From NCBI GenBank assembly GCA_018651745.1, contig JABIDL010000010.1, positions 70,596-134,595 on the forward strand: DNA of 64,000 nucleotides, given 5' to 3'. Positions within the stretch are counted from its first letter, which is position 1; the number at the start of each line of letters is the position of its first letter. This document shows, in pieces, positions 1-64,000 of the stretch. A program made the position numbers and the translations under genes. Below the pieces are notes generated by a model, which did no database searches, had not been told where the DNA came from, and saw nothing but the letters and a program-made list of their open reading frames with translations. This stretch comes from Candidatus Neomarinimicrobiota bacterium (GTDB lineage: Bacteria; Fidelibacterota; Marinisomatia; Marinisomatales; TCS55).

Positions 1-2
1 AA

Positions 3-52
3 TGATTTATAAATCAGCGGTTGGTTCTCTTCTCTTTTTTAACCGCAAAGAG
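3..52. repeat. Palindrome and degenerate intergenic repeat, copy 1
   Basis: Positions 3-16 form a perfect 14-nt palindrome (TGATTTATAAATCA). Positions 23-52 carry GGTTCT, a pyrimidine tract, TTTTTTAACCG and AAGAG. The same string, shortened by about 6 nt, recurs at 1895-1918. Both copies lie just downstream of a minus-strand gene. GCGGTT (17-22) can pair with AACCGC (41-46). This may be a weak 3'-end structure for the carboxyltransferase gene; function is not established. Confidence 0.4.
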
Positions 53-91
53 TTTTTTGTAGTCCGGTAATATTCTATAACACATGAACAT

Positions 92-1852
92 TCAAACACT
101 TTTTATTATCTCAGATAAAGTTTCCCGAAGTGTTTTCAAATTGAATGTATGTATCACGTGACCCTTTTCTTTGAGCCATTCCGTCATTTGAAATTCCCGA
201 CTGGTTTTATGTCCGGTGTATTGTTCGATGACGCGCTTGCCGGAAAAACCGATATTCCCCGCGTGTTCTTCAAATAATCGAATTCCCCTTGAGCCATATC
301 CGATGGCAACGCCACCTAAAGTTGGATCAGTAACCAATGTTATGACATTAATCCCAGCTCGTTCTACCCTTGTTAAAGCAACATGAGCTTTTGGAATCCC
401 AACCATAGAAGAGCAACCTTCGTGCATGCGTGCCCCTCCGCCGGCTACCTGCAAAATTATAGGCACTTTTTTTTCTATGGCAATTTCCGCCGCTCGCCAA
501 ATCTTTTCTGCCGAGGACATACAAAATGATCCTCCTAAAAAACCAAAATCTGTTCCCACATATACAACCGATTTCCCTTCAATTTCTCCTTCTCCGGTCA
601 TCATGGATGTCATAAGCCCGGTCTTTTCGCGGGTTGCCTTCAGTTTTTCATCATATCCGGGAAATGACAAGATATCTTTATCAGCGATATATTTTGTTTC
701 CTCGTGCTCAGAAAAAGATTCTGCATCAAGAGCATACTGAATGTAATCCCACGCAGTCAACCTAGTATAACGGCGTAGGCAGGTTGGACACACGAAGTCA
801 TTTTCTTCTAACTGACTGTAATGCTGAGGATCATAAACTCTGTCGCCATTTACAGTAGTACAATTTGAATGCCGTTTAATAAATCCGCCGGACGGCTTTT
901 GTGGTATGTTTGTTTTAACAGATTTAACAGATTCTAATTCCTCAGTAGAGCATTCATTCCACTGACCAATTTGCTTCCAGCGTTGAATTCGGTTTTTAAT
1001 TACGTCATCATCGGGAACAAGGGCAAATGCGGGTAGCCATTTTTCAAGAGCTTGGGTTACTGCTGCTTTGGTTTCACTGGGAAATTTATGCGCAGGACCC
1101 GGTAATTCCGGTATTAACTCATCCACAATGCCAACTTGAAGACCTTCCTTCGAGGTGATCCACATCGCTTCTGCAGCTCGGTTGGCTTCCTTGCGGCTAT
1201 GGAACAAAATAGAGGATGCTGCTTCCGGTGATATGACCAAATACGTTGAAAATTCAAGTGCCAATACAATATCGCAACCGGTTAAGGCAATCGCGCCTCC
1301 GCTGCAACCACGATTAATTATAATGGACAATGTTGGGCGATTTGCTTCCGCTAACGCCTGAATGGTATTTCCAATGCGCCAAGCAATTCCTCCTGATTCT
1401 GCTTCTTCTGTGGGGTCTGCGCCGGGTGTGTCTAACAATGTGATAATTATCCGGTCTTCTGCATCAGCGATGTTTACCGCTTCGGTAGCCCGTTCATACG
1501 ATGCCGGTGTGGGCATTCCGTGGTTCCATTTATCTGATGCTTCAGGATGAACCATAGCCTCCCGGATTTCCTTGTAATTTGAGGATGGCCCACTCTGCTG
1601 ACCGATGAGCATGAGTTTTATTCCACTAAATTCTGCGCGGTGGGTTTGAATCAGGCAAGATCCAAATGATTGACTGTCTAGACATTCTTCAACTTGGTCA
1701 AAACATTCAAGATAATCTAAATATTTAGGGCGTTCTGGATGGAAAGAAAGCTGATATTTTTCAAACTCAGTTAGATTAGCAATAGATTCAGCTGAATAAT
1801 CAAAGGTTCCATCTTTCTCGAAGGGTAAATAAAAATGATTATTGATTGCCAT
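92..1852 (-). CDS. accA/accD: Acetyl-CoA carboxylase carboxyltransferase, alpha-beta fusion
   Basis: Carboxyltransferase of acetyl-CoA (or a related acyl-CoA) carboxylase; it moves CO2 from carboxybiotin to the acyl-CoA, the first step of fatty-acid synthesis, in the cytosol. Residues about 30-280 match AccA (HPERPKYLDY, DTPGADP, CSGGAIAL, STYLVISPEAASSIL). Residues about 330-586 match AccD (GGGARMHEG, TDPTLGGVA, GFSGKRVIEQ). The beta-type zinc finger is altered: HSNC then CPTC, so one expected Cys is His. Alpha precedes beta, the reverse of the beta-then-alpha order of PccB-like single-chain transferases. No biotin carrier or biotin carboxylase gene is in the window, but a biotin ligase is at 17.2 kb. 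It is the last gene after etfBA and the Fe-S oxidoreductase, with an 83-nt gap. Confidence 0.9.
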   Translation of the reverse strand: MAINNHFYLPFEKDGTFDYSAESIANLTEFEKYQLSFHPERPKYLDYLECFDQVEECLDSQSFGSCLIQTHRAEFSGIKLMLIGQQSGPSSNYKEIREAMVHPEASDKWNHGMPTPASYERATEAVNIADAEDRIIITLLDTPGADPTEEAESGGIAWRIGNTIQALAEANRPTLSIIINRGCSGGAIALTGCDIVLALEFSTYLVISPEAASSILFHSRKEANRAAEAMWITSKEGLQVGIVDELIPELPGPAHKFPSETKAAVTQALEKWLPAFALVPDDDVIKNRIQRWKQIGQWNECSTEELESVKSVKTNIPQKPSGGFIKRHSNCTTVNGDRVYDPQHYSQLEENDFVCPTCLRRYTRLTAWDYIQYALDAESFSEHEETKYIADKDILSFPGYDEKLKATREKTGLMTSMMTGEGEIEGKSVVYVGTDFGFLGGSFCMSSAEKIWRAAEIAIEKKVPIILQVAGGGARMHEGCSSMVGIPKAHVALTRVERAGINVITLVTDPTLGGVAIGYGSRGIRLFEEHAGNIGFSGKRVIEQYTGHKTSREFQMTEWLKEKGHVIHTFNLKTLRETLSEIIKSV

Positions 1853-1894
1853 ACCGGTAGTGTTCTATTCTAATTTTTCTTTATCGGATTTCGG

Positions 1895-1918
1895 GGTTCT
1901 TTTTTTAACCGTTAAGAG
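1895..1918. repeat. Degenerate intergenic repeat, copy 2
   Basis: GGTTCT followed by a T-tract, AACCG and AAGAG, nearly the same string as 23-52. It lies in the 83-nt gap between the Fe-S oxidoreductase stop and the carboxyltransferase start. GGTT and AACC can pair across the T-tract. It looks like a short dispersed intergenic element rather than a clear terminator. Confidence 0.35.
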
Positions 1919-1935
1919 CCCAAAGGGAAACGCTT

Positions 1936-3954
1936 TTAAATGCGTTCCGCAATTAACTCTGCAATATCCACCACTTCCATAGATTCATCTTTACTGGTTA
2001 CTTTCCTAGCGTCGTCCATCATAATCATACAAAAATTGCAAGAAGTGGCAACTTTTGTTGCGCCAGTTTCTATCGCTTCCTCAAATCGTTCAATGTTGAT
2101 CCGCGTACCGGTATTTATTTCGTACCACATATTTCCACCACCGGCGCCACAGCAAAAACTTTGATCTTTGGTTCGAGCCATTTCAACCAAATTTTCTTCA
2201 TTATTAATGACTGCTTGTAGAACATTCCTCGGGGCATCGTATTCTCCTTGATGGCGTCCAATATAACATGCATCATGAAAGGTGATTTTTTCAGTAATAT
2301 TTTTTTCTGGTTTTATCTTTCCTTCAGAAATCAATTGTGAGATAAACTGAGAATGGTGAATGACTTCCAATTCGGCGCCCATTTCGCTGTAATCATTTTT
2401 AAGTGTAGTAAGGCAATGAGGACACTGCGTAATTATTTTTTTAATGTTATATTTTTCAAAATTTTCCATGTTTTGCATAGCTTGCATTTGGAATAGATAT
2501 TCATTCCCAATTCTTCGAGCAGAATCACCTGTACAAGTTTCTTCATTTCCCAAAACAGCATAATCTATATTAGCTTCATTCAAAATTTTTGCGACAGATT
2601 TGGATATTCCCTTACCTCTATCATCATAGGCACCGGCACATCCGGCCCAGTACAAATATTCTGCAGATTTCTTTTCTCTAATTAGCGGAACGTTTAACCC
2701 TTCCATCCATTTTTCTCGGTCTTGCGGAGACATTCCCCATGGATTACCATAGGTTTCAATTTTATTGAATGCATCCATGGCTTCTTGGGGAAATTTGCTT
2801 TCCATGAGAACTAAATTTTGACGAATATGTAGAATATCCACCATCGGTTCATTGCCAACCGGACACACTTCAACACAAAATCCGCAGGTTGTGCAGGACC
2901 ATAACGCTTCTTCCGAAAGCAACCATTGATGTAATGGTTCTGTCGTTTCGTCCCCTTTTGCTAAAGATGTTAAGTGATCATTAAAATAATAACGTTTGTT
3001 AATTTCAAGTGCGGATGGTGACAATTCTTTCCCCGTTATATAAGCAGGGCAGGAATCCTGACAACGATTGCACATGATACATGCGTACCCATCCAAAAAA
3101 GATTTTTGAGGTAAATGTTCGAGTTTTGATGCCCCAAATTGTTCAACATCTTCCGCTTCCAGATCCATGATATCTAATGTAGCTGGAGAACGGCGCTCTT
3201 TTGCCGCCATATAATTAAGAGGCCCCATAAATAAATGAGCATGTTTTGAAAATGGGAAATAAGGTAAAAATCCTAAAATTAATCCCAATGCCAACCACCA
3301 ACTCATATGTTCCCCAAAAGCTATCGCACTTTCTGTCATTCCCAACCATATCCACATAAATGATAATATTGTAGCCGCAGGCTGGCTCCAATCTTGGCCA
3401 TGCAAGGCCACTTCAAATGAAGCACCTATCAATCGAAAACCAACATGGCAGAGAATAAACATCCCAACAATGAATGAATCACGACGCATGCCTTTTCGAG
3501 CAGATTCGTTCAATAAAACCGGCTCTTTTATCGTCAGATTTTTATCCTTGTAAATAAATCGCCTAAATATGAAATATTTTACTCCAACTATTACAAGGAC
3601 ACTAAAAATATCCACAAATAATCGATAAACCTTCCCAATAAAATGATTGGGTATAAAATGAAACCCGGGAATCATTCCATACAGAATATCAACCACATTT
3701 ACAGCCATGTAGAGCGTAAACCCCCAAGCTACTGCGGCATGAATTCCACCAACAACCGGTCTTGTTTTGAAAAGAGTACGTTGGCTTAAAAATATTCCCA
3801 ATCCTTTTGGAAAATGTGCAAATGCTTTTTTCCAGTCAAGGGGATCCGATCCCCGACTGATAACTTTAAACATTTTGCTGAACGTCATCCATGAAAGTCC
3901 TAGCGATAATAGGACCATCACAATAAACATGATTCGTTCCAGGTTAGATAGCAA
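1936..3954 (-). CDS. Membrane Fe-S oxidoreductase, ETF:quinone oxidoreductase type
   Basis: HdrD/GlpC-type membrane Fe-S protein expected to take electrons from reduced ETF and deliver them to the quinone pool. The first ~260 residues hold several hydrophobic helices of the NarI-like cytochrome b kind. Then come two 4Fe-4S motifs (CIMCNRCQDSCP and CTTCGFCVEVCP), followed by two cysteine-rich CCG-type domains (AGCAGAYDD...CPHC and HDACYIGRH...CCGAGGG...CNFC). Its start lies 12 nt from the etfA stop. This gene order, with etfBA directly upstream, is that of the ETF-linked Fe-S oxidoreductases of syntrophic and respiring acyl-CoA oxidisers. The electron-acceptor assignment comes from family and context. 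Confidence 0.85.
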   Translation of the reverse strand: MLSNLERIMFIVMVLLSLGLSWMTFSKMFKVISRGSDPLDWKKAFAHFPKGLGIFLSQRTLFKTRPVVGGIHAAVAWGFTLYMAVNVVDILYGMIPGFHFIPNHFIGKVYRLFVDIFSVLVIVGVKYFIFRRFIYKDKNLTIKEPVLLNESARKGMRRDSFIVGMFILCHVGFRLIGASFEVALHGQDWSQPAATILSFMWIWLGMTESAIAFGEHMSWWLALGLILGFLPYFPFSKHAHLFMGPLNYMAAKERRSPATLDIMDLEAEDVEQFGASKLEHLPQKSFLDGYACIMCNRCQDSCPAYITGKELSPSALEINKRYYFNDHLTSLAKGDETTEPLHQWLLSEEALWSCTTCGFCVEVCPVGNEPMVDILHIRQNLVLMESKFPQEAMDAFNKIETYGNPWGMSPQDREKWMEGLNVPLIREKKSAEYLYWAGCAGAYDDRGKGISKSVAKILNEANIDYAVLGNEETCTGDSARRIGNEYLFQMQAMQNMENFEKYNIKKIITQCPHCLTTLKNDYSEMGAELEVIHHSQFISQLISEGKIKPEKNITEKITFHDACYIGRHQGEYDAPRNVLQAVINNEENLVEMARTKDQSFCCGAGGGNMWYEINTGTRINIERFEEAIETGATKVATSCNFCMIMMDDARKVTSKDESMEVVDIAELIAERI

Positions 3955-3966
3955 AGGCGATTTAGA

Positions 3967-4932
3967 TTAGGTTTGTAATGCTTTGGTTAGCTTCGGAATG
4001 ATTTCTAAAATATCACCAACTACTCCGTAATCAGAAATTTCGAAAATTGGTGCATCGGTATCTTTATTTATGGCGATGATATTTTTAGATCCTTTCATCC
4101 CCACCACATGCTGGATGGCGCCGGAAATACCGAGAGCTAAATACACCTTCGGTGCAACAGATTGCCCCGAACTTCCAACTTGGTGAATAGACGGAAGCCA
4201 TCCGGAGTCAACAACCGGGCGAGATGAAGCCAGTTCGCCGCCAATCGCCTTGGCGAGTTCGGTTGCCATGGGAATATTTTCTTCCTTTCCAATGCCACGA
4301 CCGATGGAAACAATGATATCTGCACTGGTTAAATCAAGACCACCTACCTCTTCTTGGAAAGGACTTTCTGAAAATGCTGTTACGTCATCTTTTGAAAGAG
4401 AAATATCCATTGACCTGACTAATGCACTACCGGGAGTTACATCGTCCAATGAAAAAGCAGCCGACTGGAAACTAACAATATACTGGGACGAGATTGAGGT
4501 TACATCAGCAATAAGTTTGGCATTAAAAACCTGTTTTGTAAAAATGGCACTACCACTTTCCTCGCGAACAGAAATGTTATCTGACAGAAAAGGAATTCCA
4601 AGTTTTGCACTCACGCGAGGCATGAAATCTCGTACCTGATACGAATGTCCGGCTACGATAATCTGTGGTGACTCTGCATCAATAACTTTAGCTAATGCGG
4701 AGGAATACCCATCCGCAGAGTACATTTTTAACTGATCATTAGAAATGGTAATAACATCATTGAGATTCATTTTGGAAGCTTCAACACCAAGCGAATCGCA
4801 TCCATCGCCAATCGCAACAGCGCCAAAACTGAGACCGAGTTTTTTTGCCAAAGACTGACCCGCTGCTACCGCTTCAAGACTTATTCTGTGGATATTGCCA
4901 TTGTTATTTTCAAGATAAATCAAGATATCCAT
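3967..4932 (-). CDS. etfA: Electron transfer flavoprotein alpha subunit
   Basis: ETF alpha subunit; with EtfB it carries electrons from acyl-CoA dehydrogenases. The 321-aa length is usual. The C-terminal FAD domain shows the family signature: DIIVSIGRGIGKEENI, ASSRPVVDSGWLP, HQVGSSGQSVAPKVYLALGISGAIQH, and IAINKDTDAPIFEISDYGVVGD. Start and etfB stop share one base (TAATG), so translation is probably coupled. The glutaryl-CoA dehydrogenase at 22.1 kb is a likely electron donor in this window (inference). Confidence 0.96.
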   Translation of the reverse strand: MDILIYLENNNGNIHRISLEAVAAGQSLAKKLGLSFGAVAIGDGCDSLGVEASKMNLNDVITISNDQLKMYSADGYSSALAKVIDAESPQIIVAGHSYQVRDFMPRVSAKLGIPFLSDNISVREESGSAIFTKQVFNAKLIADVTSISSQYIVSFQSAAFSLDDVTPGSALVRSMDISLSKDDVTAFSESPFQEEVGGLDLTSADIIVSIGRGIGKEENIPMATELAKAIGGELASSRPVVDSGWLPSIHQVGSSGQSVAPKVYLALGISGAIQHVVGMKGSKNIIAINKDTDAPIFEISDYGVVGDILEIIPKLTKALQT

Positions 4933-5702
4933 TATAGAACCCTCAATTCTGATTTTAGCACTTCCATTATCCTATCTACTGCCTGATCCGCTGTGCCTTC
5001 TATCATTTCAGTTTGTTTTGATGCTTGAGGCACGCGGAAATTTGCTAAAGACTGCTTTGCCGATGTCCCGTTTAATTCGGATTTTTCAATCAATTTAATT
5101 TCCTTCTTCTTCGCTCCCATGATGCCTTTTAGTGAAGGATATCGTGGCTGGTTCAATCCGGACTGAATCGAAAGACTTGCTGGAATCGGTAGAGTTACCC
5201 ACTGAAACCAACCGGATTCAAGCTCGCGCTTTACCCGAATACTGCCGTCTGAAACTTCGGTTGCCATGACCAAAGTCGCCGTTGACATTCCTAACATTTC
5301 ACCAATGAGAACACCTATTTGGCCGAAACCAAGATCATCAGATTGGAGGCCAGACAAGACCAGATCAAAATCTTCAGACTTCAAAGATTCTGAAAGCAAT
5401 GCAGCTGTCACAAGCGGATCGGAGTCTCCATTATCTTCTTCCTTGATATGCATCCCATAGTCTGCACCTTTTGCAAGTGCTTCGCGGATTATTTTTTGAA
5501 CCCGATCTGGACCCATGCAAATGGCAACCACCTCTCCGCCACCAGATTTTTCTTTTATTTGCATAGCTTCTTCCAAAGCGTATGAATCACTTTCATTCAT
5601 TTCGAAAGCAACTGTGCCTTCGTCAATCCAATTTGATTCCGCGTTTACCTGAAGTGGAGAATCGGACCCCGGAACTTGTTTAATTAATACTGCTATTTTC
5701 AT
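4932..5702 (-). CDS. etfB: Electron transfer flavoprotein beta subunit
   Basis: ETF beta subunit, 256 aa, forming the AMP-binding half of the heterodimer. Visible marks are the N-terminal MKIAVLIKQVPG, NESDSYALEEAMQIKE, VVAICMGPD, and DLVLSGLQSDDLGFGQIG followed by LPIPASLSIQSGLNQPRYPSLKGIMGAKKKEI, the conserved ETF-beta C-terminal signature. First gene of the etfB-etfA-Fe-S oxidoreductase-carboxyltransferase run. Upstream GAAAGAG is only a weak ribosome-binding site, common in this group. Confidence 0.96.
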   Translation of the reverse strand: MKIAVLIKQVPGSDSPLQVNAESNWIDEGTVAFEMNESDSYALEEAMQIKEKSGGGEVVAICMGPDRVQKIIREALAKGADYGMHIKEEDNGDSDPLVTAALLSESLKSEDFDLVLSGLQSDDLGFGQIGVLIGEMLGMSTATLVMATEVSDGSIRVKRELESGWFQWVTLPIPASLSIQSGLNQPRYPSLKGIMGAKKKEIKLIEKSELNGTSAKQSLANFRVPQASKQTEMIEGTADQAVDRIMEVLKSELRVL

Positions 5703-5793
5703 TTTTCTCTTTCATGGAATTTTAATGCCTAAATCGATGGTTAAAAATAAACATATGCTATTCGGAAAACTAAATAATAGATGAGCTCAGCAT

Positions 5794-7305
5794 TTACAAA
5801 TTCATCCAAACAGGTACATTATTGGCAAGCCCAAATACTGGGATTATAACAAAATATATAAGCAAAACAATGACAACAATAGCTAGAAAATTTAACCCAA
5901 ACCCACATTTCGCCATTTCTGGGATTGACACATGACCACTCGCAAGAATGCTAGCATTAGGGCCCGTTCCGGATGGAAGCATAAATGCACAGGATGCAGC
6001 AATGGTGGCAGGCACCATTAATAAAAACGGATGAAACCCACCTGCTTTTGATAATCCCGCCAAGATGGGTAAAAAGACAGCAGCAGTTGCGGCGTTTGAA
6101 TTGATTTCCGTTAGGAAGACCATACAAGCAACTATGATTAGGATAACCACAAATATAGGTATTCCTGTTAAATCGAGACTATTTCCAATCCAAGAAACCA
6201 ATCCTGATTCCCGGAATGCTGACGCAATAGCAAGCCCTCCACCGATGAGCATTGGAATTCCCCATGGTATAGATTGAGCGTCTTTCCATTCCAGTAGGCG
6301 TTTTTTGTGACCGGTTCCCTTCTTTGATCCTGTTGGTAAAATAAATAAAGCGAAAGCAGCCAAAAATGCAACAGTTGCATCCTTTGTATAGGATTCAACA
6401 CCCAAGACATCAGACCATCCCGGAATGATCATATCGCCTATGATAAGATTCCTGCGAAAAATGAAACCAAGTGCATATAACACACTAATTAGTGCGACAC
6501 GTTTTTCAGCAGTTGACATTCTACCAAGCGCTTTGTATTCATCATCAATAATTTTGTCTGAACCACTCAAGCCACCTTCAATACGAAAATATTTTATCAG
6601 ATAAAACCAAGCAATCGGCAGGAAAACAATTACAAAGGGAATGCCAATTTTCATCCAATCCAAAAAGACGACTTCCGGAGAATCAGGGAAAATTTCTTTC
6701 ATTGTGCTAACAAACTGGAGATTCGGAGGAGTCCCAACCAGCGTACCTGTTCCGCCAATACTTGCTGAATACGCGATGGCTAACATGAGTCCCGCGCTAA
6801 ACCCTGGATCGGAAGAACCGTGTGTTTTTTCATGTTGAATAATTGCAAGCCCAATGGGGAGCATCATAAGGGTAGTAGAATTATTGGATGTCCACATTGA
6901 TAGCAACGCTGTTGCTATCATAAAACTGAGAACAATTCTCTGACGACTGGTTCCAATCAATTTAATTGTTCCAAGTGCAATCCTCTTGTGCAATTGATTG
7001 GCTTCTATCGCTCTCGCCACAAAAAATGCACCTAATATAAGTAAGACAATATGATGCCCATATGCCCCGGCAATATCTTTTGCATTTAGAATTCCGAGTA
7101 AAGGGAACAATGCAATTGGAATGAAGGCTGTCGCAAAAATTGGGATAGCTTCCGTGATCCAAAAAATAGCCATCAATGCAGATACTGCCGCTGCCCTCAT
7201 CCCGTTTGGATCCATCCCTTGAGGTGGAGGAAGCAAAAGAAGCAGAGCAAAAACTGATATACCAATGATTAGACCGAGTTTATTTCTCATAGCTTTGAAT
7301 TGCAT
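5794..7305 (-). CDS. DASS/SLC13-family sodium-coupled anion transporter
   Basis: Inner-membrane transporter of the divalent anion:Na+ symporter family, probably for di- or tricarboxylates. The 503-aa protein is hydrophobic throughout. It carries the two inverted-repeat substrate/Na+ motifs: SNNST followed by TLMMLPIGLAI, then GGTGTLVGTPPN in the first half; and TEINSNAATAAVFLPIL, then PSGTGPNA in the second. A second in-frame Met (codon 6, position 7290) could be the real start. It stands alone, 91 nt from etfB. Substrate cannot be called from sequence; citrate or C4 acids would fit the citrate-lyase cluster further on (inference). Confidence 0.9.
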   Translation of the reverse strand: MQFKAMRNKLGLIIGISVFALLLLLPPPQGMDPNGMRAAAVSALMAIFWITEAIPIFATAFIPIALFPLLGILNAKDIAGAYGHHIVLLILGAFFVARAIEANQLHKRIALGTIKLIGTSRQRIVLSFMIATALLSMWTSNNSTTLMMLPIGLAIIQHEKTHGSSDPGFSAGLMLAIAYSASIGGTGTLVGTPPNLQFVSTMKEIFPDSPEVVFLDWMKIGIPFVIVFLPIAWFYLIKYFRIEGGLSGSDKIIDDEYKALGRMSTAEKRVALISVLYALGFIFRRNLIIGDMIIPGWSDVLGVESYTKDATVAFLAAFALFILPTGSKKGTGHKKRLLEWKDAQSIPWGIPMLIGGGLAIASAFRESGLVSWIGNSLDLTGIPIFVVILIIVACMVFLTEINSNAATAAVFLPILAGLSKAGGFHPFLLMVPATIAASCAFMLPSGTGPNASILASGHVSIPEMAKCGFGLNFLAIVVIVLLIYFVIIPVFGLANNVPVWMNL

Positions 7306-7350
7306 ATTGGCATTAAAAACATAAAAGAATTTCTTGAATTTTATCCTAAA

Positions 7351-7479
7351 ATGTCAAAACTTATGTTTACCATGGATTTCATGATTGATACTGTACTGCC
7401 AAATGGCTTATTTATTTTTGGCACATTAATCCTATTATGGAGTATAAAACGTTGGCTTGAGCGACGGGACTGGAAATAA
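7351..7479 (+). CDS. Possible small single-helix membrane protein (42 aa)
   Basis: An open frame beginning MSKLMFTMDF and ending LLWSIKRWLERRDWK. It has one hydrophobic stretch (about residues 17-31) followed by a basic, Trp-rich tail, a composition seen in real small membrane proteins. No clear ribosome-binding site is visible; alternative Met codons occur at 7363, 7372 and 7381. It lies in the 310-nt gap between the divergent transporter and secreted-protein genes. It may be chance; no family was recognised. Confidence 0.3.
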   Translation: MSKLMFTMDFMIDTVLPNGLFIFGTLILLWSIKRWLERRDWK

Positions 7480-7512
7480 TTTTACCTAAAAATGACCCAT
7501 TAAAAAAAATGA

Positions 7513-7542
7513 TTGTCCAAGTCAAGTATCTTAACCTATTTT
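7513..7542 (+). promoter_or_regulatory. Candidate promoter of the secreted-protein gene
   Basis: TTGTCC (7513-7518) and TATTTT (7537-7542) are separated by 18 nt, about 75 nt ahead of the start of the 581-aa gene. A short stem CCTGC/GCAGG (7561-7582) follows in the leader. Only moderate matches; inferred from spacing. Confidence 0.3.
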
Positions 7543-7615
7543 CACTAGTTCTAAGACGTTCCTGCTTGCAGATGCTCGCAGGCTTAACACTAACCATAAA
7601 CGGAGGAAATCCAAC

Positions 7616-9361
7616 ATGAGAAAACAATTGCTAACAGGTATTACTCTAGCACTCGTGCTGTCTGCTTCATTGCCGGCAGAATCAATTCAAGGGAATTTTG
7701 ACTTGAATTACGTAACTGTTCACTACACATACGAAGTTCGTGACTCATCTAGTGCTGACGACTCACTTGCTACTTACGCCATAACAGCATCGTGGCCAAG
7801 CTCAGCAAGTCCGATGTACACGCACACTTTAAAAGGTTTTTCGGTTGGAGACACTATTGCAACTACTTTAGTTCCTTTAGTAACTCCCGAATTATTAGCT
7901 GCTTTTGGTTACATTTTAACCGGTGATCCTACCGCGCCAGGTGTAGCTCTGAATATTGATATGAACGACAATGGAAGATTTACTATCAATGATGGGAGTA
8001 CATATCCAACAACATCAACCATTAATTGTTCAACCGCTGCGGTTATTCCAAACGTTGCTGAATTTGGAACTTGGTTAAGCACCCAGGGCTTTACAGATCC
8101 AACTGATTCTAAAGCCTATAAAATGGGGTGGGGTATTACTCTTTCCGGGATTTTTGCTCAATTTCAACCTGCGGATCTAATTAATGATACTTTAGGTGTT
8201 CAATTTGGACCAGGTACTGCGATGGAAAACTGGGGAATGTTAACGGCTCACTATAGTGATGATGCCCATACACAACTTAGTTGGCTTGATGTTTATTGGG
8301 AAGCACACGACGGCGTCAGTAGTGGTTTGGGTGTAGATAGTGAAGGGAAATTTAACGGACATACTGGGGTTCCTGTTGTTTCTGTAGATACAACAACTAT
8401 CCCATATATTGCTTCATTAAACCCTGCCATAAATGTATCAACAGATTACGGTATGCTTGGTGGTCCAGGTATTAAAACGGATTCAGTAGGTGCGACAGGA
8501 GATACAGTCTATACAGGCGTTTTCCCTGCCAATCATGGATACCTGTTCGATCCTATGGGTGATGATGGGATTCCATTTTCCGGCGATGAAGCATTGCAAT
8601 TTACGGGATATTATTTTACTAAAAATTTCCTGACAGCTGCCGGTACGTTCGGAGCGGTCGCAACACCTATTATCACTGCAAATCCCCTTGACTTTGATAG
8701 CGCTTTTACCGCTGCAGCAACTGCAATAGCCTATACTTTTGCAGCAACAGCTGCAGATAGTGCTGCCGCACCTACAATTGGTGCAGGTGTTGGTGCCGCA
8801 ATGACTGCATCGGTCGCCGCTGATTTGAGTAATTTGGGTGCCATTTCAGCATCTGGACCAACACAATCGCTCGGTGGCCTTGCAAGTGCTTTAGCAAGTG
8901 GCGCCTTCAGCGTGAATGTAAATGACTCTGATCATGATATGCTCTTAGATGGTACCACAGCAAATGGCAGATTGATTTACGAGGTTGACAATGTTTGTAT
9001 TCCAGATAATACTACTCAACGAGTTAATCCTCATTTCCTATATACTGGAGTTATGAGTGTGGATCGTGATGCGCCTATTGCAAGCGAGTTTAAGCTCTTG
9101 GGTAATTATCCAAATCCATTCAATCCAGTTACCAAAATCAAATTCGCGCTTGATAGATTCTCAGATGTAACAGTGAAAATCTATTCACTCCTTGGTGAAG
9201 AAGTTGCCACACTCTATCAAGGCAATCTGGTAGCCGGTACATACGATGTAAAATGGTCTGGTAAAGACAATCAGGGATACAGCGTCCCAAGTGGTGTGTA
9301 TTTTTATGAAGTAAAATCTGATAATCGCACTGCACAGGGCAAAATGTTGTTGCTTAAATAA
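7616..9361 (+). CDS. Secreted protein with C-terminal type IX-like sorting domain
   Basis: Exported protein, 581 aa. A signal peptide (MRKQLLTGITLALVLSASLPAES) is followed by a long region without a recognised domain. An Ala/Thr/Ser-rich low-complexity stretch lies at about residues 365-425. The final ~85 residues are a FlgD-Ig/T9SS type A sorting domain (FKLLGNYPNPFNPVTKI, then VKIYSLLGEEV, PSGVYFYEV, GKMLLLK). That places it on the cell surface or outside the cell after crossing the outer membrane. A strong ribosome-binding site (ACGGAGG) supports the start. A strong terminator follows. It lies directly upstream of a TonB receptor, so it may be the surface partner of that receptor (inference). 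Confidence 0.85.
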   Translation: MRKQLLTGITLALVLSASLPAESIQGNFDLNYVTVHYTYEVRDSSSADDSLATYAITASWPSSASPMYTHTLKGFSVGDTIATTLVPLVTPELLAAFGYILTGDPTAPGVALNIDMNDNGRFTINDGSTYPTTSTINCSTAAVIPNVAEFGTWLSTQGFTDPTDSKAYKMGWGITLSGIFAQFQPADLINDTLGVQFGPGTAMENWGMLTAHYSDDAHTQLSWLDVYWEAHDGVSSGLGVDSEGKFNGHTGVPVVSVDTTTIPYIASLNPAINVSTDYGMLGGPGIKTDSVGATGDTVYTGVFPANHGYLFDPMGDDGIPFSGDEALQFTGYYFTKNFLTAAGTFGAVATPIITANPLDFDSAFTAAATAIAYTFAATAADSAAAPTIGAGVGAAMTASVAADLSNLGAISASGPTQSLGGLASALASGAFSVNVNDSDHDMLLDGTTANGRLIYEVDNVCIPDNTTQRVNPHFLYTGVMSVDRDAPIASEFKLLGNYPNPFNPVTKIKFALDRFSDVTVKIYSLLGEEVATLYQGNLVAGTYDVKWSGKDNQGYSVPSGVYFYEVKSDNRTAQGKMLLLK

Positions 9362-9390
9362 ATAAACTAAATAAAATCAACAAAATAAAA

Positions 9391-9429
9391 AGAACAGCTT
9401 CGTTAAAAGAAACGGGGCTGTTCTTTTTT
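9391..9429 (+). terminator. Rho-independent terminator
   Basis: Stem AGAACAGC plus TTCGTT pairs with AACGGG plus GCTGTTCT (14 bp, two G-U pairs, loop AAAAGA) and runs into a T-tract. It ends the 581-aa secreted-protein transcript only 8 nt before the TonB receptor start, so the receptor either needs its own signal or relies on read-through. Confidence 0.85.
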
Positions 9430-9437
9430 AATAAACT

Positions 9438-12400
9438 ATGAATATCAGAAGATTATTTTTTATATGCTTGGTAACAACAATTGCAATGGCGCAAAAAGGC
9501 ACCATTTCGGGATCTATAAACGATGCTAACAATGGCGATCCTTTATTAGGTGCAAATGTAATTATAAAAGAAACGTCACAGGGCGCATCTACAGATACCG
9601 ACGGACACTTTACAATCTCGAGGGTGAACCCGGGCAATTATACTTTAATTGTTACTTATATCGGTTATCAAACATTAAAAAATAAATTGGATCTGGGCGA
9701 TGGAGAGACCATAAATGTTGAATTAACCCTTGAACCTGAAGCCATTCAGATGGAAACTTACGTCGTTACGGCATCAAGGAGACGAGAACGTGTTGAGGAT
9801 GCTCCGGCAGCAATTTCGGTTATTTCCAAAAAAGAGATCCGACGAGAAAGCAATACAAATCTTGGCAGTTATTTAAAGGGAGTTAAAGGCATTGATTTCA
9901 CCCAGTCCGGAATTGACAGTTACAATATGACTGCCAGAGGATTTAATTCTTCATTCAGCTCTCGACTACTGACCCTAACAGATGGCCGAATGGCCAATGT
10001 GCCCTCACTAAGACTTACGGCTTACAATGTTATTCCGGTATCCTTTGAAGATGTTGAACAAATTGAGGTTGTTTTAGGTCCTTCTTCTGCCCTTTATGGT
10101 CCAAATGCACACAGTGGTGTGTTGAACATTGTTACTAGCTCTCCCATCAGAACCCAAGGAACGAGCATCAATATCCAAGGAGGTTGGATGGATCAAACAG
10201 ATGCTGACTTATTAAAAAAGATCACCTTTAGAACCGCTCATAAGGTAGGCAATTTTGGCTTTAAAATTTCAGGCGTTGCTTTGGCTGGGAAAGATTGGGT
10301 TCATTTTAATGAGGACGAATGGGAAGGGCATGATCCTGTATTTATCGGCCGCCCAAATTTAAAACATGATCGCTTGGACAGAGGTGGAATTCCAGGCGAA
10401 AATGGAAACCAAATGTTTACTTATGAAATGATCAATGAAGTGGATGATGCTGATGAATCCTGGGTTGGTTTCCTTTGGGGAGACAAGATCGCTACTGCAG
10501 GTGGTGAAGCTGGTTCACCCTTAATTACTCAAGAGATGGTTGATAAAGCTGCATCTGATGCGTTTAATCGTTTTACCTTAGATAACAGAATAACGCTTTG
10601 GTTTGTCACAGCAGATAAAATTGGTAAAACCTATGCTGATGGTATCGATAATAATGGCGATGGAGCAATTGATGAAGGTATTGATTTAGGTATCGATGAT
10701 GAATCTGAAGCCTGGTATGATGGTGTCGATAATGATGGAGATGGAGAAATAGACGAAGCAGATGAAATAGGTTCTTCTTGGCTTGATAGATTCGGTAGCT
10801 ATTATCAAGGAACTGATGCATCAACCCATAAATTTGGTTTTGGTGATTATAAATATGATTCTGAAGGCAACCTAATTTTTGACACAAATGATAACGGTCA
10901 ATTTGGTGATAATTGGGGGTCAGATGGATTGGATAATGATGATGATTGGGGTCCCTTTAAAGATGACATGGGGAACACGTTTGATGTACCATACGAACCT
11001 TTCGTTGATCTAAATAATAATGGTCTATTTGATGCAGATGTAGGAGAAATTTGGGTAGATATTTTTGGAAATCAAGTTTTATTAGACTATGGATTAGATG
11101 GAATACCCGGCACAGGAGATTATGGAGAAGGAAATGGAGTTTGGGACGGAGAATCGTTCGATGATCTTAACAATAATGATGAATGGGACGATTCGTTTGA
11201 TAACAATGACTTAGATGGAGATGGCTTGCCTAGCCAAGGGGAACTTGGAGTAGATGAATTTGATGAAATGGATTTTTCAGTCAATTATGGAGATTTACCG
11301 CAAAAATATATGGATGCAAATGATGATGGTATCAATGATTATCCTACTTTTAACGTCAGGAATTATCGTTATGACATGCGCCTAGATTGGGAACCAAACT
11401 CTGATTTAACCGTCAGCTTATCCCATGGATTCGCTTGGGCCAGAAACATTAACATTACGGGGATTGCGCGATACCTTGCTGATGGGTGGGTTTATCGTTA
11501 TTACCAAGCAAGGATTCGATGGAAAAACTTTTTCCTACAAACTTACCTGAATTCCAGTTATTCTGGTGACCCCTCTCACCCGACTCGCAACTTGGCTACA
11601 GGATCTCTTATTTATGATCGCTCAAAAAAATTCAGTGCACAGTTACAACATGTTAATGAGTGGAAAGATGGAAATATTCGATTTGTATGGGGATTGGATT
11701 ATTTTCTTACCTTGCCAGATACACGAGGCACTATTCTTTCCGATAAAAATTATACTGATAATCGCGACAACAACGGTACTGGAGAATCTGGTTCACCCTA
11801 TATTTTCCACGATATTAATGATAATACATGGTATGAAGATGGCGAAGCCTTTTCGAAATGGGCGACTGATAACGGGACTGCAACAGGTGCATTATTAGAT
11901 TCAACGGATGCTGTTCTTGGGGCGATTGCAGATGGACTTGACAATGACGGTGACAGCGACGATTTTACAGATTTAAATTCCAATGGTATTCCTGATTTTT
12001 TGGACTCAGATGGAAGTGGCGAATTTGAATTTGGTGAAACAGTAGAACCCGGAGTGCGCTGGTTGGGCGGACAAAGATTTATTGTTTATGCAGATGGACT
12101 TGACAATGACGGTGACGGTTTAATTGACGAGAATATTGATGAAGGCATCGATGAGGCGGCTGAGGATAATCGTTATACTGTCAACGAAATAGGTGCATAT
12201 TACCAGGTAAATTGGAAGTTTAGTAAAAAATGGGAATTTATCCAGGCCACTCGGTTCGATGTACATGACCGACTATCAGATATGATTGAGTTCAATAACC
12301 AGGGTGAAGGAATGGGCTACAATCCTCTTGATTGGAAATTTGATTTTAGTAAAACTGACGGACTGCAAGTTTCGCCAAAAATTGGTCTTGTTTATCGTCC

Positions 12401-13457
12401 AATGGAAAATCAGAATTTTAGATTAACATGGGCTACTGCATTTAATACACCCTCAAATCAAGCATTATTCTTAGATATTTATGTAACGCGTGTTTCGATT
12501 TTTAAAGTGTATGCACGAGGTGCTGATGGCGGTTACAACTTTCCTAGAGATTCCCAAGGCAATCCCTACTATTATGATATTGATCGCTTTACTTATTTAC
12601 CAATTGATACGAGCAATAGTATCCTCTTTTATCCTTCTACCGATCCTAGAATTGATGGGTTTTATGGTCAAACCCTAATTGATCTACCGGAGATTGAACC
12701 GGAAACGGTTAGGTCTTGGGAATTTGGTTATAAAGGAAGACTGAACAATAGATTGTTCGGAACTCTAGATATATATACAAGTCATTTTAGCAGTTTTGTC
12801 AGTCCGGTCACATTTATTACTCCCATTGTAATAGAAAAATCTATATTGGAAAGAGATTACGACGGTGATGGTCTTAATAATACAATTGACGAATTAGAAA
12901 AGAATAATATAATCGACCAGGATGATTATGATGAGTCTTTCAATCATTGGCGGGGTGGGATTCAAGGGATTACAGCTATGGACACCACTCCCGGGTTTAC
13001 GCCACCCGTTGTTGTGGGTTACTTGAATTATGGCGAAGTTGACATGTGGGGCTTGGACGCGAGTTTAGTTTATTTTATTAATCCAAGGCTAAACTTAGAT
13101 CTTACATATTCCTTTTTGGGTATGACAGAATTCTTTAATCCAATCACGAAGGGGAAAGACCCTATAAACGCACCGCGTAATAAAGCGGGGATGAAACTTC
13201 AATACAATCTACAGAAATGGCCCATTACCACATCATTAAATGCTAGATACGTGGACGGATTTAAATGGTCATCCGGTATTTATTTTGGTGATATAAAACC
13301 TTATACCATTTTTGATTTACATATTGGTTACAAAATAAATAATTATGCGACTGCCAATCTCTCAATTTCAAATCTGTTGGATAATAAACATACAGAAATT
13401 ATTGGCGGTCCATCCTTAGGGCGAGTGATCGTTCTTAGATTACAAAATAGTTTTTAA
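9438..13457 (+). CDS. TonB-dependent receptor with many Asp-rich Ca-binding-like loops
   Basis: Outer-membrane active transporter, 1339 aa, longer than the usual 700-1000. Signal peptide (MNIRRLFFICLVTTIAMAQ); carboxypeptidase-regulatory-like beta-sandwich at about 20-110 (GTISGSINDANNGDPLLGANV); plug domain at about 115-240 (VVTASRRRERVEDAPAAIS, LTLTDGRM, VEVVLGPSSALYGPNAHSG-type segment); then the barrel, ending in LRLQNSF with the terminal Phe typical of outer-membrane barrels. Between strands lie at least eight Asp/Asn-rich units such as ADGIDNNGDGAIDEG, DGVDNDGDGEIDE and DGLDNDGDGLIDE, resembling EF-hand or thrombospondin-type calcium loops. The ligand is unknown. Confidence 0.9.
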   Translation: MNIRRLFFICLVTTIAMAQKGTISGSINDANNGDPLLGANVIIKETSQGASTDTDGHFTISRVNPGNYTLIVTYIGYQTLKNKLDLGDGETINVELTLEPEAIQMETYVVTASRRRERVEDAPAAISVISKKEIRRESNTNLGSYLKGVKGIDFTQSGIDSYNMTARGFNSSFSSRLLTLTDGRMANVPSLRLTAYNVIPVSFEDVEQIEVVLGPSSALYGPNAHSGVLNIVTSSPIRTQGTSINIQGGWMDQTDADLLKKITFRTAHKVGNFGFKISGVALAGKDWVHFNEDEWEGHDPVFIGRPNLKHDRLDRGGIPGENGNQMFTYEMINEVDDADESWVGFLWGDKIATAGGEAGSPLITQEMVDKAASDAFNRFTLDNRITLWFVTADKIGKTYADGIDNNGDGAIDEGIDLGIDDESEAWYDGVDNDGDGEIDEADEIGSSWLDRFGSYYQGTDASTHKFGFGDYKYDSEGNLIFDTNDNGQFGDNWGSDGLDNDDDWGPFKDDMGNTFDVPYEPFVDLNNNGLFDADVGEIWVDIFGNQVLLDYGLDGIPGTGDYGEGNGVWDGESFDDLNNNDEWDDSFDNNDLDGDGLPSQGELGVDEFDEMDFSVNYGDLPQKYMDANDDGINDYPTFNVRNYRYDMRLDWEPNSDLTVSLSHGFAWARNINITGIARYLADGWVYRYYQARIRWKNFFLQTYLNSSYSGDPSHPTRNLATGSLIYDRSKKFSAQLQHVNEWKDGNIRFVWGLDYFLTLPDTRGTILSDKNYTDNRDNNGTGESGSPYIFHDINDNTWYEDGEAFSKWATDNGTATGALLDSTDAVLGAIADGLDNDGDSDDFTDLNSNGIPDFLDSDGSGEFEFGETVEPGVRWLGGQRFIVYADGLDNDGDGLIDENIDEGIDEAAEDNRYTVNEIGAYYQVNWKFSKKWEFIQATRFDVHDRLSDMIEFNNQGEGMGYNPLDWKFDFSKTDGLQVSPKIGLVYRPMENQNFRLTWATAFNTPSNQALFLDIYVTRVSIFKVYARGADGGYNFPRDSQGNPYYYDIDRFTYLPIDTSNSILFYPSTDPRIDGFYGQTLIDLPEIEPETVRSWEFGYKGRLNNRLFGTLDIYTSHFSSFVSPVTFITPIVIEKSILERDYDGDGLNNTIDELEKNNIIDQDDYDESFNHWRGGIQGITAMDTTPGFTPPVVVGYLNYGEVDMWGLDASLVYFINPRLNLDLTYSFLGMTEFFNPITKGKDPINAPRNKAGMKLQYNLQKWPITTSLNARYVDGFKWSSGIYFGDIKPYTIFDLHIGYKINNYATANLSISNLLDNKHTEIIGGPSLGRVIVLRLQNSF

Positions 13458-13461
13458 AATA

Positions 13462-13487
13462 AAAATCCCCACTTCCGCGGGGATTTT
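13462..13487. terminator. Bidirectional terminator hairpin
   Basis: AAAATCCCC (13462-13470) and GGGGATTTT (13479-13487) form a perfect 9-bp stem with an 8-nt loop. The A/T-rich arms give a U-tract in both directions. It sits between the convergent TonB receptor and DUF3467 genes and can serve both. Confidence 0.8.
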
Positions 13488-13497
13488 AAGTGAAATA

Positions 13498-13821
13498 TTA
13501 ATTTGGTAGAGATTCTTTGGGCGGTTTTACACCGAAATCCGAAAATCCATCCTGACCTGGTGATTTGATTCCACCATATTTCTTTTCAAATTTCTGAAGG
13601 TTGTCTTGAAGGGCTAACAAAAATGCTTTTGCATGCGGCGGAGCCATTACAATTCTTGAGTGTACTTTGGCCTTCGCAACACCCGGCAACAGTCGTGTAA
13701 AATCCATAACTAATTCTGCCGGTGAATGCGTCACAACGACAAAATTTGAATATTCCCCTCCACTGACTTTATCGTCTAATTCGATATTGATTTGCTGAAT
13801 ATTTTTTTTCTTATCAGTCAC
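13498..13821 (-). CDS. DUF3467 family protein
   Basis: Small cytosolic protein, 107 aa, of the widespread DUF3467 family, whose function is unknown. Recognisable features are GEYSNFVVVTHSPAELVMDF, the run LPGVAKAKVHSRIVMAPPHAKAFL, and an amphipathic C-terminal helix (LQDNLQKFEKKYG). Its start is 13 nt from the stop of the zinc-ribbon gene upstream, so the two probably share a transcript. Confidence 0.85.
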   Translation of the reverse strand: MTDKKKNIQQINIELDDKVSGGEYSNFVVVTHSPAELVMDFTRLLPGVAKAKVHSRIVMAPPHAKAFLLALQDNLQKFEKKYGGIKSPGQDGFSDFGVKPPKESLPN

Positions 13822-13834
13822 GAGTTATTCCCCT

Positions 13835-14239
13835 CTATTTACTATTCTTAAAATCACGGCTATTGAATTCTTCCCAATCTTCCTCAATTCCCTTGAATTC
13901 TTCATAATCAATAGCTTTATCTTCCTTCTCCTGTTCGCGGCTTTTCTGCTGAACGACTTCATTTTCAAAAAGGCTGAAAGTATCCTTCCTCTTTTCAAAT
14001 TCTGCCGGATCCACATCCTCTTCATCATCAGGTTCAAGTCGCTCAATATCTTCACTATAAACATTTGCATCAAAGAAATCAAGATCTTCAACAATTCCGT
14101 TTGTCATTAAATATTCGAGAAAATCGAGAAACTTACGATCACGCAGATCTACCTTGCATGATTTGCAACTCAAAGATTCCTTCAAAGAAACCTCTTCGAG
14201 AGTCTTTTCACAAACGGGGCAAATAATTCCTTCTAACAT
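13835..14239 (-). CDS. Hypothetical zinc-ribbon protein with acidic tail
   Basis: 134 aa, family not recognised. Cys7-x2-Cys10 and Cys25-x2-Cys28 form a zinc-ribbon-like knuckle at the N-terminus. The rest is strongly acidic and helical (EPDDEEDVDPAEFEKRKD, KAIDYEEFKGIEEDWEEF). It is probably an adaptor or regulatory protein (inference). It lies between the DUF3467 gene and the 189-aa gene, on the same strand. Confidence 0.6.
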   Translation of the reverse strand: MLEGIICPVCEKTLEEVSLKESLSCKSCKVDLRDRKFLDFLEYLMTNGIVEDLDFFDANVYSEDIERLEPDDEEDVDPAEFEKRKDTFSLFENEVVQQKSREQEKEDKAIDYEEFKGIEEDWEEFNSRDFKNSK

Positions 14240-14320
14240 TCCTTTATCATCCTAAATTTCGACGAGAATATAATCGGGAGCATAGGTCGCGTCAACAGGT
14301 TTATTTAAGTTTTTTTCAGT

Positions 14321-14890
14321 TTATAATCCTAATAATTTTTGAATACGTAAATATCCCATTTCAATAAAACCTTCTTTGTCTCGTTCAATAAATACATTAA
14401 AAAACGATTCTTTTTCTTCTGATTGAAATCCAATCCTCAAATGAGCGTTTGATGCACAAACCAATTGCGCCGTTACGGGGTGAAAATCCGGATTTAAATC
14501 TACTGCAGCATCAAATTTCCTGGATAAAATCCGGTTCAAAGCTGAAGATTTCAATATTCCGAATCGATTAATGTCAGTATTTGAATATCCTCGAAAATCA
14601 TCCACTAAATCAATCCCAATGTTATTCCTATTAACTTCATCTCCAACAATGCGAAGTGTTATATGCCCCGTTTTTCCGATGGAATCTTTTAACGCATTGA
14701 TGAAGGCCAACGCAACCCGACGCTGATCTACCGGTTCCGGAATGGCAATTAACAAAGATGAAATTCCTGGATCATTCTGAGTGATTGTGAGCTTTTTTGA
14801 TAACCGACTTCGATGTCGTTTCGCATTGTGGAATCGAAGTGCTATCCGTGTTTTAAGAGGCAATTTCATCCTCGAATATACCTTTCTCAT
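14321..14890 (-). CDS. Hypothetical protein, GT9/DUF6913-like fold
   Basis: 189 aa. The basic N-terminus (RIALRFHNAKRHRSRLSKK) is followed by an alpha/beta core. FDAAVDLNPDFHPVTAQLVCASNAHLRIGF resembles the 'D-x-DL...s-x-lraa-riGf' stretch of heptosyltransferase-like (GT9) and DUF6913 proteins. It is much shorter than a full glycosyltransferase (~330 aa), so catalytic activity is doubtful. Divergent from the TerB/DnaJ gene across an 84-nt gap. Confidence 0.5.
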   Translation of the reverse strand: MRKVYSRMKLPLKTRIALRFHNAKRHRSRLSKKLTITQNDPGISSLLIAIPEPVDQRRVALAFINALKDSIGKTGHITLRIVGDEVNRNNIGIDLVDDFRGYSNTDINRFGILKSSALNRILSRKFDAAVDLNPDFHPVTAQLVCASNAHLRIGFQSEEKESFFNVFIERDKEGFIEMGYLRIQKLLGL

Positions 14891-14974
14891 AAAAAGTAAC
14901 CTGTGTACTTTTACTGAATTATGGTCAAATTGATGATAAGAAAATAACGTTTTTATTTAATCAAGGCATACAAA

Positions 14975-15709
14975 ATGAGAATTAGCAAAAAACTACTCTG
15001 GGGCGGATTTGGCTGGGCGCTTGGCGGCCCACTTGGCGGCATTATTGGTTATACACTTGCATCTATGTCGGATAACAAGTCCTATAGATCTTATTCTTAC
15101 CAATCGGGAAGCCGAATGCCAAACACAAAACCCGGTGACTTTATTTTATCTTTACTTGTTTTGCTCGCTGCAGTGTTAAAGGCCGACAAAAAACTGTTAA
15201 AATCAGAACTGGATTACGTAAAAAAATTCCTCACAAATCAATTTTCATCTCAGCAAGTTCAAGAATTTATGACGTTATTCAAGGAAATTTTGGAACAGGA
15301 TTATCCTCTCAGGGATGTCTGCCGGCAAATCCAAAGATCCATGGACCATCCGAGCCGATTAGAATTAATCCATGTATTATTCGGTCTTTCAAAAGCGGAT
15401 GGACAAATTCATCCTTTAGAAATTGAGGTTATTAATAAAATATCCAATTATCTAAATATAAATGAAAAGGATTACGCATCGATCAAAGCAATGTTTATCG
15501 GAGATGTAAATGGCTCTTACACCGTTCTTGAAATCCATCCAAAAGTAACAGACAAAGATGTGAAAATAGCCTATCGAAAAATGGCAACAAAATATCATCC
15601 CGATAAAGTTGCTCATCTGGGAGAAGAATTAAAACTTCTTGCCGATAAAAAATTCAAATCAGTAAATAAAGCCTACCAAACGATTAAAAAAGAACGTGGA
15701 ATTAACTGA
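14975..15709 (+). CDS. TerB/DnaJ-domain protein, DjlA-like co-chaperone
   Basis: 244 aa. A Gly-rich hydrophobic N-terminus (residues ~8-30) could anchor or associate with the membrane. A TerB-like helical domain follows at about 50-160 ([30 protein letters not shown]). A C-terminal J-domain lies at about 175-240 with the HPD tripeptide (KYHPDKV), which stimulates DnaK ATPase. The architecture matches DjlA. Its stop overlaps the mutase start (TGATG), so it is translated together with methylmalonyl-CoA mutase. This is an unusual pairing and suggests either assembly help or simple operon packing. Confidence 0.85.
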
Positions 15710-17196
15710 TGCCTGAAAAGTCGGGGCAATTCCCCTTTACCCGCGGCCTCTATCCGAATATGTATAAAGACCGCCTCTGGACCATGCGTCAATATGCCGG
15801 ATTTACGTCTGCGGAAGAATCTAATCGACGGTATCGTTTTTTATTAGAGCAAGGTGTTACAGGTTTATCGGTTGCTTTTGATCTGCCCACACAAATAGGG
15901 TTTGACTCAGACCATAGCATGGCCACAGGCGAAGTCGGCCGGGTTGGCGTTCCCATTTCCACGATTGAAGATATGGAAATCCTGCTAAAAAATATACCAT
16001 TAGACCAAGTTTCAACATCCATGACCATTAATGCAACCGCTCCAATTCTATTAGCCTTTTATATTGTAGCCGCAGAAAACAAAGGCATCAACAAAGCAAA
16101 ACTTCGCGGCACTATCCAAAATGACATCCTGAAAGAATATATCGCTCGTGGAACCTATATTTATCCACCGGATGTTTCTATGAGGCTGGTGACAGATATT
16201 TTTGATTATTGTTCTAATCACCTGCCAAATTGGAATTCTATTTCTATTTCCGGGTACCATATTCGGGAAGCCGGGTCCACCGCGGCGCAGGAATTGGCCT
16301 TTACCTTTGCTAATGGAATCGCATATGTCCAGGCTGCTATTAATTGCGGATTGGATGTAAACACCTTTGGAAAACGCCTATCTTTCTTTTTTAATGCTCA
16401 TAACGATTTCTTAACTGAGATAGCAAAATTTCGCGCGGCACGGAAACTCTGGGCCACCATCATGAAGGAACGTTTCCATACAACAAATGAAAAAGCTATG
16501 ATGTGCCGGTTTCACACCCAAACCGGTGGCTCTACCCTCTCGGCACAACAAATTGATAACAATGTTGTGCGTACTACCATTCAAGCGCTTTCTGCTGTAT
16601 TGGGCGGAACACAATCACTGCATACTAACTCGCGAGATGAGGCGTTGTCTTTACCAACTGATGAATCGGCAAAATTGGCGCTCAGAACACAACAAATAAT
16701 CGCTCATGAATCCGGAGTTACACAATTTGCAGATCCACTTGGCGGAAGTGAAATAATTGAAAAACTTACTGTAACTCTTGAAAAAGAAGCACTATCGATC
16801 ATAACAGAAATTGATGAAATGGGCGGAGCGCTTTCTGCGATTGAATCCGGATGGGTGCAAAATGAAATTGCCCGAAGCGCATATGAATATCAGAAAAATG
16901 TAGATTCAAAAAAACAAGTGATTGTTGGAGTGAATAAATTTATGGACGACACGGAACCTGATTTCGAATTGCTTGAAATCAGCAGTAAGGCTGAAGAAAA
17001 ACAAATTACTCGGCTTATTGCATTCAGAAGTTCTAGAGATTCTTCAGAATGCTCCAATGCTTTGGCTAAACTCCGATCACACGCAAAAGGTACTGATAAT
17101 CTCATCCCCTCAATTATTGAATGCGTACGAAAAAAATGCACATTGGGAGAAATCTCTGATACATTAAGAGAAATATTCGGCGAACATCAAATATAA
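15709..17196 (+). CDS. Methylmalonyl-CoA mutase, catalytic (large) subunit without B12 domain
   Basis: Catalytic TIM-barrel subunit of acyl-CoA mutase, interconverting methylmalonyl-CoA and succinyl-CoA with adenosylcobalamin. WTMRQYAGF keeps the Thr/Arg/Tyr that contact the CoA ester carboxylate in methylmalonyl-CoA mutase (Thr85, Arg87, Tyr89 in the Propionibacterium enzyme), which favours methylmalonyl- over isobutyryl-CoA. GYHIREAG carries the catalytic His. The 495-aa chain ends without a B12-binding domain, so a separate small subunit is needed; none is in the window. The N-terminus starts close to FPFTRG and is about 30-40 residues shorter than most homologues. The start is fixed by the TGATG overlap with the upstream gene. 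Confidence 0.9.
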
Positions 17197-17198
17197 CT

Positions 17199-17963
17199 GT
17201 GGCTTTTTCCCAACTCGTTCAAGCCAATCTTTCTACCCAAGTTATCGGAAGGAAAATTGAATATTATCAAATTCTAAAATCCACCAATTCCGAAGCATGG
17301 AATTTAATATATGCCGGCGCTCAACATGGAATCGTGGTGATTACCGATCATCAGACCAGGGGAAAAGGAAGAGGAAAAAACTCGTGGGTTTCAAGCCCGA
17401 ATAACAGTTTGACATTTTCCGTAGTCCTAAAGCCAAATGAAATACCATATTCTTCGCTATTTTCACTTTCTGCGGGGATTGCAATTGCAAAAACGTTACA
17501 GTTTTTTGGAATACAGTCGAATCTCAAATGGCCCAATGATATTTTGATCCATCAAAAAAAAGTAAGTGGAATTTTATGCGAAACAAAATTCCGAGCGTCA
17601 AACCCATCCGCTTTGGTAATCGGCATTGGATTAAATGTGAATGAAAAAGTTGAAGATTTGCAAACAGAATTATCCGAATCTTCAACATCCATGTCCATAG
17701 AATCCGGTATGATCTTTCAGCGCGAACGGGTAATGGCAGAAAGTCTTAATTTTCTTGAGGAATATCTTTTTAAGTCTGATGAAGAAATTATTAAAGAATG
17801 GGCCCAATTTTGTGGACATATTGGGAAAAACATTTCCTTTAGAGATGGTAAAGAAAAAATGCGCGGAAAATTTATCGGCCTGACTAATTCCGGGGCGGCA
17901 GTTGTCAATATAAATGGTACAGAAACAGAATTCTCTTCTCCAATTATTACGATCGAGAATTAA
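17199..17963 (+). CDS. birA: Biotin--[acetyl-CoA-carboxylase] ligase
   Basis: Attaches biotin to carboxylase carrier proteins through biotinyl-AMP. 254 aa with catalytic and C-terminal domains but no N-terminal DNA-binding domain, so it is not a BirA-type repressor. Motifs: STNSEAW, the adenylate loop TRGKGRGKNSW (GRGRxGR type), KWPNDI, and KVSGILCE. Predicted start is GTG, 2 nt after the mutase stop, so it sits in the same transcript. It would serve the carboxylase whose transferase is at 0.1-1.9 kb, or a propionyl-CoA carboxylase feeding the mutase (inference). Confidence 0.9.
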   Translation: MAFSQLVQANLSTQVIGRKIEYYQILKSTNSEAWNLIYAGAQHGIVVITDHQTRGKGRGKNSWVSSPNNSLTFSVVLKPNEIPYSSLFSLSAGIAIAKTLQFFGIQSNLKWPNDILIHQKKVSGILCETKFRASNPSALVIGIGLNVNEKVEDLQTELSESSTSMSIESGMIFQRERVMAESLNFLEEYLFKSDEEIIKEWAQFCGHIGKNISFRDGKEKMRGKFIGLTNSGAAVVNINGTETEFSSPIITIEN

Positions 17964-17976
17964 GAATAATTTGTGA

Positions 17977-19143
17977 TTAGTACCGGTGGTAGGGCGACAC
18001 CTTTATTTCAACTTCGAACTCCGGAAATTTACTTTTAACAGAATCTCGGATTTCATTTTCGCATGTTATAAAGTTAGTATGAGTAATGTTAGAAGTGAGA
18101 TTCATTCCAAAAAGAATAACTTGGTGTTCGGGTGTATCTACAACTCGAATATCATGAACATTGGTGATCTGATCATTAGATTCACAATAGTGATTCAAAT
18201 GATCCCTTAATTCATTAACAATTGGATGTTGAGGATGAATTGGATCCATATGAACTGTAGGTTCTACGTTTAGGTTTTTCTTAACGACATCCTCAACTTT
18301 TTCCGAAATATCATGTGCTTGAGCCGGAGGTTCATCGGCATCAATTTCAATGTGCATACTAATAAATTTTTCACGGCCGTAACTGTGAACCGTAATATCA
18401 TGAATACCTAATACTCCATCCACTTGGACAACCATTTCCCTAATGGTTTCCAATTCGTCCTCTGTAGGAGGTTTGCCAAGCAAGTCGTCCACAGCATCTC
18501 TTGCAATATGAAATCCGGTCCAAAGAATAAATGCTGCAACACCCAGTCCGGCCCAGCCATCAAAAGACAGATAACCCATTTTACTTGCGATTAAAGCAAA
18601 TACCACAATCAAAGAAGATAGTGCATCAGAACGATGGTGCCACGCATCTGCATGAAGCGTTCCGGAAGCAATTTTTTTCGATAAAAATTCTCCATAGCGT
18701 GCAGTGATCTCCTTAATGATTACCGTAAAACTTATCATGTAAATCATCCACCATTCCGGATTGATAGGTGTCGGAACCATGATTCTTTCAAATGATGCTT
18801 GAACAAATTCAATCCCTGCAACACCCAAGAAAACCGCAATAATGAGCGTAGCTATATACTCTGCCCTTCCATAGCCATAAGGATGGGTTGGGTCCGGCGG
18901 TTTCTTGGATTCATGAAATCCCCAAATGACTACAAGCGAACCGATGACATCTGCCAGAGTATGGAATGCGTCGGCAATGACACTGATCGCGCCAGCCATT
19001 ACACCGATCATTAATTTGAGCACAAAAAGAATGGTATTGATTAAGACTGAAATCCAGCCTTGAAAAACACCGATATTTATCCTGTAAACACCTGCGGGTT
19101 CTTTTCCCTTGGGCACCCAATATTGTGTGAAGCGTTCAAACAT
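17977..19143 (-). CDS. Cation diffusion facilitator transporter with two C-terminal domains
   Basis: Inner-membrane H+-coupled divalent-metal exporter (Zn/Fe/Mn/Co class). 388 aa with about six helices. Metal site pairs are visible as DAFHTLAD in TM2 and HADAWHHRSD in TM5. The tail after ~residue 215 is long and appears to hold two copies of the ferredoxin-like cytoplasmic domain: GVLGIHDITVHSYGREKFISMHIEID and QITNVHDIRVVDTPEHQVILFGMNL. His-rich HMDPIHPQHP links them. Start lies 4 nt from the glycosylasparaginase stop. Exact metal not predictable. Confidence 0.9.
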   Translation of the reverse strand: MFERFTQYWVPKGKEPAGVYRINIGVFQGWISVLINTILFVLKLMIGVMAGAISVIADAFHTLADVIGSLVVIWGFHESKKPPDPTHPYGYGRAEYIATLIIAVFLGVAGIEFVQASFERIMVPTPINPEWWMIYMISFTVIIKEITARYGEFLSKKIASGTLHADAWHHRSDALSSLIVVFALIASKMGYLSFDGWAGLGVAAFILWTGFHIARDAVDDLLGKPPTEDELETIREMVVQVDGVLGIHDITVHSYGREKFISMHIEIDADEPPAQAHDISEKVEDVVKKNLNVEPTVHMDPIHPQHPIVNELRDHLNHYCESNDQITNVHDIRVVDTPEHQVILFGMNLTSNITHTNFITCENEIRDSVKSKFPEFEVEIKVSPYHRY

Positions 19144-19147
19144 GTTT

Positions 19148-20104
19148 TTAAATCATCCCCTTTATTTTATGCAGTTTATTATCCCCACCTTGTACCAAAG
19201 CATAATCAAACCCATTTTTTAGACACGCAAACCCATTCCTGCCGTCTTTCCGAATAGCAATATAAGCAACTTGAAAATCGGGATTGCCATGATGTTTTTT
19301 TATCACGCGCTTCAATGCTTCTTCACATGCTTCCGTTGGTTCGTAACCTTGCCGCATGAGTTCCACCACCAAGAAACTTCCAGTCGTCTTGATTACTTCT
19401 TCACCTAATCCTGTTGCGGCGGCGCAGCCAATTTCATTATCAACAAAAAGGCCGGCACCAATAATAGGACTGTCCCCCACTCTGCCATGCATTTTATAGG
19501 CCCAGCCACTGGTGGTGCATGCGCCGGCCAAGTCACCATTTTTATCTTGGGCTAAGACTGAAATTGTATCGTGTGTTTCATGGGGTGTCATTTCGCGACG
19601 TTTCTTTTTCCACTTTTCCCATGCTGCTTTAGATTCATCCGTAAGCAGATTCATTTCTTCAAATCCTTGTGAAACAGCAAATTGTCTTGCCCCTTCTCCC
19701 ACAAGCATTACGTGTTTTGTATCTTCCATCACTTTTCGTGCCACTGATACAGGATGTTTAATATTCTGAACAAAAGCGACTGACCCTGCATTGCCGGTAG
19801 AATCCATGACACAAGCATCTAAGGTTACATTCCCTTTTTCGTCGGGAAGACCGCCAAAACCGACGGATGTACTTTTGGGATCCGCTTCGGGAATACGTGC
19901 ACCCGCTTCTGCTGCATCCATGGCATTGCCACCATTTTGAAAAGAAATTAATCCTGCTTCATTGGCCGGGAGACCGTGGTCCCACGTGGATAAAAGAATT
20001 GGATCATTTTTATTGGTTTTGAGTTCAGTGTTACCAAATACTGCCTTTGGCGCAAACAACCCAATTGCACCTGTTTTTAAGAAATTTCTGCGTTTCATAC
20101 CCAT
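19148..20104 (-). CDS. N4-(beta-N-acetylglucosaminyl)-L-asparaginase, Tat-exported
   Basis: Ntn-hydrolase of the glycosylasparaginase family, 318 aa. It cleaves the GlcNAc-Asn bond of glycoasparagine remnants. Family marks are WDHGLPANEAG, GGNAMDAAEAG, GFGGLPDEKGNVTLDACVMD, and HDTISVLAQD, where the self-cleaved nucleophile is Thr180. Then come GACTTSGWAYKMHGRVGDSPIIGAGLF and AAATGLGEEVIK. The N-terminus MKRRNFLKTG is a twin-arginine signal, so the folded enzyme works in the periplasm. It shares an operon with the CDF transporter and overlaps the DUF1761 gene by 10 nt. Confidence 0.9.
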   Translation of the reverse strand: MGMKRRNFLKTGAIGLFAPKAVFGNTELKTNKNDPILLSTWDHGLPANEAGLISFQNGGNAMDAAEAGARIPEADPKSTSVGFGGLPDEKGNVTLDACVMDSTGNAGSVAFVQNIKHPVSVARKVMEDTKHVMLVGEGARQFAVSQGFEEMNLLTDESKAAWEKWKKKRREMTPHETHDTISVLAQDKNGDLAGACTTSGWAYKMHGRVGDSPIIGAGLFVDNEIGCAAATGLGEEVIKTTGSFLVVELMRQGYEPTEACEEALKRVIKKHHGNPDFQVAYIAIRKDGRNGFACLKNGFDYALVQGGDNKLHKIKGMI

Positions 20105-20538
20105 ATTGCTAAAATAGCTCCCATGATTAATAGACCCACAAATTGGTAGCCTGTATTGATGAAATAGAATTGCCAGGATTTATCTTCGTATGCAACGGTG
20201 TTGAGTGAATAAGTGGCAATATAACCCAGCCAAAGCCAGAATCCGGTTGTGAGTCCGATAGCAAGATTAGACATTCCCGAATCTGTAAAAACTACTTTCA
20301 TAAAATCAACAATGTGGGCTGTGACAAAAGCCATTACTAATCCACCGATAAATGAAATAATAAATGGTTTGGCGCCGGGACCTTTTTCCTTCATCTCTTT
20401 CAGCTTTTCATCAGAGAAGCCCATGGCCTTGATCCACGGATTAGCAAACAACACCGGTGAATACCATAATCCGCCAATGATGAAAAAGATTATGGCCGAA
20501 ACAAGTACAGCTAAATAGTTAATGGTTGGTTCATACAT
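20095..20538 (-). CDS. DUF1761 family membrane protein
   Basis: Small integral membrane protein of unknown function, 147 aa with four hydrophobic helices. The DUF1761 hallmark IGGLWYSPVLFANPW is followed by MGFSDEKLKEMK. The longer frame reaches 20610, but AAGGAGATCATT lies directly before the ATG at 20538 (MYEPTINYL), where hydrophobic family-like sequence begins, so that start is preferred. It overlaps the glycosylasparaginase start. Confidence 0.85.
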   Translation of the reverse strand: MYEPTINYLAVLVSAIIFFIIGGLWYSPVLFANPWIKAMGFSDEKLKEMKEKGPGAKPFIISFIGGLVMAFVTAHIVDFMKVVFTDSGMSNLAIGLTTGFWLWLGYIATYSLNTVAYEDKSWQFYFINTGYQFVGLLIMGAILAIWV

Positions 20539-20662
20539 AATGATCTCCTTGATTAATAGGACGCAATTTATCATATGGAGACGTGGCAACACCATGTATT
20601 TACAACACATCGCTCATCGATTATGAACAAAACAATTTGGGCAAAATGCTATTTATTTTTTG

Positions 20663-20690
20663 TTGAGAAATTGCTACATTAGTCTATCCT
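20663..20690 (+). promoter_or_regulatory. Candidate promoter
   Basis: TTGAGA (20663-20668) and TATCCT (20685-20690) with a 16-nt spacer lie in the divergent gap, 33 nt ahead of the 95-aa gene, followed by the ribosome-binding site AGAAGGAG. Confidence 0.4.
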
Positions 20691-20723
20691 ATGAAGGGAT
20701 AACCAAACCAGAAGGAGAATAAA

Positions 20724-21011
20724 ATGCTATTTCATGCAACCATTACGCATAGTTACCAAACCTGCCATTCACATGATGAAAATAAAAAAGCGAGAGTGAT
20801 GGAGGCCATTCAAAACGCAGATGAAATTGGATTAAATGTCCATGGGGTTTATGTGGACCCACCCGGCCATGCGTTTTACATGGTTATAGAAGCAGATACT
20901 ATGGACCAAATTGTACAATTTTTTGACCCAATGCTAGAATTGGGTGATGCGGACATTCATCCTGTCATGAGTATGCAGGCTGCTTTGGATGCAATATCAA
21001 AAGGTGAATAA
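20724..21011 (+). CDS. Small hypothetical protein, ferredoxin-like alpha/beta fold
   Basis: 95 aa. Family not recognised with certainty; the pattern beta (MLFHATITHSY)-alpha (ARVMEAIQNADEIG)-beta (NVHGVYVDP, HAFYMVIEA)-alpha (DQIVQFFDPML) resembles DUF3303/dimeric alpha-beta barrel proteins. His-rich N-terminus (ITHSYQTCHSHDE) could bind metal. A strong ribosome-binding site (AGAAGGAG) supports the start. First of a two-gene unit with the membrane protein that follows by 1 nt. Confidence 0.6.
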   Translation: MLFHATITHSYQTCHSHDENKKARVMEAIQNADEIGLNVHGVYVDPPGHAFYMVIEADTMDQIVQFFDPMLELGDADIHPVMSMQAALDAISKGE

Positions 21012-21012
21012 A

Positions 21013-21396
21013 ATGACTCTTAACACACTTTTCAAAATAAATACAGTGGTTGCTGGACTGTTTGGCATTGGATTCGTCATTGCACCCATTGCAGTCATGA
21101 CACCTTATGGTATATCACAGGAGGCCATGGAAGCATCTGTAAATATGGCCAGATGGTTTGGCTCTGCCAATATTATGATAGCGCTAATCGTATGGTTTCT
21201 GAGCAATTCACCCGACTCCGATGCAAAAACTGCTGTAGCAAAAGCATTAAGTATCGGCTTTGGCATTAGTGCTGCGGTCAGTATCCTCAATCAATTGTCA
21301 GATGAGATTGGCGCTCTTGGTTGGTCAACTGTTGCCATTTTTGCGATTTTTCAATTGGCGTATGGCAAATTCGGTTATTTAAATAACCAAAATTAA
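21013..21396 (+). CDS. Four-helix membrane protein, DUF4345-like
   Basis: 127-aa hydrophobic protein with four predicted helices (VVAGLFGIGFVIAPIAVM, SANIMIALIVWFL, ALSIGFGISAAVSIL, VAIFAIFQLAYGKFGYL). It resembles DUF4345/DoxX-like small membrane proteins. An upstream in-frame ATG at 20989 lies inside the previous gene; the ATG at 21013 follows AAAAGGTGA and is the better start. Function unknown. Confidence 0.6.
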   Translation: MTLNTLFKINTVVAGLFGIGFVIAPIAVMTPYGISQEAMEASVNMARWFGSANIMIALIVWFLSNSPDSDAKTAVAKALSIGFGISAAVSILNQLSDEIGALGWSTVAIFAIFQLAYGKFGYLNNQN

Positions 21397-21401
21397 TGAG
21401 A

Positions 21402-21448
21402 TTTAAAACCCATGCGAAGGATAATAAATCCTTCGCATGGGTTTTAAA
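21402..21448. terminator. Strong bidirectional terminator
   Basis: TTTAAAACCCATGCGAAGGAT (21402-21422) is exactly complementary to 21428-21448, a 21-bp perfect stem with loop AATAA. It separates the plus-strand membrane protein from convergent higA, and its right arm covers the last codon and stop of higA. Confidence 0.9.
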
Positions 21449-21746
21449 CTACTACCGGATCTAATATGACAGCTTTTGGTAATTTTTTTAGATTTTTTCC
21501 TGCAATATACAAGTCCATGGCTTTTTGAGCATTTAGCCAGAATTCTGCTGTAGTATTAAATGTCGCTGCCAATTTTAAAGCCATTAAAGCACTTAATCCT
21601 GTGCGCTCATTCACAAGTCGGTTAACCACTTTAACATCACACCCAACATGGTCAGCCAGTTGTTTTTGACTCATATTTAATGGAGCCAAAAATTCATCTT
21701 TTAGAATTTCACCAACAGATGTTGGTTTTCTTTGAATTCGAATCAT
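21444..21746 (-). CDS. higA: HigA-family antitoxin, XRE-type repressor
   Basis: Antitoxin and transcriptional repressor, 100 aa. MIRIQRKPTSVGEILKDEFLAPLNMSQKQLADH is the typical HigA start, and the helix-turn-helix spans about 26-60 (MSQKQLADHVGCDVKVVNRLVNERTG). The conserved tail AEFWLNAQKAMDLY follows. It lies 20 nt downstream of its toxin gene, the toxin-first order usual for higBA. Its stop codon lies inside the terminator stem. Confidence 0.93.
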   Translation of the reverse strand: MIRIQRKPTSVGEILKDEFLAPLNMSQKQLADHVGCDVKVVNRLVNERTGLSALMALKLAATFNTTAEFWLNAQKAMDLYIAGKNLKKLPKAVILDPVVV

Positions 21747-21766
21747 AACATGTCTCCTATTTTTTA

Positions 21767-22054
21767 TTAATGATAATCAATAATTGCCACATCAAAAGGC
21801 CCCATTGAATTCCATTTAAAAACAATTCGCCATTGATTATTTATTCTGATACTGTACCAACCTTTCAATTTCCCTTTTAATAGTTCTAAACGATTGGATG
21901 GGGGCGATTTCAAATCAGAAAGAATATTTGCATAATTCATCATATCTAATTTCCGCTTTGCAATTTTAGTAAGATTTCTCCATCCAACTTTTTTCTTGAC
22001 GATTCCAAAAACAAAAAATGTTTCCGTATTCTTGTCTGAAAAGGACTGAATCAT
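21767..22054 (-). CDS. higB: HigB-family toxin, RelE/ParE-like mRNA interferase
   Basis: 95-aa ribosome-dependent RNase toxin. Family marks: MIQSFSDKNTETFF, RKLDMMNYA, DLKSPPSNRLELLKGKLKGWYSIRINNQWRIVFKW, and DVAIIDYH at the C-terminus. The basic and aromatic residues of the active site are intact, so it should be functional. Expression is probably repressed by HigA(B) at the repeats just upstream. Confidence 0.93.
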   Translation of the reverse strand: MIQSFSDKNTETFFVFGIVKKKVGWRNLTKIAKRKLDMMNYANILSDLKSPPSNRLELLKGKLKGWYSIRINNQWRIVFKWNSMGPFDVAIIDYH

Positions 22055-22064
22055 TATCTAAAGT

Positions 22065-22116
22065 TACCTTGCATAGGTATACCCGTACAAGGTATATATT
22101 CTATCAATAAGGTATA
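22065..22116 (-). promoter_or_regulatory. Candidate HigA operator repeats
   Basis: TACCTTG (22065-22071) and CAAGGTA (22088-22094) form an inverted repeat 16 nt apart. AGGTATA occurs three times, at 22075, 22090 and 22110. The cluster sits directly upstream of higB, where HigA operators are expected. The binding protein is inferred. Confidence 0.5.
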
Positions 22117-22127
22117 AAAATTTATAA

Positions 22128-23300
22128 TCAAGAATCGTAAGCGGCAATTCCCGTTTCAGCTTGCCCAATTATTAAGGTATGCATTTCGTGGGTGCCTTCG
22201 TAAGTATAAACCGATTCAATATTTGCCATGTGGCGCATAATGGGGTAATCTTCTGTAATTCCGTTTGCCCCCAATATTCCGCGAGATATACTGGCAACAT
22301 CTCGGGCTAATTCACAATTGTTCCGCTTTGCCATGGAGACTTGCTGAAAAGTCATGGTGCCTTCATCTTTCAATCGTCCCAGTCGATAAACCAACAACTG
22401 CGCTTCGGTGATTCGCGTCACCATTTCCGCCAACTTGGCTTGGGTCAATTGATATCCGCCGATAGGCTTGGAGAATTGTTTCCGCTCTTTAGAATATTCC
22501 AACGCGGTATTGTAACAATCCACAGCACAGCCAACCATTCCCCAAGAAATGCCGTAGCGTGCTTGGGTCAAACAACCCAATGGCCCTTTCAATCCTTCAA
22601 TGTTTGGAAGCCTTGCAGAATCAGGAACTCGGACATTCACCATTGAAAGTTCAGATGTGACAGACGCACGTAAACTTAATTTTCCATGGATATCGCTGGA
22701 CGTAAATCCATCCATTCCTTTTTCTAATAAAAATCCACGAACAATGCCTTCTTCATCTCGAGCCCAGACCACAGCCACATCAGCCACAGATCCATTGGTA
22801 ATCCACATTTTGTTGCCGTTGATGATCCAGTCGTCCCCGTCCCGTTTACATCGGGTGGACATGCCACCTGGGTTTGAGCCGAAGTTGGGTTCTGTCAGTC
22901 CAAAACAACCGATTTTTGTACCGGCACCCAAACCTGGGAGCCACTTGGCTTTTTGTTCATCCGAACCATAGGCGTGGATGGGATACATAACTAATGCACC
23001 TTGCACGCTGGCAAAAGAACGAAGTCCTGAATCTCCTCTTTCTAATTCGTGAAGGATGAGTCCGTATGCCACATTGCTCACACCGGCGCCACCACTTTCT
23101 TCCGGCAGAGATGAACCCATAAAGCCCAGTTCGCCGAGCTTGGAGACCAGTTCCATGGGAAAGGTTGAATTCTCATAATGTTCATTTATAACGGGCATGA
23201 ATTCCGTTTGGACGAAATCGTAAGCTGTTTGCTGAATCAGCAATTCTTCTTCTAACAGCAGATCTGTAATGTTATAAAAATCGGGTCCTAATTTTTTCAT
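22128..23300 (-). CDS. gcdH: Glutaryl-CoA dehydrogenase-like acyl-CoA dehydrogenase
   Basis: FAD acyl-CoA dehydrogenase, 390 aa. It probably oxidises and decarboxylates glutaryl-CoA to crotonyl-CoA, passing electrons to ETF. The GcdH-type segments are GCFGLTEPNFGSNPGGMSTR, WITNGSVADVAVVWARD, RGFLLEKGMDGF, KLSLRASVTSELSM, LKGPLGCLTQARYGISWG and RHMANIESVYTYEGTHEMH. Glu368 in TYEG is the catalytic base. Last gene of the tricarboxylate cluster, 12 nt after the MmgE/PrpD gene. Substrate is inferred from similarity. Confidence 0.88.
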   Translation of the reverse strand: MKKLGPDFYNITDLLLEEELLIQQTAYDFVQTEFMPVINEHYENSTFPMELVSKLGELGFMGSSLPEESGGAGVSNVAYGLILHELERGDSGLRSFASVQGALVMYPIHAYGSDEQKAKWLPGLGAGTKIGCFGLTEPNFGSNPGGMSTRCKRDGDDWIINGNKMWITNGSVADVAVVWARDEEGIVRGFLLEKGMDGFTSSDIHGKLSLRASVTSELSMVNVRVPDSARLPNIEGLKGPLGCLTQARYGISWGMVGCAVDCYNTALEYSKERKQFSKPIGGYQLTQAKLAEMVTRITEAQLLVYRLGRLKDEGTMTFQQVSMAKRNNCELARDVASISRGILGANGITEDYPIMRHMANIESVYTYEGTHEMHTLIIGQAETGIAAYDS

Positions 23301-23312
23301 AAATTTTCCTTT

Positions 23313-24749
23313 CTAATTAACCACAAGTTGTGACATAAAATCCCGGACAGTAAAATTCTCACAATTAAAAATCAATTCTTTGAGAGCTGTTAATTCATTT
23401 TCATTGAATTTATCTCCGGAAAGAGAATTAAATTTATTTTCCAAATCATCCATAGTCATGGGTTCTCGAGGATCCCCTTTGGGATATTCAAGGTATTCGG
23501 AATATTCATTTCCGTCGTTTGTAGTAATCACAACCCTTGATGGCTGCTTTTCCGGAAACATTTTTTCGAATTCCTGTGAAGGTTCGCCCTTGATTTTATC
23601 TATTACTTCAAAGATTTTTGGATCGTTTAATTTCTCATCAGAAAAAGAATCGGTAGTGATTTTTTTATCAACAATTGCTGCTGCCATACAATAAGGCAGC
23701 GAATGATCTGCTGTTTCTCTTGATTCAGGACGGTATTTTGTAGGATCAAACAAAATATCATATGCTTGAGCAAAAGCAGTTACTTTGACTTCTTTAATGT
23801 CTGTGTAAATCAAATCATTGTTGATCATGGCATTCAAGGCACAGGAAATGTGCGTATGAGTTAGGGCTTCCGTGGGGAATGCTTTCATACCGCATTCCAA
23901 GATTTTATAATCTTTCCCCAGATTTCCCACTAATGCTTCAACATCCCATCCCCAAGATGAAATGCCATCACGTCCTTCCATATCCGTCGGGTTTAATAAT
24001 TCATCTTTCGCATTCCACCCGATGAATGCATCCATGAATCCTTCTTTTCCTTCAAATACTTTCTCCGTTCCGGAATACCCTTTTTGTGCCATAAGTGCTG
24101 CAAATACACCGCTTTGTACCGCCATGGGATCCACTGTATTTTTCATCATGGTCAATTTCCCGGCTGTAGGACAGCCGATGGTATGATTATGACATCCGCT
24201 GATACCGATGGCATTTACCATTTGATCAACCGTCAGCTCAAGAATTTTCCCTGCAACTATGGGCGATACAAATTGGGTCAAAGTCGCATGATGCCATTTC
24301 CGTTCACGAACACCGGGTTTTGCAAATAAACATAGTCTTTGCTCGAATTCGTATGCCAGAACGATAGCAACTATCACATCCTTCATAGATGAATCCACTT
24401 TTTCTGCAGTACTCAATGCGGCCGGGATTATATCACTGGGATGGCTGGGGTCGTCTTTCCAATAAATATCGTTGAAATCCAGGGCACGAATCATGAGCGA
24501 ATTGATCAAGGCAGTATTCACCGCTGGTAATTCATCGCCAAAACCGATTACTTTGGATTCTGATGAACCGCCCATTTCCCGATATATGTCCAGAATCACA
24601 TTTACATCGTGTGTTTTCATGCTACCAAAGGCACAACCCAATGAATCGTAAAGATACCGTTTTACCTCAAAAATGACATTTTCCGGTAAATCCTCGTATT
24701 TCAGGTTAACGGCAAATTCAGAAATTTGTCTTGCAATTGATTTATCCAT
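23313..24749 (-). CDS. MmgE/PrpD family dehydratase or decarboxylase
   Basis: 478-aa member of the family that includes 2-methylcitrate dehydratase (PrpD) and cis-aconitate decarboxylase. Visible: ALDFNDIYWKDDPSHPSDIIPAAL (family signature), VVAIVLAYEFEQRL, WHHATLTQFVSP, GISGCHNHT, MKAFPTEALTHTHISCAL and DHSLPYCMAAAI. It would hydrate, dehydrate or decarboxylate a tricarboxylic acid. It lies between the isocitrate-dehydrogenase-like gene and gcdH; AAGGATAAAA before the ATG supports the start. Substrate not decidable from sequence. Confidence 0.88.
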   Translation of the reverse strand: MDKSIARQISEFAVNLKYEDLPENVIFEVKRYLYDSLGCAFGSMKTHDVNVILDIYREMGGSSESKVIGFGDELPAVNTALINSLMIRALDFNDIYWKDDPSHPSDIIPAALSTAEKVDSSMKDVIVAIVLAYEFEQRLCLFAKPGVRERKWHHATLTQFVSPIVAGKILELTVDQMVNAIGISGCHNHTIGCPTAGKLTMMKNTVDPMAVQSGVFAALMAQKGYSGTEKVFEGKEGFMDAFIGWNAKDELLNPTDMEGRDGISSWGWDVEALVGNLGKDYKILECGMKAFPTEALTHTHISCALNAMINNDLIYTDIKEVKVTAFAQAYDILFDPTKYRPESRETADHSLPYCMAAAIVDKKITTDSFSDEKLNDPKIFEVIDKIKGEPSQEFEKMFPEKQPSRVVITTNDGNEYSEYLEYPKGDPREPMTMDDLENKFNSLSGDKFNENELTALKELIFNCENFTVRDFMSQLVVN

Positions 24750-24810
24750 TTTTATCCTTATTTACAATGAATTTTACTAATCAAGCGAAAAGGTGTTTTC
24801 TTTTCTTTTA

Positions 24811-24842
24811 ATTCGTGTTTTTCGTTTATTTCGTTGTTAATC
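24811..24842 (+). repeat. TTCGTT-rich repeat, copy a
   Basis: 32-nt unit starting ATTCGTG and ending TTCGTTGTTAATC, matching 27 of 32 positions of the copy at 26527. Its right end runs into the stop codon of the isocitrate dehydrogenase-like gene. Confidence 0.7.
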
Positions 24843-26037
24843 AAAGTTTTTCGATGATTGCGTTAGCCATTTGTGATGTTGATGCAGCGCCATTTTCAAC
24901 CACATCAGCCTTCCCCCGCATTTTTGCCATATCATATGTTCTGATTTTTCCTTCGGCTACAACATCGGCAACTGCTTTCCGGATTTTTGATGCAATGTCC
25001 TGTTCATCAATGAAGTCCAGCATCATGCAGGCGGATTCAACCATGGCAATTGGATTAACTATCGAAACAGGATAATCCGCATATTTCGGTGCACTTCCAT
25101 GGGTTGGCTCAAACACACCCACACCTGTTTCAGGATTGTATTGGGCACTGCAGGCAAAACCAAGCCCACCAATAAGTCCCGCAAAACCATCAGAAACAAT
25201 ATCGCCAAACATATTCCCGGCAACAATCACACCGTAATTTTCCGGATTTTTAGTCAGCCACATCATTTGAGCATCAATGTTTGTATTCCAAAGTGCGATA
25301 TCGGAAAAATCTGCTTTTTGAATTTCCTGTGCCATTTTATACATCATTCCAGACGTTTCTCTGATAACATTAGGTTTTTCACAAACAGTGACAGATTTAT
25401 AGCTGTATTTTTTAGCATGTTCAAACGCAGCCCGCAAAATTCTTTCTGTGGCATTTTTAGTGAATATCCTCGTTGATACAGAAATTTCCTCTTTGGGTGA
25501 GTCACCGAAATTCTGTTGAAATTTAGGATGAGTCATGAGTGCATCATATACCTGCGGTGGTGGGTCACTCCACTCTACTCCGCCATATAACCCTTCCGTA
25601 TTCTGGCGAAATATTGCTACATCCACTTCTGGCTCATCAATTACATCTCCAACACCTCTGCGTATGAAATTCAACGGATTTCCAGTATACGTCCGACACG
25701 GGCGCAAACAGATGTCCAGTCCAAAATGTTGACGCAAACCCACAATCGGACTGGAATACACCAATCCTTTTTCCTGTAAATCAGATGAGAGTTCATCAAA
25801 CGCTTCATCCTTGGGTTTGGATGTAATAGCACCAAATAGAGCGATTTTATGTTCTTCAAGCAAATCAAGGGTTCTTTGTGGCAAGGGATTTCCTTCTGTT
25901 TTCCAAAATTCCCAGCCGATATCTCCTTCAACATAGTCAGCTTCAAATCCAGCCGAATCCAAGACGCGTAATGTTTCTTCTAATACAACTTTACCGATAC
26001 CGTCTCCGGGCATTTTTACGATTGTTCTATTTGCCAT
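24841..26037 (-). CDS. Isocitrate/isopropylmalate dehydrogenase family enzyme
   Basis: Beta-decarboxylating NAD(P) dehydrogenase, 398 aa. MPGDGIGK is the N-terminal signature; IFRQNTEGLYGGVEW is closer to the RENTEDxYAG loop of isocitrate dehydrogenases than to isopropylmalate enzymes. NMFGDIVSDGFAGLIGGLG holds the metal-binding aspartates. HGSAPKYAD has the Lys-Tyr pair seen in NADP-type isocitrate dehydrogenase (Lys344/Tyr345 of E. coli). Homoisocitrate is a possible alternative substrate, since the neighbour is LYS4-like. AAGGAGAAAAA before the ATG supports the start. Confidence 0.85.
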   Translation of the reverse strand: MANRTIVKMPGDGIGKVVLEETLRVLDSAGFEADYVEGDIGWEFWKTEGNPLPQRTLDLLEEHKIALFGAITSKPKDEAFDELSSDLQEKGLVYSSPIVGLRQHFGLDICLRPCRTYTGNPLNFIRRGVGDVIDEPEVDVAIFRQNTEGLYGGVEWSDPPPQVYDALMTHPKFQQNFGDSPKEEISVSTRIFTKNATERILRAAFEHAKKYSYKSVTVCEKPNVIRETSGMMYKMAQEIQKADFSDIALWNTNIDAQMMWLTKNPENYGVIVAGNMFGDIVSDGFAGLIGGLGFACSAQYNPETGVGVFEPTHGSAPKYADYPVSIVNPIAMVESACMMLDFIDEQDIASKIRKAVADVVAEGKIRTYDMAKMRGKADVVENGAASTSQMANAIIEKL

Positions 26038-26049
26038 TTTTTCTCCTTA

Positions 26050-26086
26050 TTAACAACGAATTAAACGAATATAACGAAACAATTAA
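26050..26086 (-). repeat. TTCGTT-rich repeat, copy b (inverted)
   Basis: On the plus strand it reads TTAACAACGAATTAAACGAA and continues with AACGAAACAATTAA. It is the inverted counterpart of the copies at 26527 and 26572, so the GxxExxY gene lies between inverted repeats. It ends immediately before the AAGGAG of the isocitrate dehydrogenase-like gene. Confidence 0.65.
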
Positions 26087-26128
26087 GAGCATCTATCATT
26101 GATTGATTTCATGATATTATTTGAAATT

Positions 26129-26505
26129 TTATTTATTTAGTACTGACAGCCGTTTAAATTGAATAGGTATTTTACCAAAATTTATTACATACCAACTTCG
26201 TAATCTGATGCTTTCAAGTAATTGACTAATTGAGCATAATGATTGGGATGAAGTGTTTCCACTGCTTTTAATTCTAAAATAATTTTATTCTCTACAACTA
26301 TATCTGCAAAATACTCACCAACATTTTCACTCCGAAAAAACACATTGATTAACTTTTGTTGTTCCATTTTAAGTCCAATGGATTTTAAAGCAATAATCAA
26401 CGAATTTTCATACACTTTTTCAAGAAAACCAATCCCTAATTCCTTTTGAACTTCAATGGCAGTTTTAATGATTAAATCTGATAAATTTTTATGTAATATT
26501 TTCAT
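26129..26505 (-). pseudogene. GxxExxY protein gene with a 1-nt frameshift
   Basis: GxxExxY-family protein (PD-(D/E)XK-like fold, role unknown). The first frame (26185-26505, 106 aa) shows GIGFLEKVYENSL, YFADIVVENKIILELKAVE and HYAQLVNYLKASDYEVGM, then stops. The family normally continues with LINFG...F-KR. Shifting one frame after codon ATG at about 26188 gives INFGKIPIQFKR and runs to a stop at 26129-26131, so one base has been lost (ATG-T-AATAAAT for an expected ATG-TTA-ATA-AAT). Either a recent frameshift or a sequencing error. It is bounded by inverted repeats and splits the tricarboxylate operon. Confidence 0.8.
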
Positions 26506-26526
26506 TGTTTATATTTCAATAACCAA

Positions 26527-26558
26527 ATTCGTTTGTTTCGTTTTGTTCGTTGTGAATC
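26527..26558 (+). repeat. TTCGTT-rich repeat, copy c
   Basis: 32-nt unit beginning ATTCGTTTGTTTCG and ending TTCGTTGTGAATC. It is identical to copy d (26572-26603) except at two positions. Confidence 0.8.
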
Positions 26559-26571
26559 TCACATTTATTCC

Positions 26572-26603
26572 ATTCGTTTGCTTCGTTTTATTCGTTGTGA
26601 ATC
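26572..26603 (+). repeat. TTCGTT-rich repeat, copy d
   Basis: Near-exact direct repeat of copy c, 13 nt downstream of it. The end GTGAATC overlaps the TGA stop (26602-26604) of the homoaconitase-like gene, in the same register as copy a overlaps the stop of the isocitrate dehydrogenase-like gene. Confidence 0.8.
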
Positions 26604-28572
26604 AAATTCTTTTCTTCACCCAGTTTTCTAATCCACCCGTCAAGATTAATTCTTGTGCGGCTGTTCCAACTGCAGAAATTGAATATTGTATATCATCTAC
26701 TTGCAGCACCGATGATGCGAAATCAATTGAAGCAAGCAAACCTGTTTTAACTGTCAATTTTTTGGTACCGAATTTTTCTTTCAAATCTTTCACAAGGTCC
26801 GGCGCTTCTATGACCAAATAACCATTGTTCAGTGCATTTCGCTTATATGTCTGGCTAAAAGAACCAGCAATAACGAGTTGAATACCTCTATATTTTAACG
26901 AAGTAGCAGCTTGTTCTCTTGAACTGCCGGAACCAAAATTAAACCCACTGACCAAAATATCATTTTCTTCAACAATTTTTCCAAATTCCGGATCATAATT
27001 TTCCATGACAACAGCAGCCATTTGGTCAGGTGTCAAACCATCTACATAAGTATATTTTCCGGGATAAATACCATCAGTATTCAAATTATCCTGATGGCAG
27101 AATATCAACTCTCCGGATAATTTTTCAGGAAACCCCTCTAACAACGAAACTGAACTTTTTTCTCCGGAAGGTTGACTATTTATTTCAATATTACTTATAG
27201 GTTCAGTATCTGGATAAAATTCTGGGACTGTTATTTTACCGGCTATAGCCGAAGCAGCAACTACTGCTGGTGATGCCAAATACGCTTTGGCGCTTCTGCT
27301 GCCCATACGACCTTTAAAATTTCTGTTCGTTGCAGAAATTCCGACTTCATCATCTTTCAACAATCCAATCCCTAATCCAATGCAGGGACCACAGCCCGGT
27401 GGTAAAGAAATAGCACCTGCAGCCAATAATGTTTGCCAGTCACCCTTTTCTTCACTTGCTGCCTTGACTTCGCTGGAAGCAGCGGCAATATAAAATTCAA
27501 CGTGTTTAGCTACTTTTCTACCTCGCACAATTTCAGCTGCTTGAGTTAAATCATCTGTCCGGCTATTCGTACAACTCACCAAATAGGCTTTATTAATTGA
27601 GATATTTCGATTAGACATTTCTTTTACCGCCGTCATGGTTTTTACATTATCCGGTCCGGCAACATGGGGGGTAACAGTGGATAGATTTAATGTTAATTCT
27701 TTTGCATAAAATGCACCAGCATCTCTAGAAAGATGTTCATCTTCCAACTGCTGAATACGGTCAAGATTTATTCTCGGATGCTCGCCATTTTTACTTTCTT
27801 CGTCAGAAGGAACACCTTCCAACCCCCGTTTAGAAATAAATTCTGCTCGGTTTCGTAACCATTGAATCGTCACATCGTCAATAGGGAATAACCCCACAAG
27901 GGCGCCCCATTCGGTGGTCATGTTGGCAATGGTTAATCTATCATTGATGGATAAAGAATTAATTCCTTCCCCGGAAAATTCTAATGCATGGTTTAATACT
28001 TCATCATGATTAAAAACCCCAGCAAGTGTAATAATTACATCCTTTCCAGTTACTCCGGAAGATATTTTTCCAGTCAATTCAACTTTAGCAACGGTTGGTA
28101 TTTGCCACCATGTTCTACCTGTCGCCCAAATGGCGGCTGCATCTGTTCGAACTACAGGTGTTCCCAAGCATCCCAAACCGCCGTACATATTTGCGTGGCT
28201 ATCGGAAGCAACAGCCATTGTCCCGGGAAAAGCGTAACCTTCTTCACACATTACCTGATGACCTATTCCTCGCCCAGCCGGATAAAAATCTACTCCCATT
28301 TTTTCCGCAAATGTTTCGATTTCGGTATATTTTTTCATATTTGACGAAGACGTATCCTGCACATTATGATCTAATGCAAACATGGGTTGGCGGGGGATGG
28401 CTATTCTGGCAGCGCCTATTGATTTAAACTTTTCTGATACGGGCGCTGTATTATCGTGGGTCAAAATATGTTCTGGTTGAATCGAAATATAATCCCCAGA
28501 ATGAACTTCGATCCCCTGCGGTAAATCCACAGTATATTTCTGTGCTATTTTTTCAACTAGATTTTGTGACAT
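26602..28572 (-). CDS. LYS4-type homoaconitase/aconitase family hydratase
   Basis: Fe-S hydro-lyase of the aconitase superfamily, 656 aa with fused LeuC-like and LeuD-like parts. It matches fungal homoaconitase (LYS4) as recalled, not bacterial AcnA/AcnB: FYPAGRGIGHQVMCEEGYAFPG, SHANMYGGLGCLGTPVVRTD, AAAIWATGRTWWQIP, LTIANMTTEWGALVGLFP, and the end GGLENWVKKRI. Cluster ligands are Cys in LVSCTNSR and both Cys of GCGPCIGLG; GSGSSREQAA supplies the catalytic Ser loop. Substrate (citrate, homocitrate or methylcitrate) is open. Lies 3 nt after the HD gene. Confidence 0.85.
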   Translation of the reverse strand: MSQNLVEKIAQKYTVDLPQGIEVHSGDYISIQPEHILTHDNTAPVSEKFKSIGAARIAIPRQPMFALDHNVQDTSSSNMKKYTEIETFAEKMGVDFYPAGRGIGHQVMCEEGYAFPGTMAVASDSHANMYGGLGCLGTPVVRTDAAAIWATGRTWWQIPTVAKVELTGKISSGVTGKDVIITLAGVFNHDEVLNHALEFSGEGINSLSINDRLTIANMTTEWGALVGLFPIDDVTIQWLRNRAEFISKRGLEGVPSDEESKNGEHPRINLDRIQQLEDEHLSRDAGAFYAKELTLNLSTVTPHVAGPDNVKTMTAVKEMSNRNISINKAYLVSCTNSRTDDLTQAAEIVRGRKVAKHVEFYIAAASSEVKAASEEKGDWQTLLAAGAISLPPGCGPCIGLGIGLLKDDEVGISATNRNFKGRMGSRSAKAYLASPAVVAASAIAGKITVPEFYPDTEPISNIEINSQPSGEKSSVSLLEGFPEKLSGELIFCHQDNLNTDGIYPGKYTYVDGLTPDQMAAVVMENYDPEFGKIVEENDILVSGFNFGSGSSREQAATSLKYRGIQLVIAGSFSQTYKRNALNNGYLVIEAPDLVKDLKEKFGTKKLTVKTGLLASIDFASSVLQVDDIQYSISAVGTAAQELILTGGLENWVKKRI

Positions 28573-28575
28573 TTT

Positions 28576-29121
28576 TTACGCTTTAAATGGTTCAAAACTC
28601 ACAAAATCAGCATGGTGTACAATAATAGATTCTACCGTTCGTTTACCTAATTCGCCTTCTTTTGAATGAGTACCGATAATATGCTGAACATCTGCCGGTA
28701 AATCAAATCTCGCAGCAATGGCAACTCCGCTGAATGGGTGGCGGACTTTGCTACCGTAATCACTTGTAGATAGTTTACCGTCAATCATTTCGTATTCTAA
28801 CAATTTCCCCACGTCGATTAAAATGGCACCGGCAATGAGTATATCCATATTAATCTCAATTTCATCACCAAAATTTTCCTGCATACGTTTAGCAATATCA
28901 ACAGCCAGATGGACACAGGTTCGCTTATGATTCATAAAGGTTACGTTACAATCTTTTATTAAGAGTGAAAATGGAATTTCCATCAAGTCATCTGCTGACA
29001 ATACACTATTATCGATTGCCCATTCCCATGCTGCGGATACCTTTTCTTTTAATTCTTTATTCTTTATCCAATCTATTTCAGGCCAAATTTTTAATATGTT
29101 TTCTTTATTGCTCATAATCAT
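28576..29121 (-). CDS. HD-domain protein with altered metal site
   Basis: 181 aa, HD-hydrolase superfamily. HKRTCVHLAVDIA gives the first His. The HD doublet position reads ID (LIDVGKLLE), so one metal ligand is lost. HPFSG, IGTHSKEG and HHADF supply further family positions. It may be a phosphohydrolase with a changed site or a regulatory relic. The frame overlaps citF by 4 nt (ATGA type) and is 3 nt before the homoaconitase-like gene, so it is embedded in the citrate operon. A link to citrate lyase is only suggested by position. Confidence 0.75.
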   Translation of the reverse strand: MIMSNKENILKIWPEIDWIKNKELKEKVSAAWEWAIDNSVLSADDLMEIPFSLLIKDCNVTFMNHKRTCVHLAVDIAKRMQENFGDEIEINMDILIAGAILIDVGKLLEYEMIDGKLSTSDYGSKVRHPFSGVAIAARFDLPADVQHIIGTHSKEGELGKRTVESIIVHHADFVSFEPFKA

Positions 29122-30692
29122 TCCTTTACTTTAAAAATCGAATCTATAACCGTCCCGTCAACCCATTTAACAACGCTGATCACTTCATCTGTTAGTTCTG
29201 GTTTTTCAGGGGCACCACCAATAAGGTCATCTACTTCCGCTTTTATCTCCTCAATTTTTCTGATTGGTAAACCGCTGTTTTTTGTTGCCTTTATCAAATC
29301 TTTCCGTAACGGATTAATGGCTATGCCCCTTTCGGTAACAATAACATCAATCAATTCTCCAGGACCGACCAAAGTTGTGACTTCATCCACAATTATGGGA
29401 ATACGATCTCGAAAGGCCGGGATGGGTAATATAGTACATTTACTGAAAAGGCAATTTTGCCAACCACCAATTCCATGAAGCATTCGACCGTCCGAATGTG
29501 TCACTACATTGGCATTAAAATTTACATCCACTTCTGTAGCACCCAGCACTACTACATCCAGCATGGAAGCAAAATTTCCTTTTCCATGCCAATTATAACT
29601 GGTAAAAGGCGATGTATCCACATGGCCCGAATTTTCTCTCATTGAGTGAACGCCATCTAAATCAAATGTTTGACCATCCAGAATAAAATCAGTAAGCCCT
29701 TCTTCCAGCATTTCCACTAGATATTTGGTGGAACCACCGCGGATGAATCGGGCTTTGATGCCAGCATCTTTCATCATTTCTTTCAAATAGATGGCAAATG
29801 CCAACGCAGTGCCGCCGGCACCGGCTTGAAAGCTAAAACCGTCTTGAAGAATATCGGCAGCTTGAACAAATTTTGCTGTCAGTTCAGCAATATATAATCT
29901 ATCCGGAGAGCGGGTGAGTTTGGTTGTCCCTGACACAATTTTTTCCGGATCTCCTACCTTATCCATTACAACTACATAATCCACATTCTGCCCCTGGATC
30001 TGCCAAGGCACACATGGAAATGGCACCAAATTATCTGTCACAACTATGACTTTATCGGCATACAGAGTGTCCACCAGACCAAACCCCAATAATCCGCACG
30101 CGGATGAACCGCGATCTCCCGTGGCGTTCCCAAATTCATCAGCAGTCGGCGCGGCAATAATAGCAATGTCAATGTGAACTTCTCCATCTTGCACCGCCTG
30201 CCAGCGGCCGCCATGACTTCTTAAAACGCCTGTTCCGCGCATTCCTCCTTTTGATGCAAAATCACCCAGAGGTCCATTTAATGAGCCCTCAATCCAATCA
30301 ATGGTTCCGTTTTTAATATGGTCAATTACAGGTTTATGGCATGGAAAAGCAGCCGAGGGAAACCAGCGTAAACCTTTTACACCCATGTTTGCGGCAATAT
30401 CGAACACTTGATTCATAACTAAATCTCCATTACGAAAATGGTGATGATTCGAAATAGTCATACCGTCCTTTAATCCGCATTTTTTCAATGCTTTTTGCAA
30501 AGATCCGATTATTTTATTCCCATCCTTTGGATAGCCAGAGCAAGAGCGAATAGGCGGCGCTGCTTTTGGACCCGATGGTTTATGTTTATCAACACCCATA
30601 AATGGAGTTTGTTTAATTCCATTTATTTCAACAGGAACTAATCGGCTAACAGAATTTTGCACCATTTTTGGCTTTTTCATTTTTTCTTCCAA
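29118..30692 (-). CDS. citF: Citrate lyase alpha subunit
   Basis: Acyl-carrier transferase subunit of ATP-independent citrate lyase; it moves citrate onto the CitD prosthetic group. 524 aa, usual length. CoA-transferase-type folds show in ISNHHHFRNGD, GSLNGPLGDFASKGGMRGTGVLRSHGGRW, IAIIAAPTADEFGNATG, and FQAGAGGTALAFAIYLKE. VVLGATEVDVNFNANVVTHSDG follows. It overlaps the CitD-CitE gene by 16 nt; starting at the internal Met (MKKPKM) would remove most of this. No citC, citX or citG is in the window. Confidence 0.92.
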   Translation of the reverse strand: MEEKMKKPKMVQNSVSRLVPVEINGIKQTPFMGVDKHKPSGPKAAPPIRSCSGYPKDGNKIIGSLQKALKKCGLKDGMTISNHHHFRNGDLVMNQVFDIAANMGVKGLRWFPSAAFPCHKPVIDHIKNGTIDWIEGSLNGPLGDFASKGGMRGTGVLRSHGGRWQAVQDGEVHIDIAIIAAPTADEFGNATGDRGSSACGLLGFGLVDTLYADKVIVVTDNLVPFPCVPWQIQGQNVDYVVVMDKVGDPEKIVSGTTKLTRSPDRLYIAELTAKFVQAADILQDGFSFQAGAGGTALAFAIYLKEMMKDAGIKARFIRGGSTKYLVEMLEEGLTDFILDGQTFDLDGVHSMRENSGHVDTSPFTSYNWHGKGNFASMLDVVVLGATEVDVNFNANVVTHSDGRMLHGIGGWQNCLFSKCTILPIPAFRDRIPIIVDEVTTLVGPGELIDVIVTERGIAINPLRKDLIKATKNSGLPIRKIEEIKAEVDDLIGGAPEKPELTDEVISVVKWVDGTVIDSIFKVKE

Positions 30693-31885
30693 TCTTTTGA
30701 TAACAGCTCCGAAGCAATGGCCAAATCAATGGTCTGCTGTGCTTTTTGTACAACAGGAGCATCTATCATTTTACTCCCCAGTGAAACCACACCAAGTCCT
30801 TTTGCTTCGGCTTCATCAAACGCCAATATAATTTTTTTTGCTCTTTCAATTTCTGAATCAGTTGGTGAAAATTCTTCATGAATTGGCTGAATTTGTCTTG
30901 GATGAATACAGCCCTTACCATTAAAACCAAGAGCCTTGGCTTCTCTGGCCGAAATTCTTAATGCTTCCTCGTCACTGATATCAACTGATACAGTGTCAAT
31001 TGCCTGAAGACCTGCAGTGCGGGCAGCATTGATGATTGTGCTGCGTGCAAATAAAGATTCATTACCTTCATCCGTACGCACGATTCCAAGATCGGCAGTG
31101 TAATCTTCCAATCCAATCGTCAGTGCAACGTTATTTGGTGAAGCTTCGGCAATTTCCAATGCATGCATCACACCTTTTGCGCTTTCAATTATAGGCATAA
31201 GAAACACCGGTTCTTTCCGTCCGCATTTTTTACTGATATCCGAAATTTTTTCATCTACAGCTATAATCTGTTCCCTACTTTCCGCTTTTGGAATAAGCAC
31301 CAAATGAACATTGTGAGGGACAACAAACTCAAGGTCTATTAATCCCATCTCTCCCTGATTGATTCTCACCATGCGTTCAGCACCAAAAAAGTCTAATGTC
31401 CGCAGAGCATTCCGAACGATAAACCGAGTGGATTCTTTTTCTGACGATGCTACAGAATCTTCCAAATCCAAAATAATTCCATCCGGTTTGTGAATGCCGG
31501 CATTCAGCATAAGTTTGGGCTGATTTCCTGGAATATATAATCGACTACGACGAAAACGATCTCGATTTGATTTTCCTTTGCAATGAGGTTTCATTTCCGG
31601 TAAAGATTCTTCCGCGATGCCTGGATGAGCAGCTTTAATCACTGCTTCAATACGGGCGGCAATGACAAAAGGTAATGCGCCAAAATCTTCTAAGATGAAT
31701 TCACCGGAATTAATCCCTAAATCTTTACAAACCATCTTCGCCTGGTTAAGAATAGATTCTCTAAATAATATATCAACCTTGCTTGATAATAAAAAATCTA
31801 ATGGATTAGAACTTGGTGAATAGGTAATTTTTAAATCAGATTTGGGTTTGTCACCCTTTGTCCCGGCAAAATATTCTTTTTTCAT
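30677..31885 (-). CDS. Citrate lyase gamma-beta fusion (CitD-CitE)
   Basis: Residues ~1-95 resemble CitD, the acyl-carrier subunit: YFAGT, then KSDLKITYSPS where the carrier Ser is expected, and LEDFGALPFVIAARIEAVIKAAHPG. Residues ~110-402 are CitE/HpcH aldolase: RRSRLYIPGNQPKLM, GIILDLEDSV, RINQGEMGLIDLE, LMPIIESAKGV, GLEDYTADLG and GCIHPRQI. CitE cleaves citryl-carrier into acetyl-carrier and oxaloacetate. Fusing carrier and lyase in one chain (402 aa against ~300 for CitE alone) is unusual. First gene of the cluster. Confidence 0.87.
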   Translation of the reverse strand: MKKEYFAGTKGDKPKSDLKITYSPSSNPLDFLLSSKVDILFRESILNQAKMVCKDLGINSGEFILEDFGALPFVIAARIEAVIKAAHPGIAEESLPEMKPHCKGKSNRDRFRRSRLYIPGNQPKLMLNAGIHKPDGIILDLEDSVASSEKESTRFIVRNALRTLDFFGAERMVRINQGEMGLIDLEFVVPHNVHLVLIPKAESREQIIAVDEKISDISKKCGRKEPVFLMPIIESAKGVMHALEIAEASPNNVALTIGLEDYTADLGIVRTDEGNESLFARSTIINAARTAGLQAIDTVSVDISDEEALRISAREAKALGFNGKGCIHPRQIQPIHEEFSPTDSEIERAKKIILAFDEAEAKGLGVVSLGSKMIDAPVVQKAQQTIDLAIASELLSKDWKKK

Positions 31886-32008
31886 AATCTATCGTTGAAT
31901 TTGAATTCTGTCTTTTAAAGTGACGGGGAATTTATGACCGACTTTTCACCCATTCCAAGAAATGCAAAACGAATTAAAAATTTTAACCAACATACTGTGT
32001 ACCAATTG

Positions 32009-32467
32009 TCATTTTAACTTTTTCCTTTCAGATAATAATTTTACTGCTTTAGCAATGCGACGCAAGCGGGTTTCCTCTTTTTTCGCACCTTCAATCCATT
32101 CTACATACAGTTTTTTATAAGATGGTGCCAATCCATCAAAAAATTCAACAGCTTCAGGATTCATAGCATCACGGAAATCTTGCGGTACTTTTACAACCCT
32201 TTTTGCTGTATCTTTTTCCATCTTGACAGAAACCGTATCCCCTGCATATTTGCTAATTTTTTTACGAATTTCTTTTTTAACCACCAAGTTATGTTTCCCG
32301 CCACCCAATGGTAAAAGTGTACTTTGGAAAGAGACACCATCAATAGTTCCCTTTACTTTCACTTTTGCTTTTGAACCATATTCCTTTTCAACGCTGAACG
32401 GAACAGTCAAAAAAGTCCAAGCACCGGAAATATCATAGGTGATGAGTTTTGTTTTAAATTTCTTCAT
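32009..32467 (-). CDS. DUF1905 / YdeI-type protein
   Basis: 152-aa cytosolic protein. Residues ~5-95 are a DUF1905 beta-barrel (TFLTVPFSVEKEYGSKAKVKVKGTIDGVSFQSTLLPLGGGKHNLVVKKEIRK-type segment). The end (MNPEAVEFFDGLAPSYKKLYVEWIEGAKKEETRLRRIAKAVKLLSERKK-type segment) is a YdeI-like helical tail, a family described as bacteriocin-protection or OmpD-associated. Role unproven. It stands alone. Confidence 0.85.
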   Translation of the reverse strand: MKKFKTKLITYDISGAWTFLTVPFSVEKEYGSKAKVKVKGTIDGVSFQSTLLPLGGGKHNLVVKKEIRKKISKYAGDTVSVKMEKDTAKRVVKVPQDFRDAMNPEAVEFFDGLAPSYKKLYVEWIEGAKKEETRLRRIAKAVKLLSERKKLK

Positions 32468-32494
32468 TGTTTAGCCAAAGAGGACAGAGAGAGA

Positions 32495-32632
32495 TTATAT
32501 ATTGGAAAACCAATCTTTATTTATTTGGACTATTTCTTCTATTTCAACATTAGAACCTTAACCACCTAAATTATGTAAAGGTTCTAATAAAGGATTAAAT
32601 AGATCGTCATAATTATAGTCAAAGTATTCCAT
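32495..32632 (-). pseudogene. Remnant of an Mrr-type N-terminal domain
   Basis: The frame opens at 32632 with MEYFDYNYDDLFNPLLEPLH, continues NLGG, then hits TAA (32558-32560) and carries on in the same frame as GSNVEIEEIVQINKDWF before a second stop. 'YDeLFNPLLeALHnLGGSGSn-EIEE-V' is the signature of the winged-helix N-terminal domain of Mrr-family restriction proteins. A single base change created the stop (Ser codon to TAA), and the rest of the gene is gone. Recognition is from memory of the family. Confidence 0.55.
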
Positions 32633-32655
32633 TTATCTTCTTCTAAATAATTTAT

Positions 32656-32682
32656 TCTTCGTGTTCTCTGTGGCTCTGCAAT
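32656..32682. repeat. Intergenic CACAGAGAACACGAAG-type repeat
   Basis: TTCTTCGTGTTCTCTGTGGC and following bases end directly at the radC stop codon. This string type recurs in intergenic DNA of many bacteria; its position at a gene end matches the TTCGTT repeats of this window. Confidence 0.4.
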
Positions 32683-33360
32683 TCAAATCAATCCATGGTC
32701 TGCAAATGAATACACATCATCTCCGGCAATGATTAAATGATCGTGGATATATACATCGATGGTTTTTGTTGCTTCTTTTAATTTTTTGGTAATGGTTAAA
32801 TCATCCTGGCTTGGATTGGGATTTCCACTGGGGTGATTATGAACTAAAACAAGTGCAGATGCATTATTATTAAGAGCTCGCTTTATTACTTCCCGGGGGT
32901 AAACGGCTGAAGTGTTCAACGTCCCCTCAAAAAGTTTTTCCATTTTTAGTATTTGATTTCTACCATTCAGATAGATCACCAAAAAAACTTCGTTGCTTTT
33001 GTCACGTAGTGAATGCTTTAAATAATTCAACACATCACCTGAAGATCGAATATAATCCATGTCAAGAATTCGATCAGCTAAAAAGCGACGTGCCACATCT
33101 TGTGTCAACTTGAGACCAAAAATATTTTTATCACCAATACCTTTTATTTTTTTCAAATCCTTGGAATCTGCTTCTAGAACAGCTTTTAAGGAACCAAATT
33201 TTTTCATGGCATCTTTTGCTGGCTGTTTACAATCGGATCGAGGTGTCCCCAACGTGAGTAGAAGTTCAATTATTTCATAATCAAGAAAACCGTCCAAGCT
33301 ACTTTTGAGAAATTTTTCTCGAAGACGTTGTCGGTGACCTGAATTATTTGAAGTGTTCAT
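32683..33360 (-). CDS. radC: RadC family JAB-domain protein
   Basis: 225 aa. An N-terminal helix-hairpin-helix region (LLTLGTPRSDCKQPAKDAMKKFG, LKKIKGIGDKN) is followed by a C-terminal JAB/MPN metalloprotease-like domain with the metal motif HNHPSGNPNPSQDD and an upstream Glu. Despite the name, a DNA-repair role is not established. It is 80 nt downstream of thyX. Confidence 0.93.
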   Translation of the reverse strand: MNTSNNSGHRQRLREKFLKSSLDGFLDYEIIELLLTLGTPRSDCKQPAKDAMKKFGSLKAVLEADSKDLKKIKGIGDKNIFGLKLTQDVARRFLADRILDMDYIRSSGDVLNYLKHSLRDKSNEVFLVIYLNGRNQILKMEKLFEGTLNTSAVYPREVIKRALNNNASALVLVHNHPSGNPNPSQDDLTITKKLKEATKTIDVYIHDHLIIAGDDVYSFADHGLI

Positions 33361-33440
33361 GTGTTTTAAGTATTGAAAGTGTTTAAGTGAGAAACAATAA
33401 GGACAAGGACCTCACCACTTTAGCAGATTATTACTCCCTC

Positions 33441-34403
33441 TTATTTTTTTAATGAGATAAGTTTTTTCTTAAACTCTCGCAACTCCCGCACGTTCCCAAT
33501 CTCAATTTCACCCGAATCCCATTTGAGTTTGAAATCTCTTTCAGAATCAGAGCCTCCCTGTTTTTTGTATAATAGATATAGATCAGCTGCTTCTCTGGGT
33601 TTACCTTTATGAAGGGTCGCAGCTACTTGATACGCAATATCTTCAAGTATATCATCTATTACGCGGTCTGGAAGTTTTTTCTCCAACAATCCTTTTTCAA
33701 TTTTAGAAAATCGCATCCCATGAATCACATAATCCTGATATGCCTCCCATGCAAAGGGTGCGACCTTTTTAACCGATTCGGCCATCGCGTCAGAAAAAAC
33801 ACGAATCTCAAACTGGGCGTGGCTATCGGATCGTAAACCGATAAAGTGTAATAAATTGTGTAAATCATTTTTCCAATACCATTCCGTATAGATATTTACA
33901 GGCAGTAACGATCGTGCCAATTCTCGTGCCACACCTGCTTCATTTAACTCTTGGTATAGGGCAAAACTTCTTTCTGAATTCTCTTTAAAGTATGCCAATA
34001 CCTTTTGCTTTAATTCAGGCGGGACTTCTCCGGATCGGCCTTGTTTATTCAACGCACTTTGGAATTGAATATTTTCCGGATCAGGATAATAAAATTCATC
34101 ACGAGCTTCGGAATAGCGTAGAGAATATTCATTAATATTTGCTGTACGATGACGTACCCATTGTCGGGCAACAAAAATTGGCATTTTACAATGAAATTTG
34201 AATTCCACCATTTCGAATGGTGTGGTATGCCGATGACGCATGAGATAGCGAATGAGTCCGCGATCTTGGGAAACTTTGCTTGTCCCTTGTCCATAGCTAA
34301 CCCGCGCTGCTTGCACAATGGCATTATCTCCACCCATGGAATCCACGAGCCGAACGAAACCTTTATCTAAACATTTGATGGCATCTTTTGGTATGTTTGT
34401 CAT
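33441..34403 (-). CDS. thyX: Flavin-dependent thymidylate synthase
   Basis: Makes dTMP from dUMP using methylene-tetrahydrofolate and FAD. 320 aa, a little long. The ThyX motif RHRTANINEYSLRYS is intact, preceded by RHRHTTPFEMVEFKF and QWVRHR. The second half (SARSLLPVNIYTEWYWKNDLHNLLHFIGLRSD-type stretch) supplies the Arg/His that bind dUMP. It follows the CysQ-like gene by 2 nt in the metH operon, linking folate one-carbon use in both enzymes. Confidence 0.96.
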   Translation of the reverse strand: MTNIPKDAIKCLDKGFVRLVDSMGGDNAIVQAARVSYGQGTSKVSQDRGLIRYLMRHRHTTPFEMVEFKFHCKMPIFVARQWVRHRTANINEYSLRYSEARDEFYYPDPENIQFQSALNKQGRSGEVPPELKQKVLAYFKENSERSFALYQELNEAGVARELARSLLPVNIYTEWYWKNDLHNLLHFIGLRSDSHAQFEIRVFSDAMAESVKKVAPFAWEAYQDYVIHGMRFSKIEKGLLEKKLPDRVIDDILEDIAYQVAATLHKGKPREAADLYLLYKKQGGSDSERDFKLKWDSGEIEIGNVRELREFKKKLISLKK

Positions 34404-34405
34404 TA

Positions 34406-35185
34406 TTAATATCCTGTTAAAATACTATACGTTTTGTCCACTGCAACAATTTCACCGGCAATTAAGCCCGGTTCAATAAGCGTCTTTTCTTGATTGAAAC
34501 TAACAAGATTCCCTTTTAGGTCAATCAACTTTCCACCGGCTTCATTGATAATGCAATTTCCTGCGCAAATGTCCCATTCGTTTTTCGGACGAAGAGATGC
34601 AAATATGTCTGCCTTCCCTGCTGCAGTCAGTCCCAATTTATAAGCGACAGAACCCACAGCCTTGAGTTTGCCAAATGTACCGTTATATGGTGCCCAGAGC
34701 CCTCGTCGTGTTTCAGATCGACTATTCAGAATAACCATTTCACTTACATTTTCCTTGGTGGCACACTGAATTGGATCATCGTTTAAAAATGATCCCTCAC
34801 CTTTGGATGCTGTAAACATTTCTTTTGTTACAGGATTATAGAGCACGCCCACAATCGGGAATCCATTATCCACAAGCGCCACACTTACCACAAAATTTGG
34901 AACGCCCTCAATAAATTCTTTCGTCCCATCCAATGGATCCACAACCCAAACCCGATCTTTTTCCAAACGATCAGGTGAATCTACCGTTTCTTCTGAAAGC
35001 CAACCATATTTCGGTCGAGCGTTCATCAACAATTCTTTTAAACATGCATCAGCCTCATGATCAGCAGTAGTTACGGGGTTATGAAATCCCTTTTCTTCAA
35101 TCTCATAATCGGACTTATAATATTTTAAAATAAGATTGCCAGCTTCAATGGCAGCATCTTTGGCAAGATTTAATTCAGAATTCAT
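34406..35185 (-). CDS. cysQ: 3'(2'),5'-bisphosphate nucleotidase CysQ-like (inositol monophosphatase family)
   Basis: Mg-dependent phosphatase, 259 aa. TADHEADACLKELLM, GWLSEETVDSPDRL, and WVVDPLDGTKEFIEGVPNFVVSVAL are the metal-site motifs; the DPLDGTKEFI form is typical of CysQ, which removes PAP made in sulfate assimilation. WDICAGNCIINEAGG completes the signature. It sits between metH and thyX, which fits sulfur/methionine metabolism under SAM control. Inositol phosphatase activity is an alternative. Confidence 0.88.
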   Translation of the reverse strand: MNSELNLAKDAAIEAGNLILKYYKSDYEIEEKGFHNPVTTADHEADACLKELLMNARPKYGWLSEETVDSPDRLEKDRVWVVDPLDGTKEFIEGVPNFVVSVALVDNGFPIVGVLYNPVTKEMFTASKGEGSFLNDDPIQCATKENVSEMVILNSRSETRRGLWAPYNGTFGKLKAVGSVAYKLGLTAAGKADIFASLRPKNEWDICAGNCIINEAGGKLIDLKGNLVSFNQEKTLIEPGLIAGEIVAVDKTYSILTGY

Positions 35186-35219
35186 CCATGGAAATTAATC
35201 CATAGAAAATATAAATTAA

Positions 35220-38200
35220 TCAACTTCTTCCCACTGAAAAATACCTGGATTCGGGGTGTGAATAATACCAGCCACTGACGGAAGCTGCAGGATACATGGC
35301 GCGACTTTCTGTTAAAGAAATACCTGCATTTTCTTCCACATTCAAGAGGGTCCAAATTTTATCTTTTTCCGAGTGGTCCGGGCATGCAGGGTATCCCGGG
35401 GCGGGACGAATACCTACATATTTTTCCTTTATTAAGGAATCGTTGCTTAAAGATTCTCCCAAATCATATCCCCAAAATTCTTTTCGTACTCTTTCATGTA
35501 ATCGCTCTGCAAAGGCTTCCGCCAATCGATCAGCCAAAACTTTAACCATTATAGCATTGTAATCATCATGTTGATCTTCGAATTCTTTTACGATAGTTTC
35601 GATTCCATGACCTGTAGTCACTGCAAATGTGCCAATAAAGTCATCTTTGGGTGCAATAAAATCTGCCAGACAAAAATTCGGTTTATTTGCCCCTTTATCC
35701 ACCGTTTGTCGGGGAAAATTGAATTCTACACAATCTGTAATTACGGATTCATTTTCTGCATGTGCAGGATGAATCCCCATCGCCCCTTTTGCTTTGAGCA
35801 ATTTTTCAGATACTATTCTTTTCAATAGAGCTTGACCATCATCAAAAAGTTTTTGCGCTTCATTCCCATACTTTTTATCGGTCAATATTCTCGGATAAAC
35901 GCTTTTTAATTCCCATGCATGGAAAAAAGGTGACCAGTCAATATAGTCCACCAGTTCGTCCAAAGGGTAATCATCAAAAACTTTTATACCTTGAAATTTT
36001 GGTGTTGGCACTTGATATTTTTCCCAATCAATTTTATATCTCCTTGATCTTGCTGTTCCAATATCAAGGCGTTTTATTTTGGACCCTTTTGCACGTGTTT
36101 CCCGAATTTGAGTGAAATCTGCTCGAGTTTTTGCGACAAACGTTTCTTTTTCGTCTGCATTTAATAGTTTGCTCACAACACCCACCGCTCGAGAGGCATC
36201 AATCACATGAATGGTCGCACCGGAATAATTTTCCTCAATTTTTACAGCGGTATGTTTGCGACTCGTTGTGGCACCGCCAATCAATAGTGGAATATCAAAC
36301 TCGAGTCGTTCCATTTCGTTAGCCACATGAACCATTTCATCCAGACTAGGCGTGATCAATCCTGAAAGACCTATAATATCGGCACCTTTTTCTTTCGCAG
36401 TAGAAAGGATTTTGTCCGATGGCGCCATGACGCCAAGATCAATAATATCGTAGCCATTACATCCGAGCACAACCCCAACAATGTTTTTCCCAATATCATG
36501 AACATCGCCTTTCACCGTAGCCATAATAATTCTGCCGTTGGACATTCCCGACAATCCCAACTCGTCTTTTTCTTTTTCAATAAATGGCAACAAGTGTGCG
36601 ACTGCTTTTTTCATTACTCTCGCTGATTTCACAACCTGGGGTAAAAACATTTTCCCGGCGCCAAACAAATCACCCACCACATTCATCCCATCCATAAGTG
36701 GGCCTTCAATCACATGAATTGGACGTTCATATTTTTGACGCGCTTCTTCTGTATCTTCGACCACAAAATCCGTAATACCATCTACCAGTGCATGGCTTAA
36801 TCTTTCCTCAACAGAATTTTCCCGCCACGATAAATCTTTTTTCTGTGACTTCTTAACACCGCGGTATTCATCGGCAATTTCTACAAGGCGTTCTGTTGCA
36901 TCTTCTCTTCGATTAAATAAGACATCTTCCACCCGTTCTTTTAAATCAGGAGGAATATCATCATAAACAGTAAGTTGACCTGCATTTACAATTCCCATAT
37001 CCATTCCAGCTTGAACCGCATGATATAAGAATGAAGAATGCATGGCTTCACGGACACCATTATTGCCACGGAATGAAAAAGAGAGGTTCGACACGCCACC
37101 ACTAATGTGAACACCTGGAAGTGATTCCTTAATGGTGCGGGTTGCATCAATAAACGCTTTTCCATACCCATTATGTTCTTCAATTCCGGTGGCAACTGCA
37201 AAAATATTGGGGTCAAAAATAATATCTTCAGGCGGGAAGCCGACCTCTTTCGTTAATACTTTATAGGCATGAGTGCAAATTTCTACTTTTCTATCATAAG
37301 AATCTGCCTGCCCTTTCTCATCAAAAGCCATTACGATTACAGCTGCGCCATACTTCTTTATAATTTTTGCCTGACGGATGAACTCTGCTTCGCCCTCTTT
37401 CATGGAAATTGAATTTACTACCCCTTTTCCTTGGAGATTTTTTAACCCTTGTTCCAATACAGTCCATTTGGATGAATCCACCATGACTGACACTTTGGCA
37501 ATATCCGGTTCTGCTGCAATTAATCTTAAAAATGTTTCCATGGCTTGCTCAGAATCGAGTAACCCTTCATCCATATTTACGTCAATAATCTGTGCGCCAT
37601 TTTCAATTTGTTGTCGTGCAACAGAAAGCGCCTCTTCATAATTATCTTCTTTAATCAATCGGCGAAATTTGGCTGAACCGGTAACATTGGTTCTTTCACC
37701 GATATTTACAAAATTACTCTCGGGACGAATGGTGACCGGTTCAAGTCCGCTTAATTTAGTCAACGGTTTAATGTCTGGAATCTTACGCGGTGTTAATCCT
37801 TTAACTGCTTTAGCAATTGCATTAATATGTGGCGGTGTTGTACCACAACATCCACCGACCAAATTTACCAACCCACTTTCAGCAAATTCTTTAATGATGT
37901 CCGCCATCGCCTCCGGTGATTCATCGTATTCACCAAATTCGTTGGGAAGACCCGCATTGGGATAAACAAAAACGGGAATATTTGCAATTGTAGATAATTC
38001 ATCCAACCAGGGGCGAATTTGTTCGGCACCTAATGCACAGTTGAGACCCACGGCGGTTAAATTTGCATGACGAATAGAATGCCAAAATGCTTCGACTGTT
38101 TGCCCGGATAGGGTACGACCGCTGGCATCGGTGATTGTACCCGAAACTAAAATTGGAATATCAACGCCGCGCTCTTCCAAAAGTGTGCTAACTGCGAAAA

Positions 38201-38753
38201 GTGCTGCCTTACAATTCAGCGTATCAAAAACAGTTTCAACTAAAAATAAATCGACCCCACCATCCAATAATCCTTTAGCCTGATCGTAATATGCATTTTT
38301 TAATTCATCAAATGAAATATTTCGAAATCCCGGATCGTTCACATCAGGACTCATAGAAGCAGTGCGGTTGGTTGGACCCAATGCACCGGCAACATATCGC
38401 GGTTTATCTAAATATGTTTTTGCAACAGACTTAGCAATTTTGGCGGCTTCATAATTGATCTCATATGCCAGATTTTCCATTGAATAATCTGCTTGGGATA
38501 TAGCATTTGCGTTGAAGGTATTGGTTTCAACGATGTCTGCCCCCGCATCAAAATAGGCTTTATGGATTTCCCCCACAACATCGGGACGTGTGAGGCAAAG
38601 CAAATCGTTATTGCCTTTCAGATCCTTCGGGTGATTATTGAAACGATCTCCACGAAAATCTTCTTCTTTAAGGTTATATGACTGGACCATGGTTCCCATG
38701 GCACCATCAAAAACCATAATACGATTGTTGAGTATTTTTTTCATCTTTTTCAT
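35220..38753 (-). CDS. metH: Cobalamin-dependent methionine synthase
   Basis: Transfers methyl from methyl-tetrahydrofolate to homocysteine through cobalamin. About 1177 aa with four modules. The homocysteine domain has [18 protein letters not shown] and zinc Cys of [14 protein letters not shown]. The pterin-binding domain has [14 protein letters not shown] and [10 protein letters not shown]. The cobalamin module has the cap helices and [11 protein letters not shown], whose His ligates cobalt. The C-terminal reactivation domain carries [15 protein letters not shown]. An in-frame ATG at 38819 lies inside the riboswitch, so the start at 38753 (or 38744) is preferred. Heads the metH-cysQ-thyX run. 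Confidence 0.95.
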
Positions 38754-38756
38754 AAT

Positions 38757-38784
38757 AAAAAAACCCGTTGCTAAATCAGGGTTT
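38757..38784 (-). terminator. Riboswitch expression-platform terminator
   Basis: On the minus strand AAACCC and GGGTTT form a short stem around a 12-nt loop, followed by seven T, 3 nt before the metH ATG. The loop holds TTTAGC (38775-38770), complementary to GCTAAA (38796-38791) in the 3' strand of the aptamer. Pairing of those two would enclose AAACCC and block the terminator. Confidence 0.7.
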
Positions 38785-38786
38785 AA

Positions 38787-38838
38787 CCTTTTTAGCACCA
38801 TTCTTTCACGTCGCGGCAATAGGGCATAAATTACGACT
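38787..38838 (-). promoter_or_regulatory. SAM-II (or SAM-V) class riboswitch aptamer
   Basis: Minus strand: P1 GTCGT pairs with GCGAC. The loop contains AATTTATG and CTATTGCC, and the 3' strand is GTGAAAGAATGGTGCTAAAAAGG. These match the SAM-II pattern as recalled: AUUUA and UUGC in the loop, CGUGA after P1, and the invariant GCUAAAAAGG that contacts SAM. TGCC in the loop can form the pseudoknot with GGTG. It lies 33 nt before metH, an expected target. SAM-V shares the core and cannot be excluded. Confidence 0.85.
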
Positions 38839-38844
38839 ATGGTC

Positions 38845-38874
38845 AGTTTACGTCAATGTTATGAATGGTTTCAA
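38845..38874 (-). promoter_or_regulatory. Candidate metH promoter
   Basis: TTGAAA (38874-38869) and TAAACT (38850-38845) are separated by 18 nt, which would start the transcript just before the riboswitch aptamer. Inferred from spacing. Confidence 0.35.
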
Positions 38875-39045
38875 GAACTTAACATTATTAATGAAATCTC
38901 TTGGGTTGACACATTAAATCCCTTATCTTGGGGTTAGGATGAAGTCGTATTGAGGAACCGGACTCTTAACTTAAGCTTTTTTCAAGGTTCACAGTTTTTT
39001 TGTCGAAAATAAAAATTCACAAAAACATATCCCTCCTCAACTAAC

Positions 39046-39098
39046 TGACGGCCTTTGGACAGACTGAACCGCCCCTTCTTGGGGACTGTCCTTCGTCA
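39046..39098 (+). other. Structured leader hairpin of the RNase G gene
   Basis: Three nested pairings: TGACG/CGTCA (39046-39050, 39094-39098), GGACAG/CTGTCC (39057-39062, 39086-39091) and CCCC/GGGG (39072-39075, 39081-39084). They stack into a long imperfect hairpin about 65 nt before the start codon. No T-tract follows, so it is not a terminator. RNase E/G leaders can be autoregulatory cleavage targets; that role here is inference. The rest of 38840-39162 shows no gene. Confidence 0.5.
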
Positions 39099-39162
39099 AT
39101 CACGTATATCATCCGCCCTAACAGAAAGCAATGCGTTTTGCGCAATTGCTAAAGGAGCGAAC

Positions 39163-40734
39163 ATGAAGAAAGAAATCTATATAAACGAAAGTATGGGTGA
39201 AACCCGTATTGGTATTCTCGAAGATGACCGATTGGTAGAGGTTTACGTTGAGAAACAAGATCAGCAACGAATGGTCGGGAATATATATAAAGGTAAAGTT
39301 GAAAATGTTATTCCCGGCATGCAGGCTGCCTTTGTGGATATTGGGCATGAGATAAATGCATTTTTACCATTTTCAGAAATTGAGAACACCGATTATTTAA
39401 TCGAAGAAGAAGACGATGATAGGACCAATGGCAAAGGTCGGAAAACAGGGAAAAACAGTCGGAATAGAAAAAATGATGGAAATATTCGTGTTGATCTGAC
39501 AACCGGTCAAGATATTTACGTCCAAGTCATTAAAGAACCATTTGCCGGCAAGGGGCCAAGAGTAACCACTGAAGTCGCCATACCAGGGAGATTGCTTGTT
39601 CTGGTACCAAATGGAAACTATATCGGTATTTCAAAAAAGATTTGGGATAAATACGAGAGAAGACGACTAAAAGGGATTACATCTCAATTAAAAGATAGAG
39701 GGTTTGGGCTTATAGTCCGAACTGTTGCCGATGGTAAAAGCGAAGAGCTTATCCGAAACGATTATGAAAACCTCATGGATGCCTGGGTAAAAATGGAATC
39801 AAAATCAAAACGTACCAAAGAACCTGGGATAGTCTTCGAGGATATGGAGACTGCGTCTAGTGTCATTCGTGATTTACTTACTTTTGATGTCAATAAGATC
39901 GTAATCGATTCAAAAAAAATATATCGAAAGATCCAGAATTATCTAGAGGATGTAGCACCAAACATGGCGTCTCGTTTGGAGAGATATAAAATCAAGGCAC
40001 CTCTTTTCGAGAGTATGGGCATTGAGGCGGAATTGGATAAACTACTTCGCCCAAAAGTTTGGCTAAAAAGTGGTGCTTACCTTATTATTGAAAAGACTGA
40101 AGCAATGGTGGTTGTAGATGTGAATAGCGGGCGTTTTATTGGGAAAAAACAACATGAAGAAAATTCCTTAAAAATAAATCTTGAGACCACTCGGGAAATC
40201 GCTCGCCAACTTCGATTACGTGATTTATCCGGCCTGATCGTGATAGATTTTATTGACATGCGGGAAGAATCTAACCGAAAAAAAGTGTACCACGAGCTTC
40301 GGAAAGAATTGCGGAAAGATCGCGCAAAGGTCGCTGTCAGTCAAATATCTGAGTTTGGACTATTGGAAATGACACGTCAACGCATTAGAGTAAGCTTATT
40401 AGATTCTATGAGCGAAGGCTGTCCAACTTGTAGGGGGGCCGGTAGGATTTTATCTAGAGAAACACTCATTACGAGAATTGATCATTGGCTTAGGCGATAT
40501 AAAGGAAAGTTCAAAGGAATCAAATTAAAATTAGAAATTCATCCAGATATCGGAAATTATTTATTAGAAGAAAAACGTAAAGTTTTACGCGGATTAATGT
40601 GGCAAAATTTTGTCCACATCTCTATCGAAAACAATTTGGAAGTGGGTCGTGGTGAATTCAGATTCATTTCTGTAAAAACCGGAAAAGACCTCACCAAAGA
40701 GCTAGGGGTTGAAAAGGACAAAACTTCAGCATAA
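39163..40734 (+). CDS. rng: Ribonuclease E/G family endoribonuclease
   Basis: Endoribonuclease for rRNA and mRNA processing, 523 aa, close to RNase G and without the long RNase E tail. The S1 domain (~37-125: NIYKGKVENVIPGMQAAFVDIG) has a basic insertion (GKGRKTGKNSRNRKND). The catalytic DNase I-like domain shows VVVDVNSGRF and LSGLIVIDFIDM with metal aspartates. The zinc-link CPTCRGAGR joins subunits. The frame extends to 39055, but AAAGGAG precedes the ATG at 39163 and the conserved protein starts there. Followed by rplU after 27 nt. Confidence 0.93.
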   Translation: MKKEIYINESMGETRIGILEDDRLVEVYVEKQDQQRMVGNIYKGKVENVIPGMQAAFVDIGHEINAFLPFSEIENTDYLIEEEDDDRTNGKGRKTGKNSRNRKNDGNIRVDLTTGQDIYVQVIKEPFAGKGPRVTTEVAIPGRLLVLVPNGNYIGISKKIWDKYERRRLKGITSQLKDRGFGLIVRTVADGKSEELIRNDYENLMDAWVKMESKSKRTKEPGIVFEDMETASSVIRDLLTFDVNKIVIDSKKIYRKIQNYLEDVAPNMASRLERYKIKAPLFESMGIEAELDKLLRPKVWLKSGAYLIIEKTEAMVVVDVNSGRFIGKKQHEENSLKINLETTREIARQLRLRDLSGLIVIDFIDMREESNRKKVYHELRKELRKDRAKVAVSQISEFGLLEMTRQRIRVSLLDSMSEGCPTCRGAGRILSRETLITRIDHWLRRYKGKFKGIKLKLEIHPDIGNYLLEEKRKVLRGLMWQNFVHISIENNLEVGRGEFRFISVKTGKDLTKELGVEKDKTSA

Positions 40735-40761
40735 ATTCGCCGGCTTTATTAAGGAATAATT

Positions 40762-41142
40762 ATGTATGCAATCGTAAATATCGCAGGAAAACAAATCCGA
40801 GTTGAAAAGGGCGCTAAAGTAAAGGTCGCAAGCTTGGAAGGTGATCCTGGAACAAAAGTACAATTTGACTCCGTCCTTCTTACTGATGACGGAAAAAAGG
40901 TTCAAACTGGCAATCCAACCATCAAAGGTGCATCAGTTTCTGCTAGTATTCTTGAACATGGTCGGGATAAAAAAATCCTGATCTACAAGAAAAAAAGACG
41001 GAAAGGATACAATCGGAAAAATGGACATCGTCAGGGGTTTACCCTATTGCAGATTGATAAAATTGGAATATCAGCTGTTAAGAAAAAGGCTAGCCCTAAA
41101 AAAGAAGTCAAACCGGACAATAATGAAAAAGAGGATAGTTAA
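40762..41142 (+). CDS. rplU: Ribosomal protein L21
   Basis: Large-subunit protein binding 23S rRNA, 126 aa. [17 protein letters not shown], the central [15 protein letters not shown], and [20 protein letters not shown] are diagnostic. A Lys/Glu-rich tail of about 25 residues ([20 protein letters not shown]) extends beyond the usual ~102 aa. AAGGAATAATT precedes the ATG. Gene order rplU-rpmA is the common one. Confidence 0.97.
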
Positions 41143-41144
41143 TC

Positions 41145-41399
41145 ATGGCACATAAAAAAGGAATGGGAAGCTCAAGAAATGGGCGTGATTCTAATGCAAA
41201 AAATCTTGGCGTAAAAGTTGCCGACGGGCAAACAATCCTTTCTGGAGGAATTATTCTAAAACAACGCGGAACAAAATTTCATCCGGGGCAAAATGTTCGC
41301 CGAGCTGGTGACGATTCACTTTTCGCAATAGCAGATGGCATCGTCAAATTCAGTACTAAAGGTAGTAACAAAAAGCTTGTTAATGTCATTACTGACTAA
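41145..41399 (+). CDS. rpmA: Ribosomal protein L27
   Basis: 84 aa, acting near the peptidyl-transferase centre. [19 protein letters not shown] and [22 protein letters not shown] are the family signature; no N-terminal cleavage extension is present. It follows rplU after 2 nt and is closed by a terminator. Confidence 0.98.
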
Positions 41400-41423
41400 C
41401 ATCAAATAATAAAAAGTGATTCT

Positions 41424-41458
41424 AAAAACCCTGTCTCCTTTATTGAGATGGGGTTTTT
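41424..41458 (+). terminator. Rho-independent terminator after rpmA
   Basis: AAAAACCCTGTCTC (41424-41437) pairs with GAGATGGGGTTTTT (41445-41458), with two wobble pairs, a 7-nt loop and a T-rich 3' arm. It ends the rng-rplU-rpmA transcript ahead of mdh. Confidence 0.85.
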
Positions 41459-41478
41459 AAATTCTACCTGAATTTTGA

Positions 41479-42429
<951 letters not shown>

Positions 42430-42448
42430 TCCAAATATAATTTAAACC

Positions 42449-42479
42449 AGAAGCCGTAATATTTAACAATTCGGTTTCT
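42449..42479 (+). terminator. Weak hairpin after mdh
   Basis: AGAAGCCG and CGGTTTCT form an 8-bp stem (one G-U) with a 15-nt loop; no T-tract follows. Possible end of mdh or part of the sigma-gene leader. The rest of the 113-nt gap contains TTGACA (42490) without a convincing -10 box. Confidence 0.3.
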
Positions 42480-42542
42480 AGTAAGTTTATTGACAACCAT
42501 TTTTCATATGGTGAGTCAAACGCTCTGTGAAAACATTACAAA

Positions 42543-43100
42543 TTGGACGACAAGACCACACAACTAATCATCAACGCCCAAGCTGGAGATTCAGATTCTT
42601 TCCACCAGCTCGTTGCATTACATGATAGCCAAATTATGACATTGGCATTTCACCTTTCAAAAAACCAACACGATGCTGAAGACCTTTATCAGGATGTTTT
42701 CATGAAAGCATGGAAAAATATATCATCATTTCGGATCGAAAGTGAATTGTACACTTGGCTTTATCGAATTACGGTTAATACTTTTTTAACCCATCAGAAA
42801 AAAAGAACAAAAATGAATATTCAGGATGTGGATTCAGATTCCGGGTATGATCCACTTGACTGGATTTCAAATTCTTCCGATAAAAATAAACATTCCGAAG
42901 AAATTATTTCTGCGGTTCAAACAGCTGTGAAATCATTACCGGATAAACAAAAAACTGTATTTATCCTTAAACATATGCAGGAATTGAAAATTCGTGAAAT
43001 AGCAAACATCATGGATATTTCTGAAGGCACCATAAAAAAATATTTGTTTAGAGCAATGGAAAAAATTCGCATTCAGCTCAAGGAATACAGATATGTCTAA
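42543..43100 (+). CDS. ECF-type RNA polymerase sigma factor
   Basis: Alternative sigma factor, 185 aa. Region 2 (~20-90: HLSKNQHDAEDLYQDVFMKAW, FRIESELYTWLYRI) binds core and the -10 element. Region 4 (~130-180: LPDKQKTVFILKHMQELKIREIANIMDISEGTIKKYLFRAMEKIR-type stretch) reads the -35. The start is TTG. It overlaps the following membrane protein gene by 8 nt, the usual sigma/anti-sigma coupling. It probably autoregulates this five-gene locus (inference). Confidence 0.93.
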   Translation: MDDKTTQLIINAQAGDSDSFHQLVALHDSQIMTLAFHLSKNQHDAEDLYQDVFMKAWKNISSFRIESELYTWLYRITVNTFLTHQKKRTKMNIQDVDSDSGYDPLDWISNSSDKNKHSEEIISAVQTAVKSLPDKQKTVFILKHMQELKIREIANIMDISEGTIKKYLFRAMEKIRIQLKEYRYV

Positions 43101-44052
43101 ACTCAACGAAACTTTAAAAGAAAAGGCGTACTTCTATATTTCTGATGAAATGTCAGAAAAGGATCGGCTAGAATTCGAAAAAACACTTGGGACCGATAAA
43201 GCACTCTATCAATTTGTGGAAGAAATCGCATCATCTCTTAACTTGACAAAAACTACTTTTACAATACGGCCAACTCATGAATTTCTTCAAAGTCAACAGT
43301 TGATACTTCGAAACACCTTAGAACAGGAAAAATCACAAACAAATCGGTGGGCTATCCCAGATTATTTCATGCGCTTCGCCAATGTACGCCAACCGATGTG
43401 GGCGGTAGCAGCCTATGTAGCAATTGCTTTTTTTATTGGTCAATTATCTTTCAACTCTTCAATTCACAAGGTTGAATCAACGTCAACTAATTATCCAAAC
43501 ATTTTGGAACTGATCGAGACTGGCGCCTTAAAGCAGGTAAATATAAAAGAAATAAATGGCGCAGGTTCCATCCAATTTGGAATGAGAACTTCCAAAATTT
43601 TCGATATTAGCGGAAATCCTGAAGACGACTATATTCAAAAGATTCTCCTTTATCTTCTCCTGAAGGATACAAATCCGGGGAACCGACTAAAAGCGGTAAA
43701 ATACCTGAATGATGTTCCCCAGCATGATACCATGAAAATGGCACTAATGTCCTCTATTCTTTCAGATCCAAACCCGGGAGTCCGATTGCGATCTCTGAAA
43801 TTGCTCAACAAATATAAAGTTGATGATCTTCTTTCAAATGCTTGCCTGAAAGTTTTATTAGAGGATGAAAATGAAGCGGTTCGAATGGGTTCTCTTGAAA
43901 TTTTAGCTAAATATCCATCAAACAATATTGTACCTGCTCTTCAGGTAGTTTCCATGATGGATGAAAACGAATTCATTCAAAACCGATCTATAGAAATTCT
44001 TGATTCTATTGAGGAATTTCAAATTGGTGAAAAAATTGAGTCATTGCAATGA
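43093..44052 (+). CDS. Anti-sigma-like membrane protein with HEAT repeats
   Basis: 319 aa. The N-terminal ~90 residues look like a cytoplasmic anti-sigma domain (KEKAYFYISDEMSEKDRLEFEKTLGTD). One transmembrane helix follows (MWAVAAYVAIAFFIGQLSF, ~98-116). Outside lies a helical part with HEAT-like repeats (DTNPGNRLKAVKYLND, DPNPGVRLRSLKLLNKYK, DENEAVRMGSLEILAKYP, DENEFIQNRSIEILDSIEE). The HEAT part likely senses a periplasmic partner. Coupled to the sigma gene upstream and overlapping the next gene by 4 nt. Confidence 0.75.
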   Translation: MSKLNETLKEKAYFYISDEMSEKDRLEFEKTLGTDKALYQFVEEIASSLNLTKTTFTIRPTHEFLQSQQLILRNTLEQEKSQTNRWAIPDYFMRFANVRQPMWAVAAYVAIAFFIGQLSFNSSIHKVESTSTNYPNILELIETGALKQVNIKEINGAGSIQFGMRTSKIFDISGNPEDDYIQKILLYLLLKDTNPGNRLKAVKYLNDVPQHDTMKMALMSSILSDPNPGVRLRSLKLLNKYKVDDLLSNACLKVLLEDENEAVRMGSLEILAKYPSNNIVPALQVVSMMDENEFIQNRSIEILDSIEEFQIGEKIESLQ

Positions 44053-45293
44053 AGATAATTTTAACAATAATTATGTTAAATCTTCAAGTGAGTATCGCCC
44101 AAGATATTTTGAAATCATTTAACTTGGATGGGTTTAACCGATTTAAAGGAAAAACCACGTATCATTTTAAATCGAAATTAGGTGATTTAAATGAACGATC
44201 TTTAATTGTAAACCGCGTAAAAGGAGATGTTATTATTCAGGGTACTGCCGGGGACGACATAATCATTATTGAAACTATGAATATTAAATCACTTTCTAAA
44301 AAGAAAGCTGAAAAATTATTCGAACAATCAAAATCAAAAGTGTCTCGCAATCTCAATTCTGATCTCTTTAAGATCGAAGGTATTCTTATGAAATCCCCCA
44401 GGGTTAATTTTAATTACGCTATTGAATTGCCAAGTCATTTTAACCTGGAATTACACACATCAGGTGGAAATATCGGATGTGATCAAATTGTAGGCGCCAT
44501 TCAATGCCAGACTAGCGGCGGCGATATCGAGCTTGTGAATTTATCTGGACGCGTAGACGGGAAAACATCCGGAGGTGATATTTTAATTAAGGATTCAGAA
44601 GGGTCATTTACAGTAACAACTTCGGGTGGAGAAATTGAAATTGCCAGAGTAGATGGATTATTAATCGTCAAAACATTTGGCGGAGATATTGACGCAAACC
44701 ATATTACCGGACAACTGACTGTTACTACAAGCGGGGGAGATATTGAACTATCATATATTGAAGGAGAAAAAACTGTAGCAAAAACTTTCGGTGGAGACAT
44801 TGATGTCGATAATATTAAAGGATATCTGGATGTAATAACATCGGGTGGAGACATTGAAATATATTCTTTGAATGGTGCATTATACGCGGCGACATCCGGC
44901 GGAGATATTGAACTAAATCACATTGACGGAAACATCAATGCATCCACGCAGGGTGGATCCGTTTATGGTAAATATATCAGCGGATCAATCAATGCCACAT
45001 CCTCTGGTGGAGATTTAAATATTATAAAAACTGGGGCTAACAATGATCAGGATCATTCCATCAGTCTCAAAGCTTTATCCGGCGATATTGAACTCGTTTT
45101 ACCTATCAATTTTTCATCCACCATTGATGCAATGGTTACGGGAACACACTCATCTAGGGCTATTGAATCTGAATTTCCAATCACTATCACCCTTGGTGAA
45201 AACCACGTGAAGGGATCAGCAGTAATCGGAGATGGAAATCATCCGGTTACACTCAAATCAGCCTATGGCTCAATTATCATTGAAAGGGATTGA
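44049..45293 (+). CDS. DUF4097-type beta-solenoid envelope protein
   Basis: 414 aa. A signal peptide (MKIILTIIMLNLQVSIAQ) directs it out of the cytoplasm. Residues ~130-330 are a run of about ten units built on T-S/F-GGD/E-IE (TSGGDIE, TFGGDID), each ~17-20 residues, which folds as a right-handed beta-solenoid as in DUF4097/head-GIN proteins. TSGG and TFGG units alternate in the middle. Function unknown; a scaffold or adhesin-like role is possible. Translated from an ATGA overlap with the anti-sigma gene. Confidence 0.8.
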   Translation: MKIILTIIMLNLQVSIAQDILKSFNLDGFNRFKGKTTYHFKSKLGDLNERSLIVNRVKGDVIIQGTAGDDIIIIETMNIKSLSKKKAEKLFEQSKSKVSRNLNSDLFKIEGILMKSPRVNFNYAIELPSHFNLELHTSGGNIGCDQIVGAIQCQTSGGDIELVNLSGRVDGKTSGGDILIKDSEGSFTVTTSGGEIEIARVDGLLIVKTFGGDIDANHITGQLTVTTSGGDIELSYIEGEKTVAKTFGGDIDVDNIKGYLDVITSGGDIEIYSLNGALYAATSGGDIELNHIDGNINASTQGGSVYGKYISGSINATSSGGDLNIIKTGANNDQDHSISLKALSGDIELVLPINFSSTIDAMVTGTHSSRAIESEFPITITLGENHVKGSAVIGDGNHPVTLKSAYGSIIIERD

Positions 45294-45296
45294 AAT

Positions 45297-46907
45297 ATGA
45301 AATATTTTATGTTAGTTACATTTGTACTGCCAATACTGTTGGTAGCTCAAAGAGTGGACGAGGTCGTTGAAGAGATTGGAGAAGGTGCCGAAGAAGTTGG
45401 AGAGCAACTGGGTGAAACATTTAAAGATAATCATGAAAACGAATATGATGATGTGAATGATGAACCAAAAACTGCAATTGAATGGCAGCATGAAGAGGAC
45501 ACTATCACGGACGAAATCATTTTTTATAAAGATCATGTGATTGTTTCGGGAGAAGTTTCTTATGATAATATCCGGATCATCGGCGGCGATTTGATTGTGG
45601 ATGGTACCGTCAAAGGCAAGATTACCTTGATCGGAGGTGACGCTAGGTTGAATGAAACTGCAGTGTTGGATGGTCAAATTGTTGTGGTTGGCGGAAAAGT
45701 CCAGAAACATGGCAATGTGGTAATCAATGGGAAAATCATTGAAAGCAATATAAAAGAAGGATTGCTGTACCGCGAAACTGATCCTGAGGAAAATATTCAG
45801 GGTACCTCTGATTTTGAATTGGAAGAGCGGTCGGAACGTGCGAGAAAAAGCTGGATTCATCCTGAGGGACTCACCTTTGTATATAATAGAAATGAAGGAC
45901 TTCTTCTTAATTTTTTTCACAAACGCTGGGATCGCCGTTCCCTGTCTAGTTTTAGGATTACATCATCGATGGGTGTTCGTATGAAGCCACATCATACGCC
46001 CGATTATACAGGGAGACTAACCATGGAAAAAACGTTTGGGCTTAACCGAAACATTACCGTATTCGGAAGTGGATTTAAAGAAAGCCGAACCGATGATGCT
46101 TACCGATTGCCACAGATAGAAAACACCTTAGCATCTTTCCTTGGCAAACAGGATTTTTACGACCGATGGGATGAGATTGGATGGGAGGCTGGTTTTGGAT
46201 TAGATATTTCCCGGTTGAAAATTAAAGCTGCGTATAGCGAGGCTAGTCATGATTCAATATCTGTCGCAGATATCTGGAGTTTGTTTGAAAAAAACAGAAT
46301 TTTGAGAGAAAATGTCCCGGTTATTCATTTGGAAAAAGTGAAAACAACCGAGGTGACCGCTGCATTCAGAACCAAAGATTACCATCCGTTAAATAATGGA
46401 CTCGCACTTTTTGCTCAATCTGAATGGTATAAAACCAATTTGGATTCAGGACAGCAAGTTAATAGAATTATGGCTATGGGAATCCTGAATTGGGAAATTG
46501 CCGAAGGGATTGTTCTCAGAACCCGTTTGATGGGTGGCACATCCACTGGCGACCTCCTCCCGCACCGGGATTTCGGCGTTGGTGGAATTGGATCTGTGAG
46601 CGCACATCCTTACAAAGATCAAACAGGAAACCAATTTGTACAAAGCAATGTGGAATTTATCATTACACCTGAATTCACTGATTCAGAATGGTTGGTAAAA
46701 TTATTTGCAGATGGGGGTCATGCGTGGGACAAATCTGACTATGCATTTGAGATTGAAAAAATAAAAACCTCCGCCATTACGTCGGTTGGTATTGGTATTG
46801 GAAACGGTGACGGGGATGATGATCTCAACTTTATAGTAAACATAGCCAAACCAATGAATGCTGGTGGGGAAATTGAAACAACCGTAAGAGTTAATTACAA
46901 TTTTTAA
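45297..46907 (+). CDS. Bactofilin-like helix fused to an outer-membrane barrel
   Basis: 536 aa. Signal peptide (MKYFMLVTFVLPILLVAQ); an acidic linker; then a polymer-forming bactofilin-like solenoid at ~80-150 (DHVIVSGEVSYDNIRIIGGDLIVDGTVKGKITLIGGDARLNE-type repeats). The remainder is a beta-barrel with alternating strands resembling the surface-antigen (D15/BamA) barrel. It ends in ETTVRVNYNF, with the C-terminal Phe of outer-membrane proteins. A periplasmic solenoid carrying its own barrel is unusual. Fourth gene of the sigma-factor locus, 3 nt after the solenoid gene. Confidence 0.75.
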   Translation: MKYFMLVTFVLPILLVAQRVDEVVEEIGEGAEEVGEQLGETFKDNHENEYDDVNDEPKTAIEWQHEEDTITDEIIFYKDHVIVSGEVSYDNIRIIGGDLIVDGTVKGKITLIGGDARLNETAVLDGQIVVVGGKVQKHGNVVINGKIIESNIKEGLLYRETDPEENIQGTSDFELEERSERARKSWIHPEGLTFVYNRNEGLLLNFFHKRWDRRSLSSFRITSSMGVRMKPHHTPDYTGRLTMEKTFGLNRNITVFGSGFKESRTDDAYRLPQIENTLASFLGKQDFYDRWDEIGWEAGFGLDISRLKIKAAYSEASHDSISVADIWSLFEKNRILRENVPVIHLEKVKTTEVTAAFRTKDYHPLNNGLALFAQSEWYKTNLDSGQQVNRIMAMGILNWEIAEGIVLRTRLMGGTSTGDLLPHRDFGVGGIGSVSAHPYKDQTGNQFVQSNVEFIITPEFTDSEWLVKLFADGGHAWDKSDYAFEIEKIKTSAITSVGIGIGNGDGDDDLNFIVNIAKPMNAGGEIETTVRVNYNF

Positions 46908-46919
46908 GGATGTTTTAAG

Positions 46920-47861
46920 ATGAGGCCAAATCATTATTTCATTTCAATCCTTTTTTCCATAAGTCTTTCATTCGGACAAGGATTACGGGAATTGCCAAAA
47001 CTGGATAGGAATGTTCCATCCTCTGATTCAACGCAATATGATTCAGATAATAAAGTACGTGATTATTATCATTTTCGGATGGAAGATGATGAAATGTTAG
47101 ATGTCAATGTTCAATATGGGTTTGGGGAGCTCAATCTAAAAGCCAATCAACATGATCACCGATTTGATGGCTCTGTTTTATATTTACCAAGTTTTGTTAC
47201 TCCAAATATCACATATCAAACAACAGCCGGCGAAGGGTCGCTATTTATTGGACTGCCTCAAAAATCGGGGAAAACGTATCCTACTGCATTCCATAGGTGG
47301 AAAAGCGAAATTGGCAATGAATTTCATAATGAAGCTGAATTTATGCTACCGCCTGCCATCCCCTTAAATTTAACTGTTGATTTCGGGCTCGGAGAAGCAG
47401 AAGTAGATTTTTCTACCCTTACAATAAACTATTTGGATATGAATTGCGGGCTCGGGACCATGGAAGTTTCAATGACAAGGCCAAACAAAACCATCGCAGA
47501 ATATCTTACTATTGATACCGGGCTGGGCGAATTTGAAGGTGAAGGATTAGGAAATTTTCGCGCGAAACGAGTTTCCATCGACGTAGGTATGGGATCAGCC
47601 GAAATTGATATGAGAGGAAAAAATCTTGTTGATATGGAAATAGATATTTCGGTAGGATTGGGTTCTATGGAATTAATTTTACCCGAAAAAGCAAATATTC
47701 GCATTGCTGCAGATCATAATTTTTTATCTTCTGTAACTGTCCATAACCTCCAGAAAAGTAGGAGCGGCTGGGTGAGTGATGAATGGAAAGAAGGACTTCC
47801 AACTATTAATGTAGATGCAAACGTTGGCATGGGATCGATTGAGATTAGAGTTCGGAACTAG
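46920..47861 (+). CDS. Toast-rack (LiaF/DUF2154-like) envelope protein
   Basis: 313 aa, exported (MRPNHYFISILFSISLSFGQ). Repeated G-x-GE/GS-x-E units (YGFGELNL, FGLGEAEVDF, CGLGTMEV, TGLGEFEGEG, VGMGSAEIDM, VGLGSMELIL, VGMGSIEIRV) form a stacked beta structure like the C-terminal domain of LiaF and DUF2154 proteins, which act in cell-envelope stress in Firmicutes. Last gene of the sigma-factor locus. Its TAG stop shares the palindrome CTAG with the stop of the convergent Rieske gene. Confidence 0.72.
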   Translation: MRPNHYFISILFSISLSFGQGLRELPKLDRNVPSSDSTQYDSDNKVRDYYHFRMEDDEMLDVNVQYGFGELNLKANQHDHRFDGSVLYLPSFVTPNITYQTTAGEGSLFIGLPQKSGKTYPTAFHRWKSEIGNEFHNEAEFMLPPAIPLNLTVDFGLGEAEVDFSTLTINYLDMNCGLGTMEVSMTRPNKTIAEYLTIDTGLGEFEGEGLGNFRAKRVSIDVGMGSAEIDMRGKNLVDMEIDISVGLGSMELILPEKANIRIAADHNFLSSVTVHNLQKSRSGWVSDEWKEGLPTINVDANVGMGSIEIRVRN

Positions 47862-48163
47862 TCCGGACTCATATCGAGATACACAACGCCTTCTACTTCC
47901 TTTACGGGATACTCCACAATTTTAATATTCGGATTTTGCACAGCACAACCGTCTTTTATCCCAAATTCCCATAAATGAAATTTGCATTGGACAGACTCGT
48001 TTTTTATATGTCCGTCTGCTAAGGATGCGCCGCGGTGCGGGCAGCGGTTATCCCAGGCGAACAATTTCCCTCCGACGTTAAACACGGCAATTGGGGTGTC
48101 TTCCACCATAATTAGTTTGGACGATTTTTCTGGAAGTTCAGTTTTTAGACAGACTTTGATCAT
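47858..48163 (-). CDS. Rieske-type [2Fe-2S] ferredoxin
   Basis: 101-aa soluble electron carrier. Cluster ligands are CPHRGASL (Cys, His) and CKFHLWEF (Cys, His). It resembles NirD or dioxygenase ferredoxins. No oxygenase or reductase lies nearby, so the partner is unknown. Stop codon overlaps the convergent gene by 4 nt. Confidence 0.92.
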   Translation of the reverse strand: MIKVCLKTELPEKSSKLIMVEDTPIAVFNVGGKLFAWDNRCPHRGASLADGHIKNESVQCKFHLWEFGIKDGCAVQNPNIKIVEYPVKEVEGVVYLDMSPD

Positions 48164-48213
48164 TTTAAAAGAGGAATAAAATTGAGGCGTATTTTACATT
48201 CCGTCTTTTGTTA

Positions 48214-48873
48214 TTAAATCAATGATAACACTTCAGATACTAATTTTTCAATTCCGGTGGCGGCTTCTTTTATGGACTTAGCTTCCATGTAGGCTGGAGT
48301 TGATACGATTTTCTTTTCCTTGTCTACCACAAATCCCTCGACAGGACACATCACATGATTGGCGCCCATTGCATTTATATCATTCCCTGTCTGTTCGTTA
48401 AACCCAATGGTTAAATCAACTTTCTCGTCTTTTTCGCCCATTACTTTTGCCATCATCGCCGGTGCAATGCAGATGACGCCTATCGGTTTTCCTGCATCAT
48501 GTACTTCTGATATCAACCGGGATACATCCGGATTGACCGAACATTCTGGCCCTGCCATTGCATAATCGCATAAGTTTTTAGCTACACCAAATCCGCCGGG
48601 GAAAATAAGAGCGTCCAAATTATCACCTTTCACGACTGCAATATCTTTAATGTCGCCTCTGGCAATGCGAGCGGATTCAATCAGCACATTCCGTGACTCT
48701 TCCATTTCTTCGCCAGTTGCATGATTGATTACATGCAAATGATCAATATTGGGTGCCATCATCACTGTTTCTGCGCCGGCTCGGTCTAGCTCCAACATCG
48801 TGATAACGGTTTCATGAATTTCTGATCCGTCATTTACGCCACATCCTGATAATACTAATCCAACTATTGGCAT
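48214..48873 (-). CDS. elbB: ElbB, DJ-1/PfpI-family glyoxalase
   Basis: 219-aa class I glutamine-amidotransferase-like protein. GLVLSGCGVNDGSEIHETV, DALIFPGGFGVAKNL, PIGVICIAPAMMAKV and ANHVMCPVEGFVVD identify the ElbB family; the nucleophile Cys is in VICIAPA. Named for enhancing lycopene synthesis; glyoxalase activity is reported for homologues. GTGAGGT precedes the start. Confidence 0.93.
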   Translation of the reverse strand: MPIVGLVLSGCGVNDGSEIHETVITMLELDRAGAETVMMAPNIDHLHVINHATGEEMEESRNVLIESARIARGDIKDIAVVKGDNLDALIFPGGFGVAKNLCDYAMAGPECSVNPDVSRLISEVHDAGKPIGVICIAPAMMAKVMGEKDEKVDLTIGFNEQTGNDINAMGANHVMCPVEGFVVDKEKKIVSTPAYMEAKSIKEAATGIEKLVSEVLSLI

Positions 48874-48893
48874 TTTTCTACCTCACATTCATA

Positions 48894-49823
48894 TTATTTA
48901 AGCAAAAGATTGGCTTCAATATTCCGTTTCAAACCCGAAAACTTTGTCCGTTTCACTGCTGATCCATTAAACAATTTACGAAATGTTTCTTCATCAAGTG
49001 AATTCCAATCTTCGTCCGTGTAGTTCAATATTTCAGATCTAGGTTGAAATGCCAGCTCATCTGAAGATGTTCCAAATTTTTGATTCCAGGGGCAACCTTC
49101 CTGACAAATATCGCAGCCGTAGATCCAATCGTGTAATTCTGAATGTTTATGAGGCAAATCTCCGCGATGTTCAATAGTTAAATAAGAAATGCACTTCCCG
49201 GCATCGATCTTATATTCCTCAATGGCTTGTGTCGGACAGGCATCAATGCAGGCGGTACAAGTTCCGCAAAGATCTTCAGAAAAGGGCTTATCAGCTTCCA
49301 ATTCAATATCTAAAATCAGTTCTCCCAAAAAGAACCAGCTACCATAATCGCGGCTAATCAAATTCGTATGTTTCCCCTGCCATCCTAATCCAGCCTTCTG
49401 AGCCCATACTTTTTCCATAACCGGAGAAGTATCTACACATACAATTCCCTTAACTTCCGGTGTTTTAGTTTTTAACCAAGCAAGCAATTGAAAGAGTTTA
49501 GATTTTAATACGTCATGGTAATCATCTCCCCAGGCATAATTGCTGAGTTTATAATTCGAGGTTAAATCTTTCTGATCGTGACCTGAATGGTACACCATGG
49601 CAACAGAAACAACAGATTTGGCTTCTGGAAAATATTTAAATATATCTCCCCGTTCATTTTCCCGCTTCACTATCCATTCCATGCTGCCGTGATGTCCTTT
49701 TTGCAGCCATGAATCTAAATTAGCTTTTTCTTGGGGAGTGAAAACTGCTTGTGCAATACCGACTTTTTGGAAACCGAGATCTATGGCTGTGGTTTTGATA
49801 GAAACTGATAATCCAATGTCCAT
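48894..49823 (-). CDS. queG: Epoxyqueuosine reductase
   Basis: Last step of queuosine synthesis in tRNA, reducing epoxyqueuosine with cobalamin and two [4Fe-4S] clusters. 309 aa. The cluster motifs are CGTCTACIDACP and CDICQEGCPWN; IVCVDTSPVMEKVWAQKAGLGWQGKHTN is the family's cobalamin/active-site segment. Slightly shorter than many QueG proteins that carry a C-terminal HEAT part. Fits an organism using B12 for MetH and methylmalonyl-CoA mutase. Confidence 0.94.
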   Translation of the reverse strand: MDIGLSVSIKTTAIDLGFQKVGIAQAVFTPQEKANLDSWLQKGHHGSMEWIVKRENERGDIFKYFPEAKSVVSVAMVYHSGHDQKDLTSNYKLSNYAWGDDYHDVLKSKLFQLLAWLKTKTPEVKGIVCVDTSPVMEKVWAQKAGLGWQGKHTNLISRDYGSWFFLGELILDIELEADKPFSEDLCGTCTACIDACPTQAIEEYKIDAGKCISYLTIEHRGDLPHKHSELHDWIYGCDICQEGCPWNQKFGTSSDELAFQPRSEILNYTDEDWNSLDEETFRKLFNGSAVKRTKFSGLKRNIEANLLLK

Positions 49824-49885
49824 AAATACAATTTACGAGTTGTGGTGTTATGGATGTGGTTGAGTTAAAATTAAAATAAATTGAG

Positions 49886-50401
49886 TTATTTATTCTGGAT
49901 ATCAATGATAAGCTGAATAATATCATCAATCTCCGAATCCGGAACACGCCCTTTATAAAGCCCGCGGCAAATGCGATTTTTATCGAGGATAATAATATTA
50001 TAAGAGTCTTCTTTCAGGTTCCATGAATTTCTGAGTTTAGCGTCGTAATCGAATAGTACAGTTGTATCAAATTTTTTGGCCTTCGCGCCGCCAATCAGCT
50101 GGATTGCAAAATCTGGTTTCCAAGAAGAAGCGCAGTCTGCGATGCCAATTCCCTTAAATGAATCACGGTCAATGGTTTTATCTACATCAAGTGCAACTTT
50201 AATAGCATCGTTCACATGCTCGTTCATTTCCGATTCATCGGGATCTACATAATTGATTTGTAAAATCATGCCATCCCATTCTTTCATGGTAAACAATTTT
50301 TCATCAGAATCCGGAAACGTCCACTCTGATACTTTATCGCCTACGCGCAATTGTCCAAATGAAAGAGACAACAAAAATGATATAGAAAAAAGAAACCTCA
50401 A
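49886..50401 (-). CDS. Secreted thioredoxin-fold protein, YtfJ-like
   Basis: 171 aa with a signal peptide (MRFLFSISFLLSLSFGQ). The thioredoxin-like core (MILQINYVDPDESEMNEHV, GIGIADCASSWKPDFAIQ, TTVLFDYDAKLRNSWNLKEDSYNIIILDKNRICRGLYKG-type stretch) resembles YtfJ. It lacks a CxxC pair, so it is not a thiol oxidoreductase. Start codon is TTG, 6 nt after the stop of the barrel gene, so the two form a unit. Confidence 0.7.
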   Translation of the reverse strand: MRFLFSISFLLSLSFGQLRVGDKVSEWTFPDSDEKLFTMKEWDGMILQINYVDPDESEMNEHVNDAIKVALDVDKTIDRDSFKGIGIADCASSWKPDFAIQLIGGAKAKKFDTTVLFDYDAKLRNSWNLKEDSYNIIILDKNRICRGLYKGRVPDSEIDDIIQLIIDIQNK

Positions 50402-50407
50402 GTAGAA

Positions 50408-51187
50408 TTAAAAATATTCAATGTAGGTGATTTTTAACTCGCGCGAGAAGTAATCCACCTTGTCATCATCAAAAAGTAAATTATTAAAATCCAGTTCAAT
50501 GTGCAGGTGTTCCACAAAAGTCCATCTAATAGCAGCATTCAAGTAGCCACCACGGTTGATAGCAATGGTTTCAGCTGTCATGTCATTTTCATTCATGGCA
50601 GCATTGTATTCACCAAGGATTGAAAATTCAGGATTAAATTCCATGTCAAACCCAAAGAATAAATTTGAGTCATCATCACCATCATCTGTTTCAAGGAAAC
50701 TGTGATTCGCGCCAACATGCAAACCAAGGTTTCCGAGAGGTGTAGTCCAATTTTTAGACAATGAAACAAACGCGCCGTACGCTTTCACATCGTATCGATT
50801 GAGGGAATCGCCCTCATGAAACATCCCAAACCCTTGTGTATTTATCCCGACAGAAATCCCGGGCATCGTCAGATTTTCATCAACGAGTCTATACTTTACA
50901 TTGGCTTCGGGGCGCGGGGGCCACTTGAGACTGTCATTCCCGATGATATTCCCCCCGCCATAGGAAAGCCCAAATTGAAAACGATCTGTAATACCAACTG
51001 ATAATCCGGAAGTTAGCGCACCATGTTTTTGGACTCGGGTTTCCAGCGAATAACTTCCTCTTACAAGCGTACCGGCAGTGGGTGCAGTTATCAGTGAAGT
51101 AGGTGCAGGATAGCTAGTTTGAGCGCTAAGAAAAGTTAAAAATACGACGGGCGATAATAATCGCCTTAGTTGGTATGTGAATTTCAT
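50408..51187 (-). CDS. Outer-membrane beta-barrel protein, YjbH-like
   Basis: 259 aa, signal peptide with a long n-region (MKFTYQLRRLLSPVVFLTFLSA). Alternating strands (LETRVQKHGALTSGLSVGITDRFQFGLSYGGG, VKYRLVDENLTMPGISVGI, HVGANHSFLE, FFGFDMEFNPEFSILGEYNAAMNE) form a barrel with the YjbH-type pattern. Ligand and role unknown. Confidence 0.65.
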   Translation of the reverse strand: MKFTYQLRRLLSPVVFLTFLSAQTSYPAPTSLITAPTAGTLVRGSYSLETRVQKHGALTSGLSVGITDRFQFGLSYGGGNIIGNDSLKWPPRPEANVKYRLVDENLTMPGISVGINTQGFGMFHEGDSLNRYDVKAYGAFVSLSKNWTTPLGNLGLHVGANHSFLETDDGDDDSNLFFGFDMEFNPEFSILGEYNAAMNENDMTAETIAINRGGYLNAAIRWTFVEHLHIELDFNNLLFDDDKVDYFSRELKITYIEYF

Positions 51188-51251
51188 GTTCAGAGGTTTG
51201 ATTATTGACTAAGTAATTTACCTAGACAAAAGAAGTAAAAGCAATAGGTCG

Positions 51252-52205
51252 TCAGGGATACAATAAATCACCGTTTCGAGACATAACTGACTGCACTCTA
51301 TTAAGAGGTAATCTATAAAGTGATAAATCCTCAGGCAATCGAAACAGGACTTCTTCCCCTAAAACATTCACCACATCTGCCATATAATCTTCTCCGGTTG
51401 AAAGTCTAATTCTGTCCCAATCCATTTTAGGAATAAATGCTACTGTATTCGATTGTTGTTTAGTTCGAAGCAAATCTTCAATAATTAAATCGACTTCATC
51501 TAATGTATTTCCTGTTCGCGGGAATGCCGTTTTGTAGAGTTGGTCTGCCGGTGCCTGTTCCAATACCATATGGCTCACTAAAGATCCATCTTTCCCATAT
51601 TCCCAAATTTGGTTTTTTTCTGTCATCAAATTGTAATGATACGCGAACCTACGAATGATGGAATTATTTGGGATAGACCTCCAAATTTCCTCAGAAAGAA
51701 ATCCGAGGTGATCGTAACGAAAATCTATCCTTCCATAGAATGTTTGGTCAATAGCACGAAATTCAATGGAATGAATCTGGTCTGCGAGACCTACTTTGAA
51801 TATGGATTCTTGAGCAATTGCCTGAAAAGCTGATTGTGCAGGAGTACTGTATTTTCTAAACTCGTTTGACCACGATTCTTCATTGCCATATCGGACGAGT
51901 TCAATCACTTTTTGATTTTCATTCAGTGTCGCTTTTTTCTGAAGACTCCCATCCTGCCTGTACGAATACATTTCCTGCGATGATATAATTCCGTGTTCGT
52001 TAATACTGCTTTTGAGGAGCGGGTTGCCTATTTCATCATAGGCAACTTCGATGTGTTTAGTTTTATGACGCGCAGAAGCGGACATGGTATTCCCGGAAAT
52101 AAAATCTAAATCGGAAGCAAAAAATTTGAGAGACATTGCCTCTTGCCCTGTAATCATTCCGGTAAATAGTGCAGAAGTAAATAAAATAGAAATGTGAAAA
52201 TTCAT
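51252..52205 (-). CDS. Secreted hypothetical protein
   Basis: 317 aa with a signal peptide (MNFHISILFTSALFTGMITGQ). No recognised family. Short beta repeats of the form 'YdexGnplx.sxi.ehGii' (VAYDEIGNPLLKSSINEHGII, YSYRQDGSLQKKATLNE, WEYGKDGSLVSHMVLEQ) resemble RHS- or YwqK-like strand repeats. The C-terminal ~80 residues (GEDYMADVVNVLGEEVLFRLPEDL) could be a separate small domain. Last gene of the outer-membrane operon, sharing one base with the NHL gene. Confidence 0.6.
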   Translation of the reverse strand: MNFHISILFTSALFTGMITGQEAMSLKFFASDLDFISGNTMSASARHKTKHIEVAYDEIGNPLLKSSINEHGIISSQEMYSYRQDGSLQKKATLNENQKVIELVRYGNEESWSNEFRKYSTPAQSAFQAIAQESIFKVGLADQIHSIEFRAIDQTFYGRIDFRYDHLGFLSEEIWRSIPNNSIIRRFAYHYNLMTEKNQIWEYGKDGSLVSHMVLEQAPADQLYKTAFPRTGNTLDEVDLIIEDLLRTKQQSNTVAFIPKMDWDRIRLSTGEDYMADVVNVLGEEVLFRLPEDLSLYRLPLNRVQSVMSRNGDLLYP

Positions 52206-53611
52206 TAATCTATTGGCTCTAAGTCTTCATCTAATTGATTAGATAGCTGGTACCGAAAAATGCTTCCTTGGGCCGGATCGCATACATAAATCATACCTCT
52301 ATTGTCCACGGTTATTGCTTTGGGATTAATAAGATCTTCATGCGATTCTTTTACATAAAAAGTATCCACCAGAGAAGAATCATTTCCAGATACAACCCAA
52401 TACGATGTATCAATTATCATTGACTCTACGCCTGCTTTTAAGAAAAACATCCCGGAGGAATTGTACACCTGGAGTTCTTTGGATCCTGTATTTGCAACGT
52501 ATACAAATTGATTTTGATCTACTGCAACGTCGTAAGGTTTATTAAATCGTGTCAAAAAAGTATCAACACTGGAAGCATTAACTATAAGAGTCGTGTCCCA
52601 AAGATCCATGATATCATTCGACCCGGGTTGAAAGACCGAGGGATAAATCATCCATGCATTTGCGGAGACAGGACGGATTTTATGCACAGGGAAACTCTCA
52701 CCATGCTGTGCAAAATAAATGTTTCCATCGCTATCGACATCAATTCCCGTGGGATCATCAATGGTGCCGGCGCCCGATCCACTACTAATTGCTGTGTGCC
52801 CGAAAACACCGCGATGCACCCAAACAGAATCACCTGTTAAAAGTTTTATGAAATGGGTTTTTTCATAATCAATACGAATCATTCTTTGATGGAATCCGTC
52901 CAATACATAAATGAAATTGGATTCGTCATCTGTAGCAGAAAGTCCTGTGAAGATAGACTTTTCACTCGCATAATAAGTGTCTTTATATGAATGGGTGAGG
53001 TTAGACCCATCGTAAAAAATATGTGGAGACGTTAGTGAATCTTTCACATTCTGCGACGTTGTCCATGTAAATTCATACGGTTCCCATTCTTCGTCATTGA
53101 TTACGTCAAACCAGTCATCCGATCCTGAAACTGCTTGAAACGAATCACCGGTGGTACTATTAATAAAGGTTCCTGTCGAGGCGACCGATTGAATGCCAAT
53201 GTGATCCCAAAGCTGGTTCCAACGATAAACTCTATTGGATCCATCAATAAAAAACACATTCATTTTTTTGTCCACATCCACGTCAATCGGGTAAATCAGG
53301 GAATCTTCCTCGGAAGTTAAATTTTTGAGAGAATCAAACCCTGTAACAATATCGCCTCCTTGAGAAAGAACCACAATCGCGTTCCCTGCTGAATCTGCAA
53401 TAAAGATACGGCCATCTTGCGCAATGGATATTTCTGTCGGTGTTACAAAACCATAAGATGCATCCCATACAGGACTGATGGCAAGATAGGTTGTATCTCC
53501 AGCAGTAAAATCAACATTTTTATTGATATTATCAGGAAATGCCATTTTCTCTATACATGCAAATTGTACTATCAGAATTGCGGACGCTGAAATTTGGATT
53601 AGCCGCTTCAT
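52205..53611 (-). CDS. NHL-repeat lipoprotein
   Basis: 468 aa. The N-terminus (MKRLIQISASAILIVQFAC) ends in a lipobox-like Cys at ~19, so it is probably a periplasm- or surface-anchored lipoprotein. The body is an NHL-type beta-propeller: PTEISIAQDGRIFIADSAGNAIVVL, YPIDVDVDKKMNVFFID, DPTGIDVDSDGNIYFAQHGE, KPYDVAVDQNQFVYVANTG, PKAITVDNRGMIYVCDPAQG. NHL propellers bind proteins, RNA or ligands; the partner is not known. One-base overlap with the PorV-like gene upstream. Confidence 0.8.
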   Translation of the reverse strand: MKRLIQISASAILIVQFACIEKMAFPDNINKNVDFTAGDTTYLAISPVWDASYGFVTPTEISIAQDGRIFIADSAGNAIVVLSQGGDIVTGFDSLKNLTSEEDSLIYPIDVDVDKKMNVFFIDGSNRVYRWNQLWDHIGIQSVASTGTFINSTTGDSFQAVSGSDDWFDVINDEEWEPYEFTWTTSQNVKDSLTSPHIFYDGSNLTHSYKDTYYASEKSIFTGLSATDDESNFIYVLDGFHQRMIRIDYEKTHFIKLLTGDSVWVHRGVFGHTAISSGSGAGTIDDPTGIDVDSDGNIYFAQHGESFPVHKIRPVSANAWMIYPSVFQPGSNDIMDLWDTTLIVNASSVDTFLTRFNKPYDVAVDQNQFVYVANTGSKELQVYNSSGMFFLKAGVESMIIDTSYWVVSGNDSSLVDTFYVKESHEDLINPKAITVDNRGMIYVCDPAQGSIFRYQLSNQLDEDLEPID

Positions 53612-54612
53612 CAGAATCCTATATTAAAGCTGATCCTGTGTGGATCGGATAGATGTTTAAAATTTGCAAATGCATAATCTATTCTAAGTGAAATGGGGCC
53701 AAGTGGCACATAAAACCCAGCTCCAAAGGATAAATCTTCTTCTTCGTTATTAAATTTATACCCTGCGCGCAAAGCTAAAGATTTGTATAAAATATATTCC
53801 ATTCCCATTACGACATTTTCCGCATTATCAACAGGATGGTTTAATTGAAATGATGAAGTTAGACTTTGGTGTTTTGCGGAAAATAACTCCATCGCAATTC
53901 CAACTCGGAAAACGGTCGGTGGTGAAAACTGTTCGAACTCTGATTCGATGAGAGTTTCATCCCCAGTACTTTTATCTATAATTCGCCTTTGGTATGTACC
54001 TTTCGGACTAGTCTGGGTACCAAAATTCGATAGTGCTGCAGAAAACCTTAACGATTTGAAGCCAGTCCAATAATACGTTCCAAGATCTATCAAAACAGAA
54101 TTCATATCATGCCCTGCCAGATTTTCCTGAACGTGCTTTAGCGTAAGCCCAAAGCTGAATCTGTCCGTCATTTTTACACCATAAGTCAGCCCAATAAACC
54201 TGTCCTGGAATATGAAATAATTCCCGGTTCCATGCGGCATGAATTCTGTGGTTTCCATCATCGGTTCCATATGCAAGATTCCCGCTGAAAGTCCAATAAA
54301 ATGATTCCCTCTGATGCGAGAAGAAATGGAAGCATAATCGTAATTAATATCTGAGGGCCATTGTATTCTACTCGTGGATATTTGTCTAGAGCTAAATTGT
54401 GCAATGGTTGCCGGATTGTAAAACATTGACCCCGCATCTTGATTCAGAGCTACAACAGCTTCTCCCATCCCGACTGCACGAGCGCTTACTCCAATTTTTA
54501 AAAATGAAAAAATGGATGTTCCGGATCGTTGTCCACCCAATATCGGAAATAAATTCTGTGCAGATCCAAAAGAAAATCCGACAATTAGAAAAATAAATCC
54601 AAATCGCTTCAT
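53611..54612 (-). CDS. PorV/PorQ-family outer-membrane barrel
   Basis: 333 aa, signal peptide (MKRFGFIFLIVGFSFGSA). FLKIGVSARAVGMGEAVVALNQDAGSMFYNPATIA is the conserved start of the PorV/PorQ group (FadL-like 14-strand barrels linked to type IX secretion). It ends with RISFNIGF, the terminal Phe signature. In T9SS, PorV delivers cargo to the attachment complex; this copy could be a locus-specific version. One-base overlaps both with the TonB receptor and the NHL gene. Confidence 0.85.
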   Translation of the reverse strand: MKRFGFIFLIVGFSFGSAQNLFPILGGQRSGTSIFSFLKIGVSARAVGMGEAVVALNQDAGSMFYNPATIAQFSSRQISTSRIQWPSDINYDYASISSRIRGNHFIGLSAGILHMEPMMETTEFMPHGTGNYFIFQDRFIGLTYGVKMTDRFSFGLTLKHVQENLAGHDMNSVLIDLGTYYWTGFKSLRFSAALSNFGTQTSPKGTYQRRIIDKSTGDETLIESEFEQFSPPTVFRVGIAMELFSAKHQSLTSSFQLNHPVDNAENVVMGMEYILYKSLALRAGYKFNNEEEDLSFGAGFYVPLGPISLRIDYAFANFKHLSDPHRISFNIGF

Positions 54613-57461
54613 CAGAAAATCACCTGAATCCCCAACTCCATTGTTCTAGGGCGACTGAATCTTGATGGATCCTCATTCGGGTTAGGTTGATCTATCATAC
54701 TATATGGAATAATTTCACCCGGATTATAGCCACGACCTGTAAATGAATTGATACGTCGCGGAAGTATTTCCTCAAATATGTTTTCCGACTCGAGAAAAAT
54801 TTTCAACTGCATTCCCTTTAACTTGAATGATTTATATGCTTTAATGTCCATACTGCTGGTCCCTGAAACAGGATCTACTTCAAACCAACCAAGTACTGTA
54901 TTTATCCCGGTTTTATCAAAAAACTTTAGACGATAATCGCTGAAGTAGAGATAAGGATTATCCCCATCTCTGGTTCCGATATAATACTCTCTTTCATCAA
55001 CAGTAATAATACCGTTATCGTATTCTGATGTGTCCGGTATGGAACGCGTGTATCTACGGTTTGACCCGTATTCTATTCGAGCTGAAATGCCCCATCCAGA
55101 CGGATGATTGTAAGATAAATTTGCAAATGCCTGAAACGGTCTGTCCCAGCTCATGAATGCCTCACCAAGCGGTTTTTCACTAATCGCTCCGGCTTGGACC
55201 AGCAAATTGTCTAAGGGCGATGAACTTTTTCCCGTAACAATCGAATAATTGAAATTCACGTCAGCGTACCAATTATCATAAATTCTACTTTTCAAGATGA
55301 ATTCCACTCCCCGAGATCGTGCATAATCGGCGTTAAAATACATATTAAACCGAAGATGAGAATAGCGAGGATCAGACAACGCAATTGTCTGGGATGTTTC
55401 GTAATCAAACATGTCCTTCCAGTACGCCTTTAATTCCAAAACCTGATCTTCGCTGAAACGGTGTTTTATTCCCAGCTCATATTGAACGGTCGTTTTTGGA
55501 TTTAAATTTGGGTTACCAAAAACCTGATAGGTTGACTGCGATTTGGAATTCAGTTTTGCGTAAACATACTGAAATGTCGGTAGCTGAGAAAAATGTCCGT
55601 AGTAAAAATATAGTACATCATTATCCGTTACTGGATGAGAGATTCCAAACCTCGGGCTGAGCCGCCCCTTCCCCCGCAAACCAAATAGGTTAAATGTTTC
55701 ATCGTCAAATTTCTGTCGAGCTTCCTCCGTTATGATGACATTATTCTCATCAGAAACAGCATCCTCCACATATTTTCCCGGAAACCAGTAATCGTACCGA
55801 AAACCAAGATTCATTGTCATTCCCTCAAACGTAATTCTATCTTGAACAAAAAGTGCTCCAAAATTTGTGGTAGCTTGATACATGTCATAATTAGAACCCA
55901 AGCCTGTTGTACCCGCCCAAGGTTCATCAATATCCAATACTTGAAGTTGCGTTGTCGTATGTTCGAAGCCAGTCTTTATTTTATTCCGTTTACCAAGTTG
56001 GTAGGTCCAGTCCGCGTCAATGCGAGTATTATCACTAACAATGTCATACCATTCAGAAGCAAATCCAGAATCGTAAAATTCATCACCATATGTAATACGC
56101 ACATTCCCATCTGAATCTGTAAAAATGTAATTAATGGGTTCCAGATCCAACCGTTGGCGGTAGTCTGTCCAATGCAAGTCTTGAACTGAGCTATGCTCAA
56201 GTGTAACAAACCTGCCAATTGTAATTTCATAAAAAGATCGTGTACTTAAGGTGTGCGTCCAGCTTAGGTTAAAGAGCCTTGAGTCGCGGGTAATCGTATT
56301 GTAATAATCCAATATTTCTTGGTAACGGTATGGGAAATATGTATTTGAAAAAGCCCTCGGCATAAAATATCCCTGATTCACATTTAGCGACATATCGTAG
56401 GACACCATTAAACTTTTTTGGGGGGAAATTTTCCAGGAAAGTTTGTAGAGGAAATGCCAATCATTATTTTCACGCTGTGCAAAGGATCGCATTATATTGT
56501 TGGCATTTTCTTCTGAGACACCAGGCGGAGGTGTCCAAGATCTGTGTGGATATAAGGTTTTTGCAGTCGGCAAATGACTATCGTAAACTTTCCCAAAACC
56601 ATTTAAGAAAAATGAAAATTTTCCCGGTAAATCCAGTCCGAATATTTTGGGCAGTAATTCAAGAAAAAGATCAGGCCCACCTAAATTGAATTCTACCCGA
56701 TCAGATTTATAGTTTGTGAAATCGTCAGGAGAAAATCCCCAATTGTCGCTTACATATTTGAAGGCGCTCTCAAAATGATCTCTACCTTCTTTTAGTTTAA
56801 CATTCACAACACCTGACATTGCTTGTCCGTATTCCGCACTATAGCCACCGGTGATAATTTCAAGATCCTCAATTGCTTCTGCGTTAATGAACAAATTACC
56901 TGAATATCCTGAAAGAGGATCTTTTATAGAAAGTCCATCCACAACAAAAAGGCTTTCATCAATCCTCCCTCCTCGGATGTGAATCTCATTATCCTGTGAG
57001 GTTACACCTATTTGCTCAGCTAAAATATCTTCTACGCTGGAAACAACTTTATTTGAAATATCATCGCTGGATACTCTGACCATTGAAGATGTTTCATCTG
57101 CGTCAAAAAGTGGCTTCTTCCCCACAACTACAACCTCTTCACCAAGCATTAGAACTGTTTCTTCAAGTTCAAAAGTCAATTCAGCCATTTCTCCGGGAAG
57201 AATTTTCACTCCTGTATGTAGCACCACTTTGTACCCGATCATGGATGCTTCCACATCATAGCTACCGGGATTTATATTGAATATCCTAAAATGCCCGTCA
57301 ATATCTGTCGCCGCCCCGTAGTACGTCCCTTTTAGCATGATATTAACACCGATCAATGGATCGCCGGATTTTGCATCCTTTACTATTCCTCTCATTTCTC
57401 CAGAATTTTGCGCCTGAAAAAAGGAAATCAGAAACAAGGTAATCAGCAAAAGGCGGTTCAT
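54612..57461 (-). CDS. TonB-dependent receptor
   Basis: 949-aa outer-membrane transporter. Signal peptide (MNRLLLITLFLISFFQAQ); carboxypeptidase-regulatory-like domain ~20-110 (GEMRGIVKDAKSGDPLIGVNI); plug ~125-240 (VSSVEDILAEQIGVTSQDNEIHIRGGRIDESLFVVDG-type segment, then SAEYGQAMSGVVNVKLK); barrel to the end (TMELGIQVIF, terminal Phe). Overlaps the preceding lipoprotein gene by 4 nt and the PorV-like gene by one, so the set is co-translated. No siderophore or vitamin specificity is apparent. Confidence 0.92.
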   Translation of the reverse strand: MNRLLLITLFLISFFQAQNSGEMRGIVKDAKSGDPLIGVNIMLKGTYYGAATDIDGHFRIFNINPGSYDVEASMIGYKVVLHTGVKILPGEMAELTFELEETVLMLGEEVVVVGKKPLFDADETSSMVRVSSDDISNKVVSSVEDILAEQIGVTSQDNEIHIRGGRIDESLFVVDGLSIKDPLSGYSGNLFINAEAIEDLEIITGGYSAEYGQAMSGVVNVKLKEGRDHFESAFKYVSDNWGFSPDDFTNYKSDRVEFNLGGPDLFLELLPKIFGLDLPGKFSFFLNGFGKVYDSHLPTAKTLYPHRSWTPPPGVSEENANNIMRSFAQRENNDWHFLYKLSWKISPQKSLMVSYDMSLNVNQGYFMPRAFSNTYFPYRYQEILDYYNTITRDSRLFNLSWTHTLSTRSFYEITIGRFVTLEHSSVQDLHWTDYRQRLDLEPINYIFTDSDGNVRITYGDEFYDSGFASEWYDIVSDNTRIDADWTYQLGKRNKIKTGFEHTTTQLQVLDIDEPWAGTTGLGSNYDMYQATTNFGALFVQDRITFEGMTMNLGFRYDYWFPGKYVEDAVSDENNVIITEEARQKFDDETFNLFGLRGKGRLSPRFGISHPVTDNDVLYFYYGHFSQLPTFQYVYAKLNSKSQSTYQVFGNPNLNPKTTVQYELGIKHRFSEDQVLELKAYWKDMFDYETSQTIALSDPRYSHLRFNMYFNADYARSRGVEFILKSRIYDNWYADVNFNYSIVTGKSSSPLDNLLVQAGAISEKPLGEAFMSWDRPFQAFANLSYNHPSGWGISARIEYGSNRRYTRSIPDTSEYDNGIITVDEREYYIGTRDGDNPYLYFSDYRLKFFDKTGINTVLGWFEVDPVSGTSSMDIKAYKSFKLKGMQLKIFLESENIFEEILPRRINSFTGRGYNPGEIIPYSMIDQPNPNEDPSRFSRPRTMELGIQVIF

Positions 57462-59020
57462 TCTACAAATTCCTCTGTTAGGATGTAGTTTAGAAATTTA
57501 GTTGCAGATCCTTCTCCTTCCATAACGGGATTGCTGCCGTTATGAAGCGGAAGCGTCATGAGCACCATTTTCCCGGAAAGTTTATTTAATCCGGCCTCAA
57601 ATTGACCCAATGCGCAAACGGTTGGGTTTCCAGTCCAACCATCCGCACCGCCTGTGTCTTCCAGTCTGTACAAACTTTTTACTGTTTCAAATTGTGTGGA
57701 ATCAGGCTCAAATCCTTTTACGCGGATGGCAATCAGCCGAGATGTTACAAGATCTAAATCATCGGATTCCTGGGATTCAAGTCGCTTCCCGGAGAAGAGC
57801 CTGCCGGATGGGTTCAGCGTAAAGGATGAATCAATCGGGAAAAATGCGAAGGACGTATCCTTCATTTCTGAAATATTCAGGAACATATTCCCACCGCCCA
57901 TCACATAACTCAGAATACTGGAAGCGGCATCAAAATAGGTTTCATTCCCCGTGTAAGCAGAATACCAGATTACATGATCAAAATAATTGAGGTTCGCTTT
58001 GATATCTGTAGATGAGAATGGAAGTTCTTCCTGTACTTCCCAAACAGTGTACCCTGTGTCTCCTACAATAGAATCAAGTGCTGTTTTATACCAAGATTGG
58101 GCTTCGTTCGGTGTGTCTTGAACAAAATCATCTACCAATAAAACATTCCCTTTTACCGGAAGGACTTTCCAAAAATCCGCTTCAGTAGTAATCAATGTAT
58201 CCGGGAAATGGACAATTTCACTTTCCGCTCCGGCGATATCCTGTACTTTCAAATAAAAGGTGTGAAATCCTGCATCTAATTCTGTAAGTGTTATGCTGGA
58301 GTACGATGCCGCGTCCAAACTCGTCCAGCAGGTATCACATGTATCATCCAATGCGTAATAAATATATGTGACAGATTCTATGCCGTCTTGGTCTTCTAAA
58401 TCCCAAATAAAGGTGCGCGTTGGGAACGTGAAACTCGTGTCACCATGCAGGTCTGTTGTAAGAGGATTGCTCCTGTATCGGAAGGAAATAACCGGACTTG
58501 AGTTCATAATCGGCAACACGATTTTTGCCGGTGTATTATCTACATTTCCTTCAGTGTCAATGGCATAAACTTCAAAACTAAATACATCCAAATCGGTACG
58601 AATTGGTACATAAAAAATCCCAGATTCATTTGTCGTAGCTGTCCAAGCTGTATCGATATTCCATTTATAATTATATCCTGCGATTTCGCCATCAGAATCT
58701 TCGCCCCACCAGTGAATTTCCTGCTTGCTGGTTGTAATTGTGGAAAAGGCAGATGTAAGCGTATCCCACACCATACTCGTATCCGGATCTGAACCAATCG
58801 AATACGCCCAAGTTGTATCATATACTGTTTCTCCTGTTCCCGGGTCTACCCCAGACGTTATAGATTCGACGGATGCATAAATTGTATCGGTTGCAATCAG
58901 TGACAGGAATGTTTCCGGCAATTCATCTGCAAGCGGGTTGGATGGATCGTTATAATCCCACAGAGTGCAATGGGTTAAAAACAAACCGAACAGTAAAAGG
59001 GAAAGACGTTTTATCATCAA
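57458..59020 (-). CDS. Secreted lipoprotein with Ig-like region
   Basis: 520 aa; lipobox at ~18 (GLFLTHC). After a short linker, the middle part (SSPVISFRYRSNPLTTDLHGDTSFTFPTRTFIWDLEDQDG-type) looks like Ig/FnIII-type strands. The C-terminal part (KGNVLLVDDFVQDTP, YFDHVIWYSAYTGNETY, YVMGGGNMFLNIS) resembles the alpha/beta 'DUF4350-like' or GATase-type fold. Start may be the second Met (59017). A terminator stem lies immediately upstream. Gene order lipoprotein, TonB receptor, PorV suggests a surface-binding partner (inference). Confidence 0.7.
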   Translation of the reverse strand: MMIKRLSLLLFGLFLTHCTLWDYNDPSNPLADELPETFLSLIATDTIYASVESITSGVDPGTGETVYDTTWAYSIGSDPDTSMVWDTLTSAFSTITTSKQEIHWWGEDSDGEIAGYNYKWNIDTAWTATTNESGIFYVPIRTDLDVFSFEVYAIDTEGNVDNTPAKIVLPIMNSSPVISFRYRSNPLTTDLHGDTSFTFPTRTFIWDLEDQDGIESVTYIYYALDDTCDTCWTSLDAASYSSITLTELDAGFHTFYLKVQDIAGAESEIVHFPDTLITTEADFWKVLPVKGNVLLVDDFVQDTPNEAQSWYKTALDSIVGDTGYTVWEVQEELPFSSTDIKANLNYFDHVIWYSAYTGNETYFDAASSILSYVMGGGNMFLNISEMKDTSFAFFPIDSSFTLNPSGRLFSGKRLESQESDDLDLVTSRLIAIRVKGFEPDSTQFETVKSLYRLEDTGGADGWTGNPTVCALGQFEAGLNKLSGKMVLMTLPLHNGSNPVMEGEGSATKFLNYILTEEFVE

Positions 59021-59021
59021 A

Positions 59022-59056
59022 AGTAAAAAGGCGGAAAGCCTAAACTTTCCGCCTTT
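59022..59056 (-). terminator. Rho-independent terminator between two secreted-protein genes
   Basis: AAAGGCGGAAAG (59027-59038) and CTTTCCGCCTTT (59045-59056) form a perfect 12-bp stem with a 6-nt loop; on the minus strand the 3' arm leads into TTTTTACTTTTG. It ends the 1483-aa gene and lies directly before the next ATG. Confidence 0.8.
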
Positions 59057-59066
59057 CTATTTCCGT

Positions 59067-62000
59067 TTAACGGACCAGAAGCATTTTCTTGTGTGCAATA
59101 AAATCACCCGCCAAGACTCTATAAAAATACACACCGGATGCAACCTGCTCACCAGAATCATTTTGCCCATTCCAGTTAAGCACATGCATTCCCGGACGGT
59201 AAGATGCATTTTTCAACAGTACTCTTACCCGACGTCCAAGAATATCATAAATGACCAACGTAACATCTTCGTGTCCGCCGATCTCAAACCGAATGCGTGT
59301 TTCCGGGTTGAACGGGTTCGGATAATTCTGATGTAATTGATATTTGAACGGCGTTCCGACAAAGTCAGGGTCATTCCCTAGTATTTCGCCAATATCGGCC
59401 ATGCTTCTTACCTGCAATTTGTAAGTCCCGAAGCTGAAATTGAAAATACCGGAGACGGATTCAAGAGAATCTCCAACCACAAGCCCTGCCATATAATTAT
59501 CCGCGTCAGCATTTGCCCAGTCATCATCAATTAAACATGTATTCCCAGCAGCATCTTGAACCGTCCAGTCGTAAGAATTGACAACGCTCACAATCACATT
59601 CGTGAGCTCAACCTGAACACCTTCATACGATTCAACTTCGTCACCGTCATCTTCGTTTAGGTCTGCCGGACCTACAAATGCTGATTCAATTACGTGCCCG
59701 GAACTGTGAACCGTGAAAGTACTGACGTCGGTAATTTTCGTAAGGTTATCCCACTTAAAATGCCAATCATCATCGTATTCTTCAACCATTCCGGTGATGG
59801 TAACAGAGTCACCAACCGTAAAAGCAGAATCAGATTCATAGAAGATTCCACCCCACTGATCTTCAGCGTCTTGCATAGCATAAAGCCCAGAGTTACTGGA
59901 TGAATCCATTGTAACAACCCCAGTGAGCGAAACTGTACAGCCATATAGTGGTGAATCGCCGGACTGCCACGGAGTATACTGAACATCCATAATAGAATAG
60001 TCACCATCAATCGTTGGGTATCGGAAATTTTCAACCGCTGGATTATACGGAGAATGGGAAGTGTCCACACCCGATTGTCCTACGCCGTCATCAATCGCTT
60101 CAATGTAATAATCCACATCCGCACCTTCCGTGCCGGTCGCAGGAATTGTTCCCGAATACGATGTACCGCTGGCAGTCATCGCTACCGATGTATAGGTTCC
60201 GCCGTCAACACGGTAATACAATGTTGCACTCGCAACCGTTGAATTATCCGAGATTTCTGCTGTAATGGTAACATCATCAGCCGTTCCCGGTGCACAAGGT
60301 GATCTTGTTTCAGAAATAATATTCGGCGGACCAGAACCGATTATGATATCAGATCCATATAGCGGTTCAAGTTTGTACGTCGAGGAATCGGTATAACTTC
60401 CATAGTGATGATAAGGCCAACCTCGAATTGAGTCTAATAATGTACCAACCGGCGGTGTACCTTCAGATGCAATCCAAGCTGATAGACTATCAGAGTCATC
60501 GTCAACCCACACAAATCCGGATCCATCATCAATTCCGAAAATTTCATATTGGGATGCAGGTTGGGTAACTGTGGCATCTTCCACATACACCATGACCGTT
60601 CCCCACTGCTCTGCCGTAGCGGGTAGACGCAGATCTCCGGTAGTTACGGTTCCACCTTCCGGAAGTTCATTCCCTGCAGAAATAATATCCACAACACCGG
60701 CACTCCAGAATTCTGTCATGTTAGAATAATCAGTACGGTATTCGCCTACTCTTCCGAGCAGTTCAATTTCATCTCCTTCAAACAATACGGGGAATGTGCT
60801 GGAATCTGGGTCATATGACATGATTCCACTCCATGGGCCGCCGCTTTCATCGGCAAAGATAAATTTAATACCATCTCCAGCATAACTTAGCCCGGTTGGC
60901 ATAGTAACAATACCGGTCACGGTATATGCTTCACCAACACCTGCTTCAGCATTATCACCACCCACTGAAACATAGGAGGAATCAGAATATTCATCATCCG
61001 GTGTTTTCAATAGATCGCTATACAATACCTGCTGAATTCGCTGGATTCGAATATTTCCAGTAGTTTCAACAACATCGCGTGCAAGTCTCGGCTGAATTTT
61101 GGTATTGCTGTAGGAATAATCAAGCACACCCACAACTTCTGATAATGAATCGCCTGCAGTCGGCCAGAAATAATAGTCCCAATTATCGTCAACGCGAACC
61201 GTATCTGTTCCGTCTGTTACTGACCATTCACCATTCCCAAGACTGTCAGAGGCAACGGTCACATTAGCGACTCCCACGAGGCAGCCTTCGTAGGCTTCTG
61301 CTAAAGAACCGCCTGTTGAAACCTGAGCAGGCGTAACAGGATCCGGTGCAATCATATTCATTGCAGCACCATGTAATTTAAACGATGATATATTTTTGAT
61401 TTCAGTGACACCGTAGTATTCATCAACCGTCCCAGTTACAGTCACACTGTCTCCTTCAGCAACAGAATGAACAGTTCCCGCAGAGGATTCAAAATCAAAA
61501 TTATCCCAACCACCATATTCATAAACCATCACTCCATTCCAAGGTCCGGCACTATCTTGCACGAACAAGGTGCGTTCATTGTATCCACCCCAAAATTCGG
61601 CAGTTACGATCCCGCTAATCGTTACTACACTACCATCCAACGGCGAATCGCCAGATGTATCTGTTGTGTACTGGACATCATAAATCGCAGTAATGGTTTC
61701 CGCAGCTTCAAACGTAACCGAAAAAGTATCGGACATAGCTGAATTCCCATGTACATCCACAAGTGAAATGTAAAAATCCACCGTGTCGCCTTCAGTCTGA
61801 CCGGTGATTGCGCCCGTATATGTGGAATCGCTGTTATCAGTAAGTCCGATAAGAGAATATGCCGCATCGTTTAATGAAGTCGCAAGACTGCAAACCAATC
61901 CGGCTTGATCATCATAAGCAAAAGCCGTGACAGCAACATCTTCACCGGAGACTGGAAAGGTTGGATCAAAGGAAACTGAAACAAGAGTAGGCCCGACATC

Positions 62001-63518
62001 GGTTGTAACAAGATCAACCATGCTTCTAGGCGTCACTTCATACTCACCATAACTATAGTCTACTACGCCAATGATTTCCGAATAAAAGTCTCCCACAGCA
62101 ACACCACCTAAGTCATCATCCGGGTCTATAAAATCGTCTTCAATTTCTACTTCACCTGAACCATCATCCACAAACCATTGACCATAACTATCAGCAGCCT
62201 GAGTAACGGTAACATTGGTGAGTTTTACCAAAAGACCTTCATAGGCTTCAGCTGTATCAGAGCAACCACCACCCAATTCACCAGTAGTAACAGAAATTGG
62301 ATCAAAAGAACGAACAGAAGATGAATCAATTGAATACAATGCTATATTTTTCAACTCCGATAAGCCATTATATTCATCCACCTCACATGTTAAAGTTATT
62401 GAATCTCCCTGTGTAGGATTAACAGATGTATCATATACATAAATTCCACTCCATAAAGAGTCTCCATCTTGAACCCAAAAATTCGGGTACGAGCCTGATT
62501 TAACAGCTGTTACAATACCTGAAACGGTAACTGTGCTATCATCATAAACTGTGGTATAACAATCATTCGTACCTGTACCAACTGTGGTTGCATATTGAAT
62601 ATCGTATATCGATGTAACATTCGGTGCGGCTGCCACTGTAAACGTGACAGTGTCTGCCACATGCGTGCTCAAATTTGCATGACTATCATCAACAAGCCAC
62701 ATAATAATCGTATGCGAACTTTCGGATAGAGCGGTAAGCGCAATGTCATCTGTTGTATATACCATCACGGTTGAGCCGCCGTCAACGGAATAATGGACAT
62801 GACCATCGCTTCCGGAAGTTGCTACGGTAAAATTAGACACTGTAAAAGAAACAGTGACATCAGTTGAATAGGTTGTTGAGCCATCTGTTGGGCTTGTAAT
62901 GGCAATTTCAGGATTATTTACTTCGAGCTCGGTATGCGGATGTGAACCAAGATAATCCCAAGTATCCAGAGCCAATACAATCCATTCAGAATCGTCAGCA
63001 TCAGTCCCTGCCGATGCGCTCCAATCTGTATTTCCAGAGGTTACCGTTGATTTCCGGACAAGTGTATGGTCTTTTGTAGCATTAGTGGTTCCAGCAACGT
63101 CCCATCCAGAACCTGGGTCATTATTTTCTACACCGATAGCATCAATTATTGCACCATTTTTTAGTAAAGCGATTCCATCATCTCCATTGTGATGCATTGG
63201 ACTTTCATATGCAAGCGGAAGATCCGTTTCTGCAAGAATTATTGCATCTGCTGCATCTGCTGCAAGAACAAACACATCACCGGAAATTAATGTACCCGAA
63301 AGAGTAACATCCCTATCTCCACCGTCCCCCCATGCTGTTCCGTTGTTTGTTCCCTGCACGGAATAAGATGAAAGATCCACATCAGCGCTTGTACCATTAT
63401 AAATTTCTACATATTTATTACTGCTACTTCCTTCTGCGTACTCTGAGAAAAACAAATCTGTTGCTTGTCCCATTGCAAACGTAATTAACAGTGTTGGAAT
63501 TAATACTAATCGTTTCAT
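59067..63518 (-). CDS. Large type IX-sorted protein with lamin-tail and OB-like repeats
   Basis: 1483 aa from the Met at 63518; AAGGAG precedes it, so the frame's earlier Met at 63539 is rejected. Signal peptide (MKRLVLIPTLLITFAMGQA). A lamin-tail domain follows (~20-170: LFFSEYAEGSSSNKYVEIYNG). Then come four repeats of an OB-fold type (IYDVQYTTDTSGDSPLDGSVVTISGIVTAE and VQDSAGPWNGVMVYE), each paired with a second segment (EAYEGLLVKLTNVTVT...WFVDDGSGEV). A C-terminal T9SS domain ends it (YQLHQNYPNPFNPETRI, VIYDILGRRVR, GVYFYRVLAGD). This arrangement accompanies secreted nucleases (ExeM-like), but no nuclease domain is present. Confidence 0.82.
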   Translation of the reverse strand: MKRLVLIPTLLITFAMGQATDLFFSEYAEGSSSNKYVEIYNGTSADVDLSSYSVQGTNNGTAWGDGGDRDVTLSGTLISGDVFVLAADAADAIILAETDLPLAYESPMHHNGDDGIALLKNGAIIDAIGVENNDPGSGWDVAGTTNATKDHTLVRKSTVTSGNTDWSASAGTDADDSEWIVLALDTWDYLGSHPHTELEVNNPEIAITSPTDGSTTYSTDVTVSFTVSNFTVATSGSDGHVHYSVDGGSTVMVYTTDDIALTALSESSHTIIMWLVDDSHANLSTHVADTVTFTVAAAPNVTSIYDIQYATTVGTGTNDCYTTVYDDSTVTVSGIVTAVKSGSYPNFWVQDGDSLWSGIYVYDTSVNPTQGDSITLTCEVDEYNGLSELKNIALYSIDSSSVRSFDPISVTTGELGGGCSDTAEAYEGLLVKLTNVTVTQAADSYGQWFVDDGSGEVEIEDDFIDPDDDLGGVAVGDFYSEIIGVVDYSYGEYEVTPRSMVDLVTTDVGPTLVSVSFDPTFPVSGEDVAVTAFAYDDQAGLVCSLATSLNDAAYSLIGLTDNSDSTYTGAITGQTEGDTVDFYISLVDVHGNSAMSDTFSVTFEAAETITAIYDVQYTTDTSGDSPLDGSVVTISGIVTAEFWGGYNERTLFVQDSAGPWNGVMVYEYGGWDNFDFESSAGTVHSVAEGDSVTVTGTVDEYYGVTEIKNISSFKLHGAAMNMIAPDPVTPAQVSTGGSLAEAYEGCLVGVANVTVASDSLGNGEWSVTDGTDTVRVDDNWDYYFWPTAGDSLSEVVGVLDYSYSNTKIQPRLARDVVETTGNIRIQRIQQVLYSDLLKTPDDEYSDSSYVSVGGDNAEAGVGEAYTVTGIVTMPTGLSYAGDGIKFIFADESGGPWSGIMSYDPDSSTFPVLFEGDEIELLGRVGEYRTDYSNMTEFWSAGVVDIISAGNELPEGGTVTTGDLRLPATAEQWGTVMVYVEDATVTQPASQYEIFGIDDGSGFVWVDDDSDSLSAWIASEGTPPVGTLLDSIRGWPYHHYGSYTDSSTYKLEPLYGSDIIIGSGPPNIISETRSPCAPGTADDVTITAEISDNSTVASATLYYRVDGGTYTSVAMTASGTSYSGTIPATGTEGADVDYYIEAIDDGVGQSGVDTSHSPYNPAVENFRYPTIDGDYSIMDVQYTPWQSGDSPLYGCTVSLTGVVTMDSSSNSGLYAMQDAEDQWGGIFYESDSAFTVGDSVTITGMVEEYDDDWHFKWDNLTKITDVSTFTVHSSGHVIESAFVGPADLNEDDGDEVESYEGVQVELTNVIVSVVNSYDWTVQDAAGNTCLIDDDWANADADNYMAGLVVGDSLESVSGIFNFSFGTYKLQVRSMADIGEILGNDPDFVGTPFKYQLHQNYPNPFNPETRIRFEIGGHEDVTLVIYDILGRRVRVLLKNASYRPGMHVLNWNGQNDSGEQVASGVYFYRVLAGDFIAHKKMLLVR

Positions 63519-63535
63519 TGTACTCTCCTTGTTTG

Positions 63536-64000
63536 TCATTTAATAACCAGGAATTTCCCTTCCTTGGTTTCTCCAAATGATGAACTTCCGTCCACCAAAT
63601 TCTTTACTGTAAATAGATACAGGCCCGACGCAACTGCCTGGTCGTGCCGCGTTATTAGGTCCCAAGCGTGTTCTCCGCCGGCAAACTGCGGCGAGCGTTG
63701 ATCGTTTATATTCTGAATATCCGATCCTGAATATTCATCAGAATGATCAATGATATCCACTAAATCTCCGGATAATGTAAAAATACGAATCTCTGCTTTT
63801 TCTGGTAAACCTTGAAACCACAGCATTTGCGCTCTGCTTCCATATCCGTCCCACTGCGCCTGCCCTTTGAACGGATTTGGATACACGCTGGGATCATTTG
63901 CCCACGTTTCCTGCGATGCTGAAACGCCAGGATACACATATTTCCTGTTTGAATATACCGAGCTTTCTAAGCTTTCAAGATTTGAATCCGGATCACCGCG
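63536..64000 (-). CDS. C-terminal part of a secreted protein (cut by window edge)
   Basis: The frame stays open to the window end; about 154 residues are visible. The only in-window start would be a GTG at 63937, which is not needed. DPSVYPNPFKGQAQWDGYG, KAEIRIFTLSGDLVDIID and AVASGLYLFTVKN resemble a type IX sorting domain, and the protein ends KEGKFLVIK. It precedes the 1483-aa gene by 17 nt and probably heads or lies within the same operon. Confidence 0.75.
   Translation of the reverse strand, partial: RGDPDSNLESLESSVYSNRKYVYPGVSASQETWANDPSVYPNPFKGQAQWDGYGSRAQMLWFQGLPEKAEIRIFTLSGDLVDIIDHSDEYSGSDIQNINDQRSPQFAGGEHAWDLITRHDQAVASGLYLFTVKNLVDGSSSFGETKEGKFLVIK

Follow-up and report, generated by a model that had tools for sequence, protein, structure and literature searches.

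The metH leader of a marine Neomarinimicrobiota bacterium is very probably a SAM-II riboswitch that attenuates metH transcription when SAM is high, as judged from its sequence and from those of its relatives. The leader is about 80 nt long and lies on the minus strand at 38757-38837 of the window (the whole stretch of 64,000 nucleotides that was analysed). Read from 38837, it is GTCGTAATTTATGCCCTATTGCCGCGACGTGAAAGAATGGTGCTAAAAAGGTTAAACCCTGATTTAGCAACGGGTTTTTTTATT, and the metH ATG follows at 38753. The sequence, its homology to the class, a conserved structure, covariation of the alternative helices and association with the gene are direct observations; SAM is the presumed ligand and OFF the presumed direction. 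A preliminary description of this DNA had named the elements of the switch, and all of them are present at their places on the minus strand (Table 1). The aptamer loop is AAUUUAUGCCCUAUUGCC, the aptamer element at 38796-38787 is GCUAAAAAGG, and UUUAGC in the terminator loop occupies 38775-38770.

Table 1. Features of the metH leader and of the genes that follow it
Feature	Position	Strand	Evidence or remark
Promoter, -35 TTGAAA, 18-nt spacer, -10 TAAACT	38845-38874	-	scan match
SAM-II aptamer, P1 and H-type pseudoknot P2	38787-38837	-	RF00521, 26.7 bits
P1 5' strand GUCGU / P1 3' strand GCGAC	38837-38833 / 38814-38810	-	paired in 62/62
Pocket nucleotides UUU, AUUGC, GCUAAA	38830-38828, 38820-38816, 38796-38791	-	column conservation, 62 leaders
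Switching strand UGCUAAA (predicted: P2 and ligand contact with SAM, antiterminator 5' strand without)	38791-38797	-	complementary to 38769-38775, covariation, fold
UUUAGCA in terminator loop, antiterminator 3' strand	38769-38775	-	columns 41-86 paired in 49/62
Intrinsic terminator, AAACCC (38784-38779) / GGGUUU (38766-38761), seven-U tract (38763-38757)	38757-38784	-	
metH, cobalamin-dependent methionine synthase, 1177 aa	35220-38753	-	TIGR02082 1740 bits, NF007024 2021 bits, both over cut-off
CysQ-like phosphatase, inositol monophosphatase superfamily	34406-35185	-	TIGR01331 161 bits, below cut-off 229
thyX, FAD-dependent thymidylate synthase	33441-34403	-	TIGR02170 211 bits, over cut-off 88

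The class assignment proposed earlier was borne out by Rfam, by a held-out model and by homologues in much of the phylum. The RF00521 (SAM_alpha) model matched the window at 38771-38847 over its full length; within the genome of 1.86 Mb it has no second match (genome-wide E value 4.5e-4), and the same model gave zero matches in 14 control genomes. The score of 26.7 bits is below the gathering cut-off of 36 bits, which is a curation threshold rather than a structural trait, and a default Rfam scan of the whole window at gathering cut-offs therefore reported nothing. Thus, the check with the Rfam SAM-II model was positive by E value but below the gathering score. We built a lineage covariance model on 61 leaders, none of them from the genus of the window. 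Its best match in the window was precisely 38757-38837 (score 84.4 bits, E value 9.3e-17), and the next one had an E value of 1. SAM-V (RF01826) did not match the leader even up to E 10, and RF01726 (SAM-II long loops) matched neither the leader up to E 10 nor any other place in the genome; both identities were rejected for the metH leader.

The aptamer is conserved both in its helices and in its pocket. Assignment of the pocket draws in part on general knowledge of SAM-II structure. Its correspondences, namely UUU as third strand, UUGC and GCUAAA, were taken from PMC6061858. In 62 aligned leaders the columns for UUU, AUUGC and GCUAAA are invariant, the A of AUUGC nearly so. The fifth pair of P1 varies among UG, UA, GC, AU and CG, and P2 is paired in 87-90% of leaders, with changes on both sides. 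Covariation in the related genomes was seen in P1, P2, the terminator and the antiterminator alike. For P1, P2 and the terminator together, 90.1% of cells are paired as against 83.2 after shuffling, and 77 both-side changes were counted as against 32 (0/500 shuffles reached either value); the covariation of these helices exceeded all 500 shuffles and all slid versions. An RNA that shares the SAM-II fold but responds to a different ligand, or a SAM-V RNA, would fit a score below the RF00521 cut-off, and SAM-V shares the pocket (PMC6061858). We consider this very unlikely, as the positions contacting the ligand are conserved, the gene is a methionine gene, and the SAM-V and RF01726 models gave no match up to E 10.

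The leader is widespread in the phylum. Among 40 genomes from the family, 36 had an RF00521 match (14 over cut-off), and among 245 Neomarinimicrobiota genomes 105 did (53 over cut-off), at the same metH site; the held-out lineage model matched 109 of the 245. Sixteen of the 116 leader matches precede other genes, which leaves 100. MetH homology was found downstream in 97/97 metH-type leaders with usable downstream sequence, counting the window's own; it begins some 95-150 nt downstream of where the match starts, and in a few cases the best segment lies further in but is collinear. Predicted SAM-dependent control of metH can be assigned to much of a mostly uncultured and little-studied marine phylum, and the Rfam cut-off passes over roughly half of what seem to be genuine SAM-II members. 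A search of the accessible literature found no paper linking Marinimicrobia with SAM-II. The earlier view of SAM-II as mainly proteobacterial is not supported as it stood: Bacteroides had previously been shown to have the class (PMC1273637), which is common here in another phylum.

Other SAM-II leaders were seen in these genomes. A second kind occurs in L072, L074, L077, L103, L104, L120, L122, L099 and L127, in which a SAM_alpha aptamer with a terminator is followed by an RF01726 aptamer (below cut-off) with a possible ribosome-site hairpin. These leaders precede small non-methionine genes of unknown function, and their targets look unusual; tandem SAM-II as such is known (PMC9481103). In L077, full and partial copies of SAM-II leaders recur every ~0.8-2 kb between genes over the whole sequence, like a cassette array, and some of the genes between them resemble, by eye, toxin-antitoxin modules (PIN, AbiE-like). 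A further SAM-II long-loop aptamer, at L125:2085-6580, stands at the head of a gene run that encodes a MoxR-type AAA ATPase, two proteins lacking any Pfam match and a divergent SAM synthetase. This run had no PADLOC match, and it may represent a system that turns on when SAM is depleted. Furthermore, L072:9402-16024 and L123:128-6750 share 6.6 kb at 99.3% identity, although the genomes are placed in different families, which reflects either recent transfer or a mis-binned contig.

The terminator/antiterminator logic put forward in the preliminary description is supported by covariation, permutation and folding. A hairpin followed by a U-tract was found in nearly all relatives, and the terminator stem covaries. 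The hairpin of the metH leader, with its loop of 12 nt, was missed by a simple terminator scan that accepts loops of up to 8 nt. The terminator of the window is among the weakest of the set, with a stem of 6 bp including three G-C pairs and -5.3 as against a median of -11.2 kcal/mol. Such a weak stem and the score below cut-off in this genome would agree with an unregulated terminator behind a decayed aptamer. We regard decay as extremely unlikely in view of the 84-bit held-out match, the intact pocket and the conservation of the competing helix across the phylum.

The competing helix would be formed by the aptamer strand GGUGCUAAA, which can base-pair with the loop and the 3' strand of the terminator (consensus UUUAGCAcc); in the window this antiterminator has 7 bp, with mismatches beyond. 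Columns 41-86, the pair just before GCUAAA, are UA in 24, UG in 10, AU in 7, CG in 7 and GC in 1 of the 62 leaders, and unpaired in 13. The covariation score of the antiterminator was 0.173 as against 0.107 in shuffled alignments (0/500), and slid versions gave at most 0.103; the pairs changed on both sides number three, which does not exceed the shuffles. Since the pair-column test scores a shared consensus as paired, we added a permutation test, also within families. In this alignment-free test, the helix score was 14.64 with each leader's own loop, 12.97 (sd 0.21) with permuted loops and 13.46 (sd 0.16) with loops permuted within families, neither permutation reaching the observed value (0/5000 each), and base-shuffled loops gave 8.6. 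These tests call for some caution, because those bases of the loop that lie close to the terminator 3' strand take part in two helices and the constraints therefore overlap. A few relatives (L056, L062 and L105) have poor antiterminator complementarity.

Folding gave a compatible picture. The predicted default fold of the window leader is P1 with the antiterminator at -13.8 kcal/mol (U-tract left out) as against -8.0 for P1 with the terminator, both values excluding pseudoknot and ligand contributions. In the relatives the two folds are close in energy, as expected of a switch, and the antiterminator is the lower one in 39/59. The antiterminator segment is complete before the terminator 3' strand emerges. 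Covariation in both alternative folds makes this compact natural switch of about 80 nt well suited to studying how a ligand pocket and a terminator compete directly.

Termination is ordinary for SAM-II, as the majority of its members are transcriptional (PMC6061858, PMC2258182, PMC1273637); the same papers contradict the earlier statement that SAM-II usually controls translation. In 84 leaders, a T/A/A-rich -10 and a T-rich -35 signal lie at equal distance from P1. The promoter of the window sits at this place, and the transcript should therefore begin at P1, at ~38838; SAM-II transcripts starting at P1 were noted before (PMC1273637). At the other end, the metH ATG (38753-38751) lies 3 nt past the U-tract and has no ordinary Shine-Dalgarno sequence. 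The GGG of the terminator 3' strand is ~10 nt upstream of the ATG, so that the hairpin could also block initiation, and S. meliloti metA uses a distant Shine-Dalgarno sequence inside its SAM-II riboswitch (PMC9373788). These features would suit a SAM-II aptamer with mainly translational control, in which the ribosome-binding region is masked by SAM or by the hairpin, whose role in transcription is minor. This is unlikely, because a U-tract after the hairpin, present in nearly every relative, and a covarying terminator and antiterminator are needed for attenuation and not for masking of a Shine-Dalgarno sequence. A second, translational lock at the metH start codon, in addition to attenuation, is possible but speculative.

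Attenuation of metH would proceed as follows. Transcription would start at P1. When SAM is abundant, it would bind the H-type pseudoknot of the emerging leader and hold GCUAAA in P2 and the ligand triplex. With the terminator loop thus deprived of its partner, the AAACCC/GGGUUU hairpin would form, and RNA polymerase would halt in the U-tract while the metH start codon is still untranscribed. Without SAM, UGCUAAA would pair with UUUAGCA once the latter has emerged; as this pairing precedes the terminator 3' strand, the hairpin would be pre-empted and metH transcribed, together with any co-transcribed genes downstream. The kinetics of the switch are predicted ones.

Compared with known systems, the leader is ordinary in class and modestly different in its platform. 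Alpha-proteobacterial SAM-II (RF00521; S. meliloti metZ, metA) likewise has P1 and a pseudoknot, a UUU/UUGC/GCUAAA pocket, a promoter just before P1 and a terminator behind the aptamer. The reported proteobacterial targets are metY, hom, metA, metX, metC and metW (PMC4239095), whereas the target here is metH, and the P2 extension is 2-3 bp here as against ~5. In the rhizobial loci compared, a small set, no UUUAGC follows the aptamer; a GGCCGG-like P2 extension overlaps the terminator complement and appears to be the switching sequence. The difference is modest: in the metH leader, the strand predicted to contact SAM also acts as the antiterminator. SAM-V and the tandem SAM-II/SAM-V of Pelagibacter, also from marine bacteria, have a related pseudoknot and pocket. 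SAM-II of the Pelagibacter tandem acts by termination (PMC9481103); unlike the tandem, the metH leader is a single aptamer without a SAM-V match. RF01726 belongs to the same aptamer class; it has no match in the window genome and occurs in this phylum in tandem leaders of other genes. Thus, what stands out is the phylum, the metH target and the role of the ligand strand in antitermination; other SAM-II platforms may share this role, and the comparison set is small. We tentatively propose, as a possibility that we do not favour, a lineage-specific platform in which GGUGCUAAA, captured by the terminator loop, replaces the long proteobacterial P2 extension, the terminator 3' strand may add a translational lock before the ATG, and co-transcription of metH-cysQ-thyX would couple dTMP synthesis to SAM in certain members.

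The identities given earlier to metH and thyX were confirmed by scores over the NCBIfam cut-offs, and the middle gene is closest to CysQ but scores below its cut-off. The three genes are co-directional, with gaps of 34 nt (metH/cysQ-like) and 2 nt (cysQ-like/thyX), and no terminator was found between metH and the cysQ-like gene; co-transcription in the window is therefore plausible. In several families of relatives, cysQ-like and thyX genes lie near metH, frequently interspersed with methyltransferase-like or other genes; in other relatives they are absent from its vicinity, so this proximity does not span the range of the riboswitch. The claim that thyX is under SAM control is accordingly not supported as it was written, and such control was rejected as a conserved trait; SAM control of dTMP synthesis via thyX is a possible candidate in this genome and not a general one. 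Elsewhere in the window, at 29118-31885, citrate lyase genes were found that include a fusion of the acyl-carrier CitD with CitE, next to citF, and the run also holds, by eye, aconitase-like and isocitrate dehydrogenase-like ORFs.
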